54,881 bases of DNA from Gemmatimonadota bacterium (GTDB lineage Bacteria; Gemmatimonadota; Gemmatimonadetes; Gemmatimonadales; Gemmatimonadaceae). The DNA lies in assembly GCA_031127095.1 (NCBI GenBank), contig JARIEX010000004.1, positions 1-54,881 of the forward strand. The letters are read 5' to 3'. Below the pieces are notes generated by a model that did not search any database, was not told where the DNA came from, and worked only from the letters and a program-made list of their open reading frames with translations. The translations under genes and the position numbers were made by a program. Positions 1 to 54,881 of this stretch are shown here, one piece after another; the first letter of the stretch is position 1, and every line of letters begins with the position of its first letter.

Positions 1-387
1 CGCATCCCGGGGATCCCCCCGCAGTGCGAAGAGCGCGGCGGCATGTACGGCACGTTCCACGGTGTACAGCTGGGCACCCATGGCCCACCAGTCGTCGTGC
101 TCCGCCCCGTGGAAGACGCCGCCGCACCGCTCGCAGCGATGCGCGTGCGGCGACCATGGATCGAACACCAGCGGAATGCCATGCTGCGGGCACCGTCCGC
201 CTCCGCGAGTGAGGCGCGCCTTCTGCGCTGGGATGGGGAGCGGCCGGGTGCGCAGGGGGTCCAGCTCGCGCGCGAGCCCGTCGAGGAGGGGCGCCAGCGA
301 TGTGCCCGGCGCAGTGTCCCGACGGCGCTGCAACACGTCGAGGGCGAACAGCCGTGACCGCACAGTGGGGGGTGTGGGCGGCGTCAT
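1..387 (-). CDS. Heparinase II/III-like protein, N-terminal part (cut by window edge)
   Basis: The frame is open from an ATG at 387 to the window edge (129 codons), so only the N-terminus is visible. It carries a zinc-ribbon-like stretch (CPQHG, about residue 64, then CERCGGVF about 20 residues later), followed by DDWWAMGAQL and an Ala-rich helix ending ALRGDP. This order (Cys pair, W-S-P-x-x-H, C-x-x-CG, D-x-x-W, helix, L-x-GD) matches the start of heparinase II/III-family polysaccharide lyases and relatives, which cleave uronic-acid polysaccharides by beta-elimination. The catalytic (alpha/alpha) barrel lies outside the window, so activity cannot be judged. The ATG overlaps the stop of the upstream solute-binding gene (ATGA), so the two are probably co-translated. 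The lyase family assignment is recognition of a short region only. Confidence 0.65.
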   Translation of the reverse strand, partial: MTPPTPPTVRSRLFALDVLQRRRDTAPGTSLAPLLDGLARELDPLRTRPLPIPAQKARLTRGGGRCPQHGIPLVFDPWSPHAHRCERCGGVFHGAEHDDWWAMGAQLYTVERAVHAAALFALRGDPRDA

Positions 388-2012
388 GGGCGCTCCCGGC
401 GGGACCAGCGCGCCACCGAGACCAGCTCGCCGCGCAGATCCATGACAACGCCGTCGAGGCGGCGCGAGCGCCCCTGCACGCCGCGGGCGTGGTAGAGCCA
501 CGCGACGGGCATGTCGCGATCGAGTTGCGCCTCGACGGCACGCCACGCGGCCGTCGCGGCGTCGGGCGCTGCGCGGCGCGCCGCATCGAGGAGGCCGTCG
601 AGCGTGGCGGTGTGGAATCCGGCGTAGTCGAGTGCCCCGCCGCGTTGGGCGCCGTCGAAGAGCGCCGAGAGATGACCGAGGGCGATATCCCCCGGAATGC
701 CGGTGACCACGAGATCGAACGCCTTCTGCGGCGCCCGGACGGTGGCCAGGAACGTGGCGAGCTCCATCACGCGAATGGTGAGGTCGATGCCACGGGCGGC
801 GAGATCGGCCTGGACGAGCTGTTCGACGGCCATGTCCCCGCTCCCCACGGTGAGCAGCGTGAGACGGAGCGGCACGCCGCCGCGCGCACGGTTGGCGCCA
901 CGGCGCACCCACCCCGCGGCGTCGAGCAGGGCGTCGGCCTGGGTGGTGTCGGGGATCGGGGCCCCACTGGAGGAGAACGGGAGTCCTGGGGGAATGGCGC
1001 CGACGGCGGGGGTGGCGAAGCCGGCGACCGCGGCGCGGACGAGGCGCGCGCGGTCGATCGAGAGCGCGACAGCGCGACGGACGCGCCCATCGTTGAACGG
1101 CGCGCGCGTGGTATTGAACGCCAGCACCGTGGAGAAGAGCGCGGGCGGCGTGAGCAACTCGAGCGACGGATCCTGTTGCACGAGTCGGGCCATGGTGGGC
1201 GAGACGCCGGCGACGTCGAGCTCTCCGCTGACCAGGCCGGCAAACTTCGTGGCCGACTCATCGACTACGGCCACCACGATGACGCGGGCGCGCGGCGGTC
1301 CGCCGAGAGCGGCGGGGAACGCGTCGTTACGCACAAATCGCCACTGCCGGCCGGCCACACGCGACGCGAAGCGGAACGGGCCGTTGCCGACGGGCGCAGT
1401 GGCGTACAGGTGCGCGCGCCATCGCGCGCGAGGGACCGAGTCGAGCAGATGCTGCGGCACCAGCGGCAGTTCAGCAAGGATCGTGGGCAACTCGGCGCGC
1501 GGTTCGCGAAACACCATGCGCACCGTGCGGGGATCGACGACGACGACCGAATCCATCGCCGCCACATCGGCTGCGCGCGGCGAACCGAGGGCGGTGTCGC
1601 GCGCGGCGGCGATAGTGAACGCGACATCGGCGGCGGTGGTGGCGTGCCCGTCGTGCCAGCGCAGGCTGTCGTGCAGTGTGAAGGTGACCACGCGGTGCGC
1701 GGCATCCCACGCCCACGCGCGTGCGAAATACGGCACCGGGCGGAGGGCGCTGTCGAGGCGGACGAGCGTGACGAAGAGCGCGTGCCGCTGCAGCTGCCGA
1801 GAAAGCGGATGGATAGTGACCAGCGGATTGCCCGATTCCAGATCGGTGCCGGAGGCCATGACGATGGTACCGGCCGGCCGCTCGGGGCGCGCGCACCCCG
1901 CGGCGCCGGCGAGGAGGCCCACGACGGTGAGCGCCGCGACCACACGCGGGACGGCGAGGCGCCGCGCACGGGTTGACGTGCCGGTCCCGCGAGGCATCAT
2001 CCTCTCGTGCAT
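384..2012 (-). CDS. ABC transporter solute-binding lipoprotein, family 5
   Basis: This is an extracytoplasmic substrate-binding protein of the DppA/OppA type (SBP family 5, about 540 residues). It begins with an Arg-rich n-region, a hydrophobic stretch and a lipobox LAGAAGC, so the mature protein should be a lipoprotein. The typical block RWHDGHATTAADVAFT (residues about 100-115) is present. Family members bind peptides, nickel or oligosaccharides; the substrate cannot be read here. Three starts are possible: ATG 2012, 2000 or 1997. The first overlaps the GTG of the divergent permease gene by 6 bases, and even the shortest leaves only 9 bases between them, so each promoter must lie inside the other gene. 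The downstream heparinase-like gene is translationally coupled. No ABC ATPase gene is adjacent. Confidence 0.9.
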   Translation of the reverse strand: MHERMMPRGTGTSTRARRLAVPRVVAALTVVGLLAGAAGCARPERPAGTIVMASGTDLESGNPLVTIHPLSRQLQRHALFVTLVRLDSALRPVPYFARAWAWDAAHRVVTFTLHDSLRWHDGHATTAADVAFTIAAARDTALGSPRAADVAAMDSVVVVDPRTVRMVFREPRAELPTILAELPLVPQHLLDSVPRARWRAHLYATAPVGNGPFRFASRVAGRQWRFVRNDAFPAALGGPPRARVIVVAVVDESATKFAGLVSGELDVAGVSPTMARLVQQDPSLELLTPPALFSTVLAFNTTRAPFNDGRVRRAVALSIDRARLVRAAVAGFATPAVGAIPPGLPFSSSGAPIPDTTQADALLDAAGWVRRGANRARGGVPLRLTLLTVGSGDMAVEQLVQADLAARGIDLTIRVMELATFLATVRAPQKAFDLVVTGIPGDIALGHLSALFDGAQRGGALDYAGFHTATLDGLLDAARRAAPDAATAAWRAVEAQLDRDMPVAWLYHARGVQGRSRRLDGVVMDLRGELVSVARWSRRERP

Positions 2013-2984
2013 CGTCTCTCGATCCGCGTGCTGGACGCGCTACTGCTGCTCTGGCTGGTCACGACGATCACCTTCGCGCTGATCCATCTGGCGCCGGGTG
2101 ATCCGGCGGCGTTGCTGATCTCCCCGACGGCGAGCGCCACCGACGCGGCGCGCCAACGGGCGGCGTGGGGGCTGGATGCCCCGCTCGTGGTGCAATATGG
2201 CCGATGGCTGAGCGGTGTGCTGCGGGGGGATCTGGGCGAGAGCCTGGTGCGCGCACAGCCCGTGACGACGGTGATCGGCGAGGCGCTGCCGGTGTCGCTG
2301 TTCATGGGCGGCGTGTCGCTGCTGGCCAGCGTCGTGCTGGGGACACTGCTGGGGGCGCTGCAGGCGCTGCGTGCGTCCCGCCGGACCGACACGGTGGTGA
2401 CGATGGTCAGCACGGCGCTGTATGCGGCGCCAAGCTTCTGGCTCGCGCTGGCGATGGTGACAGTGTTCACGTCGGGGGTGGCGTGGCTGGGGCTTCCCGA
2501 GTGGCTGCGACTGCCGGCGTTCGGCATGCAGGATCCCGCCGCTGATCCGACGGTGATCGGGTGGAGTGACCGCTGGCGACACGCCGTGTTGCCGCTGCTG
2601 GTGCTGTCCGTGCCGGGGGCGGCGGGTGTGGCGCGGTACGCACGGCGCGCGATTCGCGAGGCGGCCACCGCACCGCACGCGCGCGCGGCGCTGGCCCGCG
2701 GCCTGTCGCGCAGCGCGGCAGAACGGCGCCACGTGCTGCGCAATGCGCTGACGCCGCTGGTGGTGCTGGTGGGGCTGACGTTGCCGGGGGTGATCGCCGG
2801 CTCCGTGTTCGTGGAACAGGTGTTCGCATGGCCCGGGCTCGGGCGCACAATGCTGTCGGCCATTGCCGGGCGCGACTACCCCGTGGTGCTGGGGCTCACG
2901 CTCGTGTACACCGGCGCGGTGGTATCCGCGAATCTGCTGGCCGATCTGGTGCTGCTCCAGCTCGACCCACGGCGGCGTGCATGA
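2007..2984 (+). CDS. ABC transporter permease, DppB type
   Basis: An inner-membrane permease of the dipeptide/oligopeptide/oligosaccharide family (325 residues, normal length). The N-terminal helix is followed by the family signature HLAPGDPAAL. The C-terminal half contains the EAA-type coupling loop around ARALARGLSRSAAERRHVLRNAL, then GSVFVEQVFAWPGLG, both typical of DppB. About six membrane segments are visible. GTG at 2007 is the likely start because the first membrane segment begins a few residues later. The stop overlaps the ATG of the next permease (ATGA). With the neighbour and the divergent binding protein it should form an importer, but the ATP-hydrolysing subunits must be encoded elsewhere. 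Confidence 0.92.
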   Translation: MHRLSIRVLDALLLLWLVTTITFALIHLAPGDPAALLISPTASATDAARQRAAWGLDAPLVVQYGRWLSGVLRGDLGESLVRAQPVTTVIGEALPVSLFMGGVSLLASVVLGTLLGALQALRASRRTDTVVTMVSTALYAAPSFWLALAMVTVFTSGVAWLGLPEWLRLPAFGMQDPAADPTVIGWSDRWRHAVLPLLVLSVPGAAGVARYARRAIREAATAPHARAALARGLSRSAAERRHVLRNALTPLVVLVGLTLPGVIAGSVFVEQVFAWPGLGRTMLSAIAGRDYPVVLGLTLVYTGAVVSANLLADLVLLQLDPRRRA

Positions 2985-3856
2985 CGGCGGCGCCCATGCG
3001 TGAGCGGCGCAGGACCGAGACGCGCGTGCTCCCTTCCCTGCGGTGGTCCGGGAGCCTGCTGCTGCTGATCGTCGTAGCGGCACTTGTCGTGCCGATGCTC
3101 GCGACGGACGGCTCGCGCGCCATCGGCGACGTGATGGCAACGCGGTTGGTGCCGCCGCTGACGCGCGATGCGCACGGCGTGTGGCATCCGTTGGGGACGG
3201 ACGCCTTTGGACGTGACCTCATGGTGCGCCTGTGGGTGGGCGCTCGGGTGTCGCTGGGGGTGGGCGCCAGCGGGGCACTGCTGAGCGGGGCGCTGGGCGT
3301 GCTGCTGGGCGCGGTGGCCGGGTGGCGCGGCGGGTTCACCGAGCGGATGATCGTGGCCGTGAGTGATGCGCTGCTGGCGATGCCGCGTCTCGTGCTGTTG
3401 CTGGTGATCGCGTCGTTGTGGGGGCCGGGGCTGGGGGTGGTGGTCACGGTGCTCGGGCTGACCGGATGGATGTCGGTGATGCGGCTGGTGCGCGCCGACG
3501 TGCGCGGGGTGCGTGCGTTGGCGTTCGTGGAGGGTGCGACGGCACTAGGAGTCCCGTCGTGGCGGGTACTCCGACGCCATGTCCTGCCGAACGCGCTGGG
3601 GAGTGCCCTGGTGGCGGTGACCCTCGGCGTGGGCAACGCGATGCTGCTGGAAAGCGGCCTGTCGTTTCTCGGGCTGGGCATTCAGCCGCCGGCGTCGAGC
3701 TGGGGGAACATGATCGCCGGCGGCCGTGAGTGGCTGCTGGTGGCGCCGTGGATCGCGCTGATCCCCGGCGTGGCCCTGATTACGACCGTTGTGGCGTGCA
3801 CGGTGGTGGGCGATGCGCTGGGCGATGGACGCGCGGACCGCGAGGGGCCGCGCTGA
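2981..3856 (+). CDS. ABC transporter permease, DppC type
   Basis: Second membrane subunit of the importer (291 residues). The N-terminal membrane helix is followed by HPLGTDAFGRDLMVRL, the characteristic DppC/OppC sequence, and a C-terminal SGLSFLGLGIQPP...WGNMIAGGREWL block, also diagnostic. The ATG at 2981 overlaps the TGA of the DppB-type gene; the frame is open further upstream, but that extension lies inside the previous gene and lacks family similarity. The gene ends 36 bases before the convergent GH38 stop, with only a short hairpin (arms at 3868-3872 and 3876-3880) between them. No ATPase gene follows. Confidence 0.92.
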   Translation: MTAAPMRERRRTETRVLPSLRWSGSLLLLIVVAALVVPMLATDGSRAIGDVMATRLVPPLTRDAHGVWHPLGTDAFGRDLMVRLWVGARVSLGVGASGALLSGALGVLLGAVAGWRGGFTERMIVAVSDALLAMPRLVLLLVIASLWGPGLGVVVTVLGLTGWMSVMRLVRADVRGVRALAFVEGATALGVPSWRVLRRHVLPNALGSALVAVTLGVGNAMLLESGLSFLGLGIQPPASSWGNMIAGGREWLLVAPWIALIPGVALITTVVACTVVGDALGDGRADREGPR

Positions 3857-3892
3857 TCGTTCGTCAGACGCCGACGGCGTGGTGCCCCCGCG

Positions 3893-6652
3893 TCAGGCCG
3901 TCGTGATCAGCATGGTCACGATCTCCCGCGGCCCCGCCTGAAATGCAACGCGGGCACCGCTGGCGGCGGGATCGCCGAGGGGTGTTTCGTCGAGCCGGCA
4001 GCGGGTGACCTGCCACGGGCCCTCGTGGGGAAGATGCCACGTACCGCGGGTGGGATGCGCCGTGAGATTGACCGTGCGCAGGATCACGCCGTCGTGCTGC
4101 TGCGCGAGCGTGATCGCGGAGGCCTCGAGGCCGATGCCCGTGAGCGTGACGCCGGCGATGCGCTCGGGGAGGGTGTGGTGGTCGAGATCGCGCACCGTGT
4201 GCCCGACGAGTGGCAGCAGGAGCGCATCGGCGGTCGCGCTGACGGCGTGTGTCCACGCCGTCGCGGCGTGTGCACCGTTCTGGCCGTCGTCCATCGCGTC
4301 GTCTTCGACCAAGAGCAAGCGCACCCCAAGGCGGGCGCGGAACGGGCCGCGACACTGTGCGTCAGGGGTGGCCGACGGCCAACCGGCATGGCCCGGACGC
4401 TCGGGGAGATCGGCCCGCGAGAGTGCACCGACGGCACGCAGCAGCGTTACGGCCAGCGCGCCCGGCGTGGATTCCGCTTCGGCGAGCCCATCCGCCGTCA
4501 GCACCGTGCTGTGCGCGCCGGCCGTCTGGGCAACCCAGCGATGCAGCGGCATGGTGGGGACGACGGTTTCGCGCGGCGTCGCGGACACGTCGGCTGGTGC
4601 AGCGGCCACCGCTCGTACCACGGGTCCGAAGGCGGCGTCGGCGGTGGTGACGGCATCGGCGAGTCCGGTGCGCCAGACAAGCTGCAGCCGGTGGTCCCGC
4701 TTGCGATTGCCCCCGTGCACGTCACACCGCAGCGATGCGGCCCCCGCGTCGAGCACGAGGGTGGTGTCCACGCGCACGTCGCGCGCCGCCGTTTCCCAGC
4801 GCAGGCGCACGGAGACGCGCAGGGGGCCGCGGTGACGCAGCTGCGTGGCCACACAGCGCAGCGACTCCCCTGCCCCGCGCAGCGACGGCGTGTAGCTGTC
4901 GCCGACATCGGTGGTGGTCACCAGCGCGAGCGCGTCGTCGATCCGGCGTCCAGCCTGCTCGAGGCACACGCGCCCGTCGTGGACGGTCACGCGCAGGGCG
5001 TCGTTTTCCAGCACGATGGTCCCGTCGTCGTCGCGCAGCATGAGGGGCGGCGCTGCGACGGGGGCTTCCCGGTCCGCGGCAGGTACGTCGCCGCCGATGC
5101 AGCGCATGCCGAACGCGGGCACCGGTGGCACCCACACGAGTACGTCGTGCTCGCGGACGAGATCGTTGTCGGGATAGTGCTGCGGGGATTCGCGCCGGAG
5201 GGGGGCCACCCGGGTGCGCAGTGGCTGCAGGGTGACCCCGTGCTGCGCCGCCCACGACGCGGCGTGCGGCGCCGGATCGCCCACGGGGACCGCTGCGGAC
5301 GCGGCGCTGCCCGGGCCCACGGGGACGTCGCCCAGCGTTTCCACGAGGCGGCACTCGGCCACGCCACCACGCGCGGCCGTGGTGCGATTCCGTACCACCA
5401 GCACGCCGTGGCCGACCGGGCGCGCGCGCGCCGCGACGACATCGTGCTGCAGGAGGAGGTCAAGGGCCGCCTCGCGCAGTCCGAGGGCCTGCGCGCGGAC
5501 GCTCTCCTGCCGCGCGTCCATGGCGCGTGCCACCGCGTCAATGGAACACCCGCACAACGTGTCGTGGGGGTGCGTTGCGAGCAGTTCCTGCCACGCCACG
5601 TTGAGCAGCGCGGGGAGTTGGGCGAGGGTGAGGCGCGCCTCGGGGCTCACGTGACGCGCCCGGGCCACGGCTGCGCGCAGCCACGCCACGGCGAGCCACG
5701 GCTCGACGTCACGCAGCAGCAGACGTTCGAGCTGGGCATTGCGGCGCTTCTGGTGCGCGCGGGTGCCGAGTGTGCCGCCGAGCGTCCAGGTGTAGCCGTA
5801 CGAGTCCCGCAATTCACCGCGAACCTCGGGGAGCGCGGTGTGAGCGGCGGCACGCGTGAGCCGGTCAGCAAAGTCGGCGAGGGTGGTACGCTGCACCCGC
5901 GCGGCCGGTGCGGCCGCGTCGCGCAGGGCGTTGACCGCGGACTCGACATCCGGCTGCAGCGCATGATGGTCGGCGCCGTTGGGGAGGAGCACCACACCGG
6001 TGCGGTTCCGCGCCGCATACATCACCGCGAGGCGCGTCCAGCGCTCGCGGGCGGCGTCGGGGTGGGCCGGCAGCGCGCTCCCCACCTCATACCCGTCGGG
6101 CGGGAGGTGGTACGCGAGGACCGATGCCCCGTCGGCGCCGGTCCAATGCGCGGCATCGGACACCGGGTGGCTGGCGCCCCCGATGCCGCGCCAGACAATA
6201 GCGACGGCGAAGCCATAGCCCGCCGCGATACTGGGCAGCGCCGCGGGGTGGCCGAAGGTGTCGGGGCAGTACGCCACGTTGGGCGAGACGGCGCCGAACC
6301 GGTGCAGCACCCGTCGGCCCGCTTCGAGGTTGCGGAGGATGGCTTCGCCGGACGGGATCAGGTTGTCGGCCAGCACGAACCACGGACCAGCCTCCAGCGC
6401 ACCGCCCTGCAGCCGGCCGCGCAGCGTCGCTTCGCGTTCGGGGCGCACCGCGAGATAGTCGAGCAGCGTGATCGCCTGCCCGTCGAGCAGAAAGGGCGCC
6501 GGGGCCGGATGCCCCTCGCCGGGAGGCGCGAGGAGGGCGTCGATCAGCGCCACCAGACGCTGCCGGAAGCGCGCCGCCGGGTGATACCACTCCCGGTCCC
6601 AGTGCGTGTGTGCGACAACGCAAACGTCGAGGGGGGCGCGAGAAGCGGTCAC
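3893..6652 (-). CDS. Alpha-mannosidase, GH38 family
   Basis: A 919-residue glycoside hydrolase family 38 enzyme, which removes alpha-linked mannose with retention using a zinc ion. The first motif HTHWDREWY (H15, H17, D19) supplies zinc ligands, and CPDTFGHPAALP places the catalytic nucleophile at D131. NGADHH (225-230) and DSYGYTW further support the fold, followed by the mid-helical bundle (RRNAQLERLLL) and a long beta-rich C-terminal region. No signal peptide is seen, so it acts in the cytoplasm, presumably on imported mannosides, as for bacterial MngB-type enzymes. Start is GTG 6652; there is no convincing ribosome-binding site. Convergent with the permease genes and divergent from the DedA gene. 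Confidence 0.93.
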   Translation of the reverse strand: MTASRAPLDVCVVAHTHWDREWYHPAARFRQRLVALIDALLAPPGEGHPAPAPFLLDGQAITLLDYLAVRPEREATLRGRLQGGALEAGPWFVLADNLIPSGEAILRNLEAGRRVLHRFGAVSPNVAYCPDTFGHPAALPSIAAGYGFAVAIVWRGIGGASHPVSDAAHWTGADGASVLAYHLPPDGYEVGSALPAHPDAARERWTRLAVMYAARNRTGVVLLPNGADHHALQPDVESAVNALRDAAAPAARVQRTTLADFADRLTRAAAHTALPEVRGELRDSYGYTWTLGGTLGTRAHQKRRNAQLERLLLRDVEPWLAVAWLRAAVARARHVSPEARLTLAQLPALLNVAWQELLATHPHDTLCGCSIDAVARAMDARQESVRAQALGLREAALDLLLQHDVVAARARPVGHGVLVVRNRTTAARGGVAECRLVETLGDVPVGPGSAASAAVPVGDPAPHAASWAAQHGVTLQPLRTRVAPLRRESPQHYPDNDLVREHDVLVWVPPVPAFGMRCIGGDVPAADREAPVAAPPLMLRDDDGTIVLENDALRVTVHDGRVCLEQAGRRIDDALALVTTTDVGDSYTPSLRGAGESLRCVATQLRHRGPLRVSVRLRWETAARDVRVDTTLVLDAGAASLRCDVHGGNRKRDHRLQLVWRTGLADAVTTADAAFGPVVRAVAAAPADVSATPRETVVPTMPLHRWVAQTAGAHSTVLTADGLAEAESTPGALAVTLLRAVGALSRADLPERPGHAGWPSATPDAQCRGPFRARLGVRLLLVEDDAMDDGQNGAHAATAWTHAVSATADALLLPLVGHTVRDLDHHTLPERIAGVTLTGIGLEASAITLAQQHDGVILRTVNLTAHPTRGTWHLPHEGPWQVTRCRLDETPLGDPAASGARVAFQAGPREIVTMLITTA

Positions 6653-6789
6653 AGGCGGAAGCTAGCGCGCCCACGTGGAGCATGGCCAGCGGCACGCTCG
6701 ACGGCCACGCGTGTGGTTGACCGCGGAGGCACGGCCATCGACCTTTCGCGGGCTGATGGACGCACTGATTTCCGTTTCCGGATGACCGC

Positions 6790-7425
6790 TTGGAATTTCT
6801 GACCGAGTTTTACCACAGGCTTCGCGACCTTCCCGCGCTGGTGCAATGGGCCGGGTACGCGGGGCTGACGATCATCATCTTCGCCGAAACCGGCCTGCTG
6901 GTCGGGTTTTTTCTCCCCGGTGATTCGCTGCTGGTGACCGCGGGACTGCTGGCCGCCGATCCGGCGTTCGGTCTCAACCTGTGGTTGCTGGGGTTGATCC
7001 TTACGGTGGCGGCTATCGTGGGCGACACGGTGGGCTACAATGTGGGCAAGGCGACCGGGCCGCGGATCTTCACGCGCGAGGACTCGCTGTTCTTCCACAA
7101 GGACCACCTGCTGAAAGCGCAGGCGTTCTACGAGCGCCACGGCGGCAAGACCATCGTCATTGCCCGCTTCATGCCGATCGTGCGCACGTTCGCGCCGGTC
7201 GTCGCCGGCGTGGGCCGCATGCGGTATGCTTCGTTTCTGGCGTACAATGTGTTCGGCGGTGTGCTATGGATCTGGAGCATGCTGCTCACCGGCTTCGTGC
7301 TGGCGAAGACGGTGCCCGGCGTTGCCAAACACGTGGAAAAAGTGATTCTGGTGGTGGTGTTTCTCTCGGTGCTCCCCGGTCTCATTGCATGGTTGCGCAC
7401 CCGGCGCGCGCAGGCGAAGGCCTAA
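6790..7425 (+). CDS. DedA family membrane protein
   Basis: A 211-residue polytopic inner-membrane protein of the DedA (SNARE-associated/VTT) family, whose members are implicated in phospholipid recycling (undecaprenyl phosphate and other lipid flipping) and membrane-potential homeostasis. Visible signatures are [18 protein letters not shown], the [10 protein letters not shown] turn, and the re-entrant-loop motif [19 protein letters not shown] containing the conserved Arg and Pro residues. The start appears to be TTG 6790; an ATG at 6782 is in another frame. It is followed after 50 bases by the superoxide dismutase gene on the same strand. Confidence 0.93.
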
Positions 7426-7475
7426 GCACGCCGCTCTTACGTCCGTATCCCCGTTCTTCCTCACGGAGACATCGC

Positions 7476-8078
7476 ATGGCCCATACTCTTCCGTCGCTGC
7501 CGTACGCCCCCGAGGCGCTCGAGCCGCACATCGATGCGCAGACCATGAACATCCATCATGGCAAGCATCATCAGGCGTACGTCACGAACCTCAACGCTGC
7601 GATCGACAAGGCGCCGGAGCTGGCGTCGTGGTCGATCGACGAGCTGTGCAGCAAGATCAACGAAGTGCCGGAGGCGGTGCGCACCGCGGTGCGCAACAAT
7701 GGCGGCGGCCACTGGAACCACTCGCTGTTCTGGCAGACGATGGCGCCGAATGCCGGCGGCGAGCCCACGGGCGCGCTGGCCGAGGCCATCACGAAGGCCT
7801 TCGGTTCGTTCGCGACGTTCAAGGAGCAGTTCCAGGCCGCCGGCCTGGGTCGCTTCGGATCCGGCTGGGCGTGGCTGGTGTCCACCAACGGCACGCTCTC
7901 GATCATGAGCACGCCGAATCAGGACAACCCGCTCATGGAAGGCAAGCACGCGCTCCTGGGCTGCGACGTGTGGGAGCACGCGTACTACCTGAAGTATCAG
8001 AACCGCCGCGCGGATTACTTGGGCGCCTACTGGAACGTGGTGAACTGGGCCGAAGTCGCGAAGCGCTTCGCCGCCTGA
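7476..8078 (+). CDS. sodA: Superoxide dismutase, Mn-type (Fe/Mn family)
   Basis: Converts superoxide to hydrogen peroxide and oxygen. At 200 residues it is of normal length. The metal ligands H27, H82, D164 and H168 are all visible ([26 protein letters not shown]). Q149 in NQDNPLMEG and the glycines before H79 match the manganese rather than the iron subgroup, so manganese is the likely metal, although cambialistic enzymes exist. No signal peptide, so it is cytoplasmic. A GGAG ribosome-binding site lies about 9 bases before the ATG at 7476. A perfect palindrome just after the stop terminates the unit. Confidence 0.96.
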
Positions 8079-8097
8079 GTCCGGCGTCATGTTGAAC

Positions 8098-8137
8098 GAC
8101 AGAAGGGGCGCCGTGCATGCACGGCGCCCCTTCTGTC
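8098..8137. terminator. Bidirectional hairpin terminator between convergent genes
   Basis: A perfect 40-bp inverted repeat: arms 8098-8117 and 8118-8137 are exact reverse complements and meet without an obligatory loop. It lies between the stops of the convergent superoxide dismutase and Yip1-like genes. The outer part of each arm ends in TTCTGTC when read outward, giving a modest pyrimidine-rich tail on both strands, so it can serve both transcripts. Confidence 0.8.
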
Positions 8138-8160
8138 ATCGTCGTGGCTGATCCGCGAGA

Positions 8161-8880
8161 TCAGGTCAGCAACGCCGGGATCGCGGTGAGCGCAACACCG
8201 ATGCCCCAGCCAACGAGTGCTCCGACGAAACCGGCGCTCCGCTCAACTCGGCCGATCACACTGATCCCGATACCGAACAGCACCAGCTGCCAGAGATTGA
8301 ACAGGTCGAGATTGGCCAGTAGCGCCATCAGGGCCGGCGAAACGGTGAACGGATCGACAAAGCGCGCGGGGCCCAACGCCGCATCCGAAAACGACCGGAT
8401 GGACGCCGGATCAGCGATCGCACCCTGCACGGCCGTGGCGACAAAGCTGAGCACGCGCGGTACCGACGCCAGCGTGGCGACAAGCATGGCCTGCCCGAAG
8501 GTCATGCGCGCCGAGGCCACCTTGGCACCGATCAGCACGAGCGCCCCGCCGAGCAGCGCCCCCAACGGAATCATGAAGGTGCCGGTAGCGAGAAAGCCGT
8601 AACCGGCGACCTTCCGCGCGGTCGCCATGGCCTCGGCGGGAATGGGCTTGCCCCGCGACGCCATCTGCTGCATCTGCAGATCGAAGTTCGCGTCGAGGTA
8701 CGGCTGGATCAGACCTTTGGTCGCGACCACCACGACCAGCGTGACGATGGTCAGCAGGAGAATGTGCATCCCCGCCCCCTTCGCGCGTGCGCGGTCGAAG
8801 ACGGTGGCCGGTGCCCAGAGCACCTCCAGCACGTCTTCGAACACACTGCCCGTGCCCGATCCGGTGGTCTTGTCGTTCAT
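8161..8880 (-). CDS. Yip1-like integral membrane protein
   Basis: A 239-residue protein with a short cytoplasmic N-terminus (FEDVLEVLWAPATVFDRARAKG) leading into about five membrane segments, the layout of bacterial Yip1-domain proteins. Residues 25-40 hold the P-x-x-x-F amphipathic stretch typical of that family. Its biochemical role is unknown; membrane organisation or trafficking is assumed only from distant eukaryotic relatives. The ATG overlaps the stop of speA (ATGA), so it is probably co-translated with arginine decarboxylase; no functional link between the two is known to me. The palindromic terminator follows. Confidence 0.75.
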   Translation of the reverse strand: MNDKTTGSGTGSVFEDVLEVLWAPATVFDRARAKGAGMHILLLTIVTLVVVVATKGLIQPYLDANFDLQMQQMASRGKPIPAEAMATARKVAGYGFLATGTFMIPLGALLGGALVLIGAKVASARMTFGQAMLVATLASVPRVLSFVATAVQGAIADPASIRSFSDAALGPARFVDPFTVSPALMALLANLDLFNLWQLVLFGIGISVIGRVERSAGFVGALVGWGIGVALTAIPALLT

Positions 8881-10835
8881 CGCGCGGCTTCTCCTTCGAG
8901 GTAAGTGTACCCTTCCAGCCCGGCGACGTAATCCGCGATGAAGGCGTTGGCCTCTTCGCGCGTCAGGGTGGACGTGGAATTCACCTTACGGCGGAACGTG
9001 GCGAGAAGTTGCGAGGCACCGAACTGCACATAGTTGAGCACCTCGGTGACCGTGTCGCCCTCGACAAGGTCGGTGATCTCGTACGCGCCCTGCTCGTTGA
9101 GCCGCACGTGCACGGCGTTGGTGTCGCCGAACAGGTTGTGCAGGTCGCCCAGGATTTCCTGATACGCGCCCGTGAGGAAGATGCCGAGGATGTAATCCTC
9201 GCCGTCCCGGAACTCATGCAGCTCGAGGCTGGGGCGGCCCTTCTTGTCACCGACGAACCGATCGATCTTGCCGTCGGAATCGCAGGTGACGTCCTGCAGA
9301 GTACCGCGGCGCACGGGCTCTTCGTCAAGCCGGTGGATCGGCATGATCGGAAAGAGCTGGTCGATGGCCCAGCTGTCGGGCAAGGACTGGAAGAGCGAGA
9401 AATTGCAGAAGTAGCGATCGACGAGCGCCGATTCGAGCTCGGGGAGGATGTCGGCGTACGTGTCCTCGTCGGCTTTGGCGATGCGATAGATCGCATTCAT
9501 GGTGCCAAGCCAGATCACTTCGGCCTTGGCTAATCCGCGCAGACTCAGCACGCCGCTGTTGAAGTAGTTGCGGGCGCGATCCTTGTCGAACGACGCATCG
9601 TGGAAGACCTCGAGCACCTTCCGCGGCTTCGCGCCGCGCTCGGTGAGCGTGCGCCAATCTTCGTACATCTCGTGCAGCAACGAATGCTCGTCGTCGTCGA
9701 GTGCCGGGATGGGCTGCTCGGCCTGCGATTCGACGTCGATGACCTTCACCAGCAGCAGCGCATGGTGCGCCGTGAGCGCGCGTCCCGACTCGCTGATGAT
9801 GTGCGGCATGGGCAGCTCGGCATCGCGGCACGCCTCGGCGATCGTGTAGATCACGTCGTTGGCGTACTCCTGCAGCGAGTAGTTCACGCTGGCGTTGTTC
9901 GTGGAGTTGGTGCCGTCGTAATCGATGCCCAGTCCGCCGCCCACGTCCACGTGCGTGATGTCCACGCCGATGGCGCGCAGCTCGAGATAGAAGCGTGCCA
10001 CTTCCTGCAGCCCCGACTTGATGAAGCGGATGTCGGTGATCTGACTGCCGAGGTGGAAGTGGATCAGCTTCAGGATACCAAGCTTTCCAAGCGCCTGCAG
10101 CTTGTCGATGAGCTTGATGAGTTCGGCCGAGCTGAGGCCGAACTTGCTCTTCTCGCCACCGCTCTGCGCCCAGCGACCGGCGCCCTCGCTGGCCAGCTTG
10201 ATGCGCACGCCGCAGGTGGGCGTCACGCCCAGTTCCTCGGCGACTTCGAGCAACACGTCGAGCTCACTGACCTGCTCGAGCACGATGAACACCTTGTGTC
10301 CAAGCTTCTGCCCCATGAGGGCGAGACGCATGAACTCATGGTCCTTGTAGCCGTTGCACACGATGAGGTGCTCGGTGCTTTCCGAGAGGCCGAGGACGGC
10401 CTGCAGTTCGGGCTTGGAGCCGCATTCGAGCCCGACGCCGTGCGTCTTGCCGAACTTGACGATCTCCTCGACCACGTGACGCTGCTGATTCACCTTGATC
10501 GGATACACGGTGGTGTAGCCACCGGTGTACTCGAACTCCTTCATCGAGGCGTCGAACCGCTCACTGAGCGTTTCGATGCGCGATTTGAGGATGTCGGAGA
10601 AGCGCAGCAACACCGGGAGGGCGATGCCCTGCCCTTCGAGATCATGCGCGAGGTCGCGCAAATCCGCGGTGAGGTGCGGCTGCTCGGGATTGGGGCGGAC
10701 GATCACCCGCCCGCGCTCATTGATGTCGAAATATCCGGCCCCCCACCCTTCTACGTTGTAGAGGGCGCGGGCGGATTCGATGCTCCAGGCAGCCGGAAGC
10801 GGCGCCTCGGTCTCGGGCTGGTTTCTCGTGGCCAT
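8877..10835 (-). CDS. speA: Biosynthetic arginine decarboxylase
   Basis: A PLP-dependent enzyme making agmatine from arginine, the first step of the agmatine route to putrescine. It is 652 residues, the usual length for the SpeA branch of fold-type III decarboxylases. K114 in VYPIKVNQQ is the PLP-binding lysine; DVGGGLGIDYDGT is the glycine-rich phosphate-binding loop, and a second-barrel region with CDSDGKIDRFV follows. The N-terminus (WSIESARALYNVEGWGAGYFDIN) matches the family well, which fixes the ATG at 10835. It lies 73 bases downstream of the AIM24-like gene, with a strong hairpin in the gap, and overlaps the Yip1-like gene. No other polyamine gene is nearby. Confidence 0.96.
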   Translation of the reverse strand: MATRNQPETEAPLPAAWSIESARALYNVEGWGAGYFDINERGRVIVRPNPEQPHLTADLRDLAHDLEGQGIALPVLLRFSDILKSRIETLSERFDASMKEFEYTGGYTTVYPIKVNQQRHVVEEIVKFGKTHGVGLECGSKPELQAVLGLSESTEHLIVCNGYKDHEFMRLALMGQKLGHKVFIVLEQVSELDVLLEVAEELGVTPTCGVRIKLASEGAGRWAQSGGEKSKFGLSSAELIKLIDKLQALGKLGILKLIHFHLGSQITDIRFIKSGLQEVARFYLELRAIGVDITHVDVGGGLGIDYDGTNSTNNASVNYSLQEYANDVIYTIAEACRDAELPMPHIISESGRALTAHHALLLVKVIDVESQAEQPIPALDDDEHSLLHEMYEDWRTLTERGAKPRKVLEVFHDASFDKDRARNYFNSGVLSLRGLAKAEVIWLGTMNAIYRIAKADEDTYADILPELESALVDRYFCNFSLFQSLPDSWAIDQLFPIMPIHRLDEEPVRRGTLQDVTCDSDGKIDRFVGDKKGRPSLELHEFRDGEDYILGIFLTGAYQEILGDLHNLFGDTNAVHVRLNEQGAYEITDLVEGDTVTEVLNYVQFGASQLLATFRRKVNSTSTLTREEANAFIADYVAGLEGYTYLEGEAAR

Positions 10836-10858
10836 AGGGGAGCAAAGCTAGACGATGC

Positions 10859-10884
10859 GGGGCGGCGGAGGGAGCCGCCGCCCC
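10859..10884 (-). terminator. GC-rich hairpin between AIM24-like gene and speA
   Basis: Perfect 10-bp arms (10859-10868 and 10875-10884) with a 6-base loop lie 24 bases after the AIM24-like stop on the minus strand. There is no T-tract after it, so it may be a weak terminator, an mRNA 3' end stabiliser, or part of the speA leader; the sequence alone cannot decide. Confidence 0.45.
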
Positions 10885-10908
10885 GAATTCCCCCGTAACG
10901 GACGAGCG

Positions 10909-11700
10909 CTAGTTGTCGCCGTCGAGGAGACCGCCGAGTCCCCCGAGAATGGACCCTTCGCCCTGACGGGTGCCCCCCGCGCGCGGCGACGCGGCGATGA
11001 TCCGGTCGGCGAGACGCGAGAAGGGCAACGTCTGGAGAATCACACGGCCGGGGCCAGTGAGCTGCACGAAGAACAATCCTTCGCCACCGAACAGTGCCGT
11101 CTTGATGCCGGGCACCCGCTGGATGTCGTAATCCACCGTGGGCTGGAAGGCGACCAGACAGCCGGTATCCACCCGCAGCTTTTCGCCGGGTGCGAGGTCG
11201 ATGGCATGCAGGGTGCCCGACGCATGCAGGAAGGCGAGGCCATCCCCCTGCAGCTTCTGGAGAATGAAGCCTTCGCCGCCGAAGAAGCCGGCGCCGATTT
11301 TCCGCGTGAACGCCACGGAGATGTCGATACCGCGGGCCGCGCAGAGGAAGCTGTCTTTCTGCGCGAGGACCGTACCGCCCCAATCCCGCAGGTTGAGCGG
11401 CACGATCTTGCCAGGATACGGCGCGGCGAAGGCCACGTCAGCGCGCCGCGCACCGCTGTTGCCGAACAACGTGACAAAGAACGAATCACCGGAGAGCACC
11501 CGCTTGCCGGCCCCGACCAGCTTGTCGAACAAGCCGCCACCCTTGGCGTTGGGATCGAGGGTGGTGGCCATGGTGATGCCTTCGCGCATGAACATCATGC
11601 CGCCCGCCTCGGCGAACACCGCCTCGCCGGGATCGAGCGTGATGATGACCGCCTGCAGGTCGTCGCCGATGATCTGATAGTCGATTTCGTCCGCTGCCAT
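10909..11700 (-). CDS. AIM24 / TIGR00266 family protein
   Basis: A 263-residue soluble beta-rich protein of the AIM24 family (tryptophan RNA-binding attenuator-like fold in bacteria; mitochondrial biogenesis protein in yeast). Recognisable features are GEAVFAEAGGMMFM near the N-terminus, repeated G-G-E-G-F/L motifs (GAGFFGGEGFILQKLQGDG and ALFGGEGLFFVQLTGPG) and VDTGCLVAFQP. The function in bacteria is not established. ATG 11700 shares one base with the stop of the S9 peptidase gene (TGATG), so the two are translationally coupled. A frame extension upstream of 11700 lies within the peptidase gene and is rejected. Confidence 0.88.
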   Translation of the reverse strand: MAADEIDYQIIGDDLQAVIITLDPGEAVFAEAGGMMFMREGITMATTLDPNAKGGGLFDKLVGAGKRVLSGDSFFVTLFGNSGARRADVAFAAPYPGKIVPLNLRDWGGTVLAQKDSFLCAARGIDISVAFTRKIGAGFFGGEGFILQKLQGDGLAFLHASGTLHAIDLAPGEKLRVDTGCLVAFQPTVDYDIQRVPGIKTALFGGEGLFFVQLTGPGRVILQTLPFSRLADRIIAASPRAGGTRQGEGSILGGLGGLLDGDN

Positions 11701-14651
11701 CACTTGCCTCCGCTGGGGTTGGCCATCTTCACCTGGTCGCGTCCCTTCTCGAGGAAGGGGATGCCGCGCACCATCCATGACGGCGCGTCGGCCCCCTGAA
11801 GTTTCACCGCGAAGAATTCCTGCATCTTCTTGTCGATGTCCTTCTGGTTGGCGCGCTTGGTCGGATTGTGCTCGTCGCCGTTGTACACCACCATGTACGC
11901 CTCCTTCTGGAGACGGCGCATCGCGACATAGAACTCGATGCCCTGGTACCAGGGCACCGCCCCGTCGTTGTCATTGGCCATGAACAGCACCGGCGTGGTG
12001 ACGCGATCGAGCTTGAAGAGGGGCGAGTTTTCCAGGAAGCGCTCCTGATACTGCCATAACGATCCGCCGATGCGGCTTTGCGTGTGCTCGTACTGGAAGG
12101 TGCGCGCGAGCCCCGACTGCCACCGGATTCCACCGTATGCGCTGGTCATGTTGACGACCGTGGCGTTGGGGACGGCGGCGGCGAACATGTTCGTGACGGT
12201 GATCAGGTAGGCCGACTGGTACCCACCCCACGACTGTCCGGTGATGCCGACGCGCTTGGGATCCACGAAACCCTTGGCGATGAGCGCCTGCACCCCGGGG
12301 ATGATCGATTTTGCCGCGCTCGGGCCAGGCTGGCCATCGGTATACACGATGTCGGGCTGGAAGACGATGTAGCCGAGGGCGTTGTAGACCAGCGGGTTGA
12401 CCGTGTTCCGCCCCGACGGCGCGGTGTAGTTGTGCAGCCCGTCGGTGAGCTTCTCGTAGAAGTACACAATCATCGGGTACTGCTTCGCGGGATCAAAGTT
12501 CTCCGGCTTGTGCAGAAGCCCTCGCAGCGGCACCCCGTCGGTGTTGATCCACGAGACGAGTTCCACCGTCCCGCGCGGGTACTCGGCGTCCTGCGGGTTG
12601 GCGTTCGAGATCTTCGCGGTGGTGGCGAGGGAGGTGCCGGTGTACAGATCGGGAAAATCGCGGTAGGTGCTCTGCGTGAGCAGGTACTGCTCGGCGTTCC
12701 GCGCCTTCTGCAAGCCGTTCAGATTGCGATCGGCCATCACGATTTTTTCCGGCGAGCCCGCGACCCCGATCCGATCGCGCCAGAAGCCGGTGGCTTTGGT
12801 GAGCGAGTCAACCGCGCGCAGCAGCAGCGGCTGGGCCGCATCGAGGAACGGATCTTCCCGGTCGAGATTCACCACGCGGTAGGTGATCCCGGCGCGGCGC
12901 CCTTCACCCTCGGTGAGATTGCGCGGCGCGGCCACGCCCGACGGATCCACTTCCCAGATGTCGAAGCGGTCGTAGATGAGCACGCGCGCATCGCCGGTGG
13001 TCCAGCCACCAAGACCGTACGGGGGCGGCACGTCGGGTGAGTCGAACTCTTCGTCCTGGAACTTCACCGGCAGCTTGTCGGTGAGCACGGTGCGACGGCC
13101 GGTGGCGGTGGCATACGCCACCCACTGACCGCGCTCGAACCACGTGACGTAGGTCGCGGCCGGCGAGAGCTGCGGATTCCCGTCGAGCTGCTTCGCGATC
13201 AGCGTGCGGGCGCCCGTGGCGGGGTCAATGAGGTACGCATCGGTGGCCCCTTCCCCCCAGAACTGCGGGATGGCGTACTCCACGGCATTGAGGCCCAAGA
13301 CGCGCCGGCCATCATTGCTCACGGTCACCCGCAGGCTGTCGTTGGCGAGCTGGGTCCACTTGCCGGTCGCAATCGTGTACAGCGCCGTGTAGGTGCGATT
13401 GCGGTCACGGTTGGCGTTGACCTTTTGCTGCGGCATGATCTGGGTGTCCCTCCAGTGCCACAGGTCGTAGCCGGCCTTGTCGAGCAGCGAATCGGCCGGA
13501 ATAGAGTCGGCGGGTACGTTGCCCAGCGCAAAGAGCACGCCGTTGCCTTCGCGGGTGAAGCTGAGGGCGCCACGCTCGGCGACGAGCAACCCGGCGGGGA
13601 CGTCGGTGGCGGCGATGATCCGTCGCGTGGTAATCGCCTTGCCCTTGGCGGGGACGAGCGAGGCATGGTACACGGCCATCCGGGACTTGGCCGTGGAGTC
13701 GCCGATGTCCGACAGGAAGGCTACCTGGCGGCCGGCCCGATCGAAGGTGAGGCCACGGTAGGTGGCGGCCCCGGTGGTGAGCGGCGTGACGGTGCCCGAG
13801 GCCAGCGCGCGCACGTACGCACCGCTGGCGGCGCCGTCGCGGGTACTCACGGTGTAGCCGAGCCACCGTTCGTCGTCGTCGAACGCAAACGCCGTGACGC
13901 CCTCCACGCGCTGCTCGGTGCCGGCGGCGAGATCGCGCAGCACGAGCGTCACGCCGGTCTCACGGCGTGCGGCGGGGGTGGCGGGTGCCGCCGGCGCAGC
14001 GCCATTGCGGGCGGTGGTGGTGTCTTCGAGCAGATAGGCGAGAAACCGGCCGCCGTTCCGGGCCATGCGGAACGAACGGACGCCGGCCACGCGAGTCACG
14101 GCCCCGTCAGTCAGGTTCATGAGCCCCATAGCATTCCGAGGCGCGGGAGTACCGCGGCGGGCCCGCGCCCGCTCAACGTCGGCGCGCGACGGGTAAATGG
14201 TGAAGGCGACGACGCGCCCATCAGCGCTGAACTGCGGTGCCTGCGGGGAAAATTGCGCCGCCGAGTCGGCCGCGGGCTGGAGCTGCGGCCGGCCGGTGAA
14301 ACCGCGGGGGGCGCGGTACTCGGTCGCGGCGGCCGTGGCGCGAACCACCAGCTCCCCTTCGCCAACGACCGGGCTGAGCGTGTAGGCCGCCCATTTGCCG
14401 TCGTTCGACAGCGAGGCGCCGGAGATGGTGCGCCACTCGTCGTAGGTGTCCTGCGTGATTGGCTTCTTGCCGGCGGGGATTGGCGGCGGGGTCCACCGCG
14501 TCACGGCGGTGAACGGATTCGCCGGCGCAGACGGTGCGGACTGCGCCATGAGCGCCGCGGGCAGCGACACCGCGACGACGAGCCCCGCGGCGATCAGGGA
14601 CGAGGAGGCCGCGCGGGCGGCACGGGACGACGGCGTCACGGGCAATCGCAT
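11700..14651 (-). CDS. Exported S9 family peptidase (prolyl oligopeptidase type)
   Basis: A 983-residue serine peptidase with an N-terminal signal peptide (hydrophobic stretch ending SLPAALMAQS), a long beta-propeller region and a C-terminal alpha/beta-hydrolase domain. The catalytic triad can be placed: S807 in GITGQSWGGYQ, D896 in MANDNDGAVP and H928 in NGDEHNPTK. Enzymes of this family cleave short peptides, often after proline, alanine or acylated residues. Location should be periplasmic. It is longer than classical prolyl oligopeptidase (about 700) but matches the large exported S9 peptidases of Gemmatimonadota and Bacteroidota type. The gene is the first of a leftward run and is divergent from the DUF502 gene, sharing a 106-115-base promoter region. 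Confidence 0.92.
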   Translation of the reverse strand: MRLPVTPSSRAARAASSSLIAAGLVVAVSLPAALMAQSAPSAPANPFTAVTRWTPPPIPAGKKPITQDTYDEWRTISGASLSNDGKWAAYTLSPVVGEGELVVRATAAATEYRAPRGFTGRPQLQPAADSAAQFSPQAPQFSADGRVVAFTIYPSRADVERARARRGTPAPRNAMGLMNLTDGAVTRVAGVRSFRMARNGGRFLAYLLEDTTTARNGAAPAAPATPAARRETGVTLVLRDLAAGTEQRVEGVTAFAFDDDERWLGYTVSTRDGAASGAYVRALASGTVTPLTTGAATYRGLTFDRAGRQVAFLSDIGDSTAKSRMAVYHASLVPAKGKAITTRRIIAATDVPAGLLVAERGALSFTREGNGVLFALGNVPADSIPADSLLDKAGYDLWHWRDTQIMPQQKVNANRDRNRTYTALYTIATGKWTQLANDSLRVTVSNDGRRVLGLNAVEYAIPQFWGEGATDAYLIDPATGARTLIAKQLDGNPQLSPAATYVTWFERGQWVAYATATGRRTVLTDKLPVKFQDEEFDSPDVPPPYGLGGWTTGDARVLIYDRFDIWEVDPSGVAAPRNLTEGEGRRAGITYRVVNLDREDPFLDAAQPLLLRAVDSLTKATGFWRDRIGVAGSPEKIVMADRNLNGLQKARNAEQYLLTQSTYRDFPDLYTGTSLATTAKISNANPQDAEYPRGTVELVSWINTDGVPLRGLLHKPENFDPAKQYPMIVYFYEKLTDGLHNYTAPSGRNTVNPLVYNALGYIVFQPDIVYTDGQPGPSAAKSIIPGVQALIAKGFVDPKRVGITGQSWGGYQSAYLITVTNMFAAAVPNATVVNMTSAYGGIRWQSGLARTFQYEHTQSRIGGSLWQYQERFLENSPLFKLDRVTTPVLFMANDNDGAVPWYQGIEFYVAMRRLQKEAYMVVYNGDEHNPTKRANQKDIDKKMQEFFAVKLQGADAPSWMVRGIPFLEKGRDQVKMANPSGGK

Positions 14652-14766
14652 TTCTCTAGGGGGGCGAGACGTGAGTCGGGCTGGTCGTTCGGAGGACGGA
14701 GCCCCAAGTTGCTCGGCAGGTGTTGAGCAAAAAGATTAACGGCGCGGCTCCGACCGCGTGAGGAGT

Positions 14767-15360
14767 ATGATGAGACGGCTGCTGGGCTATTTCCTGCGTG
14801 GACTCGTGTTGCTGGCCCCCCTCGCGGTGACCGTGTGGGTGTGCTGGCTCATCTTCACCAATGTCGATGGGTGGCTGGGGCTTCCTGTCCCCGGGGCAGG
14901 CTTTGTGGCCACCCTCGTGCTGATCACGACCGTCGGGTTCCTCGGGTCGAATCTGCTCACGCGCTCGGCGGTGAACCTGCTGGAAGAGCTGATGAGTCGG
15001 CTCCCCTTCGTGCGCCTGCTGTACGGCTCTACGAAGGACCTGCTGAATGCGTTCGTGGGTGAAAAGCGGCGGTTCGACAAACCCGTGTCGGTGGCGTTGC
15101 AACCCGACGGCAGTGTGCGGCTGGTGGGATTCGTGACGCAGGAGTCGCTGCCCCAGCTGGGGATGGCAGGGTACGTCGCCGTATACTGCCCGCACTCCTA
15201 CGCTTTCTCGGGCCAGCTGCACGTGGTGCTCGCGACGCGCGTTCAGGCGCTGGACGTGGCGAGTGCCGATGCGATGGCCTTTGTGGTGTCCGGCGGTGTG
15301 TCCGCCCCAGCCGCTGCCCTCCCCTCCACTGGCGACCGCGCCACCGTCGAGACTCCCTGA
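14767..15360 (+). CDS. DUF502 family membrane protein
   Basis: A protein of about 197 residues with two N-terminal membrane helices ([19 protein letters not shown] and [20 protein letters not shown]) followed by a small soluble domain with [19 protein letters not shown], the signature block of DUF502. The family has no settled biochemical role; it is widespread in Proteobacteria, cyanobacteria and plants (COV/LCV). Start options are GTG 14758, ATG 14767 and ATG 14770; the AGGAG at 14761-14765 favours one of the ATGs, most likely 14770 by spacing. The stop shares a base with the amidohydrolase start (TGATG). Confidence 0.88.
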
Positions 15361-16661
15361 TGCCACGACTGATGTCCTTCGCGTGGGCCCCAGTGGCCCT
15401 CGCCGTGCTGCTGGGTACGCAAACCCTCTCGGCGCAGGCCGCGCCGGCGACGCCGAAGCCGATCCTGCTGGTACCGGATGCCGTGTTCGATGGCGTGACC
15501 GACGCCCCGCACCGCGGGTGGGCTGTGCTGGTGCGCAACGGTCGCATCGCCGCGGCCGGACCGGCCGCCAGCCTGTCGGTGCCTGCCGACGCCGAGCGCA
15601 TCGCGCTGCCGGGCACGACGCTGCTGCCGGGGATGAGCGATCTGCACAGCCACGTGTTGTTGCATCCGTACGATGAAACACCGTGGAACGATCAGGTGCT
15701 GCGCGAGTCGCTCGCGCTGCGCACGGCGCGCGCCGTGAATCATCTGAAGGCGACGCTGGATGCCGGCTTCACGGTGCTGCGGGATCTCGGGACCGAGGGG
15801 GCCGACTACGCCGACGTGGGACTCAAGGAAGCGGTGGATCAGGGGATCATCCCCGGGCCGCGACTGTTCGTGACGACCAAGGCGATCGTGGCCACGGGGT
15901 CGTACGGCCCGAAGGGGTTCGGCGCGGAAATCGGGGTACCGCAGGGGGCGGAACAGGCCGACGGCATCGACGGCGTGACGCGCGTGGTGCGCGATCAGAT
16001 CGGGCACGGTGCCGACTGGATCAAGATTTACGCCGACTACCGTTGGGGGCCGCGCGGCGAAGCCCGTCCGACTTTCACCAACGAGGAATGGGCGGCCATT
16101 GTGCGCACCTCCACCTCGAGCGGGCGCCCGGTCGTGGCGCATGCCAGCACCGTGGAAGGGATGACGCGCGCGATTCTGGCCGGCGTGGAGGACATCGAGC
16201 ACGGGGACATGGCCAACGCCGAGGTCTTTGCGCTGATGAAGGAGCGAAACGTGGCGTTCTGCCCCACCCTGTCGGCCACGGAGAGCACCACCCGCTATCG
16301 CGGCTGGAAGAAGGGAATCGATCCTGATCCGGCGGGAATCGTGCAGAAGAAGGCGATGTTCGCCGCGGCGCTGGCCTCGGGCGTGACGATCTGCAACGGC
16401 AGCGACGTGGGCGTGTTCGCCCACGGCACGAACGCCCTCGAGTTGGAGCTCATGGTCGAGTACGGCATGTCGCCGGTGGCGGCGCTGCGCGCGGCGACCA
16501 GCGTGAACGCACGCATCATGCACCGCGAGGCCGAGTTCGGCCGCGTGGCGCCGGGGCTGCTGGCCGACCTGGTGGCGGTGGCCGGCAACCCCACCGCCGA
16601 CATCCGGGCGCTCCGCGCGGTCCGCTTCGTGATGAAGGGCGGCGTCATCGTCCGCCGGTAG
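15360..16661 (+). CDS. Exported metal-dependent amidohydrolase
   Basis: A 433-residue member of the amidohydrolase superfamily (imidazolonepropionase-like/prolidase-like branch) with a Sec signal peptide ending near TLSAQAA. Metal-site residues can be followed: HSH in [10 protein letters not shown], lysine in DWIKIYADY, His in VAHAST, His in IEHGDM, and Asp in CNGSDVGVF. These are the expected HxH, K, H, H, D ligands of a binuclear site. Exported relatives act as Xaa-Pro dipeptidases or carboxypeptidase-like hydrolases, but the substrate is not readable from sequence. It is coupled to the DUF502 gene by a one-base overlap. A weak hairpin (16689-16705) without T-tract follows the stop. Confidence 0.9.
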
Positions 16662-16753
16662 GCTCCGCACGGTCCCAGCAGGTAGGGCCCCGCCGCCGAG
16701 GCGGGTCAATCACGCACCACCACTGGACATCTGCGCGTCCGGACGGAATGCTT

Positions 16754-16783
16754 ACCGCCTGCGAACGGCGGTCAGAACCGCCG
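16754..16783 (+). promoter_or_regulatory. Leader with two mutually exclusive hairpins before the NSS transporter
   Basis: The sequence holds ACCGCC (16754-16759), GGCGGT (16767-16772) and ACCGCC again (16777-16782). The middle element can pair with either the upstream or the downstream copy, giving two competing hairpins with loops of 7 and 4 bases. It lies about 40 bases before the transporter start. Such arrangements occur in attenuators and riboswitch expression platforms, but I recognise no known aptamer, and GC-rich DNA can produce this by chance. Confidence 0.3.
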
Positions 16784-16823
16784 CGCCGCTGTCCGACTCC
16801 ATTTCCCACCCATCGGAGCACGC

Positions 16824-18458
16824 TTGTCCTCGTCCAACTCCGGCTCGAACGAAGCCTGGGGTAGTCGCATCGGTCTCATTCTCGCCATGGCGGGTAATGC
16901 GGTCGGTCTCGGCAACTTCCTGCGCTTCCCGCGTCAGGCCGCCGCCAATGGTGGCGGCTCGTACATGATCGCGTACTTCATCGCGCTGCTGCTGCTTGGC
17001 ATTCCGCTCATGTGGATCGAGTGGGGCGTCGGCCGCAATGGCGGCCGCTACCGCAAGGGGCACCTGCCCGGCATGTTCGCGGCGCTGTGGAAGCACCCGG
17101 CCGCGAAGTACATCGGCGTCGTGGGCTTGGTCGTGCCGATGGGCGTGATGATCTATTACACGTACATCGAAAGCTGGACGCTGGCCTTCGCCATCTTCTC
17201 GGCCACCAAGGACTACTGGGGCCAGACCACCCAGGAAGGGATGCTGGGCTACCTGCGGTCGTTCCAGGGGCTCACCCCCGAGGGCGGCACGCAGTACCAC
17301 GCCTCCTACACCCCGTACGCGTTCTTCACCGTCACCCTGCTGATCAACATCTGGGTGCTGTCGAAGGGTGTCTCGGGCGGTATCGAGAAGCTCGCCAAGA
17401 TCGGCATGCCGGTGCTGTTCCTGTTCGCCATCGTGCTGGCGGGCGTCGTGCTCACGCTGCCGGCGCAGCCGGGCGTCGGGACCACGCCGGCGCAGGGGTT
17501 GGAGTTCATCTACGCCCCCGACCTGTCGCGACTGGGTGAGCCGGGTATCTGGCTGGCGGCCGCTGGGCAGATCTTCTTTACGCTGTCGGTGGGCATGGGC
17601 TCGCTGCAGGCATACGCGTCGTACCTGTCCACCAAGGACGATATCGCGCTGAACGGCATCGCGACCGCGGCCACGAACGAGACGGCGGAAGTCGTGCTTG
17701 GCGGGTCGATTGCCATTCCGGCGGCCGTGACGTTCTTCGGCGTGGCGGGTGCCATGCAGATCGCGCAGGGCGGCGCGTTCGACCTGGGCTTCGCCACCAT
17801 GCCGGTGGTGTTCCAGCAGATCGACAAGACGCTGCCGATCGGCAACCTGCTCGGCGTGATGTGGTTCGGCCTGTTGTTCTTCGCCGGCATCACGTCGTCA
17901 GTGGCCATGCTCACGCCGGTCACGGCCTTCTTCCGCGAAGAGTTCGGCTTCAAGCGGGAGTCCGTAGCCAAGGTACTGGGCGGTATCTGCTTCGTCATCG
18001 GCCTGATGCATGTGCACTGGCTCGGGCACGGCTTCCTGGACGAGTGGGACTACTGGGTCGGGACGTTCGGGCTGGTGCTGGTGGCCATCACCGAAGTGAT
18101 CATCTTCGTCTGGATCTTCAAGCCCGAGAACGCGTGGAAGTCCATCCACATGGGTGCGGACATCAACATCCCGAAGATCTTCAAGTTCATCATGACGTAC
18201 GTGACGCCGATCTACTTGCTGATCATCCTCACGTGGTGGGGCAAGGATGAGGCGCTGCCGATTCTGCTCAACCAGCGTTCGGCTGGTAGTGCGACGCCGG
18301 TGTCGGACGCCGACATGCCGTTCATCACGATCTCGCGTGGTATTCTGGTGCTCTTCGTGGTCGTGTTCCTGTTCTTCATCCGCACGGCGTGGAAGCGGAA
18401 CGGGTACGATGACCGCAAGGGCTTCGTCGAGATCGACACTAACCGCGCGGGGGTCTGA
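16824..18458 (+). CDS. Sodium-dependent transporter, NSS (SNF) family
   Basis: A 544-residue secondary transporter of the neurotransmitter:sodium symporter family, which imports amino acids with sodium. The N-terminal AGNAVGLGNFLRFP is the helix-1 motif forming the sodium and substrate sites, and NGGGSYMIAYFIALLLLGIP is the helix-2 region; about twelve membrane segments are visible, as in MetP- and LeuT-like proteins. The TTG start at 16824 is supported by GGAG five bases before it. The downstream 55-residue gene overlaps by one base and resembles the small MetS subunit, so the pair is probably a MetP/MetS-type importer of methionine, alanine or similar amino acids; the exact substrate is inferred from that pairing only. 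Confidence 0.93.
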   Translation: MSSSNSGSNEAWGSRIGLILAMAGNAVGLGNFLRFPRQAAANGGGSYMIAYFIALLLLGIPLMWIEWGVGRNGGRYRKGHLPGMFAALWKHPAAKYIGVVGLVVPMGVMIYYTYIESWTLAFAIFSATKDYWGQTTQEGMLGYLRSFQGLTPEGGTQYHASYTPYAFFTVTLLINIWVLSKGVSGGIEKLAKIGMPVLFLFAIVLAGVVLTLPAQPGVGTTPAQGLEFIYAPDLSRLGEPGIWLAAAGQIFFTLSVGMGSLQAYASYLSTKDDIALNGIATAATNETAEVVLGGSIAIPAAVTFFGVAGAMQIAQGGAFDLGFATMPVVFQQIDKTLPIGNLLGVMWFGLLFFAGITSSVAMLTPVTAFFREEFGFKRESVAKVLGGICFVIGLMHVHWLGHGFLDEWDYWVGTFGLVLVAITEVIIFVWIFKPENAWKSIHMGADINIPKIFKFIMTYVTPIYLLIILTWWGKDEALPILLNQRSAGSATPVSDADMPFITISRGILVLFVVVFLFFIRTAWKRNGYDDRKGFVEIDTNRAGV

Positions 18459-18625
18459 TGTCTGGTGGAGCCATTGCCTTCATGGCGATCAGCTGGACGT
18501 TCGTGCTGGGGCTGACCGCCTGGTCGTTCGCGCAGCTGCTGGCCGATAAGAAGCACTTCGATCCGGATGGCATCGGTCCGGCGTCACCGCCCGAGCCGCC
18601 GCACGCGAAGAACAAGAAGAAATAA
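18458..18625 (+). CDS. MetS-like small subunit of NSS transporter
   Basis: A 55-residue protein: a single membrane helix (residues about 4-28, GGAIAFMAISWTFVLGLTAW) followed by a charged, Pro- and Lys-rich tail ending KNKKK. The ATG shares one base with the stop of the transporter gene (TGATG). In Corynebacterium the methionine/alanine importer MetP needs a 60-residue single-helix partner, MetS, and similar short genes follow NSS genes in many bacteria; this one fits by position, size and topology. The sequence match itself is weak, as expected for so short a protein, so identity rests mainly on context. Confidence 0.75.
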   Translation: MSGGAIAFMAISWTFVLGLTAWSFAQLLADKKHFDPDGIGPASPPEPPHAKNKKK

Positions 18626-18662
18626 GTCGTTGCCGTGTGGCACGAGTCCGGGTCGGAGCGCG

Positions 18663-21053
18663 TTGTTCAGCGTGCTCCGACCCGATTCTTTTCCCGACCA
18701 GCTGGCCGAGCGGATTACCGACCACTCCGGCCCCAACGCGCCTGCCGAGGCCGCCGCAGGCGCGTTCGTGATCTACTGGATGCGCACCGCGGTGCGCGCA
18801 CACGAAAACCCGGCGCTGGATGTCGCGCTGCTCGCAGCCGCGCAGCTCGGCGTGCCGGTGTTCGTGTATCACGCGCTGTCCGAGCGGTACCCGTTCGCGT
18901 CAGACCGGCACCACACCTTCATTCTGGAAGGGGCGCGGGACGTGGAAGCCGAGTGCCACGCGCGCGGGATCGGGTACGCATTCCACCTCGAGCGCCCCGG
19001 GCATCGCGGGCCGGCCCTGCGCACGTTGGCTGCACGGGCGGCGCTCGTGGTCACCGAGACGTTCCCCGTGGCCCCGTTGGACTGGCTGACCGACTCACTG
19101 GCGGACGCCGTATCGTGCCCGGTGTGGAGTGTGGATACCGCCTGCGTGGTGCCGATGCCGTTGGTGGGGAAGGCACACACCCGGGCGTTCGCCTTCCGCG
19201 ACGACACCGCACGGCTGCGGTCGGCGCGTGTGAGTGCGCCGTGGCGTGATGTGCCGCCGCAGTCGCCCCCGTTCGTGCCGGATGCGTTGCCGTTCGTGCC
19301 GGTCCGTCTGGCCGACGCAGACCTCGCGGCGCTGGTGGCGGCGTGCGAGATCGACCACGGGGTGGCCGCCGTGCCGCACACCCCCGGCGGCACGATGGCG
19401 GGGTACGCCCGGTGGAGGGCGTTCGTGGAGTCGGGGCGGCTGGACCGCTACGCCGCCAAGCGGAACGATGCCACGATCGACGGCGTGAGCCGGATGTCCG
19501 CGTATTTCCACTACGGCATGGTTTCACCCTTCCGCGTGGTGCGCGAGTGCGTGGCGCGCGGTGGGGCGGGCGCCGAGAAGTATCTCGACGAATTGCTCGT
19601 GTGGCGTGAACTCGCCTACGCCTTCTGCTACTGGCACGATGCGCCGGACACGCTGGACGCGATCCCGGGGTGGGCGCGCGAGACGCTTGCGCAGCACGAA
19701 CAGGACCGGCGCACGGTGCATTCGTGGGAGACGCTGGCGCGCGGCCGCACCGGCGATGCGCTGTGGGACGAGACGCAGGCATCACTGCGCATCCACGGCG
19801 AGCTGCACAACAACGTGCGCATGACGTGGGGCAAAGCCATTCCGACGTGGTCGGCGGGGGCGGCCGAGGCGCTGGAGCGACTGATCGACCTGAATCACCG
19901 GTACGCCCTCGACGGACGCGATCCCGCCTCGTTCGGGGGGCTGTTGTGGTGCCTCGGGCAGTTCGACCGTCCGTTCACGCCGCCGGTGGCAGTGCTGGGG
20001 ACCGTCCGTCCACGCACCACCGAATCACACGTTGAACGCATGAACCTGCCGGCGTACCGGGCGCACGTGCGGCGCCCCGTGGGTGCCACGCCGCGCGTGC
20101 TGGTGATCGGTGCTGGCATAGCGGGTCTCGCGTGCGCGCGGACGCTGCTCGACCACGGCCTCAGCGTAACCGTGCTGGACAAGAGCCGGGGCGTGGGCGG
20201 CCGGCTGAGCTCACGCCGCGAGGGGGTGTGGCAGTTCGATCACGGGGCGCCCGCGTTCCGTCTGGACGACCGCCGAACAGCGCCGTTCGCGGCGTCCTGG
20301 CAGGCCGACGGCGTGCTGCACGCGCAGGCCGACGGCGCCTTCATTGGCGCGCGCGGCATGAACGCGCTGCCGAAGCACCTCGCGACCGATCTCACGGTGC
20401 GCACGGGTGTTCAGGTGGCCTCACTGACGCGCGACGGCACGCGCTGGACGGTCACGGACGCCACCGGGGGCACCCACACGGCCGACATCGTGGTGCTGGC
20501 GACGCCGGCGCCGCAGGCCGTCACCCTGCTCGGCACATCGCCCGATATGGCGGACGTGGCCGCGACGTTGGCTGGCGTACGCATGCTCCCCTGCTGGAGC
20601 ACGATGGTGGTGTTCGATGCGCCGCCGTCGGCCGCCGTGGCCGCCTCCCTGCGCGACGGGCTGGCCGAAAGTGACGACCCCATCGTGCATCGCGCGTGGC
20701 GGCAGTCGGTACGACCGGGCCGCCTGCGCGACGAGGCGTGGGTGGTGCACAGCGAGGGCGCATGGAGCGCCGAGCACGTGGAGGCCACGCCGGCCGAGAT
20801 CGCGGCACGGGTGTCGGAGGCGCTCCGTGCGCGTCTGGCGATTGATGGGGCGGTGGTGCACGCGGTGGCACACCGTTGGCGCTACGCGCGCGTGGCGTCG
20901 GGGCTGAACGACGCCTGCCTGTTCGATGCGGCGCGTGGTGTGGGCGCCTGCGGCGACTGGGGGGAGGCTGGCGCGACGCGCCGGGTACGGACCTCGGTGG
21001 AACGCGCGTGGCTGAGCGGTATTGCGCTCGCGGGGCGCGTGCTCGGGCGGTAG
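18663..21053 (+). CDS. Class II CPD photolyase fused to renalase-like FAD oxidoreductase
   Basis: One continuous frame of about 796 residues with two complete domains. Residues 1 to about 470 match class II deoxyribodipyrimidine photolyases: FVIYWMRTAVRAHENPALD at the start, LVWRELAYAFCYWHD, GELHNNVRMTWGKAIPTW and LNHRYALDGRDPASF, the FAD- and DNA-binding blocks of the class. From about residue 476 a Rossmann motif VLVIGAGIAGLACA and DKSRGVGGRLSSRR begin an FAD-dependent oxidoreductase of the renalase/COG3380 type that runs to the end, with a final CGDWGEAG block typical of the FAD-binding C-terminus. The photolyase should repair UV-induced pyrimidine dimers using light; the role of the second domain is unknown. 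Start is TTG 18663 (GGAG at 18655-18658) or GTG 18672. Confidence 0.9.
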   Translation: MFSVLRPDSFPDQLAERITDHSGPNAPAEAAAGAFVIYWMRTAVRAHENPALDVALLAAAQLGVPVFVYHALSERYPFASDRHHTFILEGARDVEAECHARGIGYAFHLERPGHRGPALRTLAARAALVVTETFPVAPLDWLTDSLADAVSCPVWSVDTACVVPMPLVGKAHTRAFAFRDDTARLRSARVSAPWRDVPPQSPPFVPDALPFVPVRLADADLAALVAACEIDHGVAAVPHTPGGTMAGYARWRAFVESGRLDRYAAKRNDATIDGVSRMSAYFHYGMVSPFRVVRECVARGGAGAEKYLDELLVWRELAYAFCYWHDAPDTLDAIPGWARETLAQHEQDRRTVHSWETLARGRTGDALWDETQASLRIHGELHNNVRMTWGKAIPTWSAGAAEALERLIDLNHRYALDGRDPASFGGLLWCLGQFDRPFTPPVAVLGTVRPRTTESHVERMNLPAYRAHVRRPVGATPRVLVIGAGIAGLACARTLLDHGLSVTVLDKSRGVGGRLSSRREGVWQFDHGAPAFRLDDRRTAPFAASWQADGVLHAQADGAFIGARGMNALPKHLATDLTVRTGVQVASLTRDGTRWTVTDATGGTHTADIVVLATPAPQAVTLLGTSPDMADVAATLAGVRMLPCWSTMVVFDAPPSAAVAASLRDGLAESDDPIVHRAWRQSVRPGRLRDEAWVVHSEGAWSAEHVEATPAEIAARVSEALRARLAIDGAVVHAVAHRWRYARVASGLNDACLFDAARGVGACGDWGEAGATRRVRTSVERAWLSGIALAGRVLGR

Positions 21054-21101
21054 CCCGACGTCACGCGCCCCGCGAGACGACCCGCTTGGCCGGCCCCGTG
21101 T

Positions 21102-21851
21102 TTACTTGCTGATCCCTTCGGGGGCCTTGAAGAGCGCGGGGTCGGGGAGCGTGAACACCACCGCGGTGGTGGTGAGCACCACATCGCCCTGCGGCGTGCT
21201 CTGAGTGACCGTGGTGGGGATCAGCTTGCCCTCGAACGCCTTGTAGTCGTGGAGCGTGGCCTTCTGGTCGCCCATGGGGGACTTGGTGATGACGCCACGG
21301 CGCAGTCCGGTGGTCACCTCGAAGTACTCGGTGCGCACCTCCCCGGACTTCGCGGTGATGGAGAGTTTGTAGCAGTCGACGCCGTCGAACGATTCCCGGG
21401 CGTCCACGGAGGCCTTCACGAACCGGCTCGCGTCGAGAAACTCCGCGCCGACCTGGACCGTCTCGGCCAGCGACTTTTCTTGATCGGGGGGCATGCGCGT
21501 GGCGGCGCCCATGGGCTGGACCGCCCACCCCACGGTGCCGTCAAACCCCTGATCGAGCTTGGCCATGCCGAGATCGATGATCATCCGCATCTTGTTCGGC
21601 GCGCCGGTGTGCCGTTCGTACGCGCCGGTGAGACCGGCGAAGGTGATGTTCGCGGTTCCCTTATCGCTCCGCCCCTGCACCTTGGCCCACGCCTCACGGC
21701 CGCCCACGGCGGTGGCGAAGTGGTCGAACACCTGCTGGACCGTGGGCAGCTGGGCGGCAGGCGCCTGGGCGGCAGGCGCCTGAGCCCGCGCGGGGGTGGC
21801 GATCACGGTCGCCACCACGGCGGCGATCCCGACCTGTCGTGCGAAACGCAT
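21102..21851 (-). CDS. Exported LolA-like protein of unknown function
   Basis: A 249-residue protein with a clear signal peptide (MRFARQ, hydrophobic stretch, cleavage near ATPARAQA), then a short tandem APAAQ repeat and a beta-rich domain beginning VFDHFATAVGG. The pattern G-G-x-x-A-W-x-K-V and the later GFDGTVGWAVQ/KLSITAKSG...TEYFEVTTGL resemble outer-membrane lipoprotein-sorting (LolA/LolB-like) proteins of COG2834; the lipid-carrier function is not shown. ATG 21851 is chosen because GGAG lies 5 bases upstream; in-frame starts further up (21875, 21923) would run into the end of the M3 peptidase gene. Convergent with the photolyase gene. Confidence 0.7.
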   Translation of the reverse strand: MRFARQVGIAAVVATVIATPARAQAPAAQAPAAQLPTVQQVFDHFATAVGGREAWAKVQGRSDKGTANITFAGLTGAYERHTGAPNKMRMIIDLGMAKLDQGFDGTVGWAVQPMGAATRMPPDQEKSLAETVQVGAEFLDASRFVKASVDARESFDGVDCYKLSITAKSGEVRTEYFEVTTGLRRGVITKSPMGDQKATLHDYKAFEGKLIPTTVTQSTPQGDVVLTTTAVVFTLPDPALFKAPEGISK

Positions 21852-21919
21852 GGAAGCTCCGAGGGAGAGGGTCATGCCCCGGATACGATCATGGCGCCCA
21901 AAGGTTTCCGACCGCGCAC

Positions 21920-23653
21920 TCACGCCGGCATCACGCCCTGAAACGGGGCGTCGGCCCCGGCGCGCAGCGCCGCGATGCGCTCCTCGGCGAACGCCACCAG
22001 CTCGGCCATGGTGTCGGCATCGAACACCAGCTTGACGCCCGCGGCGGCGTACAGCTCGGGGAGCGGGCGGGTGCCACCGAGCGCCAGGAAGCGCTTGTAG
22101 GCCGCCACGGCGTCACCGGCATCGTGCACCGCGTTGCGGAACACCTGCAACGCCCCGAGCTGCGCGAGCCCGTACTCGATGTAGTAGAACGGCAGTTCGA
22201 AGATGTGCAGCTGCCGGTACCAGCGTCCCACGCGCTCACGCTCGAGCCCCGTCCAGTCCACCCCGGACTCGAAGTCGCGACGCAGCTCGAGCCACTTCGC
22301 GTCGCGCGCATCGCGGTCGGCGCCGGCGGGATCGGTGTAGATCCATGCCTGGAACGCGTCCACGCTGGCGATGTGCACGAGGCTGCCCAGCACGTCTTCG
22401 AGGTGCTCCAGCCACGCCACGCGCGCCTGATCGGGGGTGTAGTAACCGTCGGGGGCCACGAAGTAGGGCATGGCCAGCAGCTCCATGCTCATGGACGCGA
22501 GTTCGGCGGCCTCGTGTCCGGTTCGACGTTGCCATGTGAACGGCAGCCGATGCGTGGCGAAATCGTGGAAGCAGTGCCCCGCCTCGTGCACGAGCGTCTG
22601 CACGTCGTCGGGGACGCCGACGGCATTCATGAAGATGAACGGTCGTCCGCGGAACGGGAGATCGGTGCAGTAGCCACCGGGCGCCTTCCCCGGCCGGCTT
22701 TCGAGATCGAGCAGCTGCTCGTCGGCCATGATCGCGAACTGCGCACCAAGCTCCGGATCGACGCGCTGGAAGATGTTCTTCGCGCGATCGATGAAGGTGT
22801 CCACGTTGGCGAACGGCCGGAGCGGCTCGTCGGCGTTGAGATCGACCGACACATCCCACGGGCGCAGCACGTCCACGCCCAGCGTGGCGCAGCGATGCTC
22901 CATGAGGCGCGCGAAGGCCGGTGCCACGGTGGTGCGTACCGCGTCGTGAAAGCGCGCGGTGTCCTGCGGCGTATAGTCGAAGCGGTGCTTCGCCGCGAAG
23001 CAGTACTGCTGAAAGTCGGGAAACCCGGCTTCGGTGGCGACCGCCGTGCGGAGCGCGTACATCTGGTCAAACAGGTCAGCGAACTCGTCGCGCCGGGCCA
23101 TGTACGCGTCGGCACCGAGGCGGAACGCACGTTCGCGGACGGCACGATCGGGCGACTTGAGATACGGCTGCAGCTGCGGGATCGTTTTTGCCACGCCGTC
23201 CCAGTCGACGCTGAGTCCGCCAGTGAGCTTCTGATAGGCGGCCGAGTGCTCTTCGATCTGGGAGAAGCGCGCGACGTTCGCTTCGCGGAAAATTTCGATA
23301 TCCGTACGGAACCGACGCAGCGTGGTGTCGAGATCGGGGCGTGACCATCCCAGATCGAGCAGGCGCTTGGCGAGGCGCACGCCCTGCTCTTCCAGCTGCG
23401 GGAAGATCGTCATGGAGAAGCGCAGGTACGCCTGCTCCGCCGCCGTGTCAGCGGTGTTCCCTGTGTAGGCAATCATGGCCAGCGAACCGGCCTCACCCAC
23501 CAGCGTGTCGAGCCTCGACCACGTGCTGAGCCACGACTCGACCACCGCGTCGGTGGTATCGAGCGGCACCGCCGCGAGCGCGTCGTAGTACGGCAGGACG
23601 TCATCCCACGTGGCATCGCGGAAGGCGTCGGGTGAGGCCGGCAGTTGGATCAT
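21920..23653 (-). CDS. M3 family oligoendopeptidase
   Basis: A zinc metallopeptidase of the M3 (oligoendopeptidase F / thimet) family, about 577 residues. The catalytic HEAGH (356-360 from this start) is followed by the third ligand Glu in ASMSMELLAMPYF, and the upstream GGYCTDLPFRGRPFIFMN and downstream FYYIEYGLAQLGALQ blocks are typical. It degrades short peptides in the cytoplasm; no signal peptide is seen. Start could be ATG 23653 or GTG 23683 (ten residues longer); neither has a clear ribosome-binding site. It lies 59 bases downstream of the ALDH16 gene on the same strand. Confidence 0.93.
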   Translation of the reverse strand: MIQLPASPDAFRDATWDDVLPYYDALAAVPLDTTDAVVESWLSTWSRLDTLVGEAGSLAMIAYTGNTADTAAEQAYLRFSMTIFPQLEEQGVRLAKRLLDLGWSRPDLDTTLRRFRTDIEIFREANVARFSQIEEHSAAYQKLTGGLSVDWDGVAKTIPQLQPYLKSPDRAVRERAFRLGADAYMARRDEFADLFDQMYALRTAVATEAGFPDFQQYCFAAKHRFDYTPQDTARFHDAVRTTVAPAFARLMEHRCATLGVDVLRPWDVSVDLNADEPLRPFANVDTFIDRAKNIFQRVDPELGAQFAIMADEQLLDLESRPGKAPGGYCTDLPFRGRPFIFMNAVGVPDDVQTLVHEAGHCFHDFATHRLPFTWQRRTGHEAAELASMSMELLAMPYFVAPDGYYTPDQARVAWLEHLEDVLGSLVHIASVDAFQAWIYTDPAGADRDARDAKWLELRRDFESGVDWTGLERERVGRWYRQLHIFELPFYYIEYGLAQLGALQVFRNAVHDAGDAVAAYKRFLALGGTRPLPELYAAAGVKLVFDADTMAELVAFAEERIAALRAGADAPFQGVMPA

Positions 23654-23712
23654 GGTGTCGAAAAAAGGTCGCTTGTCGTGCACACGGCGCTCGCGGCGCG
23701 CACCTTCGCGCG

Positions 23713-26157
23713 CTACTCGCCGTACGGAATCCAGATGTTCTTGACCTGCGTGGCGCGGCGGAGAAATTCCCGTCCCTCACCCACGCGCGGATCGAGCCAC
23801 TCGCGCCCGTCCCATTCCGTCCATGTGCGTTTCAGATTGGACGCCGATGCCCGTTCCACGGCGGCGGCGCCGTGCTGTGAACCAACGTACCACACTGCAT
23901 CCACGTCGTCATGGTCAGCGAGCACACTGGCGAGCAGATCGCGCGCTCCGGTCACGATGTTGACGGTGCCGGCCGGAACATCGGACGTTTCCAGCACACT
24001 GTACAAGTCGGTGGCGGAAAGTGGAAACCGTTCCGACGGCACCGCAACCACGCGATTGCCGGTGGCCAGCAGCGGCGCGACCAGGGACACGAAGCCCAGC
24101 AGTGGATACGGATCGGGACAGGCCACCCCGACGACACCGATGGGCTCGTGCATCGCCATCGCCACGCCGCGCAGGGGGACGTCGTGCACGGCGCCGTCGT
24201 GCTTGTCGGCCCAGGCCCCATACGTGAACAGCCGGGAGATGGCCGCCTCGACTTCACGCACGCTGTCCTCGCCCGTCGCGCCCGTCATGGCACGCAGACG
24301 GTCCGCGAATTCCTGCTGCCGCGCCGACAGATTTTCCGCGATGTAGAAGAGAATTTGTGACCGCTGATGCCCGGAGAGCTTGGCCCACGCCCCGCCGGCG
24401 TGGGCGGCCTCGACGGCGTTGCGGATATCCTTGCGACTCCCCTCGCCGACCTCCCCCACCGCGTGGCCGTCGGGACCGACCACGACCCGCGCGTACCCGG
24501 AATCCGGACGTGCCTGCTTGCCGCCGATGAAGAGCTTCGCGGTGCGATCGAGCGGCGGCATCGATGCCGTGGTCTGGTGCGCGGACGTGACGTCACGGTG
24601 CGCGACGTCGTGGCCCGCCGCGCGCGCGGGGGGCGCGAGCACGGGCGCCGGCGCCGCCTCGTGCGCCCGCACGGGCGTGAGGTATTCCCAAAGCCCTTCG
24701 CGTCCACCTTCACGCCCGAACCCCGATTCGCGGTACCCACCGAACCCGGCGGCCGCGTCGAAGAGATTCGTGCTGTTGATCCACACCACGCCGCACTTGA
24801 GTTTGGGGGCGATGTCGAGGGCCAGATTGATGTTCTCGCTCCACACGCTCGCCGCCAGCCCGAAGGGGGTGTTGTTGGCGAGTGCCACCGCTTCGTCGGG
24901 GGTGCGGAAGGTCATGCTCACCAGCACCGGTCCGAAAATCTCGACCTGCGCGATCGTGGCCGACGGGGCCACGTTGGTGAAGAGCGTGGGCGGATAGAAC
25001 GACCCTTCGGCCGGTGTGGCCCACGAGGGCTGCCAGCAGGTGGCGCCCTCCTCGACTCCCTGCGCACAGAGCTGCCGGATGCGCTCGAGTTGCACCGGGG
25101 CCACGATGGCGCCCATGTCAACCGTCTTATCGAGCGGCGCGCCGATGCGCAGCCGCTCCATGCGTTCGCGCAGCTTCTCCAACAGCCGGTCGGCGATGCC
25201 CTCCTGCACGAGCAGGCGCGACCCCGCGCAGCACACCTGGCCCTGATTGAACCAGATCGCATCGACCACGCCTTCCACCACGCTATCGAGATCCGCGTCC
25301 TCGAACACCACAAACGGACTCTTCCCGCCCAGCTCGAGCGAGAGTCCCTTGCCGGTGCCGGCCGTGGCCACGCGGATACTCCGTCCCACCTCGGTGCTAC
25401 CGGTGAACGCGATCTTGTCGACATCCGGATGGGCGACGATCGCGGCACCGGTGTGGCCGTCGCCGGTAACCAGATTGAACACGCCGGGGGGTAAGCCGAT
25501 TTCGTGCACCAGTTCCGCAAAACGCAGCGCCGTGAGCGGCGTGAATTCGGCGGGCTTGAGCACCACGGTGTTCCCGGCCGCGAGCGCGGGCGCGACCTTC
25601 CACGCCAGCATGAGCAGCGGGAAATTCCACGGGATCACCTGCCCCACCACGCCGTACGCGTGCTGTCCCGGAAACTCCGCCGAGAGGAGCTGCGCCCAGC
25701 CGGCGTGATACGAGAAGTGGCGTGCGACGAGCGGAATGTCGATGTCACGCGTTTCGCGGATCGGCTTGCCGTTGTCCATCGACTCCAGCACCGCAAAGTG
25801 GCGCGCGTGCTTCTGGATGCCGCGGGCAATGGCGTACAGCCAGCGGGCGCGGGCGTGATCGTCGAGCGCCTGCCACCCCGGGAGCGCGGCGCGGGCCGCA
25901 GCCACCGCGGCGTCCACGTCGGCGGCGCTCCCCTGGGCCACATGCGCGAGGCGCCGTCCGGTGGACGGGTCCTGCACCTCGAACTGCGCGTCGGGGGTGG
26001 GCGCGGTCCACGCCCCGCCGATGTAGTGCCCGAACGCATGCGCGCGCCCGGCCAGCCACGCGCGCACGGGCGCGTCGCCCTCCGGCGCAGGGCCGTAGCT
26101 CATCGCGTCGAAGATGTCGCGGACGGTGGTCGGCGTCGATTTGGTCGTCGGTTCCAT
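23713..26157 (-). CDS. Two-domain aldehyde dehydrogenase, ALDH16 type
   Basis: An 814-residue protein made of a complete aldehyde dehydrogenase domain and a second, degenerate one. In the first, N178 (IPWNF), the general base E275 (LELGGKSP) and the catalytic C309 (NQGQVCCAG) are all present. The second domain begins near residue 530 (KLFIGGKQARP) and repeats the cofactor-domain pattern (ACPDPYPLL, VNIVTGA) but stops without a catalytic cysteine. This is the layout of the ALDH16 family. Only 5 bases separate it from deoC upstream. Deoxyribose-phosphate aldolase releases acetaldehyde, so the likely role here is NAD-dependent oxidation of acetaldehyde to acetate; that is inference from the neighbour. 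Confidence 0.92.
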   Translation of the reverse strand: MEPTTKSTPTTVRDIFDAMSYGPAPEGDAPVRAWLAGRAHAFGHYIGGAWTAPTPDAQFEVQDPSTGRRLAHVAQGSAADVDAAVAAARAALPGWQALDDHARARWLYAIARGIQKHARHFAVLESMDNGKPIRETRDIDIPLVARHFSYHAGWAQLLSAEFPGQHAYGVVGQVIPWNFPLLMLAWKVAPALAAGNTVVLKPAEFTPLTALRFAELVHEIGLPPGVFNLVTGDGHTGAAIVAHPDVDKIAFTGSTEVGRSIRVATAGTGKGLSLELGGKSPFVVFEDADLDSVVEGVVDAIWFNQGQVCCAGSRLLVQEGIADRLLEKLRERMERLRIGAPLDKTVDMGAIVAPVQLERIRQLCAQGVEEGATCWQPSWATPAEGSFYPPTLFTNVAPSATIAQVEIFGPVLVSMTFRTPDEAVALANNTPFGLAASVWSENINLALDIAPKLKCGVVWINSTNLFDAAAGFGGYRESGFGREGGREGLWEYLTPVRAHEAAPAPVLAPPARAAGHDVAHRDVTSAHQTTASMPPLDRTAKLFIGGKQARPDSGYARVVVGPDGHAVGEVGEGSRKDIRNAVEAAHAGGAWAKLSGHQRSQILFYIAENLSARQQEFADRLRAMTGATGEDSVREVEAAISRLFTYGAWADKHDGAVHDVPLRGVAMAMHEPIGVVGVACPDPYPLLGFVSLVAPLLATGNRVVAVPSERFPLSATDLYSVLETSDVPAGTVNIVTGARDLLASVLADHDDVDAVWYVGSQHGAAAVERASASNLKRTWTEWDGREWLDPRVGEGREFLRRATQVKNIWIPYGE

Positions 26158-26162
26158 GCGGA

Positions 26163-27224
26163 TCAGACCATGGGTTGGCGATGGGCCGCCGCGTAGCGGC
26201 CCGTCACGTAGTGTTCGAGCTGACGCTCGACGTCGGTCAGCAAACCGCTGGCGCCGAAACGGAAGAGATGCGGACGCAGCCAGCGGTCGCCCAGCTCTTC
26301 CTTCATGAGGATGAGCCAGTCGAGTGCCTGCTTGGCCGTGCGGATGCCACCGGCCGGCTTGAAGCCGACCTCATGGCCGGTGCGCTCGCCGAAATCGCGA
26401 ATCATGCGAGTCATCACGAGCCCCACCGGCAGCGTGGCGTTGGTCGCTTCTTTCCCGGTGCTGGTCTTGATGAAATCGGACCCGGCCATCATGGCCACCT
26501 GACTCGCGCGCGCGACGTTGGTGAGCGTGCCGAGCTCGCCGACGCCCAGAATCGTCTTGAGGTGCGCCTCGCCGCACGCGTCACGGAAGGCGCGCACTTC
26601 GTCGTAGAGTGCCTGCCAGTTGCCGGTGAGCACATGCGCGCGCGTAATCACCACGTCGATTTCCGCGGCCCCGGCGGCCACCGACGCGTGGATCTCGGCC
26701 ACCCGCTGCTCGAACGGCGACAGGCCGGCGGGAAAGCCGGTGGAGACGGCGGCCACGGGAATTCCGGAGCCCCGCAGCGCATCGACCGCCGTGGCGACGT
26801 ATTGGTGATAGACGCACACCGCACCCACGGTGACGCCGAGATCGCGGACGCCGAGGGCCTCGATGAGGTCGGCGCGCATCGGGTGGCGTGCCTTGGCGCA
26901 CAACCGGCGCACGTTGCCGGGGGTGTCGTCGCCGGCGAGCGTGGTGAGATCCATGCAGGTGATGGCGCGCAGCAGCCAGGCCGCCTGCCACTCTTTCTTG
27001 ACCGAGCGCCGTCCGGGGAGCGAGGCCGCGCGGCGTTCGACGGCGCTACGATTGATCCGGAGGCCGCGCACCAACGCGAGATCGAGCGCGGTGCCCGGGT
27101 TGCGGCGGGGGGGATCGTCGGGGCCCAATCCGGTGGGCCAGCGAACCCCGACGGGGGCATCGGCATTCGCCTCGGCGTCCGCAGACCGGACCGGGCGTGG
27201 GGCGTGCAAGGGAGTGACGGTCAT
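26163..27224 (-). CDS. deoC: Deoxyribose-phosphate aldolase
   Basis: Cleaves 2-deoxyribose 5-phosphate into glyceraldehyde 3-phosphate and acetaldehyde in deoxynucleoside breakdown. The Schiff-base lysine is K253 in DFIKTSTGKEATN; K289 in GFKPAGGIRT and D190 in AAEIDVVI complete the proton-relay residues. At 353 residues it is longer than the E. coli enzyme (about 259) and has the N-terminal extension seen in the longer DERA group. ATG 27224 gives a reasonable start. It is the first gene of the deoC-ALDH16 unit and divergent from the Ig-like lipoprotein gene. Confidence 0.95.
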   Translation of the reverse strand: MTVTPLHAPRPVRSADAEANADAPVGVRWPTGLGPDDPPRRNPGTALDLALVRGLRINRSAVERRAASLPGRRSVKKEWQAAWLLRAITCMDLTTLAGDDTPGNVRRLCAKARHPMRADLIEALGVRDLGVTVGAVCVYHQYVATAVDALRGSGIPVAAVSTGFPAGLSPFEQRVAEIHASVAAGAAEIDVVITRAHVLTGNWQALYDEVRAFRDACGEAHLKTILGVGELGTLTNVARASQVAMMAGSDFIKTSTGKEATNATLPVGLVMTRMIRDFGERTGHEVGFKPAGGIRTAKQALDWLILMKEELGDRWLRPHLFRFGASGLLTDVERQLEHYVTGRYAAAHRQPMV

Positions 27225-27335
27225 GGCCTATGGAATCTAGGTGCGGCGAGGAGCCTCCGCATCACGGACCTCAACTCCGGAGCACCACCGGCCGATACTG
27301 GAGAATGGAGAGGAGAACCCACGACCGACCTGACC

Positions 27336-28025
27336 ATGCGTTCCGCACGACCCACCCATCTGCTTGCCGTTCTGTTCACGGCCGTCCCCGCGTTGCTGGC
27401 GTTCCCCGGTTGCACCAAAACCGTCGAACCCCCCACGGCGGCGCGGCTGACGATCGTGCAGGGACACCTGCAAACCGCAGCCGCCGGCACCCTGTTGCCG
27501 ACGTCGGTCGTGCTGCGCGTGATCGGCACCGACGGCGCTCCCATCGCGAAGATTCCCGTGAGCTTCAACGTGCTGGCCGGCGGTGGCTCGGTGGATCCGG
27601 GCACCGTGGTGAGCGATGCGAACGGCGAGGTGAAGGCGCGCTGGACGCTCGGGCCCGGCGCACAGACGCAGACCCTCACCGGCACCGCCCCCGGGCTGGA
27701 CCCTGTCACGATCAGCGCGACCGGCATCCTGCCGAGCGAGCTCGTGATCGCGCAGGGGAACAACCAGACCGCCAAGGCCGGCGCCGCGCTGACCGTCCAG
27801 ATCGTGCTGCGCGTCACCGGCGGCTCCAACGTGCCCATTCCCGGGCAGACCGTCGCCCTCGCCATCACCAGTGGCGGCGGAAGCATCTCGCCGCAGTCGG
27901 CGGTCACCAACGCGCTGGGCGAAGTGTCGGTGCGCTGGACGCTGGGCCCGTCGGCGGGTCCGCAGACGGCCACGGCCACAGCCGGTATGCTGGGGCCCAT
28001 CGCGATCGCGGCCATCGCCAACTGA
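27336..28025 (+). CDS. Lipoprotein with two bacterial Ig-like repeats
   Basis: A 229-residue predicted lipoprotein: hydrophobic signal, then lipobox LAFPGC with the cysteine near residue 24. The rest is two tandem copies of an about 90-residue Ig-like (Big-1) domain, starting at LTIVQGHLQTAAAG and LVIAQGNNQTAKAG and each ending with a RWTLGP strand. Such domains occur on surface adhesins and periplasmic scaffolds; here there is no other domain, so the function is unknown. ATG 27336 is the first suitable start for the signal peptide; the frame is open far upstream but that region is antisense to deoC and ALDH16. An AGGAG lies about 20 bases upstream, too far to be decisive. Confidence 0.75.
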   Translation: MRSARPTHLLAVLFTAVPALLAFPGCTKTVEPPTAARLTIVQGHLQTAAAGTLLPTSVVLRVIGTDGAPIAKIPVSFNVLAGGGSVDPGTVVSDANGEVKARWTLGPGAQTQTLTGTAPGLDPVTISATGILPSELVIAQGNNQTAKAGAALTVQIVLRVTGGSNVPIPGQTVALAITSGGGSISPQSAVTNALGEVSVRWTLGPSAGPQTATATAGMLGPIAIAAIAN

Positions 28026-28065
28026 GCGCGCGCCGACCAGAGGCGCGAAGTGGCAGGAAGAACCG

Positions 28066-28103
28066 ACGTCATCGGAGTGCGGCCCGCCGCGAACCGATGA
28101 CGT
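28066..28103. repeat. Inverted repeat downstream of the Ig-like lipoprotein gene
   Basis: ACGTCATCGG (28066-28075) and CCGATGACGT (28094-28103) are perfect inverted copies separated by 18 bases. It lies 41 bases after the lipoprotein stop and about 80 bases before the SDR start. It could be a terminator stem without T-tract or an operator for the downstream gene. Confidence 0.45.
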
Positions 28104-28183
28104 TCGTGCATCGTTGAGGGGACGAGCCAGTCGCATAACGGGCATTCGCATCCCGGCCGTCGGCCGTTACCCTCCACCAGACC

Positions 28184-29104
28184 ATGACGATCGCCCCACC
28201 ACTCAGCGCGCTGGCCGGAAAAACCGTGGTCGTGACCGGCGCCAGCGACGGCGTCGGCAAGGCCGCGGTGCGCGCCTTCGTGCAGGCCGGCGCGTCGGTC
28301 GTGATGGTCGGTCGCAACGACGCCAAAACCGCTGCGGCCGCGCACGAGATCATGCGCGATACCGGACGCCGCACCGTGACGTGGCAGATTGCTGACCTGA
28401 GCGACCAGGCGGCCGTGCGCGCGCTGGCCCACCGACTGCTGGCCACGGTGCCGCAGATCGACGTGCTGGTGAACAACGCCGGCGCGCTCTTTCTCACGCG
28501 TGAGACCACCGCGGACGGCCATGAGCGGACGTTCGCGCTCAATCACCTGAGCTACGTCACGCTCACGCTGCTGCTGCTGCCGGCGCTGTCGGCCGCCGCG
28601 CGGCCCGGCGCCCCGGCCCGTGCGGTGTGCGTGTCCAGCCGCGCGCACCACAACGCTCGCCCCCGTTTGGACGACCTGCAACGCACGCGCCACTACACGG
28701 GCTGGCGTCAGTACGCCGACACCAAGCTGTACAACATCTGGTTCACGCGCGCGCTGGCGCGTCGTCTCGATGCCTCACGCCTCGTGGTGCAGGCGCTGCA
28801 CCCGGGTGTGGTGTCCACCCGCTTTGCGACCAACAACGGGCGTATGGGGATGCTGCAGCGCCGTATCATGGACCTCATCTCGATCACCCCCGAACGGGGC
28901 GCCGACACCGCGGTCTGGCTGGCCACCGCCGACGAGGGGAGCCGCGTGTCGGGGCAGTACTGGGTGAAGCGCCGCCGCGTGGAGCCGTCGCGCGCCGCAC
29001 ACGACGACGCCGCGGGCGAGCTGCTCTGGGGCGCCAGTGCCCGTCTGGCGGCGATCGATGCCGATCAACTGATCCGCGACGCGGGGCTCCATGTTCTGGC
29101 GTGA
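28184..29104 (+). CDS. Short-chain dehydrogenase/reductase
   Basis: A 306-residue NAD(P)-dependent SDR. The nucleotide-binding glycine motif VTGASDGVGKA (TGxxxGxG), the VNNAGAL motif, Ser in VCVSSRAHH and the catalytic Y-x-x-x-K in YADTKLYN are all visible. Proximity to retinol-dehydrogenase-like or oxidoreductase-like SDRs is suggested by the LHPGVVSTRF sequence. The substrate is unknown. The gene ends 14 bases inside the UbiB-family gene, so the pair is transcribed and probably translated together. Confidence 0.92.
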   Translation: MTIAPPLSALAGKTVVVTGASDGVGKAAVRAFVQAGASVVMVGRNDAKTAAAAHEIMRDTGRRTVTWQIADLSDQAAVRALAHRLLATVPQIDVLVNNAGALFLTRETTADGHERTFALNHLSYVTLTLLLLPALSAAARPGAPARAVCVSSRAHHNARPRLDDLQRTRHYTGWRQYADTKLYNIWFTRALARRLDASRLVVQALHPGVVSTRFATNNGRMGMLQRRIMDLISITPERGADTAVWLATADEGSRVSGQYWVKRRRVEPSRAAHDDAAGELLWGASARLAAIDADQLIRDAGLHVLA

Positions 29105-30515
29105 TCTCCCCCGCCTCGTCGTCATTTTGTGGCGCGCGGTGCCGCTCGTGGTCTCGTTCACGCGGGATCGCCGGCGCTGGATCCGCGCGGGGGCGGGCGC
29201 CTCGCGGACGCCCGCCTTCCACGCACGGCGCGCGCGCCAGCTGGTGCACGATATCGCCGCGCTCGGGCCGGCCTTCGTGAAGCTGGCACAGATCTTCGCC
29301 ACCCGCGCCGACTTGGTCCCCGAGCCGTATCTGGCGGCCCTGGGCTCGCTCACCGATCGTGTGCCGGCGGTGCCCTGGCCCCAGATTCACCGCGCGCTGA
29401 CCGCGGCGTGGGGCGCGGCCCCGGAGTCGGTGGTGGACGGTCTCGACCCGATCCCGCTGGCGGCGGGCTCCCTGGGACAGGTGCACCGGGCGCGGTATCA
29501 GGGGCGCGAGGTGGTGGTCAAAGTGCTGCGCCCCCACGTCGAGGCGATCGTGGTGCGCGACGTGCGGCTGGCGCGGGCCATCGTGCACGCCGTGTACGCG
29601 CGCTTCCCGCATCATCACGTGCGGGGGTTCCTGGTGGTACTCGACGAATTCGAGCGCCATGTGCGCGAGGAAATGGATTTCGAACGCGAAGCGATGCAGT
29701 GCCTGCGCATGCGGGAGCGCTTTGCCGACGAACCGCGGCTGCGCATTCCGCAGGTGGAGACGGCGCTCACCCGCCGCGACGTGCTCGTACTGGAATATCT
29801 CGCGGGCACGCGCATCGACGCGCTGGACGATCAGATTGCGCGTGGCGTGGTGTCGCCGCGGACGCTCGTGGAGACACTGATCGAGACGTATGCCCGCATG
29901 ATGCTGCGCGACGGGGTGTTTCACGCCGACCCGCACCCAGGCAACCTGCTGGTCGATGCGCAGGGACGCATCGTGCTGCTGGACTTCGGCATGGTGATCG
30001 ATGTGGAGATCCCCACGCGCAAGGCGCTCTTCGACACGATCATCGCGGCCATCCGGCGCGACCCCGAGGGGACCGCCGACGGATTTTTCGCGCTCGGCAT
30101 GGTGGCACCGGGGACCTCGCGCGACGCGATGCGGGACCTCGTGCGCGTGCTGCTGGACATCGCGTACCAGGAAACGGCAATGGAAGAGCGCACCCGCGCG
30201 ATCGCCGACCGGGTGATGCGCGAGCTGTTCAACTGGCCGATCGTGCTGCCGGGGGAACTCGTGTACTTCGCGCGCACCGCCGCCCTCATCGAAGGGGTGG
30301 GGGCACGCTACGACCGCAATTTCAACAGCATCCGGGTGGCCTCACCGGTGGTGATGAAAATGCGACGCGAGCTGCTCGCGGTGCTGCTGGGCGACGAGGG
30401 GACGCGCGAACCGATCATTACCTTCGCCGCCACCCTCGGCGCGCTGGCCGGTGGCGCCACGGCCCTCGTGGGGCGCGCGTGGCAGCGGCTGCAGCGGGCG
30501 GCCGTGAGCGGCTAG
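29091..30515 (+). CDS. UbiB/AarF/ABC1 family kinase-like protein with altered motifs
   Basis: A 474-residue atypical kinase-like protein of the UbiB family, usually linked to ubiquinone or other isoprenoid-lipid metabolism. Kinase residues are present: lysine in EVVVKVL, HADPHPGN as the catalytic loop and LDFGM as the metal-binding DFG. Two family-specific motifs are changed: the usual KxGQ is KLAQ (64-67), and the Ala-rich loop AAAS is AAGS (G126). In human ADCK3 those motifs restrain ordinary kinase activity. A hydrophobic C-terminal segment (ITFAATLGALAGGATAL) may anchor it in the membrane. The stop overlaps the convergent TamB stop in the palindrome CTAG. Confidence 0.92.
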   Translation: MFWRDLPRLVVILWRAVPLVVSFTRDRRRWIRAGAGASRTPAFHARRARQLVHDIAALGPAFVKLAQIFATRADLVPEPYLAALGSLTDRVPAVPWPQIHRALTAAWGAAPESVVDGLDPIPLAAGSLGQVHRARYQGREVVVKVLRPHVEAIVVRDVRLARAIVHAVYARFPHHHVRGFLVVLDEFERHVREEMDFEREAMQCLRMRERFADEPRLRIPQVETALTRRDVLVLEYLAGTRIDALDDQIARGVVSPRTLVETLIETYARMMLRDGVFHADPHPGNLLVDAQGRIVLLDFGMVIDVEIPTRKALFDTIIAAIRRDPEGTADGFFALGMVAPGTSRDAMRDLVRVLLDIAYQETAMEERTRAIADRVMRELFNWPIVLPGELVYFARTAALIEGVGARYDRNFNSIRVASPVVMKMRRELLAVLLGDEGTREPIITFAATLGALAGGATALVGRAWQRLQRAAVSG

Positions 30516-33500
30516 AAGATCCACTCACGGAACAGGTCGAAGCCGAACTGCAGACGCGGGAAGCCGTTGGTGCCGAGCTGCGTGCACGGTGACGCCCCGG
30601 GATCGACACCGATCTGCCCGGAGAGATTGCGCGCGAAGCGATACTCGGCGGCGATGCCCGCCCAGAGCGAGGCCCCGCGCAGCGAGGTGGTGCCGCCGCG
30701 ACACACCCCCGTGTTGAGGCGCAGGAAGGTGCGCGGGCCAAGCTGCTTGCCCGCGCTGATGCTGAGGTTGTCGAGCAACGAGAACGCACCCAGATCCTGC
30801 GTGGACTGTCCGCCGGCGGTGCTCACCTGAATGGTGTTCACGCCGGGGAGTAACCGCTGCAACGCCCCTTCCACGGCGCCGCCCACCGAGGGGAGCAGCA
30901 CACCGGTCACGGCACGCACGGTACTCTGACTCTGGCCGTCCAGCGCGAACGTGGGTGCGCCGAAAATCAGCAGCGAGATGATTTCCGATTCCGGCGCGCT
31001 GGCGTACAGCGGATCGGTGCTGGAGAGCGTGAGCACCGGGACATCGTAGGTGCCGCCAATGTGCACCCGTACCGGCACCGCACCACCGCCCGCAATGCGC
31101 ACCACATTCGTGGCGCTGATGTCGAGCGTCGGCGCGATCTCGCTGCTGCCGTAGAAGCGCACGCGGCCGGAATCGACGCTGAAGCTGCGGCTCACGACCC
31201 CGAGATCGAGCCGGTACTGCCCGCGGTTGGCCGTGACCTCGCCGTCGAGCGCGAGCCGTTCGCCACTCATGGCGATGGCGAGCCCGCCGGCGATGTTCAC
31301 GCGCGACTCCGGGGTCTGCACCCACACGTCGGCGCCAAGGTCGACGCGCGCGTTCTGCACCGTGAGTAACGCGCCGAGCGCGGCGAGGGATTGCGCCGCG
31401 GTTTCGGCGACGGGCACCTCATCGGCGCCAAGCAGCGCCCGCGCGGCGTTGGAGGAGAGGTCGAGCGCGCTTTGTGCGCTGAGCGGATCGGCCACCAGAT
31501 TGGCGCGCGGAATGGTGATCGCCCCGCTGAGCACCGGCCGCGTGAGGCTTCCCTCGAGGCGTACGGCTCCGCTGAGATCGAGATCGGTGCCGTCGCGCTG
31601 ACGCGAGAGCGCCACGTTGCTGGCCGATACCCGCAGCGCGATCGTGGACGGCTCGCCGGCATGGAAGTGCAGCGCGCCGGACGCGGCGATGGTATCGAGC
31701 ACACCGCCGCTCTGCACGCGGAGCGACTCCAGAATGAGCGAGTCCTCGGCCGCCCGAAGCACCACGCGCCCCCCCACCGGCTCGATACCGAGATCGTCGA
31801 TGAGGGCCCCGACGCCGTCGGCGGTCATCGTACCACGCGCCACGGGGTGATCGACCGTGCCGCCGATGGCCAGCTGCCCCGACAGGCGCCCGCGCAGACG
31901 CCGCACACCGGTGAGGGCCAGTGGGAGCCCCTCGAGCCGCAGGGAGTCGGCCGTGAGCGCCGCGTTGACCTGATCCGACAGCAGCCGCTTTTCCACTGAC
32001 GTCAGCGCGAGGTCGATCGGCACGCGGGCCTCAGCCCGAAGCGCGCCCCCCAGAGAATCCCGCAGGACCGCCTCCGCCACGAGCCGCCGGTCGGCATAGC
32101 TGCCCGTGGCATTGATGGTGGGGACGCGCAGTCCCGGTATACCGAGTGAATCGGCGCGCAGGGTCCACGCCAGCCGCGGCGCGAGCCGCACGCCATCCAG
32201 TTGGGCGGTACCGCTGACGGTGCCTTGAAACGGCGTCGTCCCGGCCAGCAGCGCGGCGATCTCACCCACCGGAAACTGCTCGAGGCGCAACGTGCCCGTA
32301 ACCGCACGGTCCCGCGGAATGTCGGCCGACGCCTGCAGGATGCCGGCGGCGTTCGAGCGCAGCTCGAGCGGCAGTAGCCGCAGACCCAACGAATCCTGCT
32401 GCACCACGATGGGCTGCGCACTCTGCCAGACCACATCGGCGTAGGACAGGCGCAGGGAGTCGAGGGCGACGGCCAACCGCGACGGCGCGCGCTGGAACGC
32501 CCCGCGCGCCACGAGGTGGGCGTCGCGAGCCGAACTCACGTCGAGCGTGAGGCGGCCGCTGTCGGGGTTGGCGTCCGCCACGCGGAAGGCCACCGACTGC
32601 AGGCGGATCGCACCGAGGCCGTCCACGTCGTCGGCCGTGGCAGCGCCCTCAAAGGTGGGGCGGGTGAACACGTGGTCCGCCTGCACCGATCCGAACAGAC
32701 CACCCACCTGCACCGCGCCGACGCGCACGGCGCTCGCGCCAAGGGCGGCCGTGGCTCCAGCGTCGGCGAGGCTGCCGTACAGATAGCCCGAGAGCGAGAG
32801 ATCTCCCGCGAGCGAGTCGACCGCCAGCGCGCGGACCGCCGCGGCCGCGGTGCTGTCCACCGGCGCGAGCATCGCGGCCACGCGTGCCAACTCCGTGCGG
32901 AGTGCGCCCAGCGAGTCGGCGCGCACCGCCAGCTGCAACGTGTCGAGCCCGCCTGCGTCGCGCGCGAGGGCGCCGTGCACGTCGAGCGTGACGCCGCCGA
33001 GGTGTGCGATGGCGGAATCGACGACGAGACGATCGGCACCGAGCGACGCGGCGCCCGTGAGGTCGAACGCCGGATAGTCGCGTCCGGCGCGCTGCTGCCA
33101 CCCCAGCGCCATCGTGCCGGTGAGCGGCACGGGCGGTGTGGCCACGGGGGTGGCCGCGCCGGGCTCCGCCGCCGCGCGATCGCCCCGCAGGGCGAACCGC
33201 CAGGGGCCATCGAGCGCCGTGTGCGGGACGGTGGGACTCCCCATCCAACGGCGGAGATCGAACCGGTTGAGCGTGCCGTCGGCGGCCAGTTGCCACACGG
33301 TCCCGTTCAGGGCGGCGGTGCCGCGCATGGCCACCGTGTTCGCGGGCGCCCCGCCCGCGGTGTCGGCAACCGTGCCAGCCGCCGGCCCCCCCGGCGCGTC
33401 GTCCACCGCCTGCAGCGACGCACTCCACACCAGTGCATCCGTGCGCCCGTCCACCGTGACGCGCCCCGCGAGCGTGCCGCGCACCGGCAGGGTGGTGTCG

Positions 33501-35143
33501 ATCCGCGCCAGCGTGCCCATCGCGAGCGGGGCGAACTGCAGCGCGGCGTGCACCTCGGGGGTACGCGCGAAGGCGCCCCCGAAGCGCGCCCGGAGATCAC
33601 CGCGCACGGTGGACTCCGTACCGGTGCCATCCCGCCACGTGAGTGCCAGGTCCGCGAGGTCGATGGCCGTGAGATCGGCCAGGCGGATTCGCCCCCGCGC
33701 CGTGACGATTCCGTCTACCGCCGGCAGCGGCGGCACGAGCGACGGCGGCAGCGCCTGCACCGAACGCAGGTCGAGGCGCGCGTCGGTGACGGTCATGTTC
33801 GTGGCGCGCGGACGGTCGCCGATCGACACCGACCCCGCGAGCGCCACGGATGACACCGCGCCGCCGCGCACGCGGGCGTCCGTAAAGCGCGCCGCCAAGC
33901 GATCCATGCGGAAATCGCTCAGCGGCCCGCCCTGTTTGGCCACCAGCGTGCCGGTGAACACCCCCCGGATTTCGGCGGGCAGCGCGTCGTAGCTGAGCCG
34001 GCGCAGCAGCGCGCTCTCCAGCGGCACGAACGCCAGATCGACGCCCTGCAAGCGCATGACCGCCGGCTCGAGCACCACCTCGATGTCACCGGTGATTCGC
34101 GACGCGCCGCTTGCCACGTCGAGCGCGGACAGGGAAAACGCCACGTCGTCGGGATTCTCGAGCGTGCGCATGCGCACGGTGGCGGTGCCACGCCCGTCGG
34201 TGGGGAGCACGTCCCAGATCCACCCCAGGTCGGAGAGGCCGGCATCCGCCGCAACCACCACGTCGTAGCGCAGCGGACCGGGCTGATTCCACGCCACGGT
34301 TCCCGTCACGCGGCCATGCGACGCGGGGAGTTGCACGTCGGGGAGGACGAGCTGCAGCGAGTCGGAGGTCCAGCGCAGCTGGCCGCCGGCCTGCACGACG
34401 CGCACCGGCGGATCGGAGATCACACCGCGGAGGCTATCGAGCTGCACCGAGGCGGGGCGCCGTTGTGCATCGACGATGACGGCGTCGTGCGCCCGCACGC
34501 GATCAAGGGTGATGAGTCGGCGCTCGCGCCAGCCGCCGGCAGGGCCGGGCACGAGGTCGTGCAGGCTGTCGCGCACCGCGATCACGCTGTCGCGCGCCGC
34601 ACCGGTGAACACCGGGTGCGGCGCCCACGGTGCGATCGTCGTGATCCGCACGTCGTCCACGACCAGCGAATCGAGGCGCACATCGTCGCCGAAGCCGGGC
34701 GCCCCGCGGGGGCGCGTGACGGTATCCCCCGCAATGAGGTACGCGATGTTCCAGGGACCCGCGTCGTCCTTGCGGAGATCGAGCCGGAGGCCGCGCACGG
34801 ACAACCGCCGGATATGAATCGCGCGGTCGAAGAGCGCCCGCACGTCGAGGGATCCGTCGAGGGACTCGGCGCTGACCATGGGCACCCCCGCGGTATCCAC
34901 GAGGCTGACCTGCTCGGCCACGATGCGCCCCAGCCCGACCTCGCGCAGCACCCCCACGCGCAGCGATCCGCGGCCGTTCAAGACCCCGTTTGTCCCCGAA
35001 ATTGCCGCACTGAGCACCCAGCGGCGGCCGCGCGCGGTGCCGGTGGCGAGCAGGTAGGCCAGCGTGACGCCACCGCCCGCGCCGAGCAGGATGGCGGCCA
35101 CCCACCAGAAGCGCCGTTGGCGCGCCGACATGGTGGGGAGCAT
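30512..35143 (-). CDS. tamB: TamB-like translocation/assembly module protein
   Basis: A very large (1,543-residue) envelope protein: one N-terminal membrane helix (FWWVAAILLGAGGGVTLAYLL), a long repetitive beta-rich body typical of AsmA/TamB bridge proteins, and a C-terminal DUF490/TamB domain (DPLYASAPESEIISLLIFG, LPSVGGAVEGAL, YRFARNLSGQIGVDPG). Such proteins span the periplasm and are thought to move phospholipids or help outer-membrane protein insertion. ATG 35143 shares one base with the stop of the Omp85 gene (TGATG), arguing for this start over a longer frame; MSARQ at 35131 is an alternative. It forms a unit with the upstream TamA-like gene, as in many diderms. Confidence 0.9.
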   Translation of the reverse strand: MLPTMSARQRRFWWVAAILLGAGGGVTLAYLLATGTARGRRWVLSAAISGTNGVLNGRGSLRVGVLREVGLGRIVAEQVSLVDTAGVPMVSAESLDGSLDVRALFDRAIHIRRLSVRGLRLDLRKDDAGPWNIAYLIAGDTVTRPRGAPGFGDDVRLDSLVVDDVRITTIAPWAPHPVFTGAARDSVIAVRDSLHDLVPGPAGGWRERRLITLDRVRAHDAVIVDAQRRPASVQLDSLRGVISDPPVRVVQAGGQLRWTSDSLQLVLPDVQLPASHGRVTGTVAWNQPGPLRYDVVVAADAGLSDLGWIWDVLPTDGRGTATVRMRTLENPDDVAFSLSALDVASGASRITGDIEVVLEPAVMRLQGVDLAFVPLESALLRRLSYDALPAEIRGVFTGTLVAKQGGPLSDFRMDRLAARFTDARVRGGAVSSVALAGSVSIGDRPRATNMTVTDARLDLRSVQALPPSLVPPLPAVDGIVTARGRIRLADLTAIDLADLALTWRDGTGTESTVRGDLRARFGGAFARTPEVHAALQFAPLAMGTLARIDTTLPVRGTLAGRVTVDGRTDALVWSASLQAVDDAPGGPAAGTVADTAGGAPANTVAMRGTAALNGTVWQLAADGTLNRFDLRRWMGSPTVPHTALDGPWRFALRGDRAAAEPGAATPVATPPVPLTGTMALGWQQRAGRDYPAFDLTGAASLGADRLVVDSAIAHLGGVTLDVHGALARDAGGLDTLQLAVRADSLGALRTELARVAAMLAPVDSTAAAAVRALAVDSLAGDLSLSGYLYGSLADAGATAALGASAVRVGAVQVGGLFGSVQADHVFTRPTFEGAATADDVDGLGAIRLQSVAFRVADANPDSGRLTLDVSSARDAHLVARGAFQRAPSRLAVALDSLRLSYADVVWQSAQPIVVQQDSLGLRLLPLELRSNAAGILQASADIPRDRAVTGTLRLEQFPVGEIAALLAGTTPFQGTVSGTAQLDGVRLAPRLAWTLRADSLGIPGLRVPTINATGSYADRRLVAEAVLRDSLGGALRAEARVPIDLALTSVEKRLLSDQVNAALTADSLRLEGLPLALTGVRRLRGRLSGQLAIGGTVDHPVARGTMTADGVGALIDDLGIEPVGGRVVLRAAEDSLILESLRVQSGGVLDTIAASGALHFHAGEPSTIALRVSASNVALSRQRDGTDLDLSGAVRLEGSLTRPVLSGAITIPRANLVADPLSAQSALDLSSNAARALLGADEVPVAETAAQSLAALGALLTVQNARVDLGADVWVQTPESRVNIAGGLAIAMSGERLALDGEVTANRGQYRLDLGVVSRSFSVDSGRVRFYGSSEIAPTLDISATNVVRIAGGGAVPVRVHIGGTYDVPVLTLSSTDPLYASAPESEIISLLIFGAPTFALDGQSQSTVRAVTGVLLPSVGGAVEGALQRLLPGVNTIQVSTAGGQSTQDLGAFSLLDNLSISAGKQLGPRTFLRLNTGVCRGGTTSLRGASLWAGIAAEYRFARNLSGQIGVDPGASPCTQLGTNGFPRLQFGFDLFREWIF

Positions 35144-37392
35144 CAGAACGCCTGCCCCAAGCCAAAATGGAAGGCGAGCCGCGACAGGACGCCGCGTCCC
35201 GTGGGGGGACGGAAGCTGGTCGGGCACGCGAAGATCGACGTACCCACGGGGTCCGGCGTGGCCCGCGGGCTGGCGCAGAGAATCTGCCCCGTGGTGCCCT
35301 GCCCGTCACCGTCGGTGAAGTACAGCGCCCGTCCAGCGCGAGGTTCGTACGGGCGGTAGCCGATGTCCATGCGGAAGGGACCCAGCGGCGTGACGATGCG
35401 GAGGCCGAGCCCGGGGGTGGCGCGGAGGTTGCCCCATTGGAACCCCTCGGAGCGCGTTTCCCACACGTTGCCGGCATCGACGAAGGCGGCGAACTGCAGC
35501 TGCTCCGCGAGCAGCCGGAACCCGCGGCGCCACTCGAGGTTGGCCACGAGGAGCGCCGTGCCGCCGCGCGGGACGGCGCGATAGCCGGTGTTCTCGCGCG
35601 CCACCACCACGCGCTCGCCGGCGGGGCCGGTGGTCTCCTCGACATCGGTGACCACGTAGATCAGCGGGCCCAGCAGGTTTTGCTGGTAGCCGCGCACCGA
35701 GTTCTGGCCGCCGGAGAACAGGCGCTCCTGCTGCGGAATCAGCGGTGAGCCATCCACGAGTGCGGCGCCAGGGGCGAAGGCGCGTGCCAGTTGCACCCGT
35801 ACGCCCACCACCCCGCCACCGACGCGGCGGTACGTGGAGGCGTCGCCCGTCCCACGGTAGAAGGTGAACGTTTCCACCAACGGCGAGAACGTCTGACCGG
35901 CGCGCGCCTCGCCCCGCAGCCGCCAGCCGCGCGCGGGGCTGGTGGGATCGTCGGTGCGATCGTGCGTGACCGTGCTGCTCACGATCCCCACGCCGCGCCC
36001 GAACAGCGAGAGCTGAAAGTCCTCGGGGCGGCACTGCCCGAAGCGGGCGCAGGAGAGTGCCGGATCGGTGGTCGTCTTGCCGTTCTCGTACTGAAAGCCG
36101 GCGGTGCCGGCGGTGCGCGGGGAGAACTGCCGTGCGAGTTCGACCAGCGACCCGAAGCCCGTCTCGCGCAGATACGCGAACGGCTCGCCGCGGCGTTCGC
36201 TGTACAGCGCGAACACCGGCTGCACGGGAAGCCCGAACAGGCGCGTGTTCGTGAGCGTGGTCCCGACGTAGTAATTCAGCCGTTCGCTGAACGGGTCGAC
36301 GCGGAGCGCGCCGGAGCAGAGCGCGGGGGCGAACCCGGCCGGCGCCCCGACCCCGATTTTCGAGGCGCGCGCCGACAGCTCCACCCGGCGTCCCACCCCC
36401 AGAAAGCCGCGGTCGGTTATGCGTCCCTGCGCACGGATGCAATCCTGCGTGGCCCATCCCAGCCCCACGCGGGCCGCGCGCGTGCGCGCCTCGGCCACGG
36501 CCACGCGCAGGTCGAGCACACTGTCACGCTCCCCCAGCAGCGGGGTGAGCGTATCGATGAGGACCAGCCGGAACGCCTCGGAGCGGTACAGGTCGCGCTG
36601 TGCGTTGAGGATGGCGCTGGCCTTGAAACGGTCGCCGCGGCGGATACCGACGAGCCGCGCCACGTCGGCGGAGTCGACGCGCGGACGCTCGGGGCGCAGT
36701 GGCTGCAGGTCCATCTGGATCGCCCCGATCGTGATGACGCGACCGGTGGTGAAGTCGAGCGCGAGCGAGGCCCGCGCCGTAGCGCTGTCGATGGTGACGT
36801 GGCTCACCGGGCGTGTGGCGCGGGCGTACCCGGCGTCACGCAGTTGCGTGAGCACCTGCTCCACAATGGTGTCGGTGCGAAGGCGATCGAAGCGCGCGTG
36901 CTCCAGGGCGTGCAAGGGGCCGTCGAACGGGCGCCGCCCGGACGCCGGGTCGGGGAGCCCCCGTACGACGACCGTGTCGAGCAGGAGCTCCCGGCCGGCG
37001 TCGACGAGAAAACGCACCCGGACGCCGTTGCGGCGCGGCTCCAGCGTAGACGTGACCGTGGCCTGAAACCAGCCGGCCTGCCGGTGCAGCACGGCGAGTC
37101 GGAGGGCATCGCGGCGCACTTCGAGGGGGTCCACACAGGGCGCCGCACCGATGTGCAACAGGCGGGTGCGCAGCCCCGGCTCGCGGGTAACGATCGTGGC
37201 CGCCAGCGATACGGCGTCGAAGCGCGGACTCCCCGAGAATTCCACAGCACGCACGCGATCGGCGGCGGCGCACCGCGTGGCGCGTGGCACACTGGCGCGT
37301 TGCGCGCTCGCCCCCGCCGGCCACCACGCCGTCATGCACACAGCGGCGAGTGAAACGGCCCGACGGCGGAAGGGAAGCGGGAGGCAAGACAT
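35143..37392 (-). CDS. Omp85 family outer-membrane protein (TamA/BamA-like)
   Basis: An exported outer-membrane barrel protein of about 749 residues. After a signal peptide (ending WWPAGASAQR) come POTRA-like segments (RAVEFSGSPRFDAVSLAATI, then ITIGAIQMDLQPL), and a C-terminal Omp85 barrel with NSVRGYQQNLLGP (the R-G-Y signature) and a terminal aromatic residue (GLGQAF), the usual outer-membrane insertion signal. Pairing with a tamB gene suggests a TamA role, in lipid transport or outer-membrane biogenesis. Start ATG 37392 fits the signal peptide; GTG 37416 adds eight residues. Divergent from the region 6 operon, sharing 177 bases. Confidence 0.88.
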   Translation of the reverse strand: MSCLPLPFRRRAVSLAAVCMTAWWPAGASAQRASVPRATRCAAADRVRAVEFSGSPRFDAVSLAATIVTREPGLRTRLLHIGAAPCVDPLEVRRDALRLAVLHRQAGWFQATVTSTLEPRRNGVRVRFLVDAGRELLLDTVVVRGLPDPASGRRPFDGPLHALEHARFDRLRTDTIVEQVLTQLRDAGYARATRPVSHVTIDSATARASLALDFTTGRVITIGAIQMDLQPLRPERPRVDSADVARLVGIRRGDRFKASAILNAQRDLYRSEAFRLVLIDTLTPLLGERDSVLDLRVAVAEARTRAARVGLGWATQDCIRAQGRITDRGFLGVGRRVELSARASKIGVGAPAGFAPALCSGALRVDPFSERLNYYVGTTLTNTRLFGLPVQPVFALYSERRGEPFAYLRETGFGSLVELARQFSPRTAGTAGFQYENGKTTTDPALSCARFGQCRPEDFQLSLFGRGVGIVSSTVTHDRTDDPTSPARGWRLRGEARAGQTFSPLVETFTFYRGTGDASTYRRVGGGVVGVRVQLARAFAPGAALVDGSPLIPQQERLFSGGQNSVRGYQQNLLGPLIYVVTDVEETTGPAGERVVVARENTGYRAVPRGGTALLVANLEWRRGFRLLAEQLQFAAFVDAGNVWETRSEGFQWGNLRATPGLGLRIVTPLGPFRMDIGYRPYEPRAGRALYFTDGDGQGTTGQILCASPRATPDPVGTSIFACPTSFRPPTGRGVLSRLAFHFGLGQAF

Positions 37393-37569
37393 GCGAACTC
37401 GGAATGTAATTCGCACCGGTGGGTGTCATCAGGATGGGGCTGACGTGCCGCCGCGTGTTCCCCCGACAGCACCACCAACCACCGCCGGCGATCATCTGTT
37501 CATGACCCGTTGATGGCGACGACGTAGATTTGATCCAACGAACTCGACCAATCACTCCGGAGCGCGTGC

Positions 37570-38178
37570 ATGATCCCGATGACCGACGTTGCGACTGGCC
37601 TGCTCATCGCGTGGCAGGCGGCTGTTGCCCCCACTGCGGCGGCTCCCCTGCCGCCAGCGGATTCCCTGCCCGTCCGGTCCGTAATGGTGGCCCAGCCGGT
37701 CGGGCTCACGGTGTACGCCGACACGGTGCCGCGGGTGCGACGCAAGGCCATCGTGTACAGCGACGGCTACGCCACCCGGCTCCGGATCCACAAAGTGCTC
37801 AGCTGGAGCATGCTGCCGCTCTTCGCCGCGTCCTACGTGTCCGGTGACCAAATCTTCGAGAAGGGGCGCGACGCGCCCTCGTGGGCACGCACGATGCACG
37901 GCCCCGCCGCCACCGGGAGCGCCGTTCTCTTCGGCGCCAACACCGTGACCGGGGCGTGGAATCTGTGGGAGGGGCGCAAGGATCCGAACGGGCGCACGCG
38001 CCGCGTCCTGCACAGCGTGCTCTTCACTGCCGCCAGCGGCGGGTTCGCGTACGCCGGCACCCGGCTCGCCGACGAGGCCGAGGAAAATCTCGACGCGCGC
38101 CGCTCGCACCGGAACCTCGCCCTGAGCTCGATGGGGCTCTCGACGGTGAGCTGGCTGATCATGCTCATCGGCAACTGA
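37570..38178 (+). CDS. Four-helix membrane protein with b561-like histidine pattern
   Basis: A 202-residue protein with an N-terminal hydrophobic stretch (possible signal or anchor), a short extracytoplasmic region and four predicted membrane helices. Histidines stand at or near the start of each helix: H74 (RIHKVLSW), H110 (TMHGP), H148 (VLHSV) and H180 (RSHRN), spaced 36, 38 and 32 residues. In cytochrome b561 proteins four histidines about 33-39 residues apart on successive helices bind two hemes, one at each membrane face. The match is of pattern, not clear sequence similarity, so a di-heme cytochrome is a hypothesis. ATG 37570 has GGAG nearby upstream. Likely first gene of the Rieske operon. 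Confidence 0.6.
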   Translation: MIPMTDVATGLLIAWQAAVAPTAAAPLPPADSLPVRSVMVAQPVGLTVYADTVPRVRRKAIVYSDGYATRLRIHKVLSWSMLPLFAASYVSGDQIFEKGRDAPSWARTMHGPAATGSAVLFGANTVTGAWNLWEGRKDPNGRTRRVLHSVLFTAASGGFAYAGTRLADEAEENLDARRSHRNLALSSMGLSTVSWLIMLIGN

Positions 38179-38200
38179 CCCTTTCCCGCTTCTGCTCCCG

Positions 38201-38731
38201 ATGCTCGAGACACTGACGGCACTGCTGCAACCCTGGTCGGATGTCTACTCCGACAGCGCGTATCTCCCCACGCTCATTCTGGCCGTGCATGTGCTGGCGC
38301 TCTTCGGTGGCGGCGGCATCGCCATCGCCGCCGACCGGCGCGTGCTGCAATCCACGCCGGCCACGCGTGAGGCATATCAGGCGGCCGCCGAGGAGCTGCG
38401 CACCACGCACGCCATCGTGATCGGCGCGATCGTGTTGATGGTGGTGAGCGGGATCGCGCTGGCGACGTCAGACGTCGGGACCTTCTTCGTCTCGCCGGTG
38501 TTCTGGGCGAAGATGGCGATGTTTGTCGTGCTGATCGGCAACGGCGCCTTCATGCGCCGCACGGAGTCGCGCGTGCTCGCGGCCGCCACCGACGCCGGGG
38601 TCGAGTTCGACCGGACGACACAGTGGTCCGGCCCGCACCTCCCGTGGGCGCTACTGAAGCGGTCGGCCGCGATCAGCCTGGTGTCGTGGTTCCTCGTGGT
38701 GCTGCTGGGCGTCGTGCTCTCGAATATCTGA
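38201..38731 (+). CDS. Small four-helix membrane protein of unknown function
   Basis: A 176-residue protein with four predicted membrane helices: 22-44 (LILAVHVLALFGGGGIAIAA), 69-89 (THAIVIGAIVLMVVSGIALAT), 98-116 and 153-174. It has one membrane-embedded His (H30) and one at the start of helix 2 (H70), which could bind a single heme, as in some DUF2214/DUF6644-like proteins, but I do not recognise a firm family. It lies 22 bases after the four-histidine gene and 37 bases before the first Rieske gene, so it is most likely co-transcribed and part of the same electron-transfer unit. Confidence 0.6.
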   Translation: MLETLTALLQPWSDVYSDSAYLPTLILAVHVLALFGGGGIAIAADRRVLQSTPATREAYQAAAEELRTTHAIVIGAIVLMVVSGIALATSDVGTFFVSPVFWAKMAMFVVLIGNGAFMRRTESRVLAAATDAGVEFDRTTQWSGPHLPWALLKRSAAISLVSWFLVVLLGVVLSNI

Positions 38732-38768
38732 CCGTCGCGACTTCTCTTCCCGAACCGGATCCCGTCGG

Positions 38769-39254
38769 ATGACCGATTCCCACTCTCCCTGCTCCGGCTG
38801 CAGCGCCCGCCGGGACTTTCTCCGCAGCGCGCTCACGGCCGCGGCGTCCGTCGCGGCCGTGAGCGCCTTCGGCCCGGCCGAGGCGATCGCGGCGCTAGCA
38901 CCACGCGCGGCGGGCAGTGTGCGCTACGCCCTGCCAGCCGCCGACGGCGTGTCGATCGACAAAACCAACGAAGTGATTCTCTGCCGCGCCGGCAACGAGA
39001 TCTACGCGTTCGCCCTCTCGTGTCCGCACGAGAACACGGCACTGAAGGCCATGTCGAAGAATGCCGGGTTCCAGTGCTCGCGGCACAAGTCCAAGTACAA
39101 GCCCGACGGTACCTTCGTCAGCGGCCGCGCCACGCGCAACATGGACCGCCTGCAGATCACGCGCGACGGCGCGCAGGTCGTCGTCGATCCCGACGTGTTC
39201 TTTGAGAGCGATGCCGAACCCGCCAAGTGGGCGGCGGCGTTCGTGACCGTCTGA
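38769..39254 (+). CDS. Tat-exported Rieske [2Fe-2S] protein
   Basis: A 161-residue protein with a Tat signal (RRDFLRSALTAAAS) and a Rieske domain. Cluster ligands are C85 and H87 (CPH) and C103 and H106 (CSRH), so the CxH...CxxH pattern is complete. It lacks the two extra cysteines that form a disulfide in high-potential bc1 Rieske proteins, suggesting a lower-potential, ferredoxin-like centre; that is an inference. Before the Tat motif stands an unexpected CSGC (C8, C11), shared by the next gene. The mature protein should be periplasmic. It probably accepts or donates electrons to the membrane proteins encoded just upstream. Confidence 0.88.
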   Translation: MTDSHSPCSGCSARRDFLRSALTAAASVAAVSAFGPAEAIAALAPRAAGSVRYALPAADGVSIDKTNEVILCRAGNEIYAFALSCPHENTALKAMSKNAGFQCSRHKSKYKPDGTFVSGRATRNMDRLQITRDGAQVVVDPDVFFESDAEPAKWAAAFVTV

Positions 39255-39285
39255 CCGAGCGGGTCCCTTCTCGCCTTTTCACCGA

Positions 39286-39738
39286 ATGCGCATGTCCGAC
39301 TGTTCCAGCTGCCGCAGCACCGGCGTCACGCGCCGCGATTTTCTGGCCCGCAGCTCCGTCGTGGCCCTCACCGCCGTGCTGGCCGCCTGCGGTGACGACA
39401 GCGATGATGGCGCCACCGGCCCCACCACTGTGAACCTGACCGTCGCACTCTCGAATTTCCCGACGCTGGGCACCGTGGGTGGCATTGCCGTGGTCTCCAG
39501 TGGGAGCACGCCGGTGGCGGTGGTCCGCTCGGCAACCGCCACGTACCGCGCCTTCTCGCTGTCGTGTCCACACCAAGGCACCACCGTGAGCGTCAGCGGC
39601 ACGGGCTTCCGCTGCCCGAATCATGGCGCCACGTTCAATGCCAGCGGCGCGTGGACGGGAGGCGAGCGTACCTCCGGTCTGCGTGAGTTCACAGTCGCGT
39701 CGAATCCGTCCGCCGGCACGCTCACGATTACCTCCTGA
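39286..39738 (+). CDS. Tat-exported Rieske [2Fe-2S] lipoprotein
   Basis: A 150-residue protein distinct from the preceding Rieske gene. The Tat motif RRDFLARSS is followed by a hydrophobic stretch and lipobox LAAC (C35), so the mature protein should be a lipid-anchored periplasmic protein. The Rieske ligands are C94, H96 (CPHQG) and C110, H113 (CPNHG); again no disulfide cysteines. A CSSC (C6, C9) sits before the Tat arginines, as in the neighbour. After C35 the DDSDD linker tethers the domain. Alternative start ATG 39292. The M20 peptidase gene begins four bases after the stop. Confidence 0.88.
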   Translation: MRMSDCSSCRSTGVTRRDFLARSSVVALTAVLAACGDDSDDGATGPTTVNLTVALSNFPTLGTVGGIAVVSSGSTPVAVVRSATATYRAFSLSCPHQGTTVSVSGTGFRCPNHGATFNASGAWTGGERTSGLREFTVASNPSAGTLTITS

Positions 39739-39742
39739 CGTC

Positions 39743-41080
39743 ATGTCCCCTTCCGTTCCGTCCCGCCGCCCCGGCTCCACCGTGCCGGCGCTGCTGTCCC
39801 TCCTCACCTTGTCTCTGGCGGCGCCACTCACTGGCGGTGCCCAGGCCAAGCCGGCGGCGAAGGCCGCCGCCAAGGCCACCGCGCTCGAGGCCACGATGGA
39901 TCGCCTCGCCCTGCAGCCGGCCGTGGCCCGGTCGCTCGCCGCGCTGCAGACGGACAACGAGTGGACGCTCCGCGAGCAGATCGCGCTCTGCGAGATTCCG
40001 GCGCCGCCGTTCAAGGAGGCCGCGCGCGCAGCCGCGTTCCGTGACAAGCTGGCCGCACTTGGCGTGCAGCAGCTCCGGATGGACAAGGAAGGGAACGTGA
40101 TCGGGGAGATCCGCGGCACAGGCCCCGGCCCCACGCTGCTGCTGAGTGGTCACCTCGACACCGTGTTCCCCGAAGGGACCAACGTGAAGGTGAAGCGCGA
40201 GGGAACGAAGCTTTCGGCCCCCGGCATCGGGGACGACTGCCGCGGGCTGGCCGCCGTGCTGGCCACGACGCGGCAGATCATGGCCAACAAGATCCCGTTC
40301 ACGGGGCGCCTGCTGGTGGTGGGCACGATGGGTGAAGAGGGACCGGGCAACCTGCGCGGCGTCCGCGCGCTGTTCGCCGGCCCGCTCAAGGACTCGATCG
40401 ACATGTTCATTTCCATCGATGGCACGGGCTTCGGGATCACCAACGGCGCCGTGGGGAGCAATCGGTATCGCGTGTCGTACAAGGGCCCGGGCGGACACAG
40501 CTACGGCGCCTTCGGCATGCCGAATCCGATTCACGCCATGGGTCGCGCGATCGCGAAGATCGCCGATCTCGAGGCCGCGACGAACCCGAAGGTCACCTTC
40601 AACGTCGGTCTCGTGTCCGGCGGCACCTCGGTCAATTCCATTTCGGCCGACGGTGTGATGGACATCGACCTGCGCAGCGAGTCGGCGGCGGCGCTGGCCG
40701 ACATCGACGCGCGGCTGCACGTGGCGCTGCGTCAGGCGCTGGCCGAGGAGAAGGCCCGCTGGCCCAAGTCCACGATGCCGCTGGCCCTCGTGATCGACAC
40801 CACCGGATTGCGGCCGGCCGGCACCACGCCGGATTCGTCGTTCATCGTCCGTGCGTCGCTGGCGGCGGCCCGCACCATGAACGTGTATACGCCGCTCACG
40901 ATTTCGAGCACCGACGCGAACATCCCGATCAGCAAGGGCGTGCCGGCCGTCACGCTCGACGGCGGCGGCGTGGGGCGCGGGGCGCACTCGCTCGACGAGT
41001 CGTACGACGACCGTACCGACGGCTACAAGGGCCCGCAGTGGATTCTGCTGGTCGTGATCGGCCTGCTGACCGCCCGCTAA
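39743..41080 (+). CDS. Exported M20 family metallopeptidase
   Basis: A 445-residue zinc peptidase with a signal peptide ending near GGAQAK. Zinc-site residues are visible: H137 and D139 (SGHLDTVFPEG), D164/D165 (GIGDDCRG), the catalytic and ligand glutamates E198/E199 (MGEEGPG), and a final His in GAHSLDE. The dimerisation domain starts about residue 245 (YRVSYKGPGGHSYG). Family enzymes are amino- and di/tripeptidases or deacylases. It is separated by only four bases from the Rieske lipoprotein gene and may share its transcript, although no biochemical link is obvious. It ends three bases before the convergent gluQ stop. Confidence 0.9.
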   Translation: MSPSVPSRRPGSTVPALLSLLTLSLAAPLTGGAQAKPAAKAAAKATALEATMDRLALQPAVARSLAALQTDNEWTLREQIALCEIPAPPFKEAARAAAFRDKLAALGVQQLRMDKEGNVIGEIRGTGPGPTLLLSGHLDTVFPEGTNVKVKREGTKLSAPGIGDDCRGLAAVLATTRQIMANKIPFTGRLLVVGTMGEEGPGNLRGVRALFAGPLKDSIDMFISIDGTGFGITNGAVGSNRYRVSYKGPGGHSYGAFGMPNPIHAMGRAIAKIADLEAATNPKVTFNVGLVSGGTSVNSISADGVMDIDLRSESAAALADIDARLHVALRQALAEEKARWPKSTMPLALVIDTTGLRPAGTTPDSSFIVRASLAAARTMNVYTPLTISSTDANIPISKGVPAVTLDGGGVGRGAHSLDESYDDRTDGYKGPQWILLVVIGLLTAR

Positions 41081-41083
41081 GCG

Positions 41084-41974
41084 CTAACGAAAGAGCGCCG
41101 GCAGTTCGTCGATCGTGAGATCACGGGCTGCCGGCAGCAGCCCGCACAGCGCCGCGGCCTCGCCCAGCAGCGCCGCCGCCGACACCCCCGCCTCGCGTCG
41201 CTCGCTGATCGCGGTGTCGCGATTCGCTTTGCTCAGCTTCCGGCCATCCGGATGCCGAAGCAGCGGGTGATGCCACCAGTCCAGCGGGCGGGCACGCCCC
41301 AGCCACCGCGCCAGCTGCAGCTGCCGCCCGGTGCTGGCCAGCAGGTCCACGCCACGGATCACCACGTCGATCCCGTGCGTCATGTCATCGACGACGACCG
41401 CGAACTGGTACGTCCACAGGCCGTGCCGGTCCCGCACCAGCACATCGCCGCACTGCTGCTGAGGGCACTGCTGCTGCACCCCCAGCGCGCGGTCCTCGAA
41501 GGCCTCCGTGCGATCGTCGAGGCGCACGCGCCGCGCCAGCGACTCCGCCGCCGTGTGTCCCGCCGCACGGCAGGTGCCGGGGTAGCGCGGCTCCTCGCCG
41601 GGCGCGTGCGGGGCGAGCGCCGCGATGTCGCGCCGCGTGCAGGTGCACACATACGTGCGCCCGCGTTCCGCTAGCGCGTCCAGCGCCGCCGCATAGCGAG
41701 GCGCATTGTTGGACTGACGCTGCGGATGCCCGTGCCGGTCGGCGCGGAAGCTGTCGGTGGACCCCACGTCGGGGACGAAACCCAGCCAGTCGAGATCGTC
41801 CAGCAGCGCGTCCTCGAACGTGTCGCGGCAGCGCGTGCGGTCGTGATCCTCGATGCGGAGCAGTACCTCCCCGCCGAAGGCTCGCGCGATCCCCCATACG
41901 TGGATCGCGTTGGCCACGTGGCCCAGATGCAGCAACCCGGTCGGCGCCGGCGCGAAGCGGGTGCGCCAGGCCAT
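41084..41974 (-). CDS. gluQ: Glutamyl-Q tRNA(Asp) synthetase
   Basis: Attaches glutamate to the queuosine base of tRNA-Asp. At 296 residues it is a truncated class I glutamyl-tRNA synthetase lacking the anticodon domain, which is the GluQRS signature. The HIGH-like motif is HLGH, with RFAPAPTGLLH before it, and the KMSKS-like loop is KLSKA. A zinc-site pattern CTCTRRD...YPGTC is present. An in-frame duplication gives QQQCPQQQCG near residue 170. The stop lies three bases from the convergent M20 stop, and the start follows the gspG-like gene by three bases. Confidence 0.93.
   Translation of the reverse strand: MAWRTRFAPAPTGLLHLGHVANAIHVWGIARAFGGEVLLRIEDHDRTRCRDTFEDALLDDLDWLGFVPDVGSTDSFRADRHGHPQRQSNNAPRYAAALDALAERGRTYVCTCTRRDIAALAPHAPGEEPRYPGTCRAAGHTAAESLARRVRLDDRTEAFEDRALGVQQQCPQQQCGDVLVRDRHGLWTYQFAVVVDDMTHGIDVVIRGVDLLASTGRQLQLARWLGRARPLDWWHHPLLRHPDGRKLSKANRDTAISERREAGVSAAALLGEAAALCGLLPAARDLTIDELPALFR
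41450..41479 (-). repeat. 15-bp tandem duplication inside gluQ
   Basis: A 12-base sequence (41450-41461) recurs exactly at 41465-41476, a 15-base period. In the minus-strand frame it yields QQQCP followed by QQQCG, so it adds five residues without breaking the frame. It lies in a loop before GDVLVRDRHGL. Confidence 0.6.
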
Positions 41975-41977
41975 GGT

Positions 41978-42406
41978 CTACTGCCAGCTGGTGATGTCGG
42001 CGTCCTCGCCCGCACCGCCGGGCCGCCCGTCGGCCCCGTACGTGAGCAGGTCGTAACTGCCGGGATTGACGGTGCCGGGCGCCACGTACACATACGGCCG
42101 TCCCCATGGATCGGCGGGGACCGGCTTGCGCAGGTACGGCTCCGTCCAGCCCACGGGCGGCTCAATGACCGGCTTCTGCCACAGGGCGCCCAGCCCCTGC
42201 GCCGTGGTGGGGTACCGGCCGTGGTCGAGGCGATACGCGTCGAGCGCAGTGCCGAAACTCTCGATCTGCGCCTTGGCCGTGGCCACGCGCGCGTCGTTGA
42301 CATTCCGGAAGAGATTGGGCGCCACAAAGGTGGCCAGTACGGCGATCACGACGATCACGACCAGCACCTCGATCAGCGTGAAGGCGCGCCGCATGCGCGC
42401 CGTCAC
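41978..42406 (-). CDS. gspG: Type II secretion major pseudopilin, GspG-like
   Basis: A 142-residue type IV pilin-like protein. The prepilin segment RRAFTLIEVLVVIVVIAVLATFVAP has the Glu at position 5 after the cut, but the residue before the cleaved Phe is Ala instead of the usual Gly. The C-terminal GspG domain (RYPTTAQGLGALWQKP, DPWGRPYVY, YDLLTYGADGRPGGAGEDADI) includes the calcium-site Asp residues and is diagnostic. GTG 42406 overlaps the stop of the zinc-ribbon gene by GTGA; ATG 42394 is an alternative. No other type II secretion gene is in the window. Confidence 0.92.
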   Translation of the reverse strand: MTARMRRAFTLIEVLVVIVVIAVLATFVAPNLFRNVNDARVATAKAQIESFGTALDAYRLDHGRYPTTAQGLGALWQKPVIEPPVGWTEPYLRKPVPADPWGRPYVYVAPGTVNPGSYDLLTYGADGRPGGAGEDADITSWQ

Positions 42407-43062
42407 TCGCCGCGGATCTTGAGCGAGTCGGCCGTGAAGAGGCGGGGATCAACCCACCCGGTGATGTCCGGGGAGCGCACCTGCCGCCAGCCGGCGCGGT
42501 CGGTGCCGAGCATGGCGCGTGACTCCGGCTTGATGACCCCAACCACCTGCCCGCCACGACTGGCATCATCGCGCACGTTCACCCACGTCCGCGCCACGGC
42601 CGGCGTCCACGTGATGCTGTCGGCTGCGACGCCCGCGACCGGCATCGCCGGGGCCGCCTCAGCTACCGCGGCCGACGATTCCAGCCCCGCGGTCACAGAC
42701 GGCGCGTCCGCGACCGGAACCGCCGCTGGCGCTTGCACCGCCGACGCATACGTCCGCGGGGGCTCGTTCGTGACCGACAACGGCGACCCGAAGGTCCACG
42801 CCGCGCCCGCTGCGGTCACGGAGAGCAACACCGCCGCGGCGGAGCGCCAGACCATCGGCGACTGCCATGAGGGCGCGGGGAGCACGCCGCACCAGTGACA
42901 GGTGGCATCGGCCCGGTGCATGATCCCGCACCCACGGCATCGCGACAGCTTGGCCCGTTCCCCGCGCGCGTTCAGCAGGTGAAAAGGCGTCGCGCACCGG
43001 GGACACTGCGAGGCAGCGACCAGTGCTTTCGAACCACAGTGCGTGCAGCGGAGATAGGCCAT
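42403..43062 (-). CDS. Zinc-ribbon and SH3-domain membrane protein
   Basis: A 219-residue protein with two N-terminal zinc ribbons (C6/C9/C20/C23 and C42/C45/C55/C58, four CxxC pairs), a single membrane helix (about 71-91, VWRSAAAVLLSVTAAG), an Ala/Pro-rich linker, and a C-terminal SH3-like domain (VNVRDDASRGGQVVGVIKPES...GWRQV...GWVDPRLF). The topology predicts the zinc ribbons in the cytoplasm and the SH3 domain in the periplasm, where it could bind peptidoglycan. ATG 43062 (MAYLRC) is chosen because the upstream extension has no similarity. It precedes gspG and gluQ with coding overlap or a tiny gap, forming an apparent three-gene unit. Confidence 0.75.
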   Translation of the reverse strand: MAYLRCTHCGSKALVAASQCPRCATPFHLLNARGERAKLSRCRGCGIMHRADATCHWCGVLPAPSWQSPMVWRSAAAVLLSVTAAGAAWTFGSPLSVTNEPPRTYASAVQAPAAVPVADAPSVTAGLESSAAVAEAAPAMPVAGVAADSITWTPAVARTWVNVRDDASRGGQVVGVIKPESRAMLGTDRAGWRQVRSPDITGWVDPRLFTADSLKIRGE

Positions 43063-43145
43063 GGGACCGTGTGGCCGAGTGAGCGAGCCGAGCGGTGAGT
43101 AACGACAACGTGGGCGTTGAGCGGCGCCCGGAACAGCGTCCATCG

Positions 43146-43161
43146 GTGACAACGGTGTCAC
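43146..43161. promoter_or_regulatory. Palindrome upstream of the zinc-ribbon operon
   Basis: GTGACA (43146-43151) and TGTCAC (43156-43161) form a perfect inverted repeat with a 4-base spacer, 84 bases before the ATG at 43062 on the minus strand. It resembles a dimeric regulator site, though no known regulator can be named. A second inverted repeat (GCCCAA 43181-43186 and TTGGGC 43197-43202) nearby may terminate tspO transcription. Confidence 0.35.
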
Positions 43162-43282
43162 AATGAACGACGAAGGGCCAGCCCAACGGCACACGATTGG
43201 GCCGTCGCGCGGATTCCGCTACGTGACGGCAAGCAAATGGGAAAGAAAACCTGACAACCGGGACAAGACGACCGCCTGCGGC

Positions 43283-43810
43283 CTACAACAGCGTGGGGTT
43301 CCGCCGCCAGACCGACACCGTCAGCGCGGTGGCGAACGTCACCCACCCCAGATACGGGAGCAACAGCAGGCCGGCCACGGTGTCCTGACGCCAGAAGGCG
43401 ATCAGGGTGAGCAGGATCGCCAGCCAGAGGCACACCACTTCCACCGTGGCACCCACCCCGGTGCGCCGCACGAAGAAGAACCAGCTCCAGGCCGCATTGA
43501 GCAGCAACTGGACCGCGTAGAGCGACAGCTCGACCCGGGCGCCGGCGAATCCCTGCTCGCGCCAGATGCGCCACGCCGCGATCCCCATGACCACGTACAG
43601 CACCGACCACGCCGGGCCGAACAACCACCCGGGAGGGGCCCACGCCGGCCGGTCGAGGGTGGCATAGAACGCGCCGGCCTGACGCGCGGTGACGGCGCCG
43701 CCGATGGCGGCGAGGCCGGTGCCAAAGATCCAGGCGAGCAAGCTCGGAAGTGATTGCAGCATGCGTGGAAAATGCCGTACCGCGTCCGCCCGCGTAATGG
43801 GGGCGGGCAT
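43283..43810 (-). CDS. tspO: TspO/MBR family membrane protein
   Basis: A 175-residue five-helix membrane protein of the tryptophan-rich sensory protein family, which binds porphyrins and, in Rhodobacter, tunes expression of photosynthesis genes. The family signature PPGWLFGPAWSVLYVVMGIAAW, then LNAAWSWFFF and PYLGWVTFATALTVSVWR, are clear. ATG 43810 is used; ATG 43762 would give a 159-residue protein starting at the first helix, closer to the usual length. The gene follows the TPR-methyltransferase gene by 17 bases on the same strand. Confidence 0.93.
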   Translation of the reverse strand: MPAPITRADAVRHFPRMLQSLPSLLAWIFGTGLAAIGGAVTARQAGAFYATLDRPAWAPPGWLFGPAWSVLYVVMGIAAWRIWREQGFAGARVELSLYAVQLLLNAAWSWFFFVRRTGVGATVEVVCLWLAILLTLIAFWRQDTVAGLLLLPYLGWVTFATALTVSVWRRNPTLL

Positions 43811-43827
43811 TCATCACGACCGGAGAC

Positions 43828-45816
43828 TCAGCGGGGCGCGCACCAGAACTGATACATCGCGGCAAAGGTGTCGGGGTGCGCCTTCTCGAAGGCATCCCAT
43901 GCGGCGAGATCCAGCCAGCCGCCGGGATGCGCCGCGAGAAATCGGGCCTGCACCGGCGCGGGGAGTTGGAACCCCAGAAAGCGCAGCCCCAGCGTGTCGA
44001 GGTCGGCCGCGATCTGCGGCAGCGTGTAGCTGCGCTCCTGCACGTGCATGAGCAGGTCGCGCGCGCCGCTGGTGGAATAGAAATCCACAAAGGTGAGGAC
44101 GCCCCGCGCGGGATGGTGCGCGGGGAGCGCGCGAATGGCCTGCCGCGCGGCCCGGATCCCGGCATCGGTGGGGGGAAAGGCTTCCTCGCGCACGTACGCC
44201 CGCGCCGCGTCGATCCGGGCGCGCGCGGCGGTGGCATAGAGCCCCACCTTCAACACGCCGTGTGGCGCGAGCACGCCCAACAGGCGCTGCCACCCGGCGA
44301 GCGGATCGGCCAGATGATGCAGCACCCCCGAGCAGCTCACGATCGCGAAGCGCCCCAGCGACGCGTCGATGGCCAGAATGTCGCCGTGCCCGAAGCGCAC
44401 GTTGGGGACCTTGTAGTGCTCGGCCATGCGGGATGCATACGCCAGGCTGGCACGGCTGAGGTCGAGCGACAGCACCTCTGCATCGGGGAACGACAGCGCC
44501 ATCTGGATGGGCTGCTGCCCGCTGCCGCCGCCGGCCACGAGGATGGACCGCCCCGTCGGGACCGTCGGCGCGTCGGGGCGCAGCCCGCGTACGAACGCCG
44601 CCACGGTGGTCACGGCCGGCCGCTGCAACGTGATCCAGCGCGGGTAGGGGTGCTCCTCGTACATCGCGCGCACCTGCGATGACACGCCGGCGGTGAACGC
44701 CGTGAGCGCGGGCAGGCGCGCCGCAATGGCGCGTTCGGTGTTGTACGCCTCGAGCTGATCACGGAGCAGCGGCTGCAGCTCGGCGGGCCAGCCGGCGCGA
44801 TCCGGCTCCGTGTGCGGCAGACGGTCGGCGAATGGGCGCAGCGTGTCGTACATCGCGACGCCCAGCAGTGGCACCACCGCGCCCGCGAGCGACGGCAGCC
44901 CGGCCAGCCGGTGGCGCAACCGGTCCACGATGACCTGTTCGTCGTCGCCCACGGGCCAACTGTATCCGGTGTTGAAGCACTGCGCGGCCAGCGCCGCCGC
45001 CAATGGCAGCGCCAATGGCGCCAGCGATGCCGTATCGATGGCGTCGTCGTCCGCCGCCCGCTGTAGCAGCGCGCGACGCAGCCCCACGAGCACCGTTTCG
45101 ATGGACGGATCGGACACCAGCACCCGCGGCAGCACCGCGAGCAGCAGCGTATCCGCCGCGAGCGCGTCCACCGCGGCCGGTGCCACGCGACACGGATCCT
45201 CGCCCTGCGCCAGCGCCGCCTCGATGGCCTGATACGCCGGACTCGCCTGCACCAACCCCAGCGCCGCGCCCGAAATGGTCTGCGTGGCAATCGCGTCGTC
45301 GTGGCAGAGCGCGAGCAGCACGGTGCGCACGAGCGGGCTGCCGCTCCCCAACGAGACACCCTGCAGCAGGAGCGCGAGGCGCTCGCGCAACGCGGGCTGC
45401 GGCGGCGACGTCGCGACGGCCTCGAACAGCAGCACGAGCGCCTCCTGCAGACGTCCGGCCAGCTGCAGCGTGGCCGCGAGGTTGAGCTGCGCATCCGCGT
45501 AATGCGCGCGGCGCGCGATCGCCGCGCGGAACGCCGCGATGGCCTCATCCGGACGTCCCAGCACGCGCAGCACGTCGCCCAGCGTGTTGTGGACATCGGC
45601 CCGACCGTCGGCCTTCGCGACCGCCCGCTCGAGGCATGGCAGCGCCTCCGCCGCCCGCCCCTGCTGGTGCAGCAGCATCCCCAGCAGATAGAGGGCATCG
45701 ACGTGCGTGCCCTGACGGGCGAGCACCGCGCGATACCCCTGCTCGGCCTCGGACAGGCGCCCCGCCTGATGAGCGCGCAGCGCCTGCGTGAGCCGGTCAG
45801 TGGGCGAAGGAGTCAT
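43828..45816 (-). CDS. TPR-repeat class I SAM methyltransferase
   Basis: A 662-residue protein with three to four tetratricopeptide repeats at the N-terminus (residues about 8-140; e.g. RLSEAEQGYRAVLARQGTHVDALYLLG), an about 270-residue middle region of unknown fold, and a class I methyltransferase domain from about residue 420: ILVAGGGSGQQPIQMA (SAM-binding motif I), LSLDLSRASLAY (acidic end of beta-2), GHGDILAI and VLHHLADPLAGW. The substrate is unknown; TPR segments usually mediate protein binding. The start (45816) has no clear ribosome-binding site. It is divergent from the metalloprotease gene. Confidence 0.88.
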   Translation of the reverse strand: MTPSPTDRLTQALRAHQAGRLSEAEQGYRAVLARQGTHVDALYLLGMLLHQQGRAAEALPCLERAVAKADGRADVHNTLGDVLRVLGRPDEAIAAFRAAIARRAHYADAQLNLAATLQLAGRLQEALVLLFEAVATSPPQPALRERLALLLQGVSLGSGSPLVRTVLLALCHDDAIATQTISGAALGLVQASPAYQAIEAALAQGEDPCRVAPAAVDALAADTLLLAVLPRVLVSDPSIETVLVGLRRALLQRAADDDAIDTASLAPLALPLAAALAAQCFNTGYSWPVGDDEQVIVDRLRHRLAGLPSLAGAVVPLLGVAMYDTLRPFADRLPHTEPDRAGWPAELQPLLRDQLEAYNTERAIAARLPALTAFTAGVSSQVRAMYEEHPYPRWITLQRPAVTTVAAFVRGLRPDAPTVPTGRSILVAGGGSGQQPIQMALSFPDAEVLSLDLSRASLAYASRMAEHYKVPNVRFGHGDILAIDASLGRFAIVSCSGVLHHLADPLAGWQRLLGVLAPHGVLKVGLYATAARARIDAARAYVREEAFPPTDAGIRAARQAIRALPAHHPARGVLTFVDFYSTSGARDLLMHVQERSYTLPQIAADLDTLGLRFLGFQLPAPVQARFLAAHPGGWLDLAAWDAFEKAHPDTFAAMYQFWCAPR

Positions 45817-45890
45817 GCAGGAAAACTACCGCCGGCGCGCCCCCAGACGCACCGCCGCCGCAGCGGCACGGCGATGCCGCCGCGATACCC

Positions 45891-45910
45891 CCGCATCGAT
45901 CCGCATCGAT
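45891..45910. repeat. Tandem direct repeat in the divergent promoter region
   Basis: The 10-base sequence CCGCATCGAT occurs twice in direct tandem (45891-45900 and 45901-45910), one helical turn apart, between the divergent TPR-methyltransferase and metalloprotease genes. Each copy contains the palindrome ATCGAT. A regulator-binding array is possible, though chance cannot be excluded. Confidence 0.4.
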
Positions 45911-45991
45911 CCGCGTTGCCGCCGCGTACACCAGCAGGCAGCTTTGCCGTGCCCGCGCTGCCCGTGTCGATTCCCGTACCGGATTTTCTGC

Positions 45992-48511
45992 ATGTCACTC
46001 CCCCGCGCGTTCCCCGCCAGCGTCCTCCTCGTCGCGGCCATGGCCACGACGGCCGCTGCGCAGCAGACCCCACCCGCCGGCGCGGCCGCACCGCCGCCGG
46101 CCGACGGAGCCGCCGCCGGCGGTGCCTCGGCCCGCCGCGGCCCTCGCCCCTACGCCCAAGTCATTCCGGCGCGCGCCCACACCGAACGCGGCGGCATCAC
46201 CGTGCACCGCGTGGATGACCGCTACTTCTTCGAGGTCCCCGACTCGCTGGCCGGCCGCGACTTCCTGATGGTCACGCGGGTGGCCGGCGTCCCGGCCGGC
46301 GCCGGCGGCTTCCAGAGCGCGGGCAGTTCACTCACGGAACGCATGATCCGCTGGGAGCGGGTGAATGACCGGGTGTTGCTGAAGAGCATCAGCCCCGCCG
46401 CCGTGGCCGACGATTCGCTGCCGATCGCGCGCAGCGTGGCGCAGAACAATTACCCGGCCATCATCGGGGCCTTCCCCATCGCCGCGTTCGGCAAGGACAG
46501 CGCCGCGTACGTCATCGACGTCACCGACTTCTTCGCCGCCGACAATTCGGCCACCAGCGGCCTCGATGCCGCGCAGCGACGCGCGTACGGTGTGCGTCGG
46601 TACGACGCGGCCCGCAGTTACATCAGCAGCGTGCGCGGCTTCCCGATCAACATCGAAGTGCGGCAGGTCCAGACGTTCGACGCCGCCACGCCGCCCAGCG
46701 ATCCCGACGCCGCCACGGTCACGATGGAAACGCGGCAGTCGTTCGTGTTGCTGCCGAAAACGCCCATGCGCCCGCGCTACGCTGACGCGCGCGTGGGGTA
46801 CTTCTCGGTGGACCGCGTGAACTACGGCCTCGATGTGCAGAAGGCCGAAAGTCAGGAGTTCATCACGCGCTGGCGTCTGGAGCCCAAGGATCCCGCGGCG
46901 TATGCACGCGGCGAACTGGTGGAGCCGGTCAAACCCATCGTGTACTACCTCGACCCCGCCACGCCGACGCGCTGGAAGCGCTACGTGCGCGAGGGTGTGG
47001 AAAACTGGCAGCAGGTGTTCGAGAAGGCGGGCTTCAAGAACGCCATTCTGGCCAAGGACGCCCCCACCAAGGCCCAGGACCCCGACTTCGATCCGGATGA
47101 CGCGCGCTACTCCATCGTGCGCTGGGCCGCGAGCCTCGTCCGCAACGCCACCGGTCCGCACACGCATGATCCGCGCTCGGGGGAGATCATCAACAGCGAG
47201 ATCACGTGGTATCACAACCACATGCGCTCGTACCGCAACTGGCTGATGATGGAAACCGGTGCGGCCAACCCGTCGGCGCGCACGCTCGACATCCCGGAAG
47301 AGCTGATGGGCGAGACGATGCGGCAGGTGATCACGCACGAAATCGGGCACGCCCTGGGGCTGCAGCACAACATGATCGCGTCGGCCTCGTTCCCTGTGGA
47401 CTCGCTGCGCAGTCCGTCGTTCACGCGGGTGTACGGCGTGAGTGCGACGATCATGGACTACGCGCGCCAGAACTACATCGCGCAGCCGGGGGACGGCTTG
47501 CAGCCCAAGGATTTCATCCGTCGCGTAGGACCGTTCGACGACTTCGCCATCAATTGGGGCTATCGCGTGATCGCGGCGCCGAGCGCCGAAGCCGAGCGCA
47601 CCACGCTGCATCGCTGGCTGACACAGCAGTCGGGCCCCTTCCCGTACCGGTTCGCGTCGCAGCAGCTCGCCGCCGGCGATCCGCGCAACCAGACCGAAGA
47701 TCTGGGCGACGATCCGATCAAGGCGTCGACGTTCTCGACGATGAACTACAAGCGCATGATCCCGAATCTGGTGACGTGGACCGCAACGCCCGGTGAGGAC
47801 TACACGGAGCTGCGCGAGCTGTACGAAGAATCCGTGTCGCGGTGGTTCGGCAACATGAATCATGTGGCCACGATGATCGGCGGTGTCGAGGTCGACCTGA
47901 AAACCTCCGAGCAGTCCGGCGCCGTGTACCGCGTGGTCCCCAAGGCGCGGCAACAGGCAGCGCTGGCGTTTCTGTCGTCGAATGTGATCACGACGCCCAC
48001 GTGGCTGTCCCCGCCGGCCATCGCGCAGCGCATCGGACCGAGCAACACCGTGTCCACCCGTCAGGCCGGCGTGCTCACCTCGCTGCTCAGCCCCGCCCGC
48101 CTCGGCCGCCTGGCCGAATCGGAGCGGTACGACGCGACCAACGCGTATCCGCTGGCGGAGTACATGGCCGATCTGAAGCGCGCCGTATTCAGTGGCGGTG
48201 CACCGGATGCCGGCCGCCGCCAGCTGCAGCGCGTGTACCTGCAGCGTCTGGAGGCGGTGATCGCGCCGCCCAGCGCGCCCACCGGCGGTCCGCCGGGCGG
48301 CGGTGGTGGTGGTGGAGGCGCGGCGCGCTTCGTGCCGTTCGTATCAGCCCCGGTGGTCGCGCAGAGTGATCTCCCGGCGCTGGCTCGTGTACAGTTGCGC
48401 GAGATTCAGCGTGAGGCACGTGCCGCCGCGGCCGGCCAGTCCACCACGACGATCCGCGCGCACTGGAGCGACCTGGCCGACCGCGTGACCGCGATCCTCG
48501 ACCCGAAGTAA
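45992..48511 (+). CDS. Exported zinc metalloprotease (DUF5118/DUF5117 type)
   Basis: An 839-residue exported protease. A signal peptide (MSLPRAFPASVLLVAAMATTAAAQ) precedes a DUF5118-like segment, a DUF5117-like middle region, and a metzincin-type catalytic domain. The zinc motif HEIGHALGLQH gives H449, E450, H453 and H459, and IMDYA a few dozen residues later is the Met-turn. This layout is common in Gemmatimonadota, Bacteroidota and others and distinct from classical M10 enzymes. ATG 45992 starts the signal peptide; the frame is open earlier but has no signal. A Gly-rich linker (GGGGGGG near residue 770) precedes the C-terminal helices. A strong hairpin follows the stop. Confidence 0.92.
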   Translation: MSLPRAFPASVLLVAAMATTAAAQQTPPAGAAAPPPADGAAAGGASARRGPRPYAQVIPARAHTERGGITVHRVDDRYFFEVPDSLAGRDFLMVTRVAGVPAGAGGFQSAGSSLTERMIRWERVNDRVLLKSISPAAVADDSLPIARSVAQNNYPAIIGAFPIAAFGKDSAAYVIDVTDFFAADNSATSGLDAAQRRAYGVRRYDAARSYISSVRGFPINIEVRQVQTFDAATPPSDPDAATVTMETRQSFVLLPKTPMRPRYADARVGYFSVDRVNYGLDVQKAESQEFITRWRLEPKDPAAYARGELVEPVKPIVYYLDPATPTRWKRYVREGVENWQQVFEKAGFKNAILAKDAPTKAQDPDFDPDDARYSIVRWAASLVRNATGPHTHDPRSGEIINSEITWYHNHMRSYRNWLMMETGAANPSARTLDIPEELMGETMRQVITHEIGHALGLQHNMIASASFPVDSLRSPSFTRVYGVSATIMDYARQNYIAQPGDGLQPKDFIRRVGPFDDFAINWGYRVIAAPSAEAERTTLHRWLTQQSGPFPYRFASQQLAAGDPRNQTEDLGDDPIKASTFSTMNYKRMIPNLVTWTATPGEDYTELRELYEESVSRWFGNMNHVATMIGGVEVDLKTSEQSGAVYRVVPKARQQAALAFLSSNVITTPTWLSPPAIAQRIGPSNTVSTRQAGVLTSLLSPARLGRLAESERYDATNAYPLAEYMADLKRAVFSGGAPDAGRRQLQRVYLQRLEAVIAPPSAPTGGPPGGGGGGGGAARFVPFVSAPVVAQSDLPALARVQLREIQREARAAAAGQSTTTIRAHWSDLADRVTAILDPK

Positions 48512-48520
48512 ACCAGCCCC

Positions 48521-48561
48521 GCACGGGGGACTCGACAGAGCCTTGCCGAGTCCCCCCGTGC
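48521..48561 (+). terminator. Strong hairpin after the metalloprotease gene
   Basis: Arms at 48521-48534 and 48547-48561 pair over 14 bases with a single bulged C, around a 12-base loop. It starts 10 bases after the metalloprotease stop. There is no T-tract, so it may act as a terminator, a processing site, or an mRNA-stabilising structure. Confidence 0.6.
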
Positions 48562-48597
48562 GCGGTAGTTCACCAGCATTCCCCGAACATCACCACC

Positions 48598-48891
48598 ATG
48601 CCTTTCGACACGACGACCGCCATGCCCGACACGACCGTCCCGATCGCACCAGTCGCCGCACCAGTCGCCGCGCCACGGCGCGCGCGGCGGGCCCGCTGGA
48701 TCGGGCCGCTCGCGGTACTCCTGTTGCTCGCGCCGACCGCGTCGCAGACGCAGGCGCGTCGCCGCTGCCCGCAGTTTGCCCGCGTGCCGGGCTATGGCGC
48801 CTGCACGAACATCGGCGGCGCGAATTGTGGATTCTGCACCTACCGGTGCAACGACGACACGGTAGTCCGCTGGAACGTGTGCGGGCAGTAA
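48598..48891 (+). CDS. Small secreted six-cysteine protein
   Basis: A 97-residue protein of no family I recognise. An Ala/Arg-rich N-terminus and a hydrophobic stretch (WIGPLAVLLLLAPTAS) suggest a signal peptide or anchor. The following about 44 residues hold six cysteines (RRRCPQ, GACTN, ANCGFCTYRC, NVCGQ), enough for three disulfides, in a Gly-rich small domain. ATG 48598 or ATG 48622 could be the start. It overlaps the following lipoprotein gene by 13 bases in a different frame, so the two are probably coupled. Confidence 0.6.
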   Translation: MPFDTTTAMPDTTVPIAPVAAPVAAPRRARRARWIGPLAVLLLLAPTASQTQARRRCPQFARVPGYGACTNIGGANCGFCTYRCNDDTVVRWNVCGQ

Positions 48892-50039
48892 CGTCCGGCG
48901 GTGGCTGGGCCCTGCTACTAACCGCGGGGGTCGCCGCCTGCTCGGGGCAGACGGATGCCACGGACGGTGCGCCGCCTGAATTACGGGCCGCGCTCGCGGC
49001 GCGCACCATCTATCCGGCCAAGCGCGAGGAGTGGCGCACCGATATCACCTCGCACACCGACAGCACGATGGTGCCGCTCGTGTTCCGCGCGAGCGGGACC
49101 ACCGTGGCGCTGCTGCAGGCGTCGCCCACGCGCATCTCGCAGTTCGAACTGCACGGCAAGGGGATGCTGCTGTCCACCCGTCCCGCTCGGGTGGATCCGC
49201 TGCTGCACGCCGAGGTGCCCCGTGACATCGTCGCGCCCACGGATCTGTCGCGCGCCACGGATGACGCCCACGTCGATGTGATCGACAGTGCCACGAGCAC
49301 GCTCGTGCGCGAGTCCCTCGGCGGGTTCGTCTTCCGCCGCGACCTACCGATGCTGCGGGGCGGCAGCGGCCGTCTGTGCACCGTCTCGCCGGCGACCCTA
49401 CTGCACGTGCGACAGCTCGGCGCGCGACGGGTGCTCGAGGCGTTCACCCTCACCGCCATTGCCGCCGACGATTCGCTGCTGGGCCGCCACCGCGTCATGA
49501 CCGACCCGTCGGCGCGCTTGCGCTTTGGTGGCGGCGACGCGCGACGTTGCCTGCTGCTCACCGATCGTGAGGTGTGGATCGTGAGCGCCCCGGCGGACAC
49601 GGTCGGCCACGCCACACCGCGCGTAGATCAGTTACCGATGCCCGGGGCCGGTGCGCGCGCGATGATCGGGGAGGCGCGTGCCACGCCACGTGACGGATCG
49701 GCAGAGGAGCGGCAACCGTTCGTGGTGGACGCGTCGATCGTGGACGGTGGTTTCGTGGTGCTCGTGGGCGTCGAGAGCGACCGGCAGGGGCGGCTCATCG
49801 ACTACTACACCGAGGGCGGCCGGTACCTGCAGAGCGCGATGTTGCCGTTCACCGCATCGGCGATGGCCGGCGCCGGTCCGCGCTTCCTCGCACTGCATCA
49901 GGATCAGCAGTATCGCTGGTGGCTGTCGTCATGGCTCACGCCCATGGCGGCGCGCGGCGCCACGCCGCCGCCGGCGCCGCCCAGCGTGACCCGCGCGCCG
50001 GAACGGCGCCTGTTCGAACCCGCCCGCGGCAGCCGCTAA
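48879..50039 (+). CDS. Putative lipoprotein of unknown function, possible beta-propeller
   Basis: A 386-residue predicted lipoprotein. GTG 48879 gives a short signal (RAVTSGGGWALLLTAGVAAC) with lipobox cysteine near residue 21; the frame is open further upstream but that part lies in the preceding gene and lacks a signal. The mature region is beta-rich with repeated D-x-x-V and hydrophobic strand patterns (QFELHGKGMLLST, VFRRDLPMLRGG, VDASIVDGGFVVLVG), which could form a propeller of the 6-bladed kind; no signature was recognised. It overlaps the six-cysteine gene by 13 bases and ends before a strong terminator. Confidence 0.65.
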   Translation: MRAVTSGGGWALLLTAGVAACSGQTDATDGAPPELRAALAARTIYPAKREEWRTDITSHTDSTMVPLVFRASGTTVALLQASPTRISQFELHGKGMLLSTRPARVDPLLHAEVPRDIVAPTDLSRATDDAHVDVIDSATSTLVRESLGGFVFRRDLPMLRGGSGRLCTVSPATLLHVRQLGARRVLEAFTLTAIAADDSLLGRHRVMTDPSARLRFGGGDARRCLLLTDREVWIVSAPADTVGHATPRVDQLPMPGAGARAMIGEARATPRDGSAEERQPFVVDASIVDGGFVVLVGVESDRQGRLIDYYTEGGRYLQSAMLPFTASAMAGAGPRFLALHQDQQYRWWLSSWLTPMAARGATPPPAPPSVTRAPERRLFEPARGSR

Positions 50040-50070
50040 CGCCGCCGGCCAGCCCCCCAAGCACGAAGAG

Positions 50071-50104
50071 GGGCCCCGAACACTCCACCGTTCGGGGCCC
50101 TTTT
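50071..50104 (+). terminator. Rho-independent terminator
   Basis: Perfect 11-bp arms (50071-50081 and 50090-50100) around an 8-base loop, immediately followed by TTTT (50101-50104). It lies 31 bases after the lipoprotein stop and 30 bases before the convergent susD stop. It terminates the rightward unit and may also act on the leftward one. Confidence 0.85.
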
Positions 50105-50134
50105 CCGTACGCCCTACTCCCTACTCAGGCTCGA

Positions 50135-51529
50135 TCAGGGGAGCCGGTCCGTGCAACCCTTGAAGTTCGGGTTGTTCCGCTCGTCGGTGACGACGGGGAG
50201 GTTCACATCGGCGCCGTAGTTGCCGCCCTTGTAGTGCACGCCCTGCGGGAACACGTTGTCGACCGTGCGGGCATACTGCCGCACGAGACGCCGCATGTCA
50301 CCGAGACGCTGGCCGCGGCTGAAGGTCCAGAAGGCCTTCTCGCGGAAGTGCAACGACACGCGCGCAGCGTCCGTGCCCGGATCGATCAGCGCCGGCATCG
50401 CGGCCGGCTGGATCTCACCGAGTTTGGGCGGTGCGGCCCGCAGCGTGTTGTGGATGGACAGCCACAGCGCGGAGTTGTTGGCCTTGAGCGCGGCTTCGGC
50501 TTCGATCATGCGGGCATCGACCCCGTTGGCCACGTCTACCGCGGTGAACTGCCCCCACATCGTGGTGGTGCGGGCGTATGTCCGTCCGTCCTGTCCGTTG
50601 ATCGAACCGGAGGTCGGCGTGACCACCGGCAACCGGCTGTCACGCGACGATGCGAAGGGAATGGCGTTGCGCACCGGGATGTTGCGCGTATTGCCTTCCA
50701 CGCTGTCGCCCACGCTGTAGCGGCGGGAGCTGAGCCCCTGTGCCCAGATCGTGTTGCTGCCGGCGTTGGCGGAGAAGGTGTGCTGATAGGCAAAGGGAGT
50801 CGGGATACCCGCCACCAGCGCGCCGGCCCCGGCGAAATCACCGCGCGCCAGCGCGACGCGAGCGCGGGCAATACGGAGCGCGCGGTTCATGCTGACACTG
50901 GCGGCATCGGTGCCGTTCGCAAACGTGAGCCCCGAATCCAGCGATGCCGCCGCAATGGCGAACAGCTCCTGATTCGACTTGGGCACGCCATCTTCCGGGG
51001 GAGCGGCGTTGCCGTTGCCGATTGGGACCCCGTTGCAGAAATCGGACGCCATCTGCATCTCGGCGAAGCCGCGCGCCAGAAACATCTCGGCGATCAGCGC
51101 ACGGGCGTCAGGGCGCACGGCCTTGAGCGCCGTGATGCCCTGATCGGCCCGCGTCCGCACGCGGTAGAGATTGCGCAGCATGCCGGTGATCGAGGAGTTG
51201 AACTCCTGGATCTGCCGCTGGTCGGTCTCGTCGTTCTGGATGAACGTGGAGCTGGTCGACCATTCGTCGGCCAGCAGCCCGCCAAACAGCCACGTGCTCT
51301 CACCGGCACCGGTCACCGACCGGAATGTGGCGATGGCGCCGTTGGCCACGGCCACCGCCGCTTCCGGCGAGACCACGTCGTTGGGGTTGATGATGTCCGG
51401 GTCGGTGACCTGGAGCAGTTGTTTGTTCGCTTCCTGACAGGCGGTGGCCGACAGCGCCAGCGCGAGGGTGAGTCCGGTGCCCAGGCGTCGTGGCATGGTG
51501 GACCGGCCCGTGGTGTGCTTCTGAGTCAT
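50135..51529 (-). CDS. SusD/RagB-type outer-membrane lipoprotein
   Basis: A 464-residue surface nutrient-binding lipoprotein. The signal peptide ends in lipobox LSATAC. The remainder is helical, with TPR-like segments characteristic of SusD (LLQVTDPDIINP near the N-terminus, ADQGITALKAV, LHFREKAFWTFSRGQRLGDMRRLVRQY near the C-terminus). It acts as the lid over the SusC channel. The AGGAG at 51538-51542 overlaps the susC stop and lies 8 bases before ATG 51529, so its translation is coupled to susC. The ligand is unknown; no glycoside hydrolase or polysaccharide-utilisation regulator adjoins, whereas a secreted protease does. Confidence 0.92.
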   Translation of the reverse strand: MTQKHTTGRSTMPRRLGTGLTLALALSATACQEANKQLLQVTDPDIINPNDVVSPEAAVAVANGAIATFRSVTGAGESTWLFGGLLADEWSTSSTFIQNDETDQRQIQEFNSSITGMLRNLYRVRTRADQGITALKAVRPDARALIAEMFLARGFAEMQMASDFCNGVPIGNGNAAPPEDGVPKSNQELFAIAAASLDSGLTFANGTDAASVSMNRALRIARARVALARGDFAGAGALVAGIPTPFAYQHTFSANAGSNTIWAQGLSSRRYSVGDSVEGNTRNIPVRNAIPFASSRDSRLPVVTPTSGSINGQDGRTYARTTTMWGQFTAVDVANGVDARMIEAEAALKANNSALWLSIHNTLRAAPPKLGEIQPAAMPALIDPGTDAARVSLHFREKAFWTFSRGQRLGDMRRLVRQYARTVDNVFPQGVHYKGGNYGADVNLPVVTDERNNPNFKGCTDRLP

Positions 51530-51540
51530 GGGCTGTTCTC

Positions 51541-54500
51541 CTAGTAGCCGACGTTGACGCGGAAAATGAAGTAGCTTGGCGGCCCGACGGTCTGGAACTC
51601 GCTGGGCGCTTCGGTGCCGGAGGTAGAGTTAAAGGCCGACTCCGGATCGGTGCCGCGGTACTTGGTCTTGAGCCACAGGTTGCGGCCGGTGAGCACCACG
51701 TTGAGCGAGCGCGCGCGCGTGAGCTTCTGGGCGAGCGCCGGGGCCACGGTGTACTGCACCGACATTTCACGGAGCCGCACGAACGCGCCCGGCTGGAAGA
51801 AGCCGTCGAGGGTACGCGCCGGATGCTCGTTGGCGGCGATATTCGTGGCCTGGTCGATAAAGTCCGCCTCGAGGTCGAGACGGCCGGCGCAGTTCGGGCG
51901 TGTGCAACGGATGCGCTCGGTGTTGTTGTACCACTTGTTGCCGCTGCGGTAGTCCAGCATGGTGCTGATGCGGAGCTTGCGGCTGAACAGATCGAAGCCC
52001 GATCCGAGCGTCACCATGTAGCGCGGCGTGGCGTAGCCACGGAAGATGGCCGAGTCACCCACGAACACTTCGTTCCTGGCGGCGTCGGCAAAATAGGTGA
52101 GCAAACCGTCGCCGTTCTTGTCCTCGTAGCCGGTGATCGGTCGGGCCCAAAGGCCCCCGATGGGGTAACCAGCCACGGTGCGCGACGTGGTGCCCACCTG
52201 CGGCGGGTTGTCGCCCAGCGACACCACCTTGTTGTCGTTGGCGGAGCCGGCCAGGTTGACGTCCCAGCCCAGCTTCTCACCCTGCAGAATCTGCGCGTTG
52301 ATCGCCACTTCAACACCGGCGTTCTTCACCGCGCCGAGGTTGCGCAGCTGCGACGCCACCGAGCCATACGACGGCGGCAGCACCGCGCTGATCAGCGCGT
52401 CCTTCGTGATTTTGCTGTAGTACGTCGCGTCGAGATTGATCCGCGAATCGAACATCTGCACTTCGAACCCGGTTTCCTGCTCAGCCGAACGCTCCGGCTT
52501 CAGGTTGTCGTTACCGAGCGCCGCCTGAATGACGGTGGGCTGGTCGGTGGCCGCGATGCTAGTGCTGGACGCCGTGAAGAACCGGATGGCGTCGTTCGGG
52601 CCGGGCTGCACGCCGGACTGGCCGTAGGCGTAGCGCAAACGTACGGAGTTCACGAACGCCGGCGCCTTCCACCACTCTTCCTGCGAGATCAGGTACGAGG
52701 CCGAGGCCTTGGGGTACAGGATGCTCTGGAAGTTGGTACCGAAGGCGGAGTTCTGGTCGCTGCGGACGGCCGCCGTGAGGAACAGGCGATCGCCCACGTT
52801 GAGCGCCTGTTCGATGAACACGCCGAAGGTCTTCTGGACCGTGGTGCCTTCGCTGACCGTCGGGATCGTGCCCGAGCCGACGTTCTGCGAGCCGGGCGCC
52901 AGCTGCGTCGCGCCCGTGGCCGCCGACGCGAACTTGTAGCCGATATACTGCGCGCCGACCGTGGTCTTGAGGCTCATGCCCGCCAGCGCGTACGTGGCGG
53001 TGGAGCCGAGGTCGACGGTCACGTTGTTGATGTTGACGCGGTTGATACCGCGCGCGCCGAGCCGGGTCGTGGCGGTGAGGGGCGGCCCTTGGCCGCGGAG
53101 CAGCAGGTTCTCGTCGGCGCGGCCCGTGTAGTCATTGCCCACGGTGGCGCGGTTGGCGAGCCAGCTGAAGGGGCGCCAGTTGGCGTTGGCCGACCAGAGG
53201 AAGCGGTTCACTTCCTGGCTCGTCTTTTCCTGCCACATGTAGCCGGGGGTCCAGGCGCGGTAGCCATTGAGCGGCGTGCCGAGCCCGGAGACCGTGCCGT
53301 TGGCGCGCGTGCCGGGACCGCCAAAGAGGTGCGACCCGAGGCCGGCCGTGGCGTTAGACTCAAGCGAGTAGCGCTGCGCGATGTTGATGAAGTTCGTGGA
53401 GACCGCCAGATCGAGCTTCGGCGAGATCGCAGAATTCAGGTTCATGCGCAGTGACTTGCGCGCCATCACGTTCGGACGGCTGGTCCACGGATACAGGGGC
53501 AGCGCGAGCGAGTCGAAGCGCTGGCGCTCGAACTGGGGGAGCGAGAGCACGCCGGTTTCCTTCTCGTCTTCCACGGAGAAGAAGTAGCGCACCGCTTCAG
53601 TGCCGCCGGACACCTGCACACCGGCCTGACGGCGGGCGCCGGTGGCCACCGGGGTCAGATCCGCTTCGTCGAAAATATTGAGTGAGCTGGTGGAATCGGC
53701 CGCGCACTCCCCGTTGCCGACGCGCTGCAGGTTGCAGAACGCGCGCGACGACACCGTCTCGCCGGGGCGCTTGCCCCACAAGCTGTAGGCCGACGGGTAG
53801 TAGTTCTTGTCGAACAGCGTGCCGCCTTCACCGTACACGTTCCACTTGGCGGCGCCGGCGCGCCCCTTCTTGGTGGTCACGAGAATCACGCCGTTCGCGG
53901 CGTCGGTGCCGTACAGCGTGGCGGCCGACGGCCCCTTCACGATTTCGATGTTCTCGATTTCCTCGGGATTCAGGTCGCCGACGCGGCTGGCGTTGTTGCC
54001 GCCGGTCGTACCGCCGCTACCCGTGGCCGTGCTGAAGCTCGCGTTGTCGCTCGTCATGCGGATGCCGTCGATGATCCAGATGGGCTCGTTGGACAAGCTC
54101 ACCGAGTTCATGCCGCGCACGCGGATACGCGAACCGGTGCCCGTTTGCGAGCCGCTGGTGACCGTGACGCCCGGCGCGCGGGAGTTGAGGAGATCGTTGA
54201 GGTTGGACACCGGGGCGGCCTCGAGGACCTTGCTGGCGTCGATGTTGGCCGTGGCGTTGCCGATTTCGACGCGGCGCTGTTCACCGGTGGCCGTCGTGAC
54301 GACAGCGGCCAGGTTCACGGCCGCGGTAGCCATCGCGAACTCCACCGTCGCCGTCTGACCGGCCGCGATGGGCACCCGCTTGGTCTGCTCGGTGTACCCG
54401 ACGCGCAGCACGCGCACCGTGTACTCGGCAGCCGGAATGCCGCGGAGCGTCAACCGACCGTCGGTGGAGGTGGCGCCGCCGATGGCGGTACCGACCAGGA

Positions 54501-54648
54501 AGACACGAGCAGCTTCGACCGGGCGCTGGTTCGCAGCGTCAGTCACACGGACGGATAGCGATCCCGGCCCGCTTTGCGCGCGGGCGGCGGGAGCGGCAAC
54601 CGCGATCGTGCCTGCCAATGCCAGCAGGACACGCCAAGGGTGATGCAT
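51541..54648 (-). CDS. SusC/RagA-type TonB-dependent outer-membrane transporter
   Basis: A 1,035-residue TonB-dependent channel. After a signal peptide (VLLALAGTIAVAAPAARAQ) comes a carboxypeptidase-regulatory-like domain (SLSVRVTDAANQRPVEAARV), then the plug with the SusC signatures RVRGMNSVSLSNEPIWIIDG and DAANGVILVTTKKGRAG, and a 22-strand barrel ending in aromatic FIFRVNVGY. It imports substrates bound by SusD, using TonB energy. ATG 54648 is clearly the start: AGGAG lies seven bases before it, and the open frame upstream to 54867 lacks similarity. The upstream 219 bases hold the promoter region. Confidence 0.95.
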   Translation of the reverse strand: MHHPWRVLLALAGTIAVAAPAARAQSGPGSLSVRVTDAANQRPVEAARVFLVGTAIGGATSTDGRLTLRGIPAAEYTVRVLRVGYTEQTKRVPIAAGQTATVEFAMATAAVNLAAVVTTATGEQRRVEIGNATANIDASKVLEAAPVSNLNDLLNSRAPGVTVTSGSQTGTGSRIRVRGMNSVSLSNEPIWIIDGIRMTSDNASFSTATGSGGTTGGNNASRVGDLNPEEIENIEIVKGPSAATLYGTDAANGVILVTTKKGRAGAAKWNVYGEGGTLFDKNYYPSAYSLWGKRPGETVSSRAFCNLQRVGNGECAADSTSSLNIFDEADLTPVATGARRQAGVQVSGGTEAVRYFFSVEDEKETGVLSLPQFERQRFDSLALPLYPWTSRPNVMARKSLRMNLNSAISPKLDLAVSTNFINIAQRYSLESNATAGLGSHLFGGPGTRANGTVSGLGTPLNGYRAWTPGYMWQEKTSQEVNRFLWSANANWRPFSWLANRATVGNDYTGRADENLLLRGQGPPLTATTRLGARGINRVNINNVTVDLGSTATYALAGMSLKTTVGAQYIGYKFASAATGATQLAPGSQNVGSGTIPTVSEGTTVQKTFGVFIEQALNVGDRLFLTAAVRSDQNSAFGTNFQSILYPKASASYLISQEEWWKAPAFVNSVRLRYAYGQSGVQPGPNDAIRFFTASSTSIAATDQPTVIQAALGNDNLKPERSAEQETGFEVQMFDSRINLDATYYSKITKDALISAVLPPSYGSVASQLRNLGAVKNAGVEVAINAQILQGEKLGWDVNLAGSANDNKVVSLGDNPPQVGTTSRTVAGYPIGGLWARPITGYEDKNGDGLLTYFADAARNEVFVGDSAIFRGYATPRYMVTLGSGFDLFSRKLRISTMLDYRSGNKWYNNTERIRCTRPNCAGRLDLEADFIDQATNIAANEHPARTLDGFFQPGAFVRLREMSVQYTVAPALAQKLTRARSLNVVLTGRNLWLKTKYRGTDPESAFNSTSGTEAPSEFQTVGPPSYFIFRVNVGY

Positions 54649-54721
54649 GGGAAATCTCCTCGAGAGATGGAAAGGAACCGGCCGGCGCCGGACCGCCGTC
54701 AACTGCCCGACCGCCACGAAC

Positions 54722-54786
54722 AACCAGCCAACCAGCCAACCAGCGGACAACGTACGGCGCGCCGGCATGGCATGCATACTTATGCA
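54722..54786. promoter_or_regulatory. Repeats in the susC upstream region
   Basis: Two elements lie 74-140 bases upstream of the susC start. An 8-base unit AACCAGCC is repeated about 2.75 times (54722-54743). Further out, TGCATA (54773-54778) and TATGCA (54781-54786) form a 6-bp inverted repeat with a 2-base centre. Both lie in the probable promoter region and could be regulator sites. No consensus promoter is claimed. The rest of 54649-54881 shows no gene. Confidence 0.35.
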
Positions 54787-54881
54787 ACCATGCTGACGGG
54801 CACTTTTCTCATTACGAACCGTCTGCCGAACGCATTCTCCTGCTCCTGCCCACCACGAGGATGACACAGTATGCAGCGCGG

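Follow-up and report, generated by a model that had tools for sequence, protein, structure and literature searches.

A fused gene for a class-II-type photolyase and a renalase-type flavoprotein in Gemmatimonadota, Myxococcota and Planctomycetota

How cells keep photolyases fully reduced is a long-standing question. A gene in the window, the 54,881-nucleotide stretch of a Gemmatimonadota contig (JARIEX010000004.1) analyzed here, raises the related question of why a photolyase should carry a second flavoprotein in the same chain. The gene is a single uninterrupted frame (18663-21053, plus strand) of 796 codons and a stop. A preliminary description of this DNA read it as a class II photolyase followed by a complete second flavoprotein, which is borne out by three lines of evidence: residues 31-466 match the class II model TIGR00591 over nearly its full length (278.5 bits, E 1.4e-82, against a curated cut-off of 550 that is reached in only 2 of 298 Gemmatimonadota genomes), residues 478-794 match the Pseudomonas bacterial renalase end to end (4zcc, E 3.1e-40), and homologues carry the identical junction. 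Both halves belong to known families, the second being that of the bacterial renalases, which we take to be COG3380. The joined architecture is undescribed in the openly readable papers that were searched, none of which mentions a photolyase together with renalase or with COG3380.

A single frame encoding two flavoproteins

The gene and its parts are as follows.

18655-18658, plus strand: GGAG, possible ribosome-binding sequence upstream of the fusion gene
18663..21053, plus strand: fused photolyase/renalase-type gene, start TTG at 18663 or GTG at 18672 (frame translation)
18753..20063, plus strand: class-II-type photolyase part, residues ~31-467 (TIGR00591, PF00875, Z 45.2 to M. mazei 4cdn)
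20064..20087, plus strand: linker, residues ~468-475 (gap between the two domain matches; model pLDDT >80)
20088..21050, plus strand: renalase-type (COG3380-like) FAD domain, residues ~476-796 (4zcc, E 3.1e-40; Z 39.5 to 4zcc_D)
20109..20126, plus strand: GAGIAG, residues 483-488, dinucleotide-binding glycines of the second flavin site (sequence motif)
20943..20960, plus strand: GACGDW, residues 761-766, conserved C-terminal motif of the renalase-type domain (motif alignment)

The start codon is ambiguous: where the window has TTG 18663, two of the four close homologues aligned have TTA, and GTG 18672 is conserved in all five rows of the start alignment (the window and the same four homologues). 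The pattern of G+C by codon position is the same on both sides of the junction. A model of the whole protein, built from 29 aligned sequences, reached a mean pLDDT of 91.7 and a pTM of 0.90, and a second model, of a Planctomycetaceae homologue (L039), reached 93.1 and 0.92, respectively. In the first model the class II fold is present, with residues 5-470 superposing on M. mazei 4cdn_A (Z 45.2, rmsd 2.2, 451 aligned, 29% identity) as compared with a Z of about 30-32 for class I photolyases, and residues 477-796 superpose on renalase with NADH (4zcc_D; Z 39.5, rmsd 1.7, 304 aligned). Motif and fold therefore uphold the two flavin sites proposed earlier, and by the same token the protein is predicted to bind two FADs.

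The gene lies behind a plus-strand pair at 16824-18625: a transporter of the Sodium:neurotransmitter-symporter family (PF00209) and, joined to it by a TGATG overlap, a 55-amino-acid ORF that has no Pfam match and ends 37 bases upstream of the fusion gene. In a related genome (G270, locus L021), a frame resembling the window's amidohydrolase (15360-16661) stands directly 5' of the photolyase in place of the transporter and the small ORF. The window also encodes, at 23713-26157 on the minus strand, an 814-amino-acid protein with two aldehyde dehydrogenase stretches (PF00171), a second in-frame double enzyme.

The window's genome is a draft (229 contigs, 83% complete), and a sequencing error joining two genes was what the preliminary description had named as fatal to its reading. 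It had also proposed counting the genomes with the same domain order. This count was carried out on samples drawn evenly from three phyla, namely Gemmatimonadota (298 genomes), Myxococcota (282; the phylum of the Kofleriaceae locus L045) and Planctomycetota (294; the phylum of the Pirellulaceae locus L042). The photolyase clade to which the fusion belongs was found in 58 of the 874 genomes, and the junction is kept in 55 of these 58: 22 of 23 in Gemmatimonadota, 23 of 25 in Myxococcota and 10 of 10 in Planctomycetota, counts that are slightly inflated by three centre genomes (G000, G301 and G303) picked because they bear the fusion. The 58 include five contig-edge pieces (G269, G151, G493, G522 and G508) and a frame-shifted copy (G069); G075 was counted as fused, its tail being cut by an N run with the other part matching 0.5 Mb away, and G523 as unfused, even though its stop lies ~20 bases from a contig end. 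Among the 22 fused Gemmatimonadota genomes, 18 hold the gene complete in one frame and 4 have it cut by a contig end, an N run or a frameshift. A scan of named genome contigs yielded 30 relatives, of which 13 carry both halves, 3 are contig-edge pieces and 14 are ordinary class II-type photolyases, and none of 71 matching plasmid records covers 80% of the fusion. Because independent genomes of three phyla share the identical junction, a chance or sequencing join is excluded; the idea that a sequencing or assembly error fused two separate genes is refuted and receives practically no weight from us. The photolyase-renalase fusion is real, and its recurrence in three phyla indicates an old, working design.

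Histories of the two halves

The fused clade is well supported (SH-aLRT 99) in a 68-row tree of the photolyase part, where the fused or unfused state requires four changes; we interpret these as a single gain of the fusion and three losses. The unfused members inside the clade are those of G270 (L021, L227), G334 (L223) and G523 (L106), the last being doubtful because of the contig edge. In a larger tree (134 rows, with 13 identical-row pairs collapsed), every fused row falls within one clade (support 0.956). The fusion photolyase is of class II type and at the same time, in these trees, stands outside the clade of the ordinary class II enzyme of the same genome (L001). Its nearest relative in them is a Polymorphobacter photolyase (L084), which sits on a long branch and has no C-terminal flavoprotein. 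On its plasmid this photolyase comes after DUF393 and DUF427 genes (L084:5010-7374), and DUF427/DUF393 also occur near a stand-alone COG3380 gene on a Sphingomonas plasmid (L085:3013-3869).

The renalase half has a more entangled record. A single clade of fused renalase domains was rejected (p-AU 1.4e-5, log-likelihood 181 lower; 28 versus 26 rows, i.e., 54 of the 108 domain rows). In a tree of 78 of the 108 rows, the fused or stand-alone label has to change 10 times, and well-supported branches alone demand at least 5 of these changes. One sequence initially labelled stand-alone, L131, is a contig-edge piece of a fused gene; it is present in a further renalase tree and in neither of these two analyses. 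Stand-alone renalase genes are interspersed with the fused domains in the tree, and some are sisters of fused domains from the same taxonomic family: L187 and L196 with the fused L015, L016 and L019, and L184, L185, L188 and L190 with the fused L018. The evolutionary distances of the two halves correlate across 58 fused proteins (r 0.66, a value reached in 0 of 2000 permutations; r 0.62 without the window's genus), the renalase half evolving ~1.4-1.5 times faster. We read this as one old fusion whose tail, judging from the trees, was repeatedly released as a free gene; repeated capture of a renalase tail is a possible alternative. At 40 loci around stand-alone renalase genes, including the L198 region, no photolyase remnants were found, the only photolyase sequences being separate genes in L204 and L212. 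These two loci, from the Myxococcota sample, show the unfused counterpart of the pairing, with a stand-alone renalase-type gene placed directly before a photolyase with a strong PF03441 match (L204:4659-7397 and L212:4911-7396).

Residues kept and lost in each half

For the photolyase half, residues were numbered as in M. mazei through an alignment (offset 20), and conservation was counted over the 62-63 rows of the clade. Five tryptophans of the window's protein are listed here with their M. mazei counterparts; the roles cited are those given in the two papers.

19602..19604, plus strand: W314, M. mazei Trp305, lesion stacking (PMC6126647), kept in 63 of 63 clade rows
19764..19766, plus strand: W368, M. 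mazei Trp360, member of the Trp triad (by alignment), kept in 60 of 62
19827..19829, plus strand: W389, M. mazei Trp381, first Trp of the triad (PMC5885780), kept in 62 of 62
19848..19850, plus strand: W396, M. mazei Trp388, last Trp of the triad (PMC5885780), kept in 61 of 62
19947..19949, plus strand: W429, M. mazei Trp421, lesion stacking (PMC6126647), kept in 62 of 62

Across the clade, Trp381, Met379, Trp421, Trp305, Glu301 and Arg256 are invariant (62-63 rows), and Arg429 and Arg441 are each found in 61 rows. The window retains the lesion and bubble residues R164, R256, N257, E301, W305, M379, W421, R429 and R441, the exception being W431, which is F438. The fusion thus shares with the M. 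mazei class II CPD photolyase (4cdn/2xry) the fold, the Trp triad and the lesion residues, whereas it differs in its extra C-terminal flavoprotein and in several clade-wide changes: Tyr380 is replaced by Thr, Tyr376 by Asn and Trp431 by Phe, and Tyr345, which participates in electron transfer in the M. mazei enzyme according to PMC5885780, is retained in only 10 of 62 clade rows versus 67 of 70 class II rows outside the clade (L084, which has Glu there, being excluded). Since the residues of the lesion pocket and the triad are kept, the photolyase half should still repair DNA and could in principle be photoreduced.

A comparison with the PhrSph98-type bifunctional CPD/(6-4) photolyases, as these are defined in PMC9649867, places the clade outside that proposed group. 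The Asn at the N384 position is shared (N383 in the window; 62 of 62 clade rows), a likeness that does not discriminate, as 53 of 62 other class II rows have it too. At the position of Y389, part of the proposed electron path of these enzymes, the fusion has Thr (T388 in the window; 61 of 62 clade rows), and at that of A430 it has Trp; it is the Thr in place of Tyr that sets the clade apart. Polymorphobacter is among the genera assigned to the PhrSph98-type group in the same paper, and the fused clade perhaps belongs to its "node 13".

The renalase half shares with bacterial renalase of Pseudomonas (4zcc/3kkj) full-length homology, fold and FAD-binding glycines, and differs in its place behind a photolyase and, in the window, in 12 changed columns out of 57 conserved ones and in a missing loop. 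These 57 columns are the ones in which 85% or more of 47 stand-alone rows agree (a threshold of our choosing; the rows include the contig-edge fused piece L131). The window keeps 45 of them, its genus 77% on average, and fused proteins outside the genus ~85% on average. The window still has the dinucleotide-fold glycines, the GGR, HRW and GDW motifs and the P..Q loop. In place of GAQYFTxRD it reads GAPAFRLDD, the W at 555 and the lysine of SKPGR are altered, and a loop, some 30 residues long, is absent after W546. From these motifs, the domain probably still binds FAD, and the C-terminal half of the window's genus has drifted in a way that may reflect a changed substrate or reduced activity.

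What the second flavoprotein may do

A separate class II photolyase is encoded in 21 of the 22 fused Gemmatimonadota genomes (the exception is G173), so the fusion is an extra enzyme. The window's genome additionally holds a truncated photolyase frame of 254 amino acids with an in-frame TAG (L003; C188:698-1459), possibly a decaying third copy. Across 29 loci, 20 of them covered as regions of up to 18.4 kb and 9 with flanks of up to 4 kb, there is no conserved operon partner: the ORF families common to many loci are the fusion itself and ORFs overlapping it, and the other neighbours recur only inside the genus, with the exception of one family common to 4 loci. The preliminary description had also stated that COG3380 genes often lie near photolyase genes; this holds for a minority and is not general, a stand-alone COG3380 gene being adjacent to a same-strand photolyase-family gene in 2 of 39 genomes (G505 and G510). 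Another such pair lies on an Asticcacaulis plasmid (L088), where the stand-alone homologue overlaps a FAD-binding-domain gene; in G120 a weak photolyase match is found ~2.5 kb from a stand-alone COG3380 gene, and a Rhizobium plasmid carries the stand-alone gene close to folE, an SDR gene and a sigma/ChrR pair. A possible avoidance between the fused and the stand-alone form within Gemmatimonadota was considered and left no signal (0 of 40 genomes have both, only 1.3 being expected; p 0.24). A class II photolyase is present in 15 of 18 genomes with stand-alone COG3380 versus 93 of 258 with none (p 1e-4, uncorrected for relatedness), a co-occurrence that may merely reflect lit habitats. PMC9758184 describes a phrB cluster of P. 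mendocina, next to pmlR1, that holds a FAD-dependent oxidoreductase gene and in which many genes are light-induced. Such clusters resemble the fusion in bringing a photolyase and a FAD oxidoreductase into one light-responsive region, and differ in that the genes are separate; the oxidoreductase is at most a candidate member of COG3380.

The explanation that we favour, while giving it slightly less than an even chance, is that of a tethered pair of self-standing light-stress enzymes. The product would be a two-flavin enzyme from an old, separate branch of class-II-type photolyases. Its N-terminal half would bind UV-damaged DNA and split pyrimidine dimers with light as usual, and its C-terminal half would act as a largely independent renalase-type oxidase that, by homology, returns wrong or light-damaged dihydronicotinamides (1,2- and 1,6-dihydro-NAD(P)) to NAD(P)+. 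Through the tether, cells under UV or light stress would make DNA repair and cofactor clean-up in a constant ratio, and these cells would already have a class II photolyase of the ordinary kind; in the genus of the window, the drifted C-terminal half may have an altered substrate or lower activity. Each half is also found alone (three photolyase-only members, and the nested stand-alone renalases), as two autonomous activities predict. Also in favour are the junction kept in 55 of 58 genomes, the single photolyase clade with its retained residues, the full-length match to renalase, the signature kept at ~85% in other fused lineages, the substrate range of renalase (below), the settings of the stand-alone homologues and of the P. 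mendocina gene, and the second class II photolyase in 21 of 22 genomes. Three points tell against the tethered pair. An operon alone would suffice for co-expression, whereas the long-kept fusion in three phyla and the confident models suggest a fixed contact and perhaps a real coupling; the renalase signature is eroded in the window (45 of 57 columns); and the auxiliary Tyr345 is lost in most of the clade.

A coupling of this kind is the core of the alternative of a built-in reductase, in which the C-terminal flavoprotein would oxidize a reduced nicotinamide (possibly the 1,2- or 1,6-isomers), pass the electrons to the photolyase FAD and so maintain the active FADH- state without an external reductant. 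The junction kept in 55 of 58 clade genomes, the two-domain models (pTM 0.90 and 0.92), the correlated distances of the halves (r 0.66) and the loss of the auxiliary Tyr345 and Tyr380 are all consistent with it, and the absence of Tyr345 from most of the clade could point to another electron source. However, the Trp triad is intact, three genomes keep the photolyase without the C-terminal half, and stand-alone renalase genes are nested among the fused ones. Moreover, human renalase oxidizes the 1,2- and 1,6-isomers of NAD(P)H but does not act on 1,4-NAD(P)H (PMC7660482), which makes a simple NADH-driven flavin reductase doubtful. We therefore regard the built-in reductase as a serious contender that is nonetheless doubtful, and there is evidence against the earlier proposal that the second domain may reduce the photolyase flavin. 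The other half of that proposal, the consumption of damaged nicotinamides, has fared better, its activity being suggested by homology, with the reservation that the renalase signature is partly lost in the window's lineage; cofactor clean-up beside light-driven repair fits better than a reductase fed by NADH. A further reading, which we hold to be unlikely, is a self-fuelled photolyase, whose renalase-type flavin would take electrons from light-damaged dihydronicotinamides and hand them to the repair flavin.

A different use of the second flavin would be as an antenna that harvests light for the photolyase; alternatively, the C-terminal half would be a structural clamp. In either case renalase catalysis would have been lost, at least in the window's genus. 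There is a precedent in a photolyase whose second FAD is the proposed antenna (title of PDB 2e0i). In 21 genomes of the window's genus no CofH match exceeds the cut-off. Of the two lower matches in the window's genome, one is MqnC (a menaquinone enzyme, over its own cut-off) and the other is closest to MqnE, whose cut-off it does not reach, so 8-HDF, the antenna of the M. mazei photolyase, is probably not made there. The eroded signature of the genus, set against the retained FAD-binding glycines and GDW region, is also in line with an antenna or clamp. Nevertheless, other fused lineages largely keep the renalase signature, and an antenna requires a suitable flavin-flavin distance; we judge either role distinctly improbable. 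Finally, the photolyase half could be a cryptochrome-like light sensor that gates the oxidoreductase half, repair being perhaps already covered by the ordinary class II paralogue in 21 of 22 fused Gemmatimonadota genomes. Lesion-contacting residues are nonetheless kept in nearly all clade rows, and a sensor seems to us very improbable.

If the self-fuelled reading were true, one class of photodamage would power the repair of another, and a DNA-repair flavin could be recharged in the dark. More generally, a natural photolyase with a second flavoenzyme in three phyla makes the question of photolyase reduction addressable in a single purified protein with a handful of point mutants. Little is known of the cellular setting of bacterial renalases, and the fusion would also place them in the context of light and UV damage.

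Follow-up and report, generated by a model that had tools for sequence, protein, structure and literature searches.

A candidate Rieske/heme-b electron-transfer module of the cell envelope in Gemmatimonadota

We describe a cluster of four genes that may encode a compact, envelope-located electron-transfer module, distinct from the bc1 complex, in which Rieske and heme-b centers would probably pass electrons from quinol to a periplasmic carrier; we hold this reading to be somewhat likelier right than wrong. The cluster combines a b561-like membrane protein (A) with a second membrane protein (B) and two exported Rieske proteins of different type (C and D). While its parts are related to known families, their combination, its conservation, and the pairing of the two Rieske types appear undescribed in the open-access literature searched, where no description of the module was found.

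The window, by which we mean the whole 54,881-nucleotide stretch of DNA analyzed, belongs, as contig C101, to a 3.5 Mb genome that is 83% complete and whose relatives are labeled Gemmatimonadota, Gemmatimonadaceae, or Gemmatimonas phototrophica. An earlier note on this DNA had drawn attention to four tightly spaced genes, and all four open reading frames were recovered on the + strand, where they take up 2169 bp and are separated by 22, 37, and 31 bp. Upstream lie divergently oriented TamB-like (PF04357) and Omp85-type (PF01103) genes (30512-37416). Downstream, an M20-family peptidase gene (39743..41080, + strand; PF01546 over cut-off) starts 4 bp after D. It is possibly cotranscribed with the module and lies outside the conserved part, being retained downstream in some congeners only and not seen adjoining the module in other genera. 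TamA-like, TamB-like, and peptidase genes recur next to the module in congeners; no flanking gene was found conserved beside it across all surveyed loci. A scan for promoters and terminators returned nothing informative.

Gene A (37570..38178, + strand) encodes a protein of 202 amino acids, characterized here from its open reading frame, an alignment of homologues, and an AF2 model as a b561-like four-helix membrane protein. The model (mean pLDDT 85.8, core blocks 95-98) contains helices at residues 67-101, 104-134, 142-170, and 174-200. Four histidines had been placed at helix starts in the earlier note, and indeed His74 (37789-37791), His110 (37897-37899), His148 (38011-38013), and His180 (38107-38109), spaced 36, 38, and 32 residues apart, each fall 6-7 residues past the start of a predicted helix. 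Their conservation among homologues is complete: these putative heme ligands are invariant in 55/55 A sequences, every other alignment column has histidine in at most 7, and the spacing between His110 and His148 is 38 in every one of the 55. Proteins of the cytochrome b561 superfamily have a four-helix core with histidines paired 1-3 and 2-4 and two hemes on opposite membrane faces, and their histidines are spaced by 34-39 residues, to which the values in A are close. Since each of the four helices carries one invariant histidine close to its beginning, the model suggests that, in an up-down bundle, these residues should pair two and two as in cytochrome b561, with His74/His148 on one membrane face and His110/His180 on the opposite one.

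By model and alignment, A has the four-helix membrane core of the b561 superfamily, with one conserved histidine per helix in a layout suited to two heme sites, and weak profile matches recur: at E<=1, 46 of the 55 A members match DUF4079, 15 match DUF420, and 6 match PF03188, none of those inspected scoring over the gathering threshold. The window protein reaches 16.3 bits against DUF4079 (cut-off 31.4), and the best PF03188 score among ten A members scanned singly was 19.1 (cut-off 23). A profile of A also matches the designed two-heme bundle 4D2 (E=1e-3). A Foldseek search of the A model against the PDB gave no significant match to a known cytochrome, the best hits being generic helical bundles (E 0.09 at best), and the same 4D2 design ranks sixth in that non-significant list. 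The analogy to cytochrome b561 drawn in the earlier note therefore stands as to histidine pattern, helix layout, and weak profile matches, but finds neither an inspected match at a curated cut-off nor a significant structural neighbor in the PDB. We accordingly describe A as b561-like by its predicted anatomy, and the sub-threshold matches do not establish membership of the superfamily.

Two indications conflict as to which face of A points to the periplasm. The protein begins with a signal-like N-terminus (several homologues start like a signal peptide) and a Pro/Thr-rich linker, and a start of this kind would put His74/His148 outside. Its Lys and Arg counts peak in the N-terminal linker and the loop between helices 2 and 3, which by the positive-inside rule argues for the reverse orientation.

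Gene B (38201..38731, + strand) encodes a membrane protein of 176 amino acids that resembles DUF2214, DUF6644, and HemJ by alignment, weak profile matches, and AF2 modeling. The two membrane-associated histidines seen previously are His30 (38288-38290) and His70 (38408-38410), which lie in predicted helices 22-50 and 56-90 of the model (pLDDT 92.1). Both are invariant in an alignment of 38 B sequences, as are Lys104 (38510-38512), Gly38, Gly39, Asp45, Gly84, Leu111, Asn114, and Gly115. At E<=0.1, DUF2214 is matched by 31/38 homologues, DUF6644 by 25/38, and UPF0093/HemJ by 19/38. The window protein itself stays below all family cut-offs (25.8 bits against 34.1 for PF09980, which is DUF2214, and 17.8 against 34.2 for PF03653, which is HemJ), and Foldseek returned no significant match to its model in the PDB. 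From its distant resemblance to HemJ and CopD, B is probably a mono-heme or quinone-site subunit. We considered whether B could be the organism's own HemJ, that is, its protoporphyrinogen oxidase, and rejected this: PF03653 finds nothing at E<=0.001 when run against the window's genome (83% complete), which does contain a flavin protoporphyrinogen oxidase recognized by TIGR00562. Separately, a weak TIGR00562 match at 20094-20270 of the window falls inside an open frame of 845 amino acids that is probably another FAD-dependent oxidase.

Genes C (38769..39254, + strand; 161 amino acids) and D (39286..39738, + strand; 150 amino acids) encode Rieske proteins with Tat signals. The CxH...CxxH sites attributed to them are complete, both proteins match PF00355 over its curated cut-off of 20.3 bits (C with 31.3 bits, E=1.9e-7; D with 38.0 bits, E=1.6e-9), and both begin with a Tat-type RRDFL motif. 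The cluster ligands, Cys85, His87, Cys103, and His106 in C and Cys94, His96, Cys110, and His113 in D, are invariant in alignments of 40 and 26 sequences, respectively. D also matches TIGR01409 over cut-off, and its RRDFL motif is followed by a lipobox, LAAC, whose Cys35 (39388-39390) is invariant in all 26 sequences; D is probably a Tat-exported lipoprotein.

The two proteins differ at the positions that tune Rieske potentials. In a motif census, all 40 C homologues have the Ser and 39/40 the Tyr (Ser108 and Tyr110 in the window protein), and disulfide cysteines occur in 0/40, while 25/26 D homologues carry Ala/Phe at the corresponding positions. The disulfide cysteine pair occurs in 5/26 D homologues, never as one cysteine alone, and is absent from both C and D of the window. 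A similar motif pattern was obtained in a second set of loci from whole genomes. In the Rieske protein of bc1, the Ser and Tyr follow the second pair of ligands and raise the potential of the cluster; yeast mutants lose 130 mV without the Ser and 65 mV without the Tyr (cited in PMC12954380), though the same paper includes one case where a missing Tyr left the potential not lowered. A disulfide-free Rieske protein with a potential of +225 mV has been described (PMC3758308), so that the missing disulfide alone is no sign of low potential. Because C keeps Ser/Tyr and D has Ala/Phe, C should be the higher-potential and D the lower-potential center, although other effects could shift both. The prediction from this difference is a pair of Rieske signals whose midpoint potentials lie clearly apart.

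In three loci of the A-D-B-C type, the D homologue is one longer open reading frame, a double-Rieske lipoprotein with two complete Rieske sites (L093:1385-2245, 286 amino acids; L101:2851-4014, 387 amino acids; L156:2401-3261, 286 amino acids), giving three clusters per module. Genes that seemed inserted in A-D-B-C loci were considered as a fifth component and rejected, since they are this long double-Rieske D in the three loci just named, and an ABC-F-like frame on the opposite strand between module genes in a further locus (L142).

The association of these genes extends far beyond the window. When about 85,000 species genomes were scanned for A with a single degenerate pattern, narrow enough that a wider spread is possible, 55 loci from named genomes were obtained; nearly all are Gemmatimonadota, and some are labeled Acidobacteriota, Terriglobia, or Vicinamibacterales. 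Together with the window, these 55 loci make up our main survey of 56, in which a Rieske gene adjoins A in 46, among them loci from different Gemmatimonadota families and from several metagenome-assembled genomes labeled Acidobacteriota. The gene orders were ABCD in 15 loci, ABC in 14, A in 9, ADBC in 4, AD in 4, ACD in 2, and AC in 2, the others being single; at least one of the 9 loci in which A has no module neighbors lies at a contig end. In the whole-genome locus set, whose organisms partly overlap with the main survey, a Rieske gene stands next to A in 35/40. B is missing from some main-survey loci that retain A and a Rieske gene, and the pairing of A with a Rieske protein is therefore more constant than the presence of B. 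Gene A was found in 39/61 close relatives and in nearly all congeners searched; in a sample of 298 genomes from the phylum, 89 have it (32 of 119 genera). A search of plasmids with A gave no match.

Purifying selection acts on each of the four genes: compared with one congener (L043), their dN/dS values are 0.11-0.21 at a dS of 0.7-1.3. The earlier note named non-conserved histidines and non-adjacent genes in relatives among the findings that would refute it, and neither was encountered: the histidines are invariant and the gene order is kept across genera. With the low dN/dS, the association is more than chance. Additional copies of A were also seen. In L154 (order ABCDA) and L156 (AADBC), a second copy lies no more than about 3 kb away from the module, which suggests tandem duplication of A. 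Elsewhere, up to three copies occur per genome (L031 and L036 in genome G056, L102 and L082 in JANXXJ01), some without Rieske neighbors, and these are possibly paralogues with another role.

We propose that A is a four-helix cytochrome of b561-like type that would hold two b hemes, one per membrane face, ligated by His74/His148 and His110/His180. B would be the other membrane subunit, of HemJ/DUF2214/CopD type and probably with one b heme or a quinone site; no computed result points to a quinone site. C and D would be exported Rieske proteins facing the periplasm, with D held there by a lipid anchor. Menaquinone is the quinone pool of this bacterial group, and the most likely flow would run from menaquinol to the hemes of A and B, on to the Rieske centers of D and C, and from these to a periplasmic one-electron carrier. 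This carrier, for example a lipoprotein cupredoxin or a cytochrome c, could in turn deliver electrons to a terminal oxidase. Heme occupancy, quinone use, complex formation, and the order and direction of electron flow are all things that we infer.

Cupredoxins and PQQ enzymes are periplasmic redox proteins, and both turn up beside the module in some genomes, a feature that had escaped the earlier note, as had the lipobox of D and the difference in tuning residues between C and D. A copper-binding lipoprotein (PF00127 over cut-off) is encoded directly upstream of A in four loci only (L087, L091, L097, L125). PQQ dehydrogenases are encoded directly upstream of the module in L124 and L126, and a YceI gene follows it in L105. 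Two heme-copper oxidase matches in the window genome are possible electron sinks. The absence of a bc1 cytochrome b or cytochrome c gene nearby, remarked on before, also holds: no CxxCH heme-c motif turned up in any of the window's 37 called genes, and the single match to PF00033 (bc1-type cytochrome b) in the window genome lies on contig C23, with none on the window's contig. Across 298 genomes, both A and PF00033 occurred in 49, A only in 40, and PF00033 only in 108 (odds ratio 1.15, p=0.61). The module and bc1 cytochrome b are thus statistically independent across the phylum, and replacement of bc1 is rejected as a general role. Given this independence and the bc1 gene elsewhere in the genome, the lack of bc1 genes close to the module is no argument that it replaces bc1.

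A bolder form of our proposal, in which A to D form a quinol-oxidizing complex that arose independently of bc1 and b6f and couples a b561-type diheme cytochrome to two Rieske centers of different potential (three in some relatives), strikes us as rather unlikely. The electrons might instead flow the opposite way: periplasmic donors such as PQQ dehydrogenases or cupredoxin would feed the Rieske proteins, and A would carry the electrons through the membrane to an acceptor such as menaquinone or a cytoplasmic reductase. The PQQ dehydrogenases upstream of the module fit this direction, as does the predicted two-heme layout over both faces, which would suit transmembrane transfer; b561 proteins transfer electrons in either direction. 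However, such dehydrogenases are neighbors of the module in just two loci, and since C keeps both potential-raising residues, transfer from C to menaquinone, with its potential of about -80 mV, would be uphill. We consider reverse flow unlikely.

It is less probable that the module delivers electrons to one dedicated periplasmic or membrane enzyme and so assists biosynthesis or repair and not respiration; this enzyme might reduce metals or thiols, be a hydroxylase, or act in heme or copper handling or detoxification. Such a task would agree with the resemblance of B to HemJ and CopD, whose families are linked to heme synthesis and copper, and with the fact that Rieske ferredoxin-type proteins often supply oxygenases. 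On the other hand, the neighbors of the module include no conserved catalytic partner, and the window genome has its own flavin protoporphyrinogen oxidase. Two specific partners were rejected, electron supply dedicated to NosZ and a NiFe-hydrogenase served in the manner of HucE, each being found in only 10/30 congeners, whereas nearly all those searched have A; the hydrogenase profile PF00374 is absent from the window genome (83% complete) and from 20/30 congeners searched. That A is heme-free, with structural or metal-binding histidines in a loose association of envelope genes, would accord with the non-significant fold searches and the loci where A stands alone, but is very improbable given exactly four invariant histidines, one per helix, in two phyla, the recurrent if weak matches to two-heme families, and a gene order kept over wide distances.

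To our knowledge, Rieske proteins in membrane respiration occur almost only with bc-type cytochrome b. If our preferred reading of a Rieske/heme-b module is correct, the conserved pairing of Rieske proteins with a b561-like protein would constitute a separate route from membrane hemes to periplasmic carriers, and one that is widespread in a poorly studied phylum. Were the module in fact an independent quinol-oxidizing complex, it would represent a second evolutionary solution for joining Rieske and heme-b chemistry at the membrane. Three single-contig genomes of the same genus (G020, G028, G029) contain the module, which may thus be testable in cultures.

Among known systems, the module recalls the complexes of Rieske proteins with cytochrome b, namely bc1, b6f, and the anammox variants (PMC12954380), in that a b protein, probably with two hemes, is combined with Rieske proteins of Tat type. 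The CxHxxC...CxCH disulfide pair of bc1 is shared with the 5 D homologues mentioned above and is lacking in every C homologue. Unlike bc1 and b6f, A is not detected by PF00033, no cytochrome c1 or f gene accompanies the module, there are two Rieske proteins of different type, and the module occurs independently of bc1. Another Rieske-type protein, HucE, is encoded by a gene that is reportedly often linked to hucL, in a paper whose study organisms include Gemmatimonas aurantiaca (PMC7784904); in contrast to HucE of group 2a NiFe-hydrogenase clusters, the Rieske genes of the module do not stand beside a recognized hydrogenase. C has the small subunit of arsenite oxidase, AioB, among its nearest solved relatives by profile (8r3a, 4aay, E about 4e-11) and resembles AioB of strain NT-26 as an exported Rieske protein without the disulfide (PMC3758308). 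It differs by a conserved C-terminal Trp segment and its position beside A and B, scores 24.8 bits against the AioB equivalog TIGR02694 (cut-off 95.65), and has no AioA-type molybdenum subunit recognized among the module's neighbors. B is akin to the HemJ (UPF0093), DUF2214, DUF6644, and CopD membrane proteins through weak matches in many members and its invariant His30, His70, and Lys104, but falls below their cut-offs and is encoded with Rieske genes instead of heme-synthesis genes. Finally, A is like the cytochrome b561 superfamily (PF03188; PF13301, DUF4079; PF04238, DUF420) in its one invariant histidine per helix, the predicted 1-3/2-4 pairing, and the recurrent weak profile matches, and differs from it in its signal-like N-terminus, Pro/Thr-rich linker, and Rieske partners; we know of no described b561 protein that is paired with Rieske proteins.
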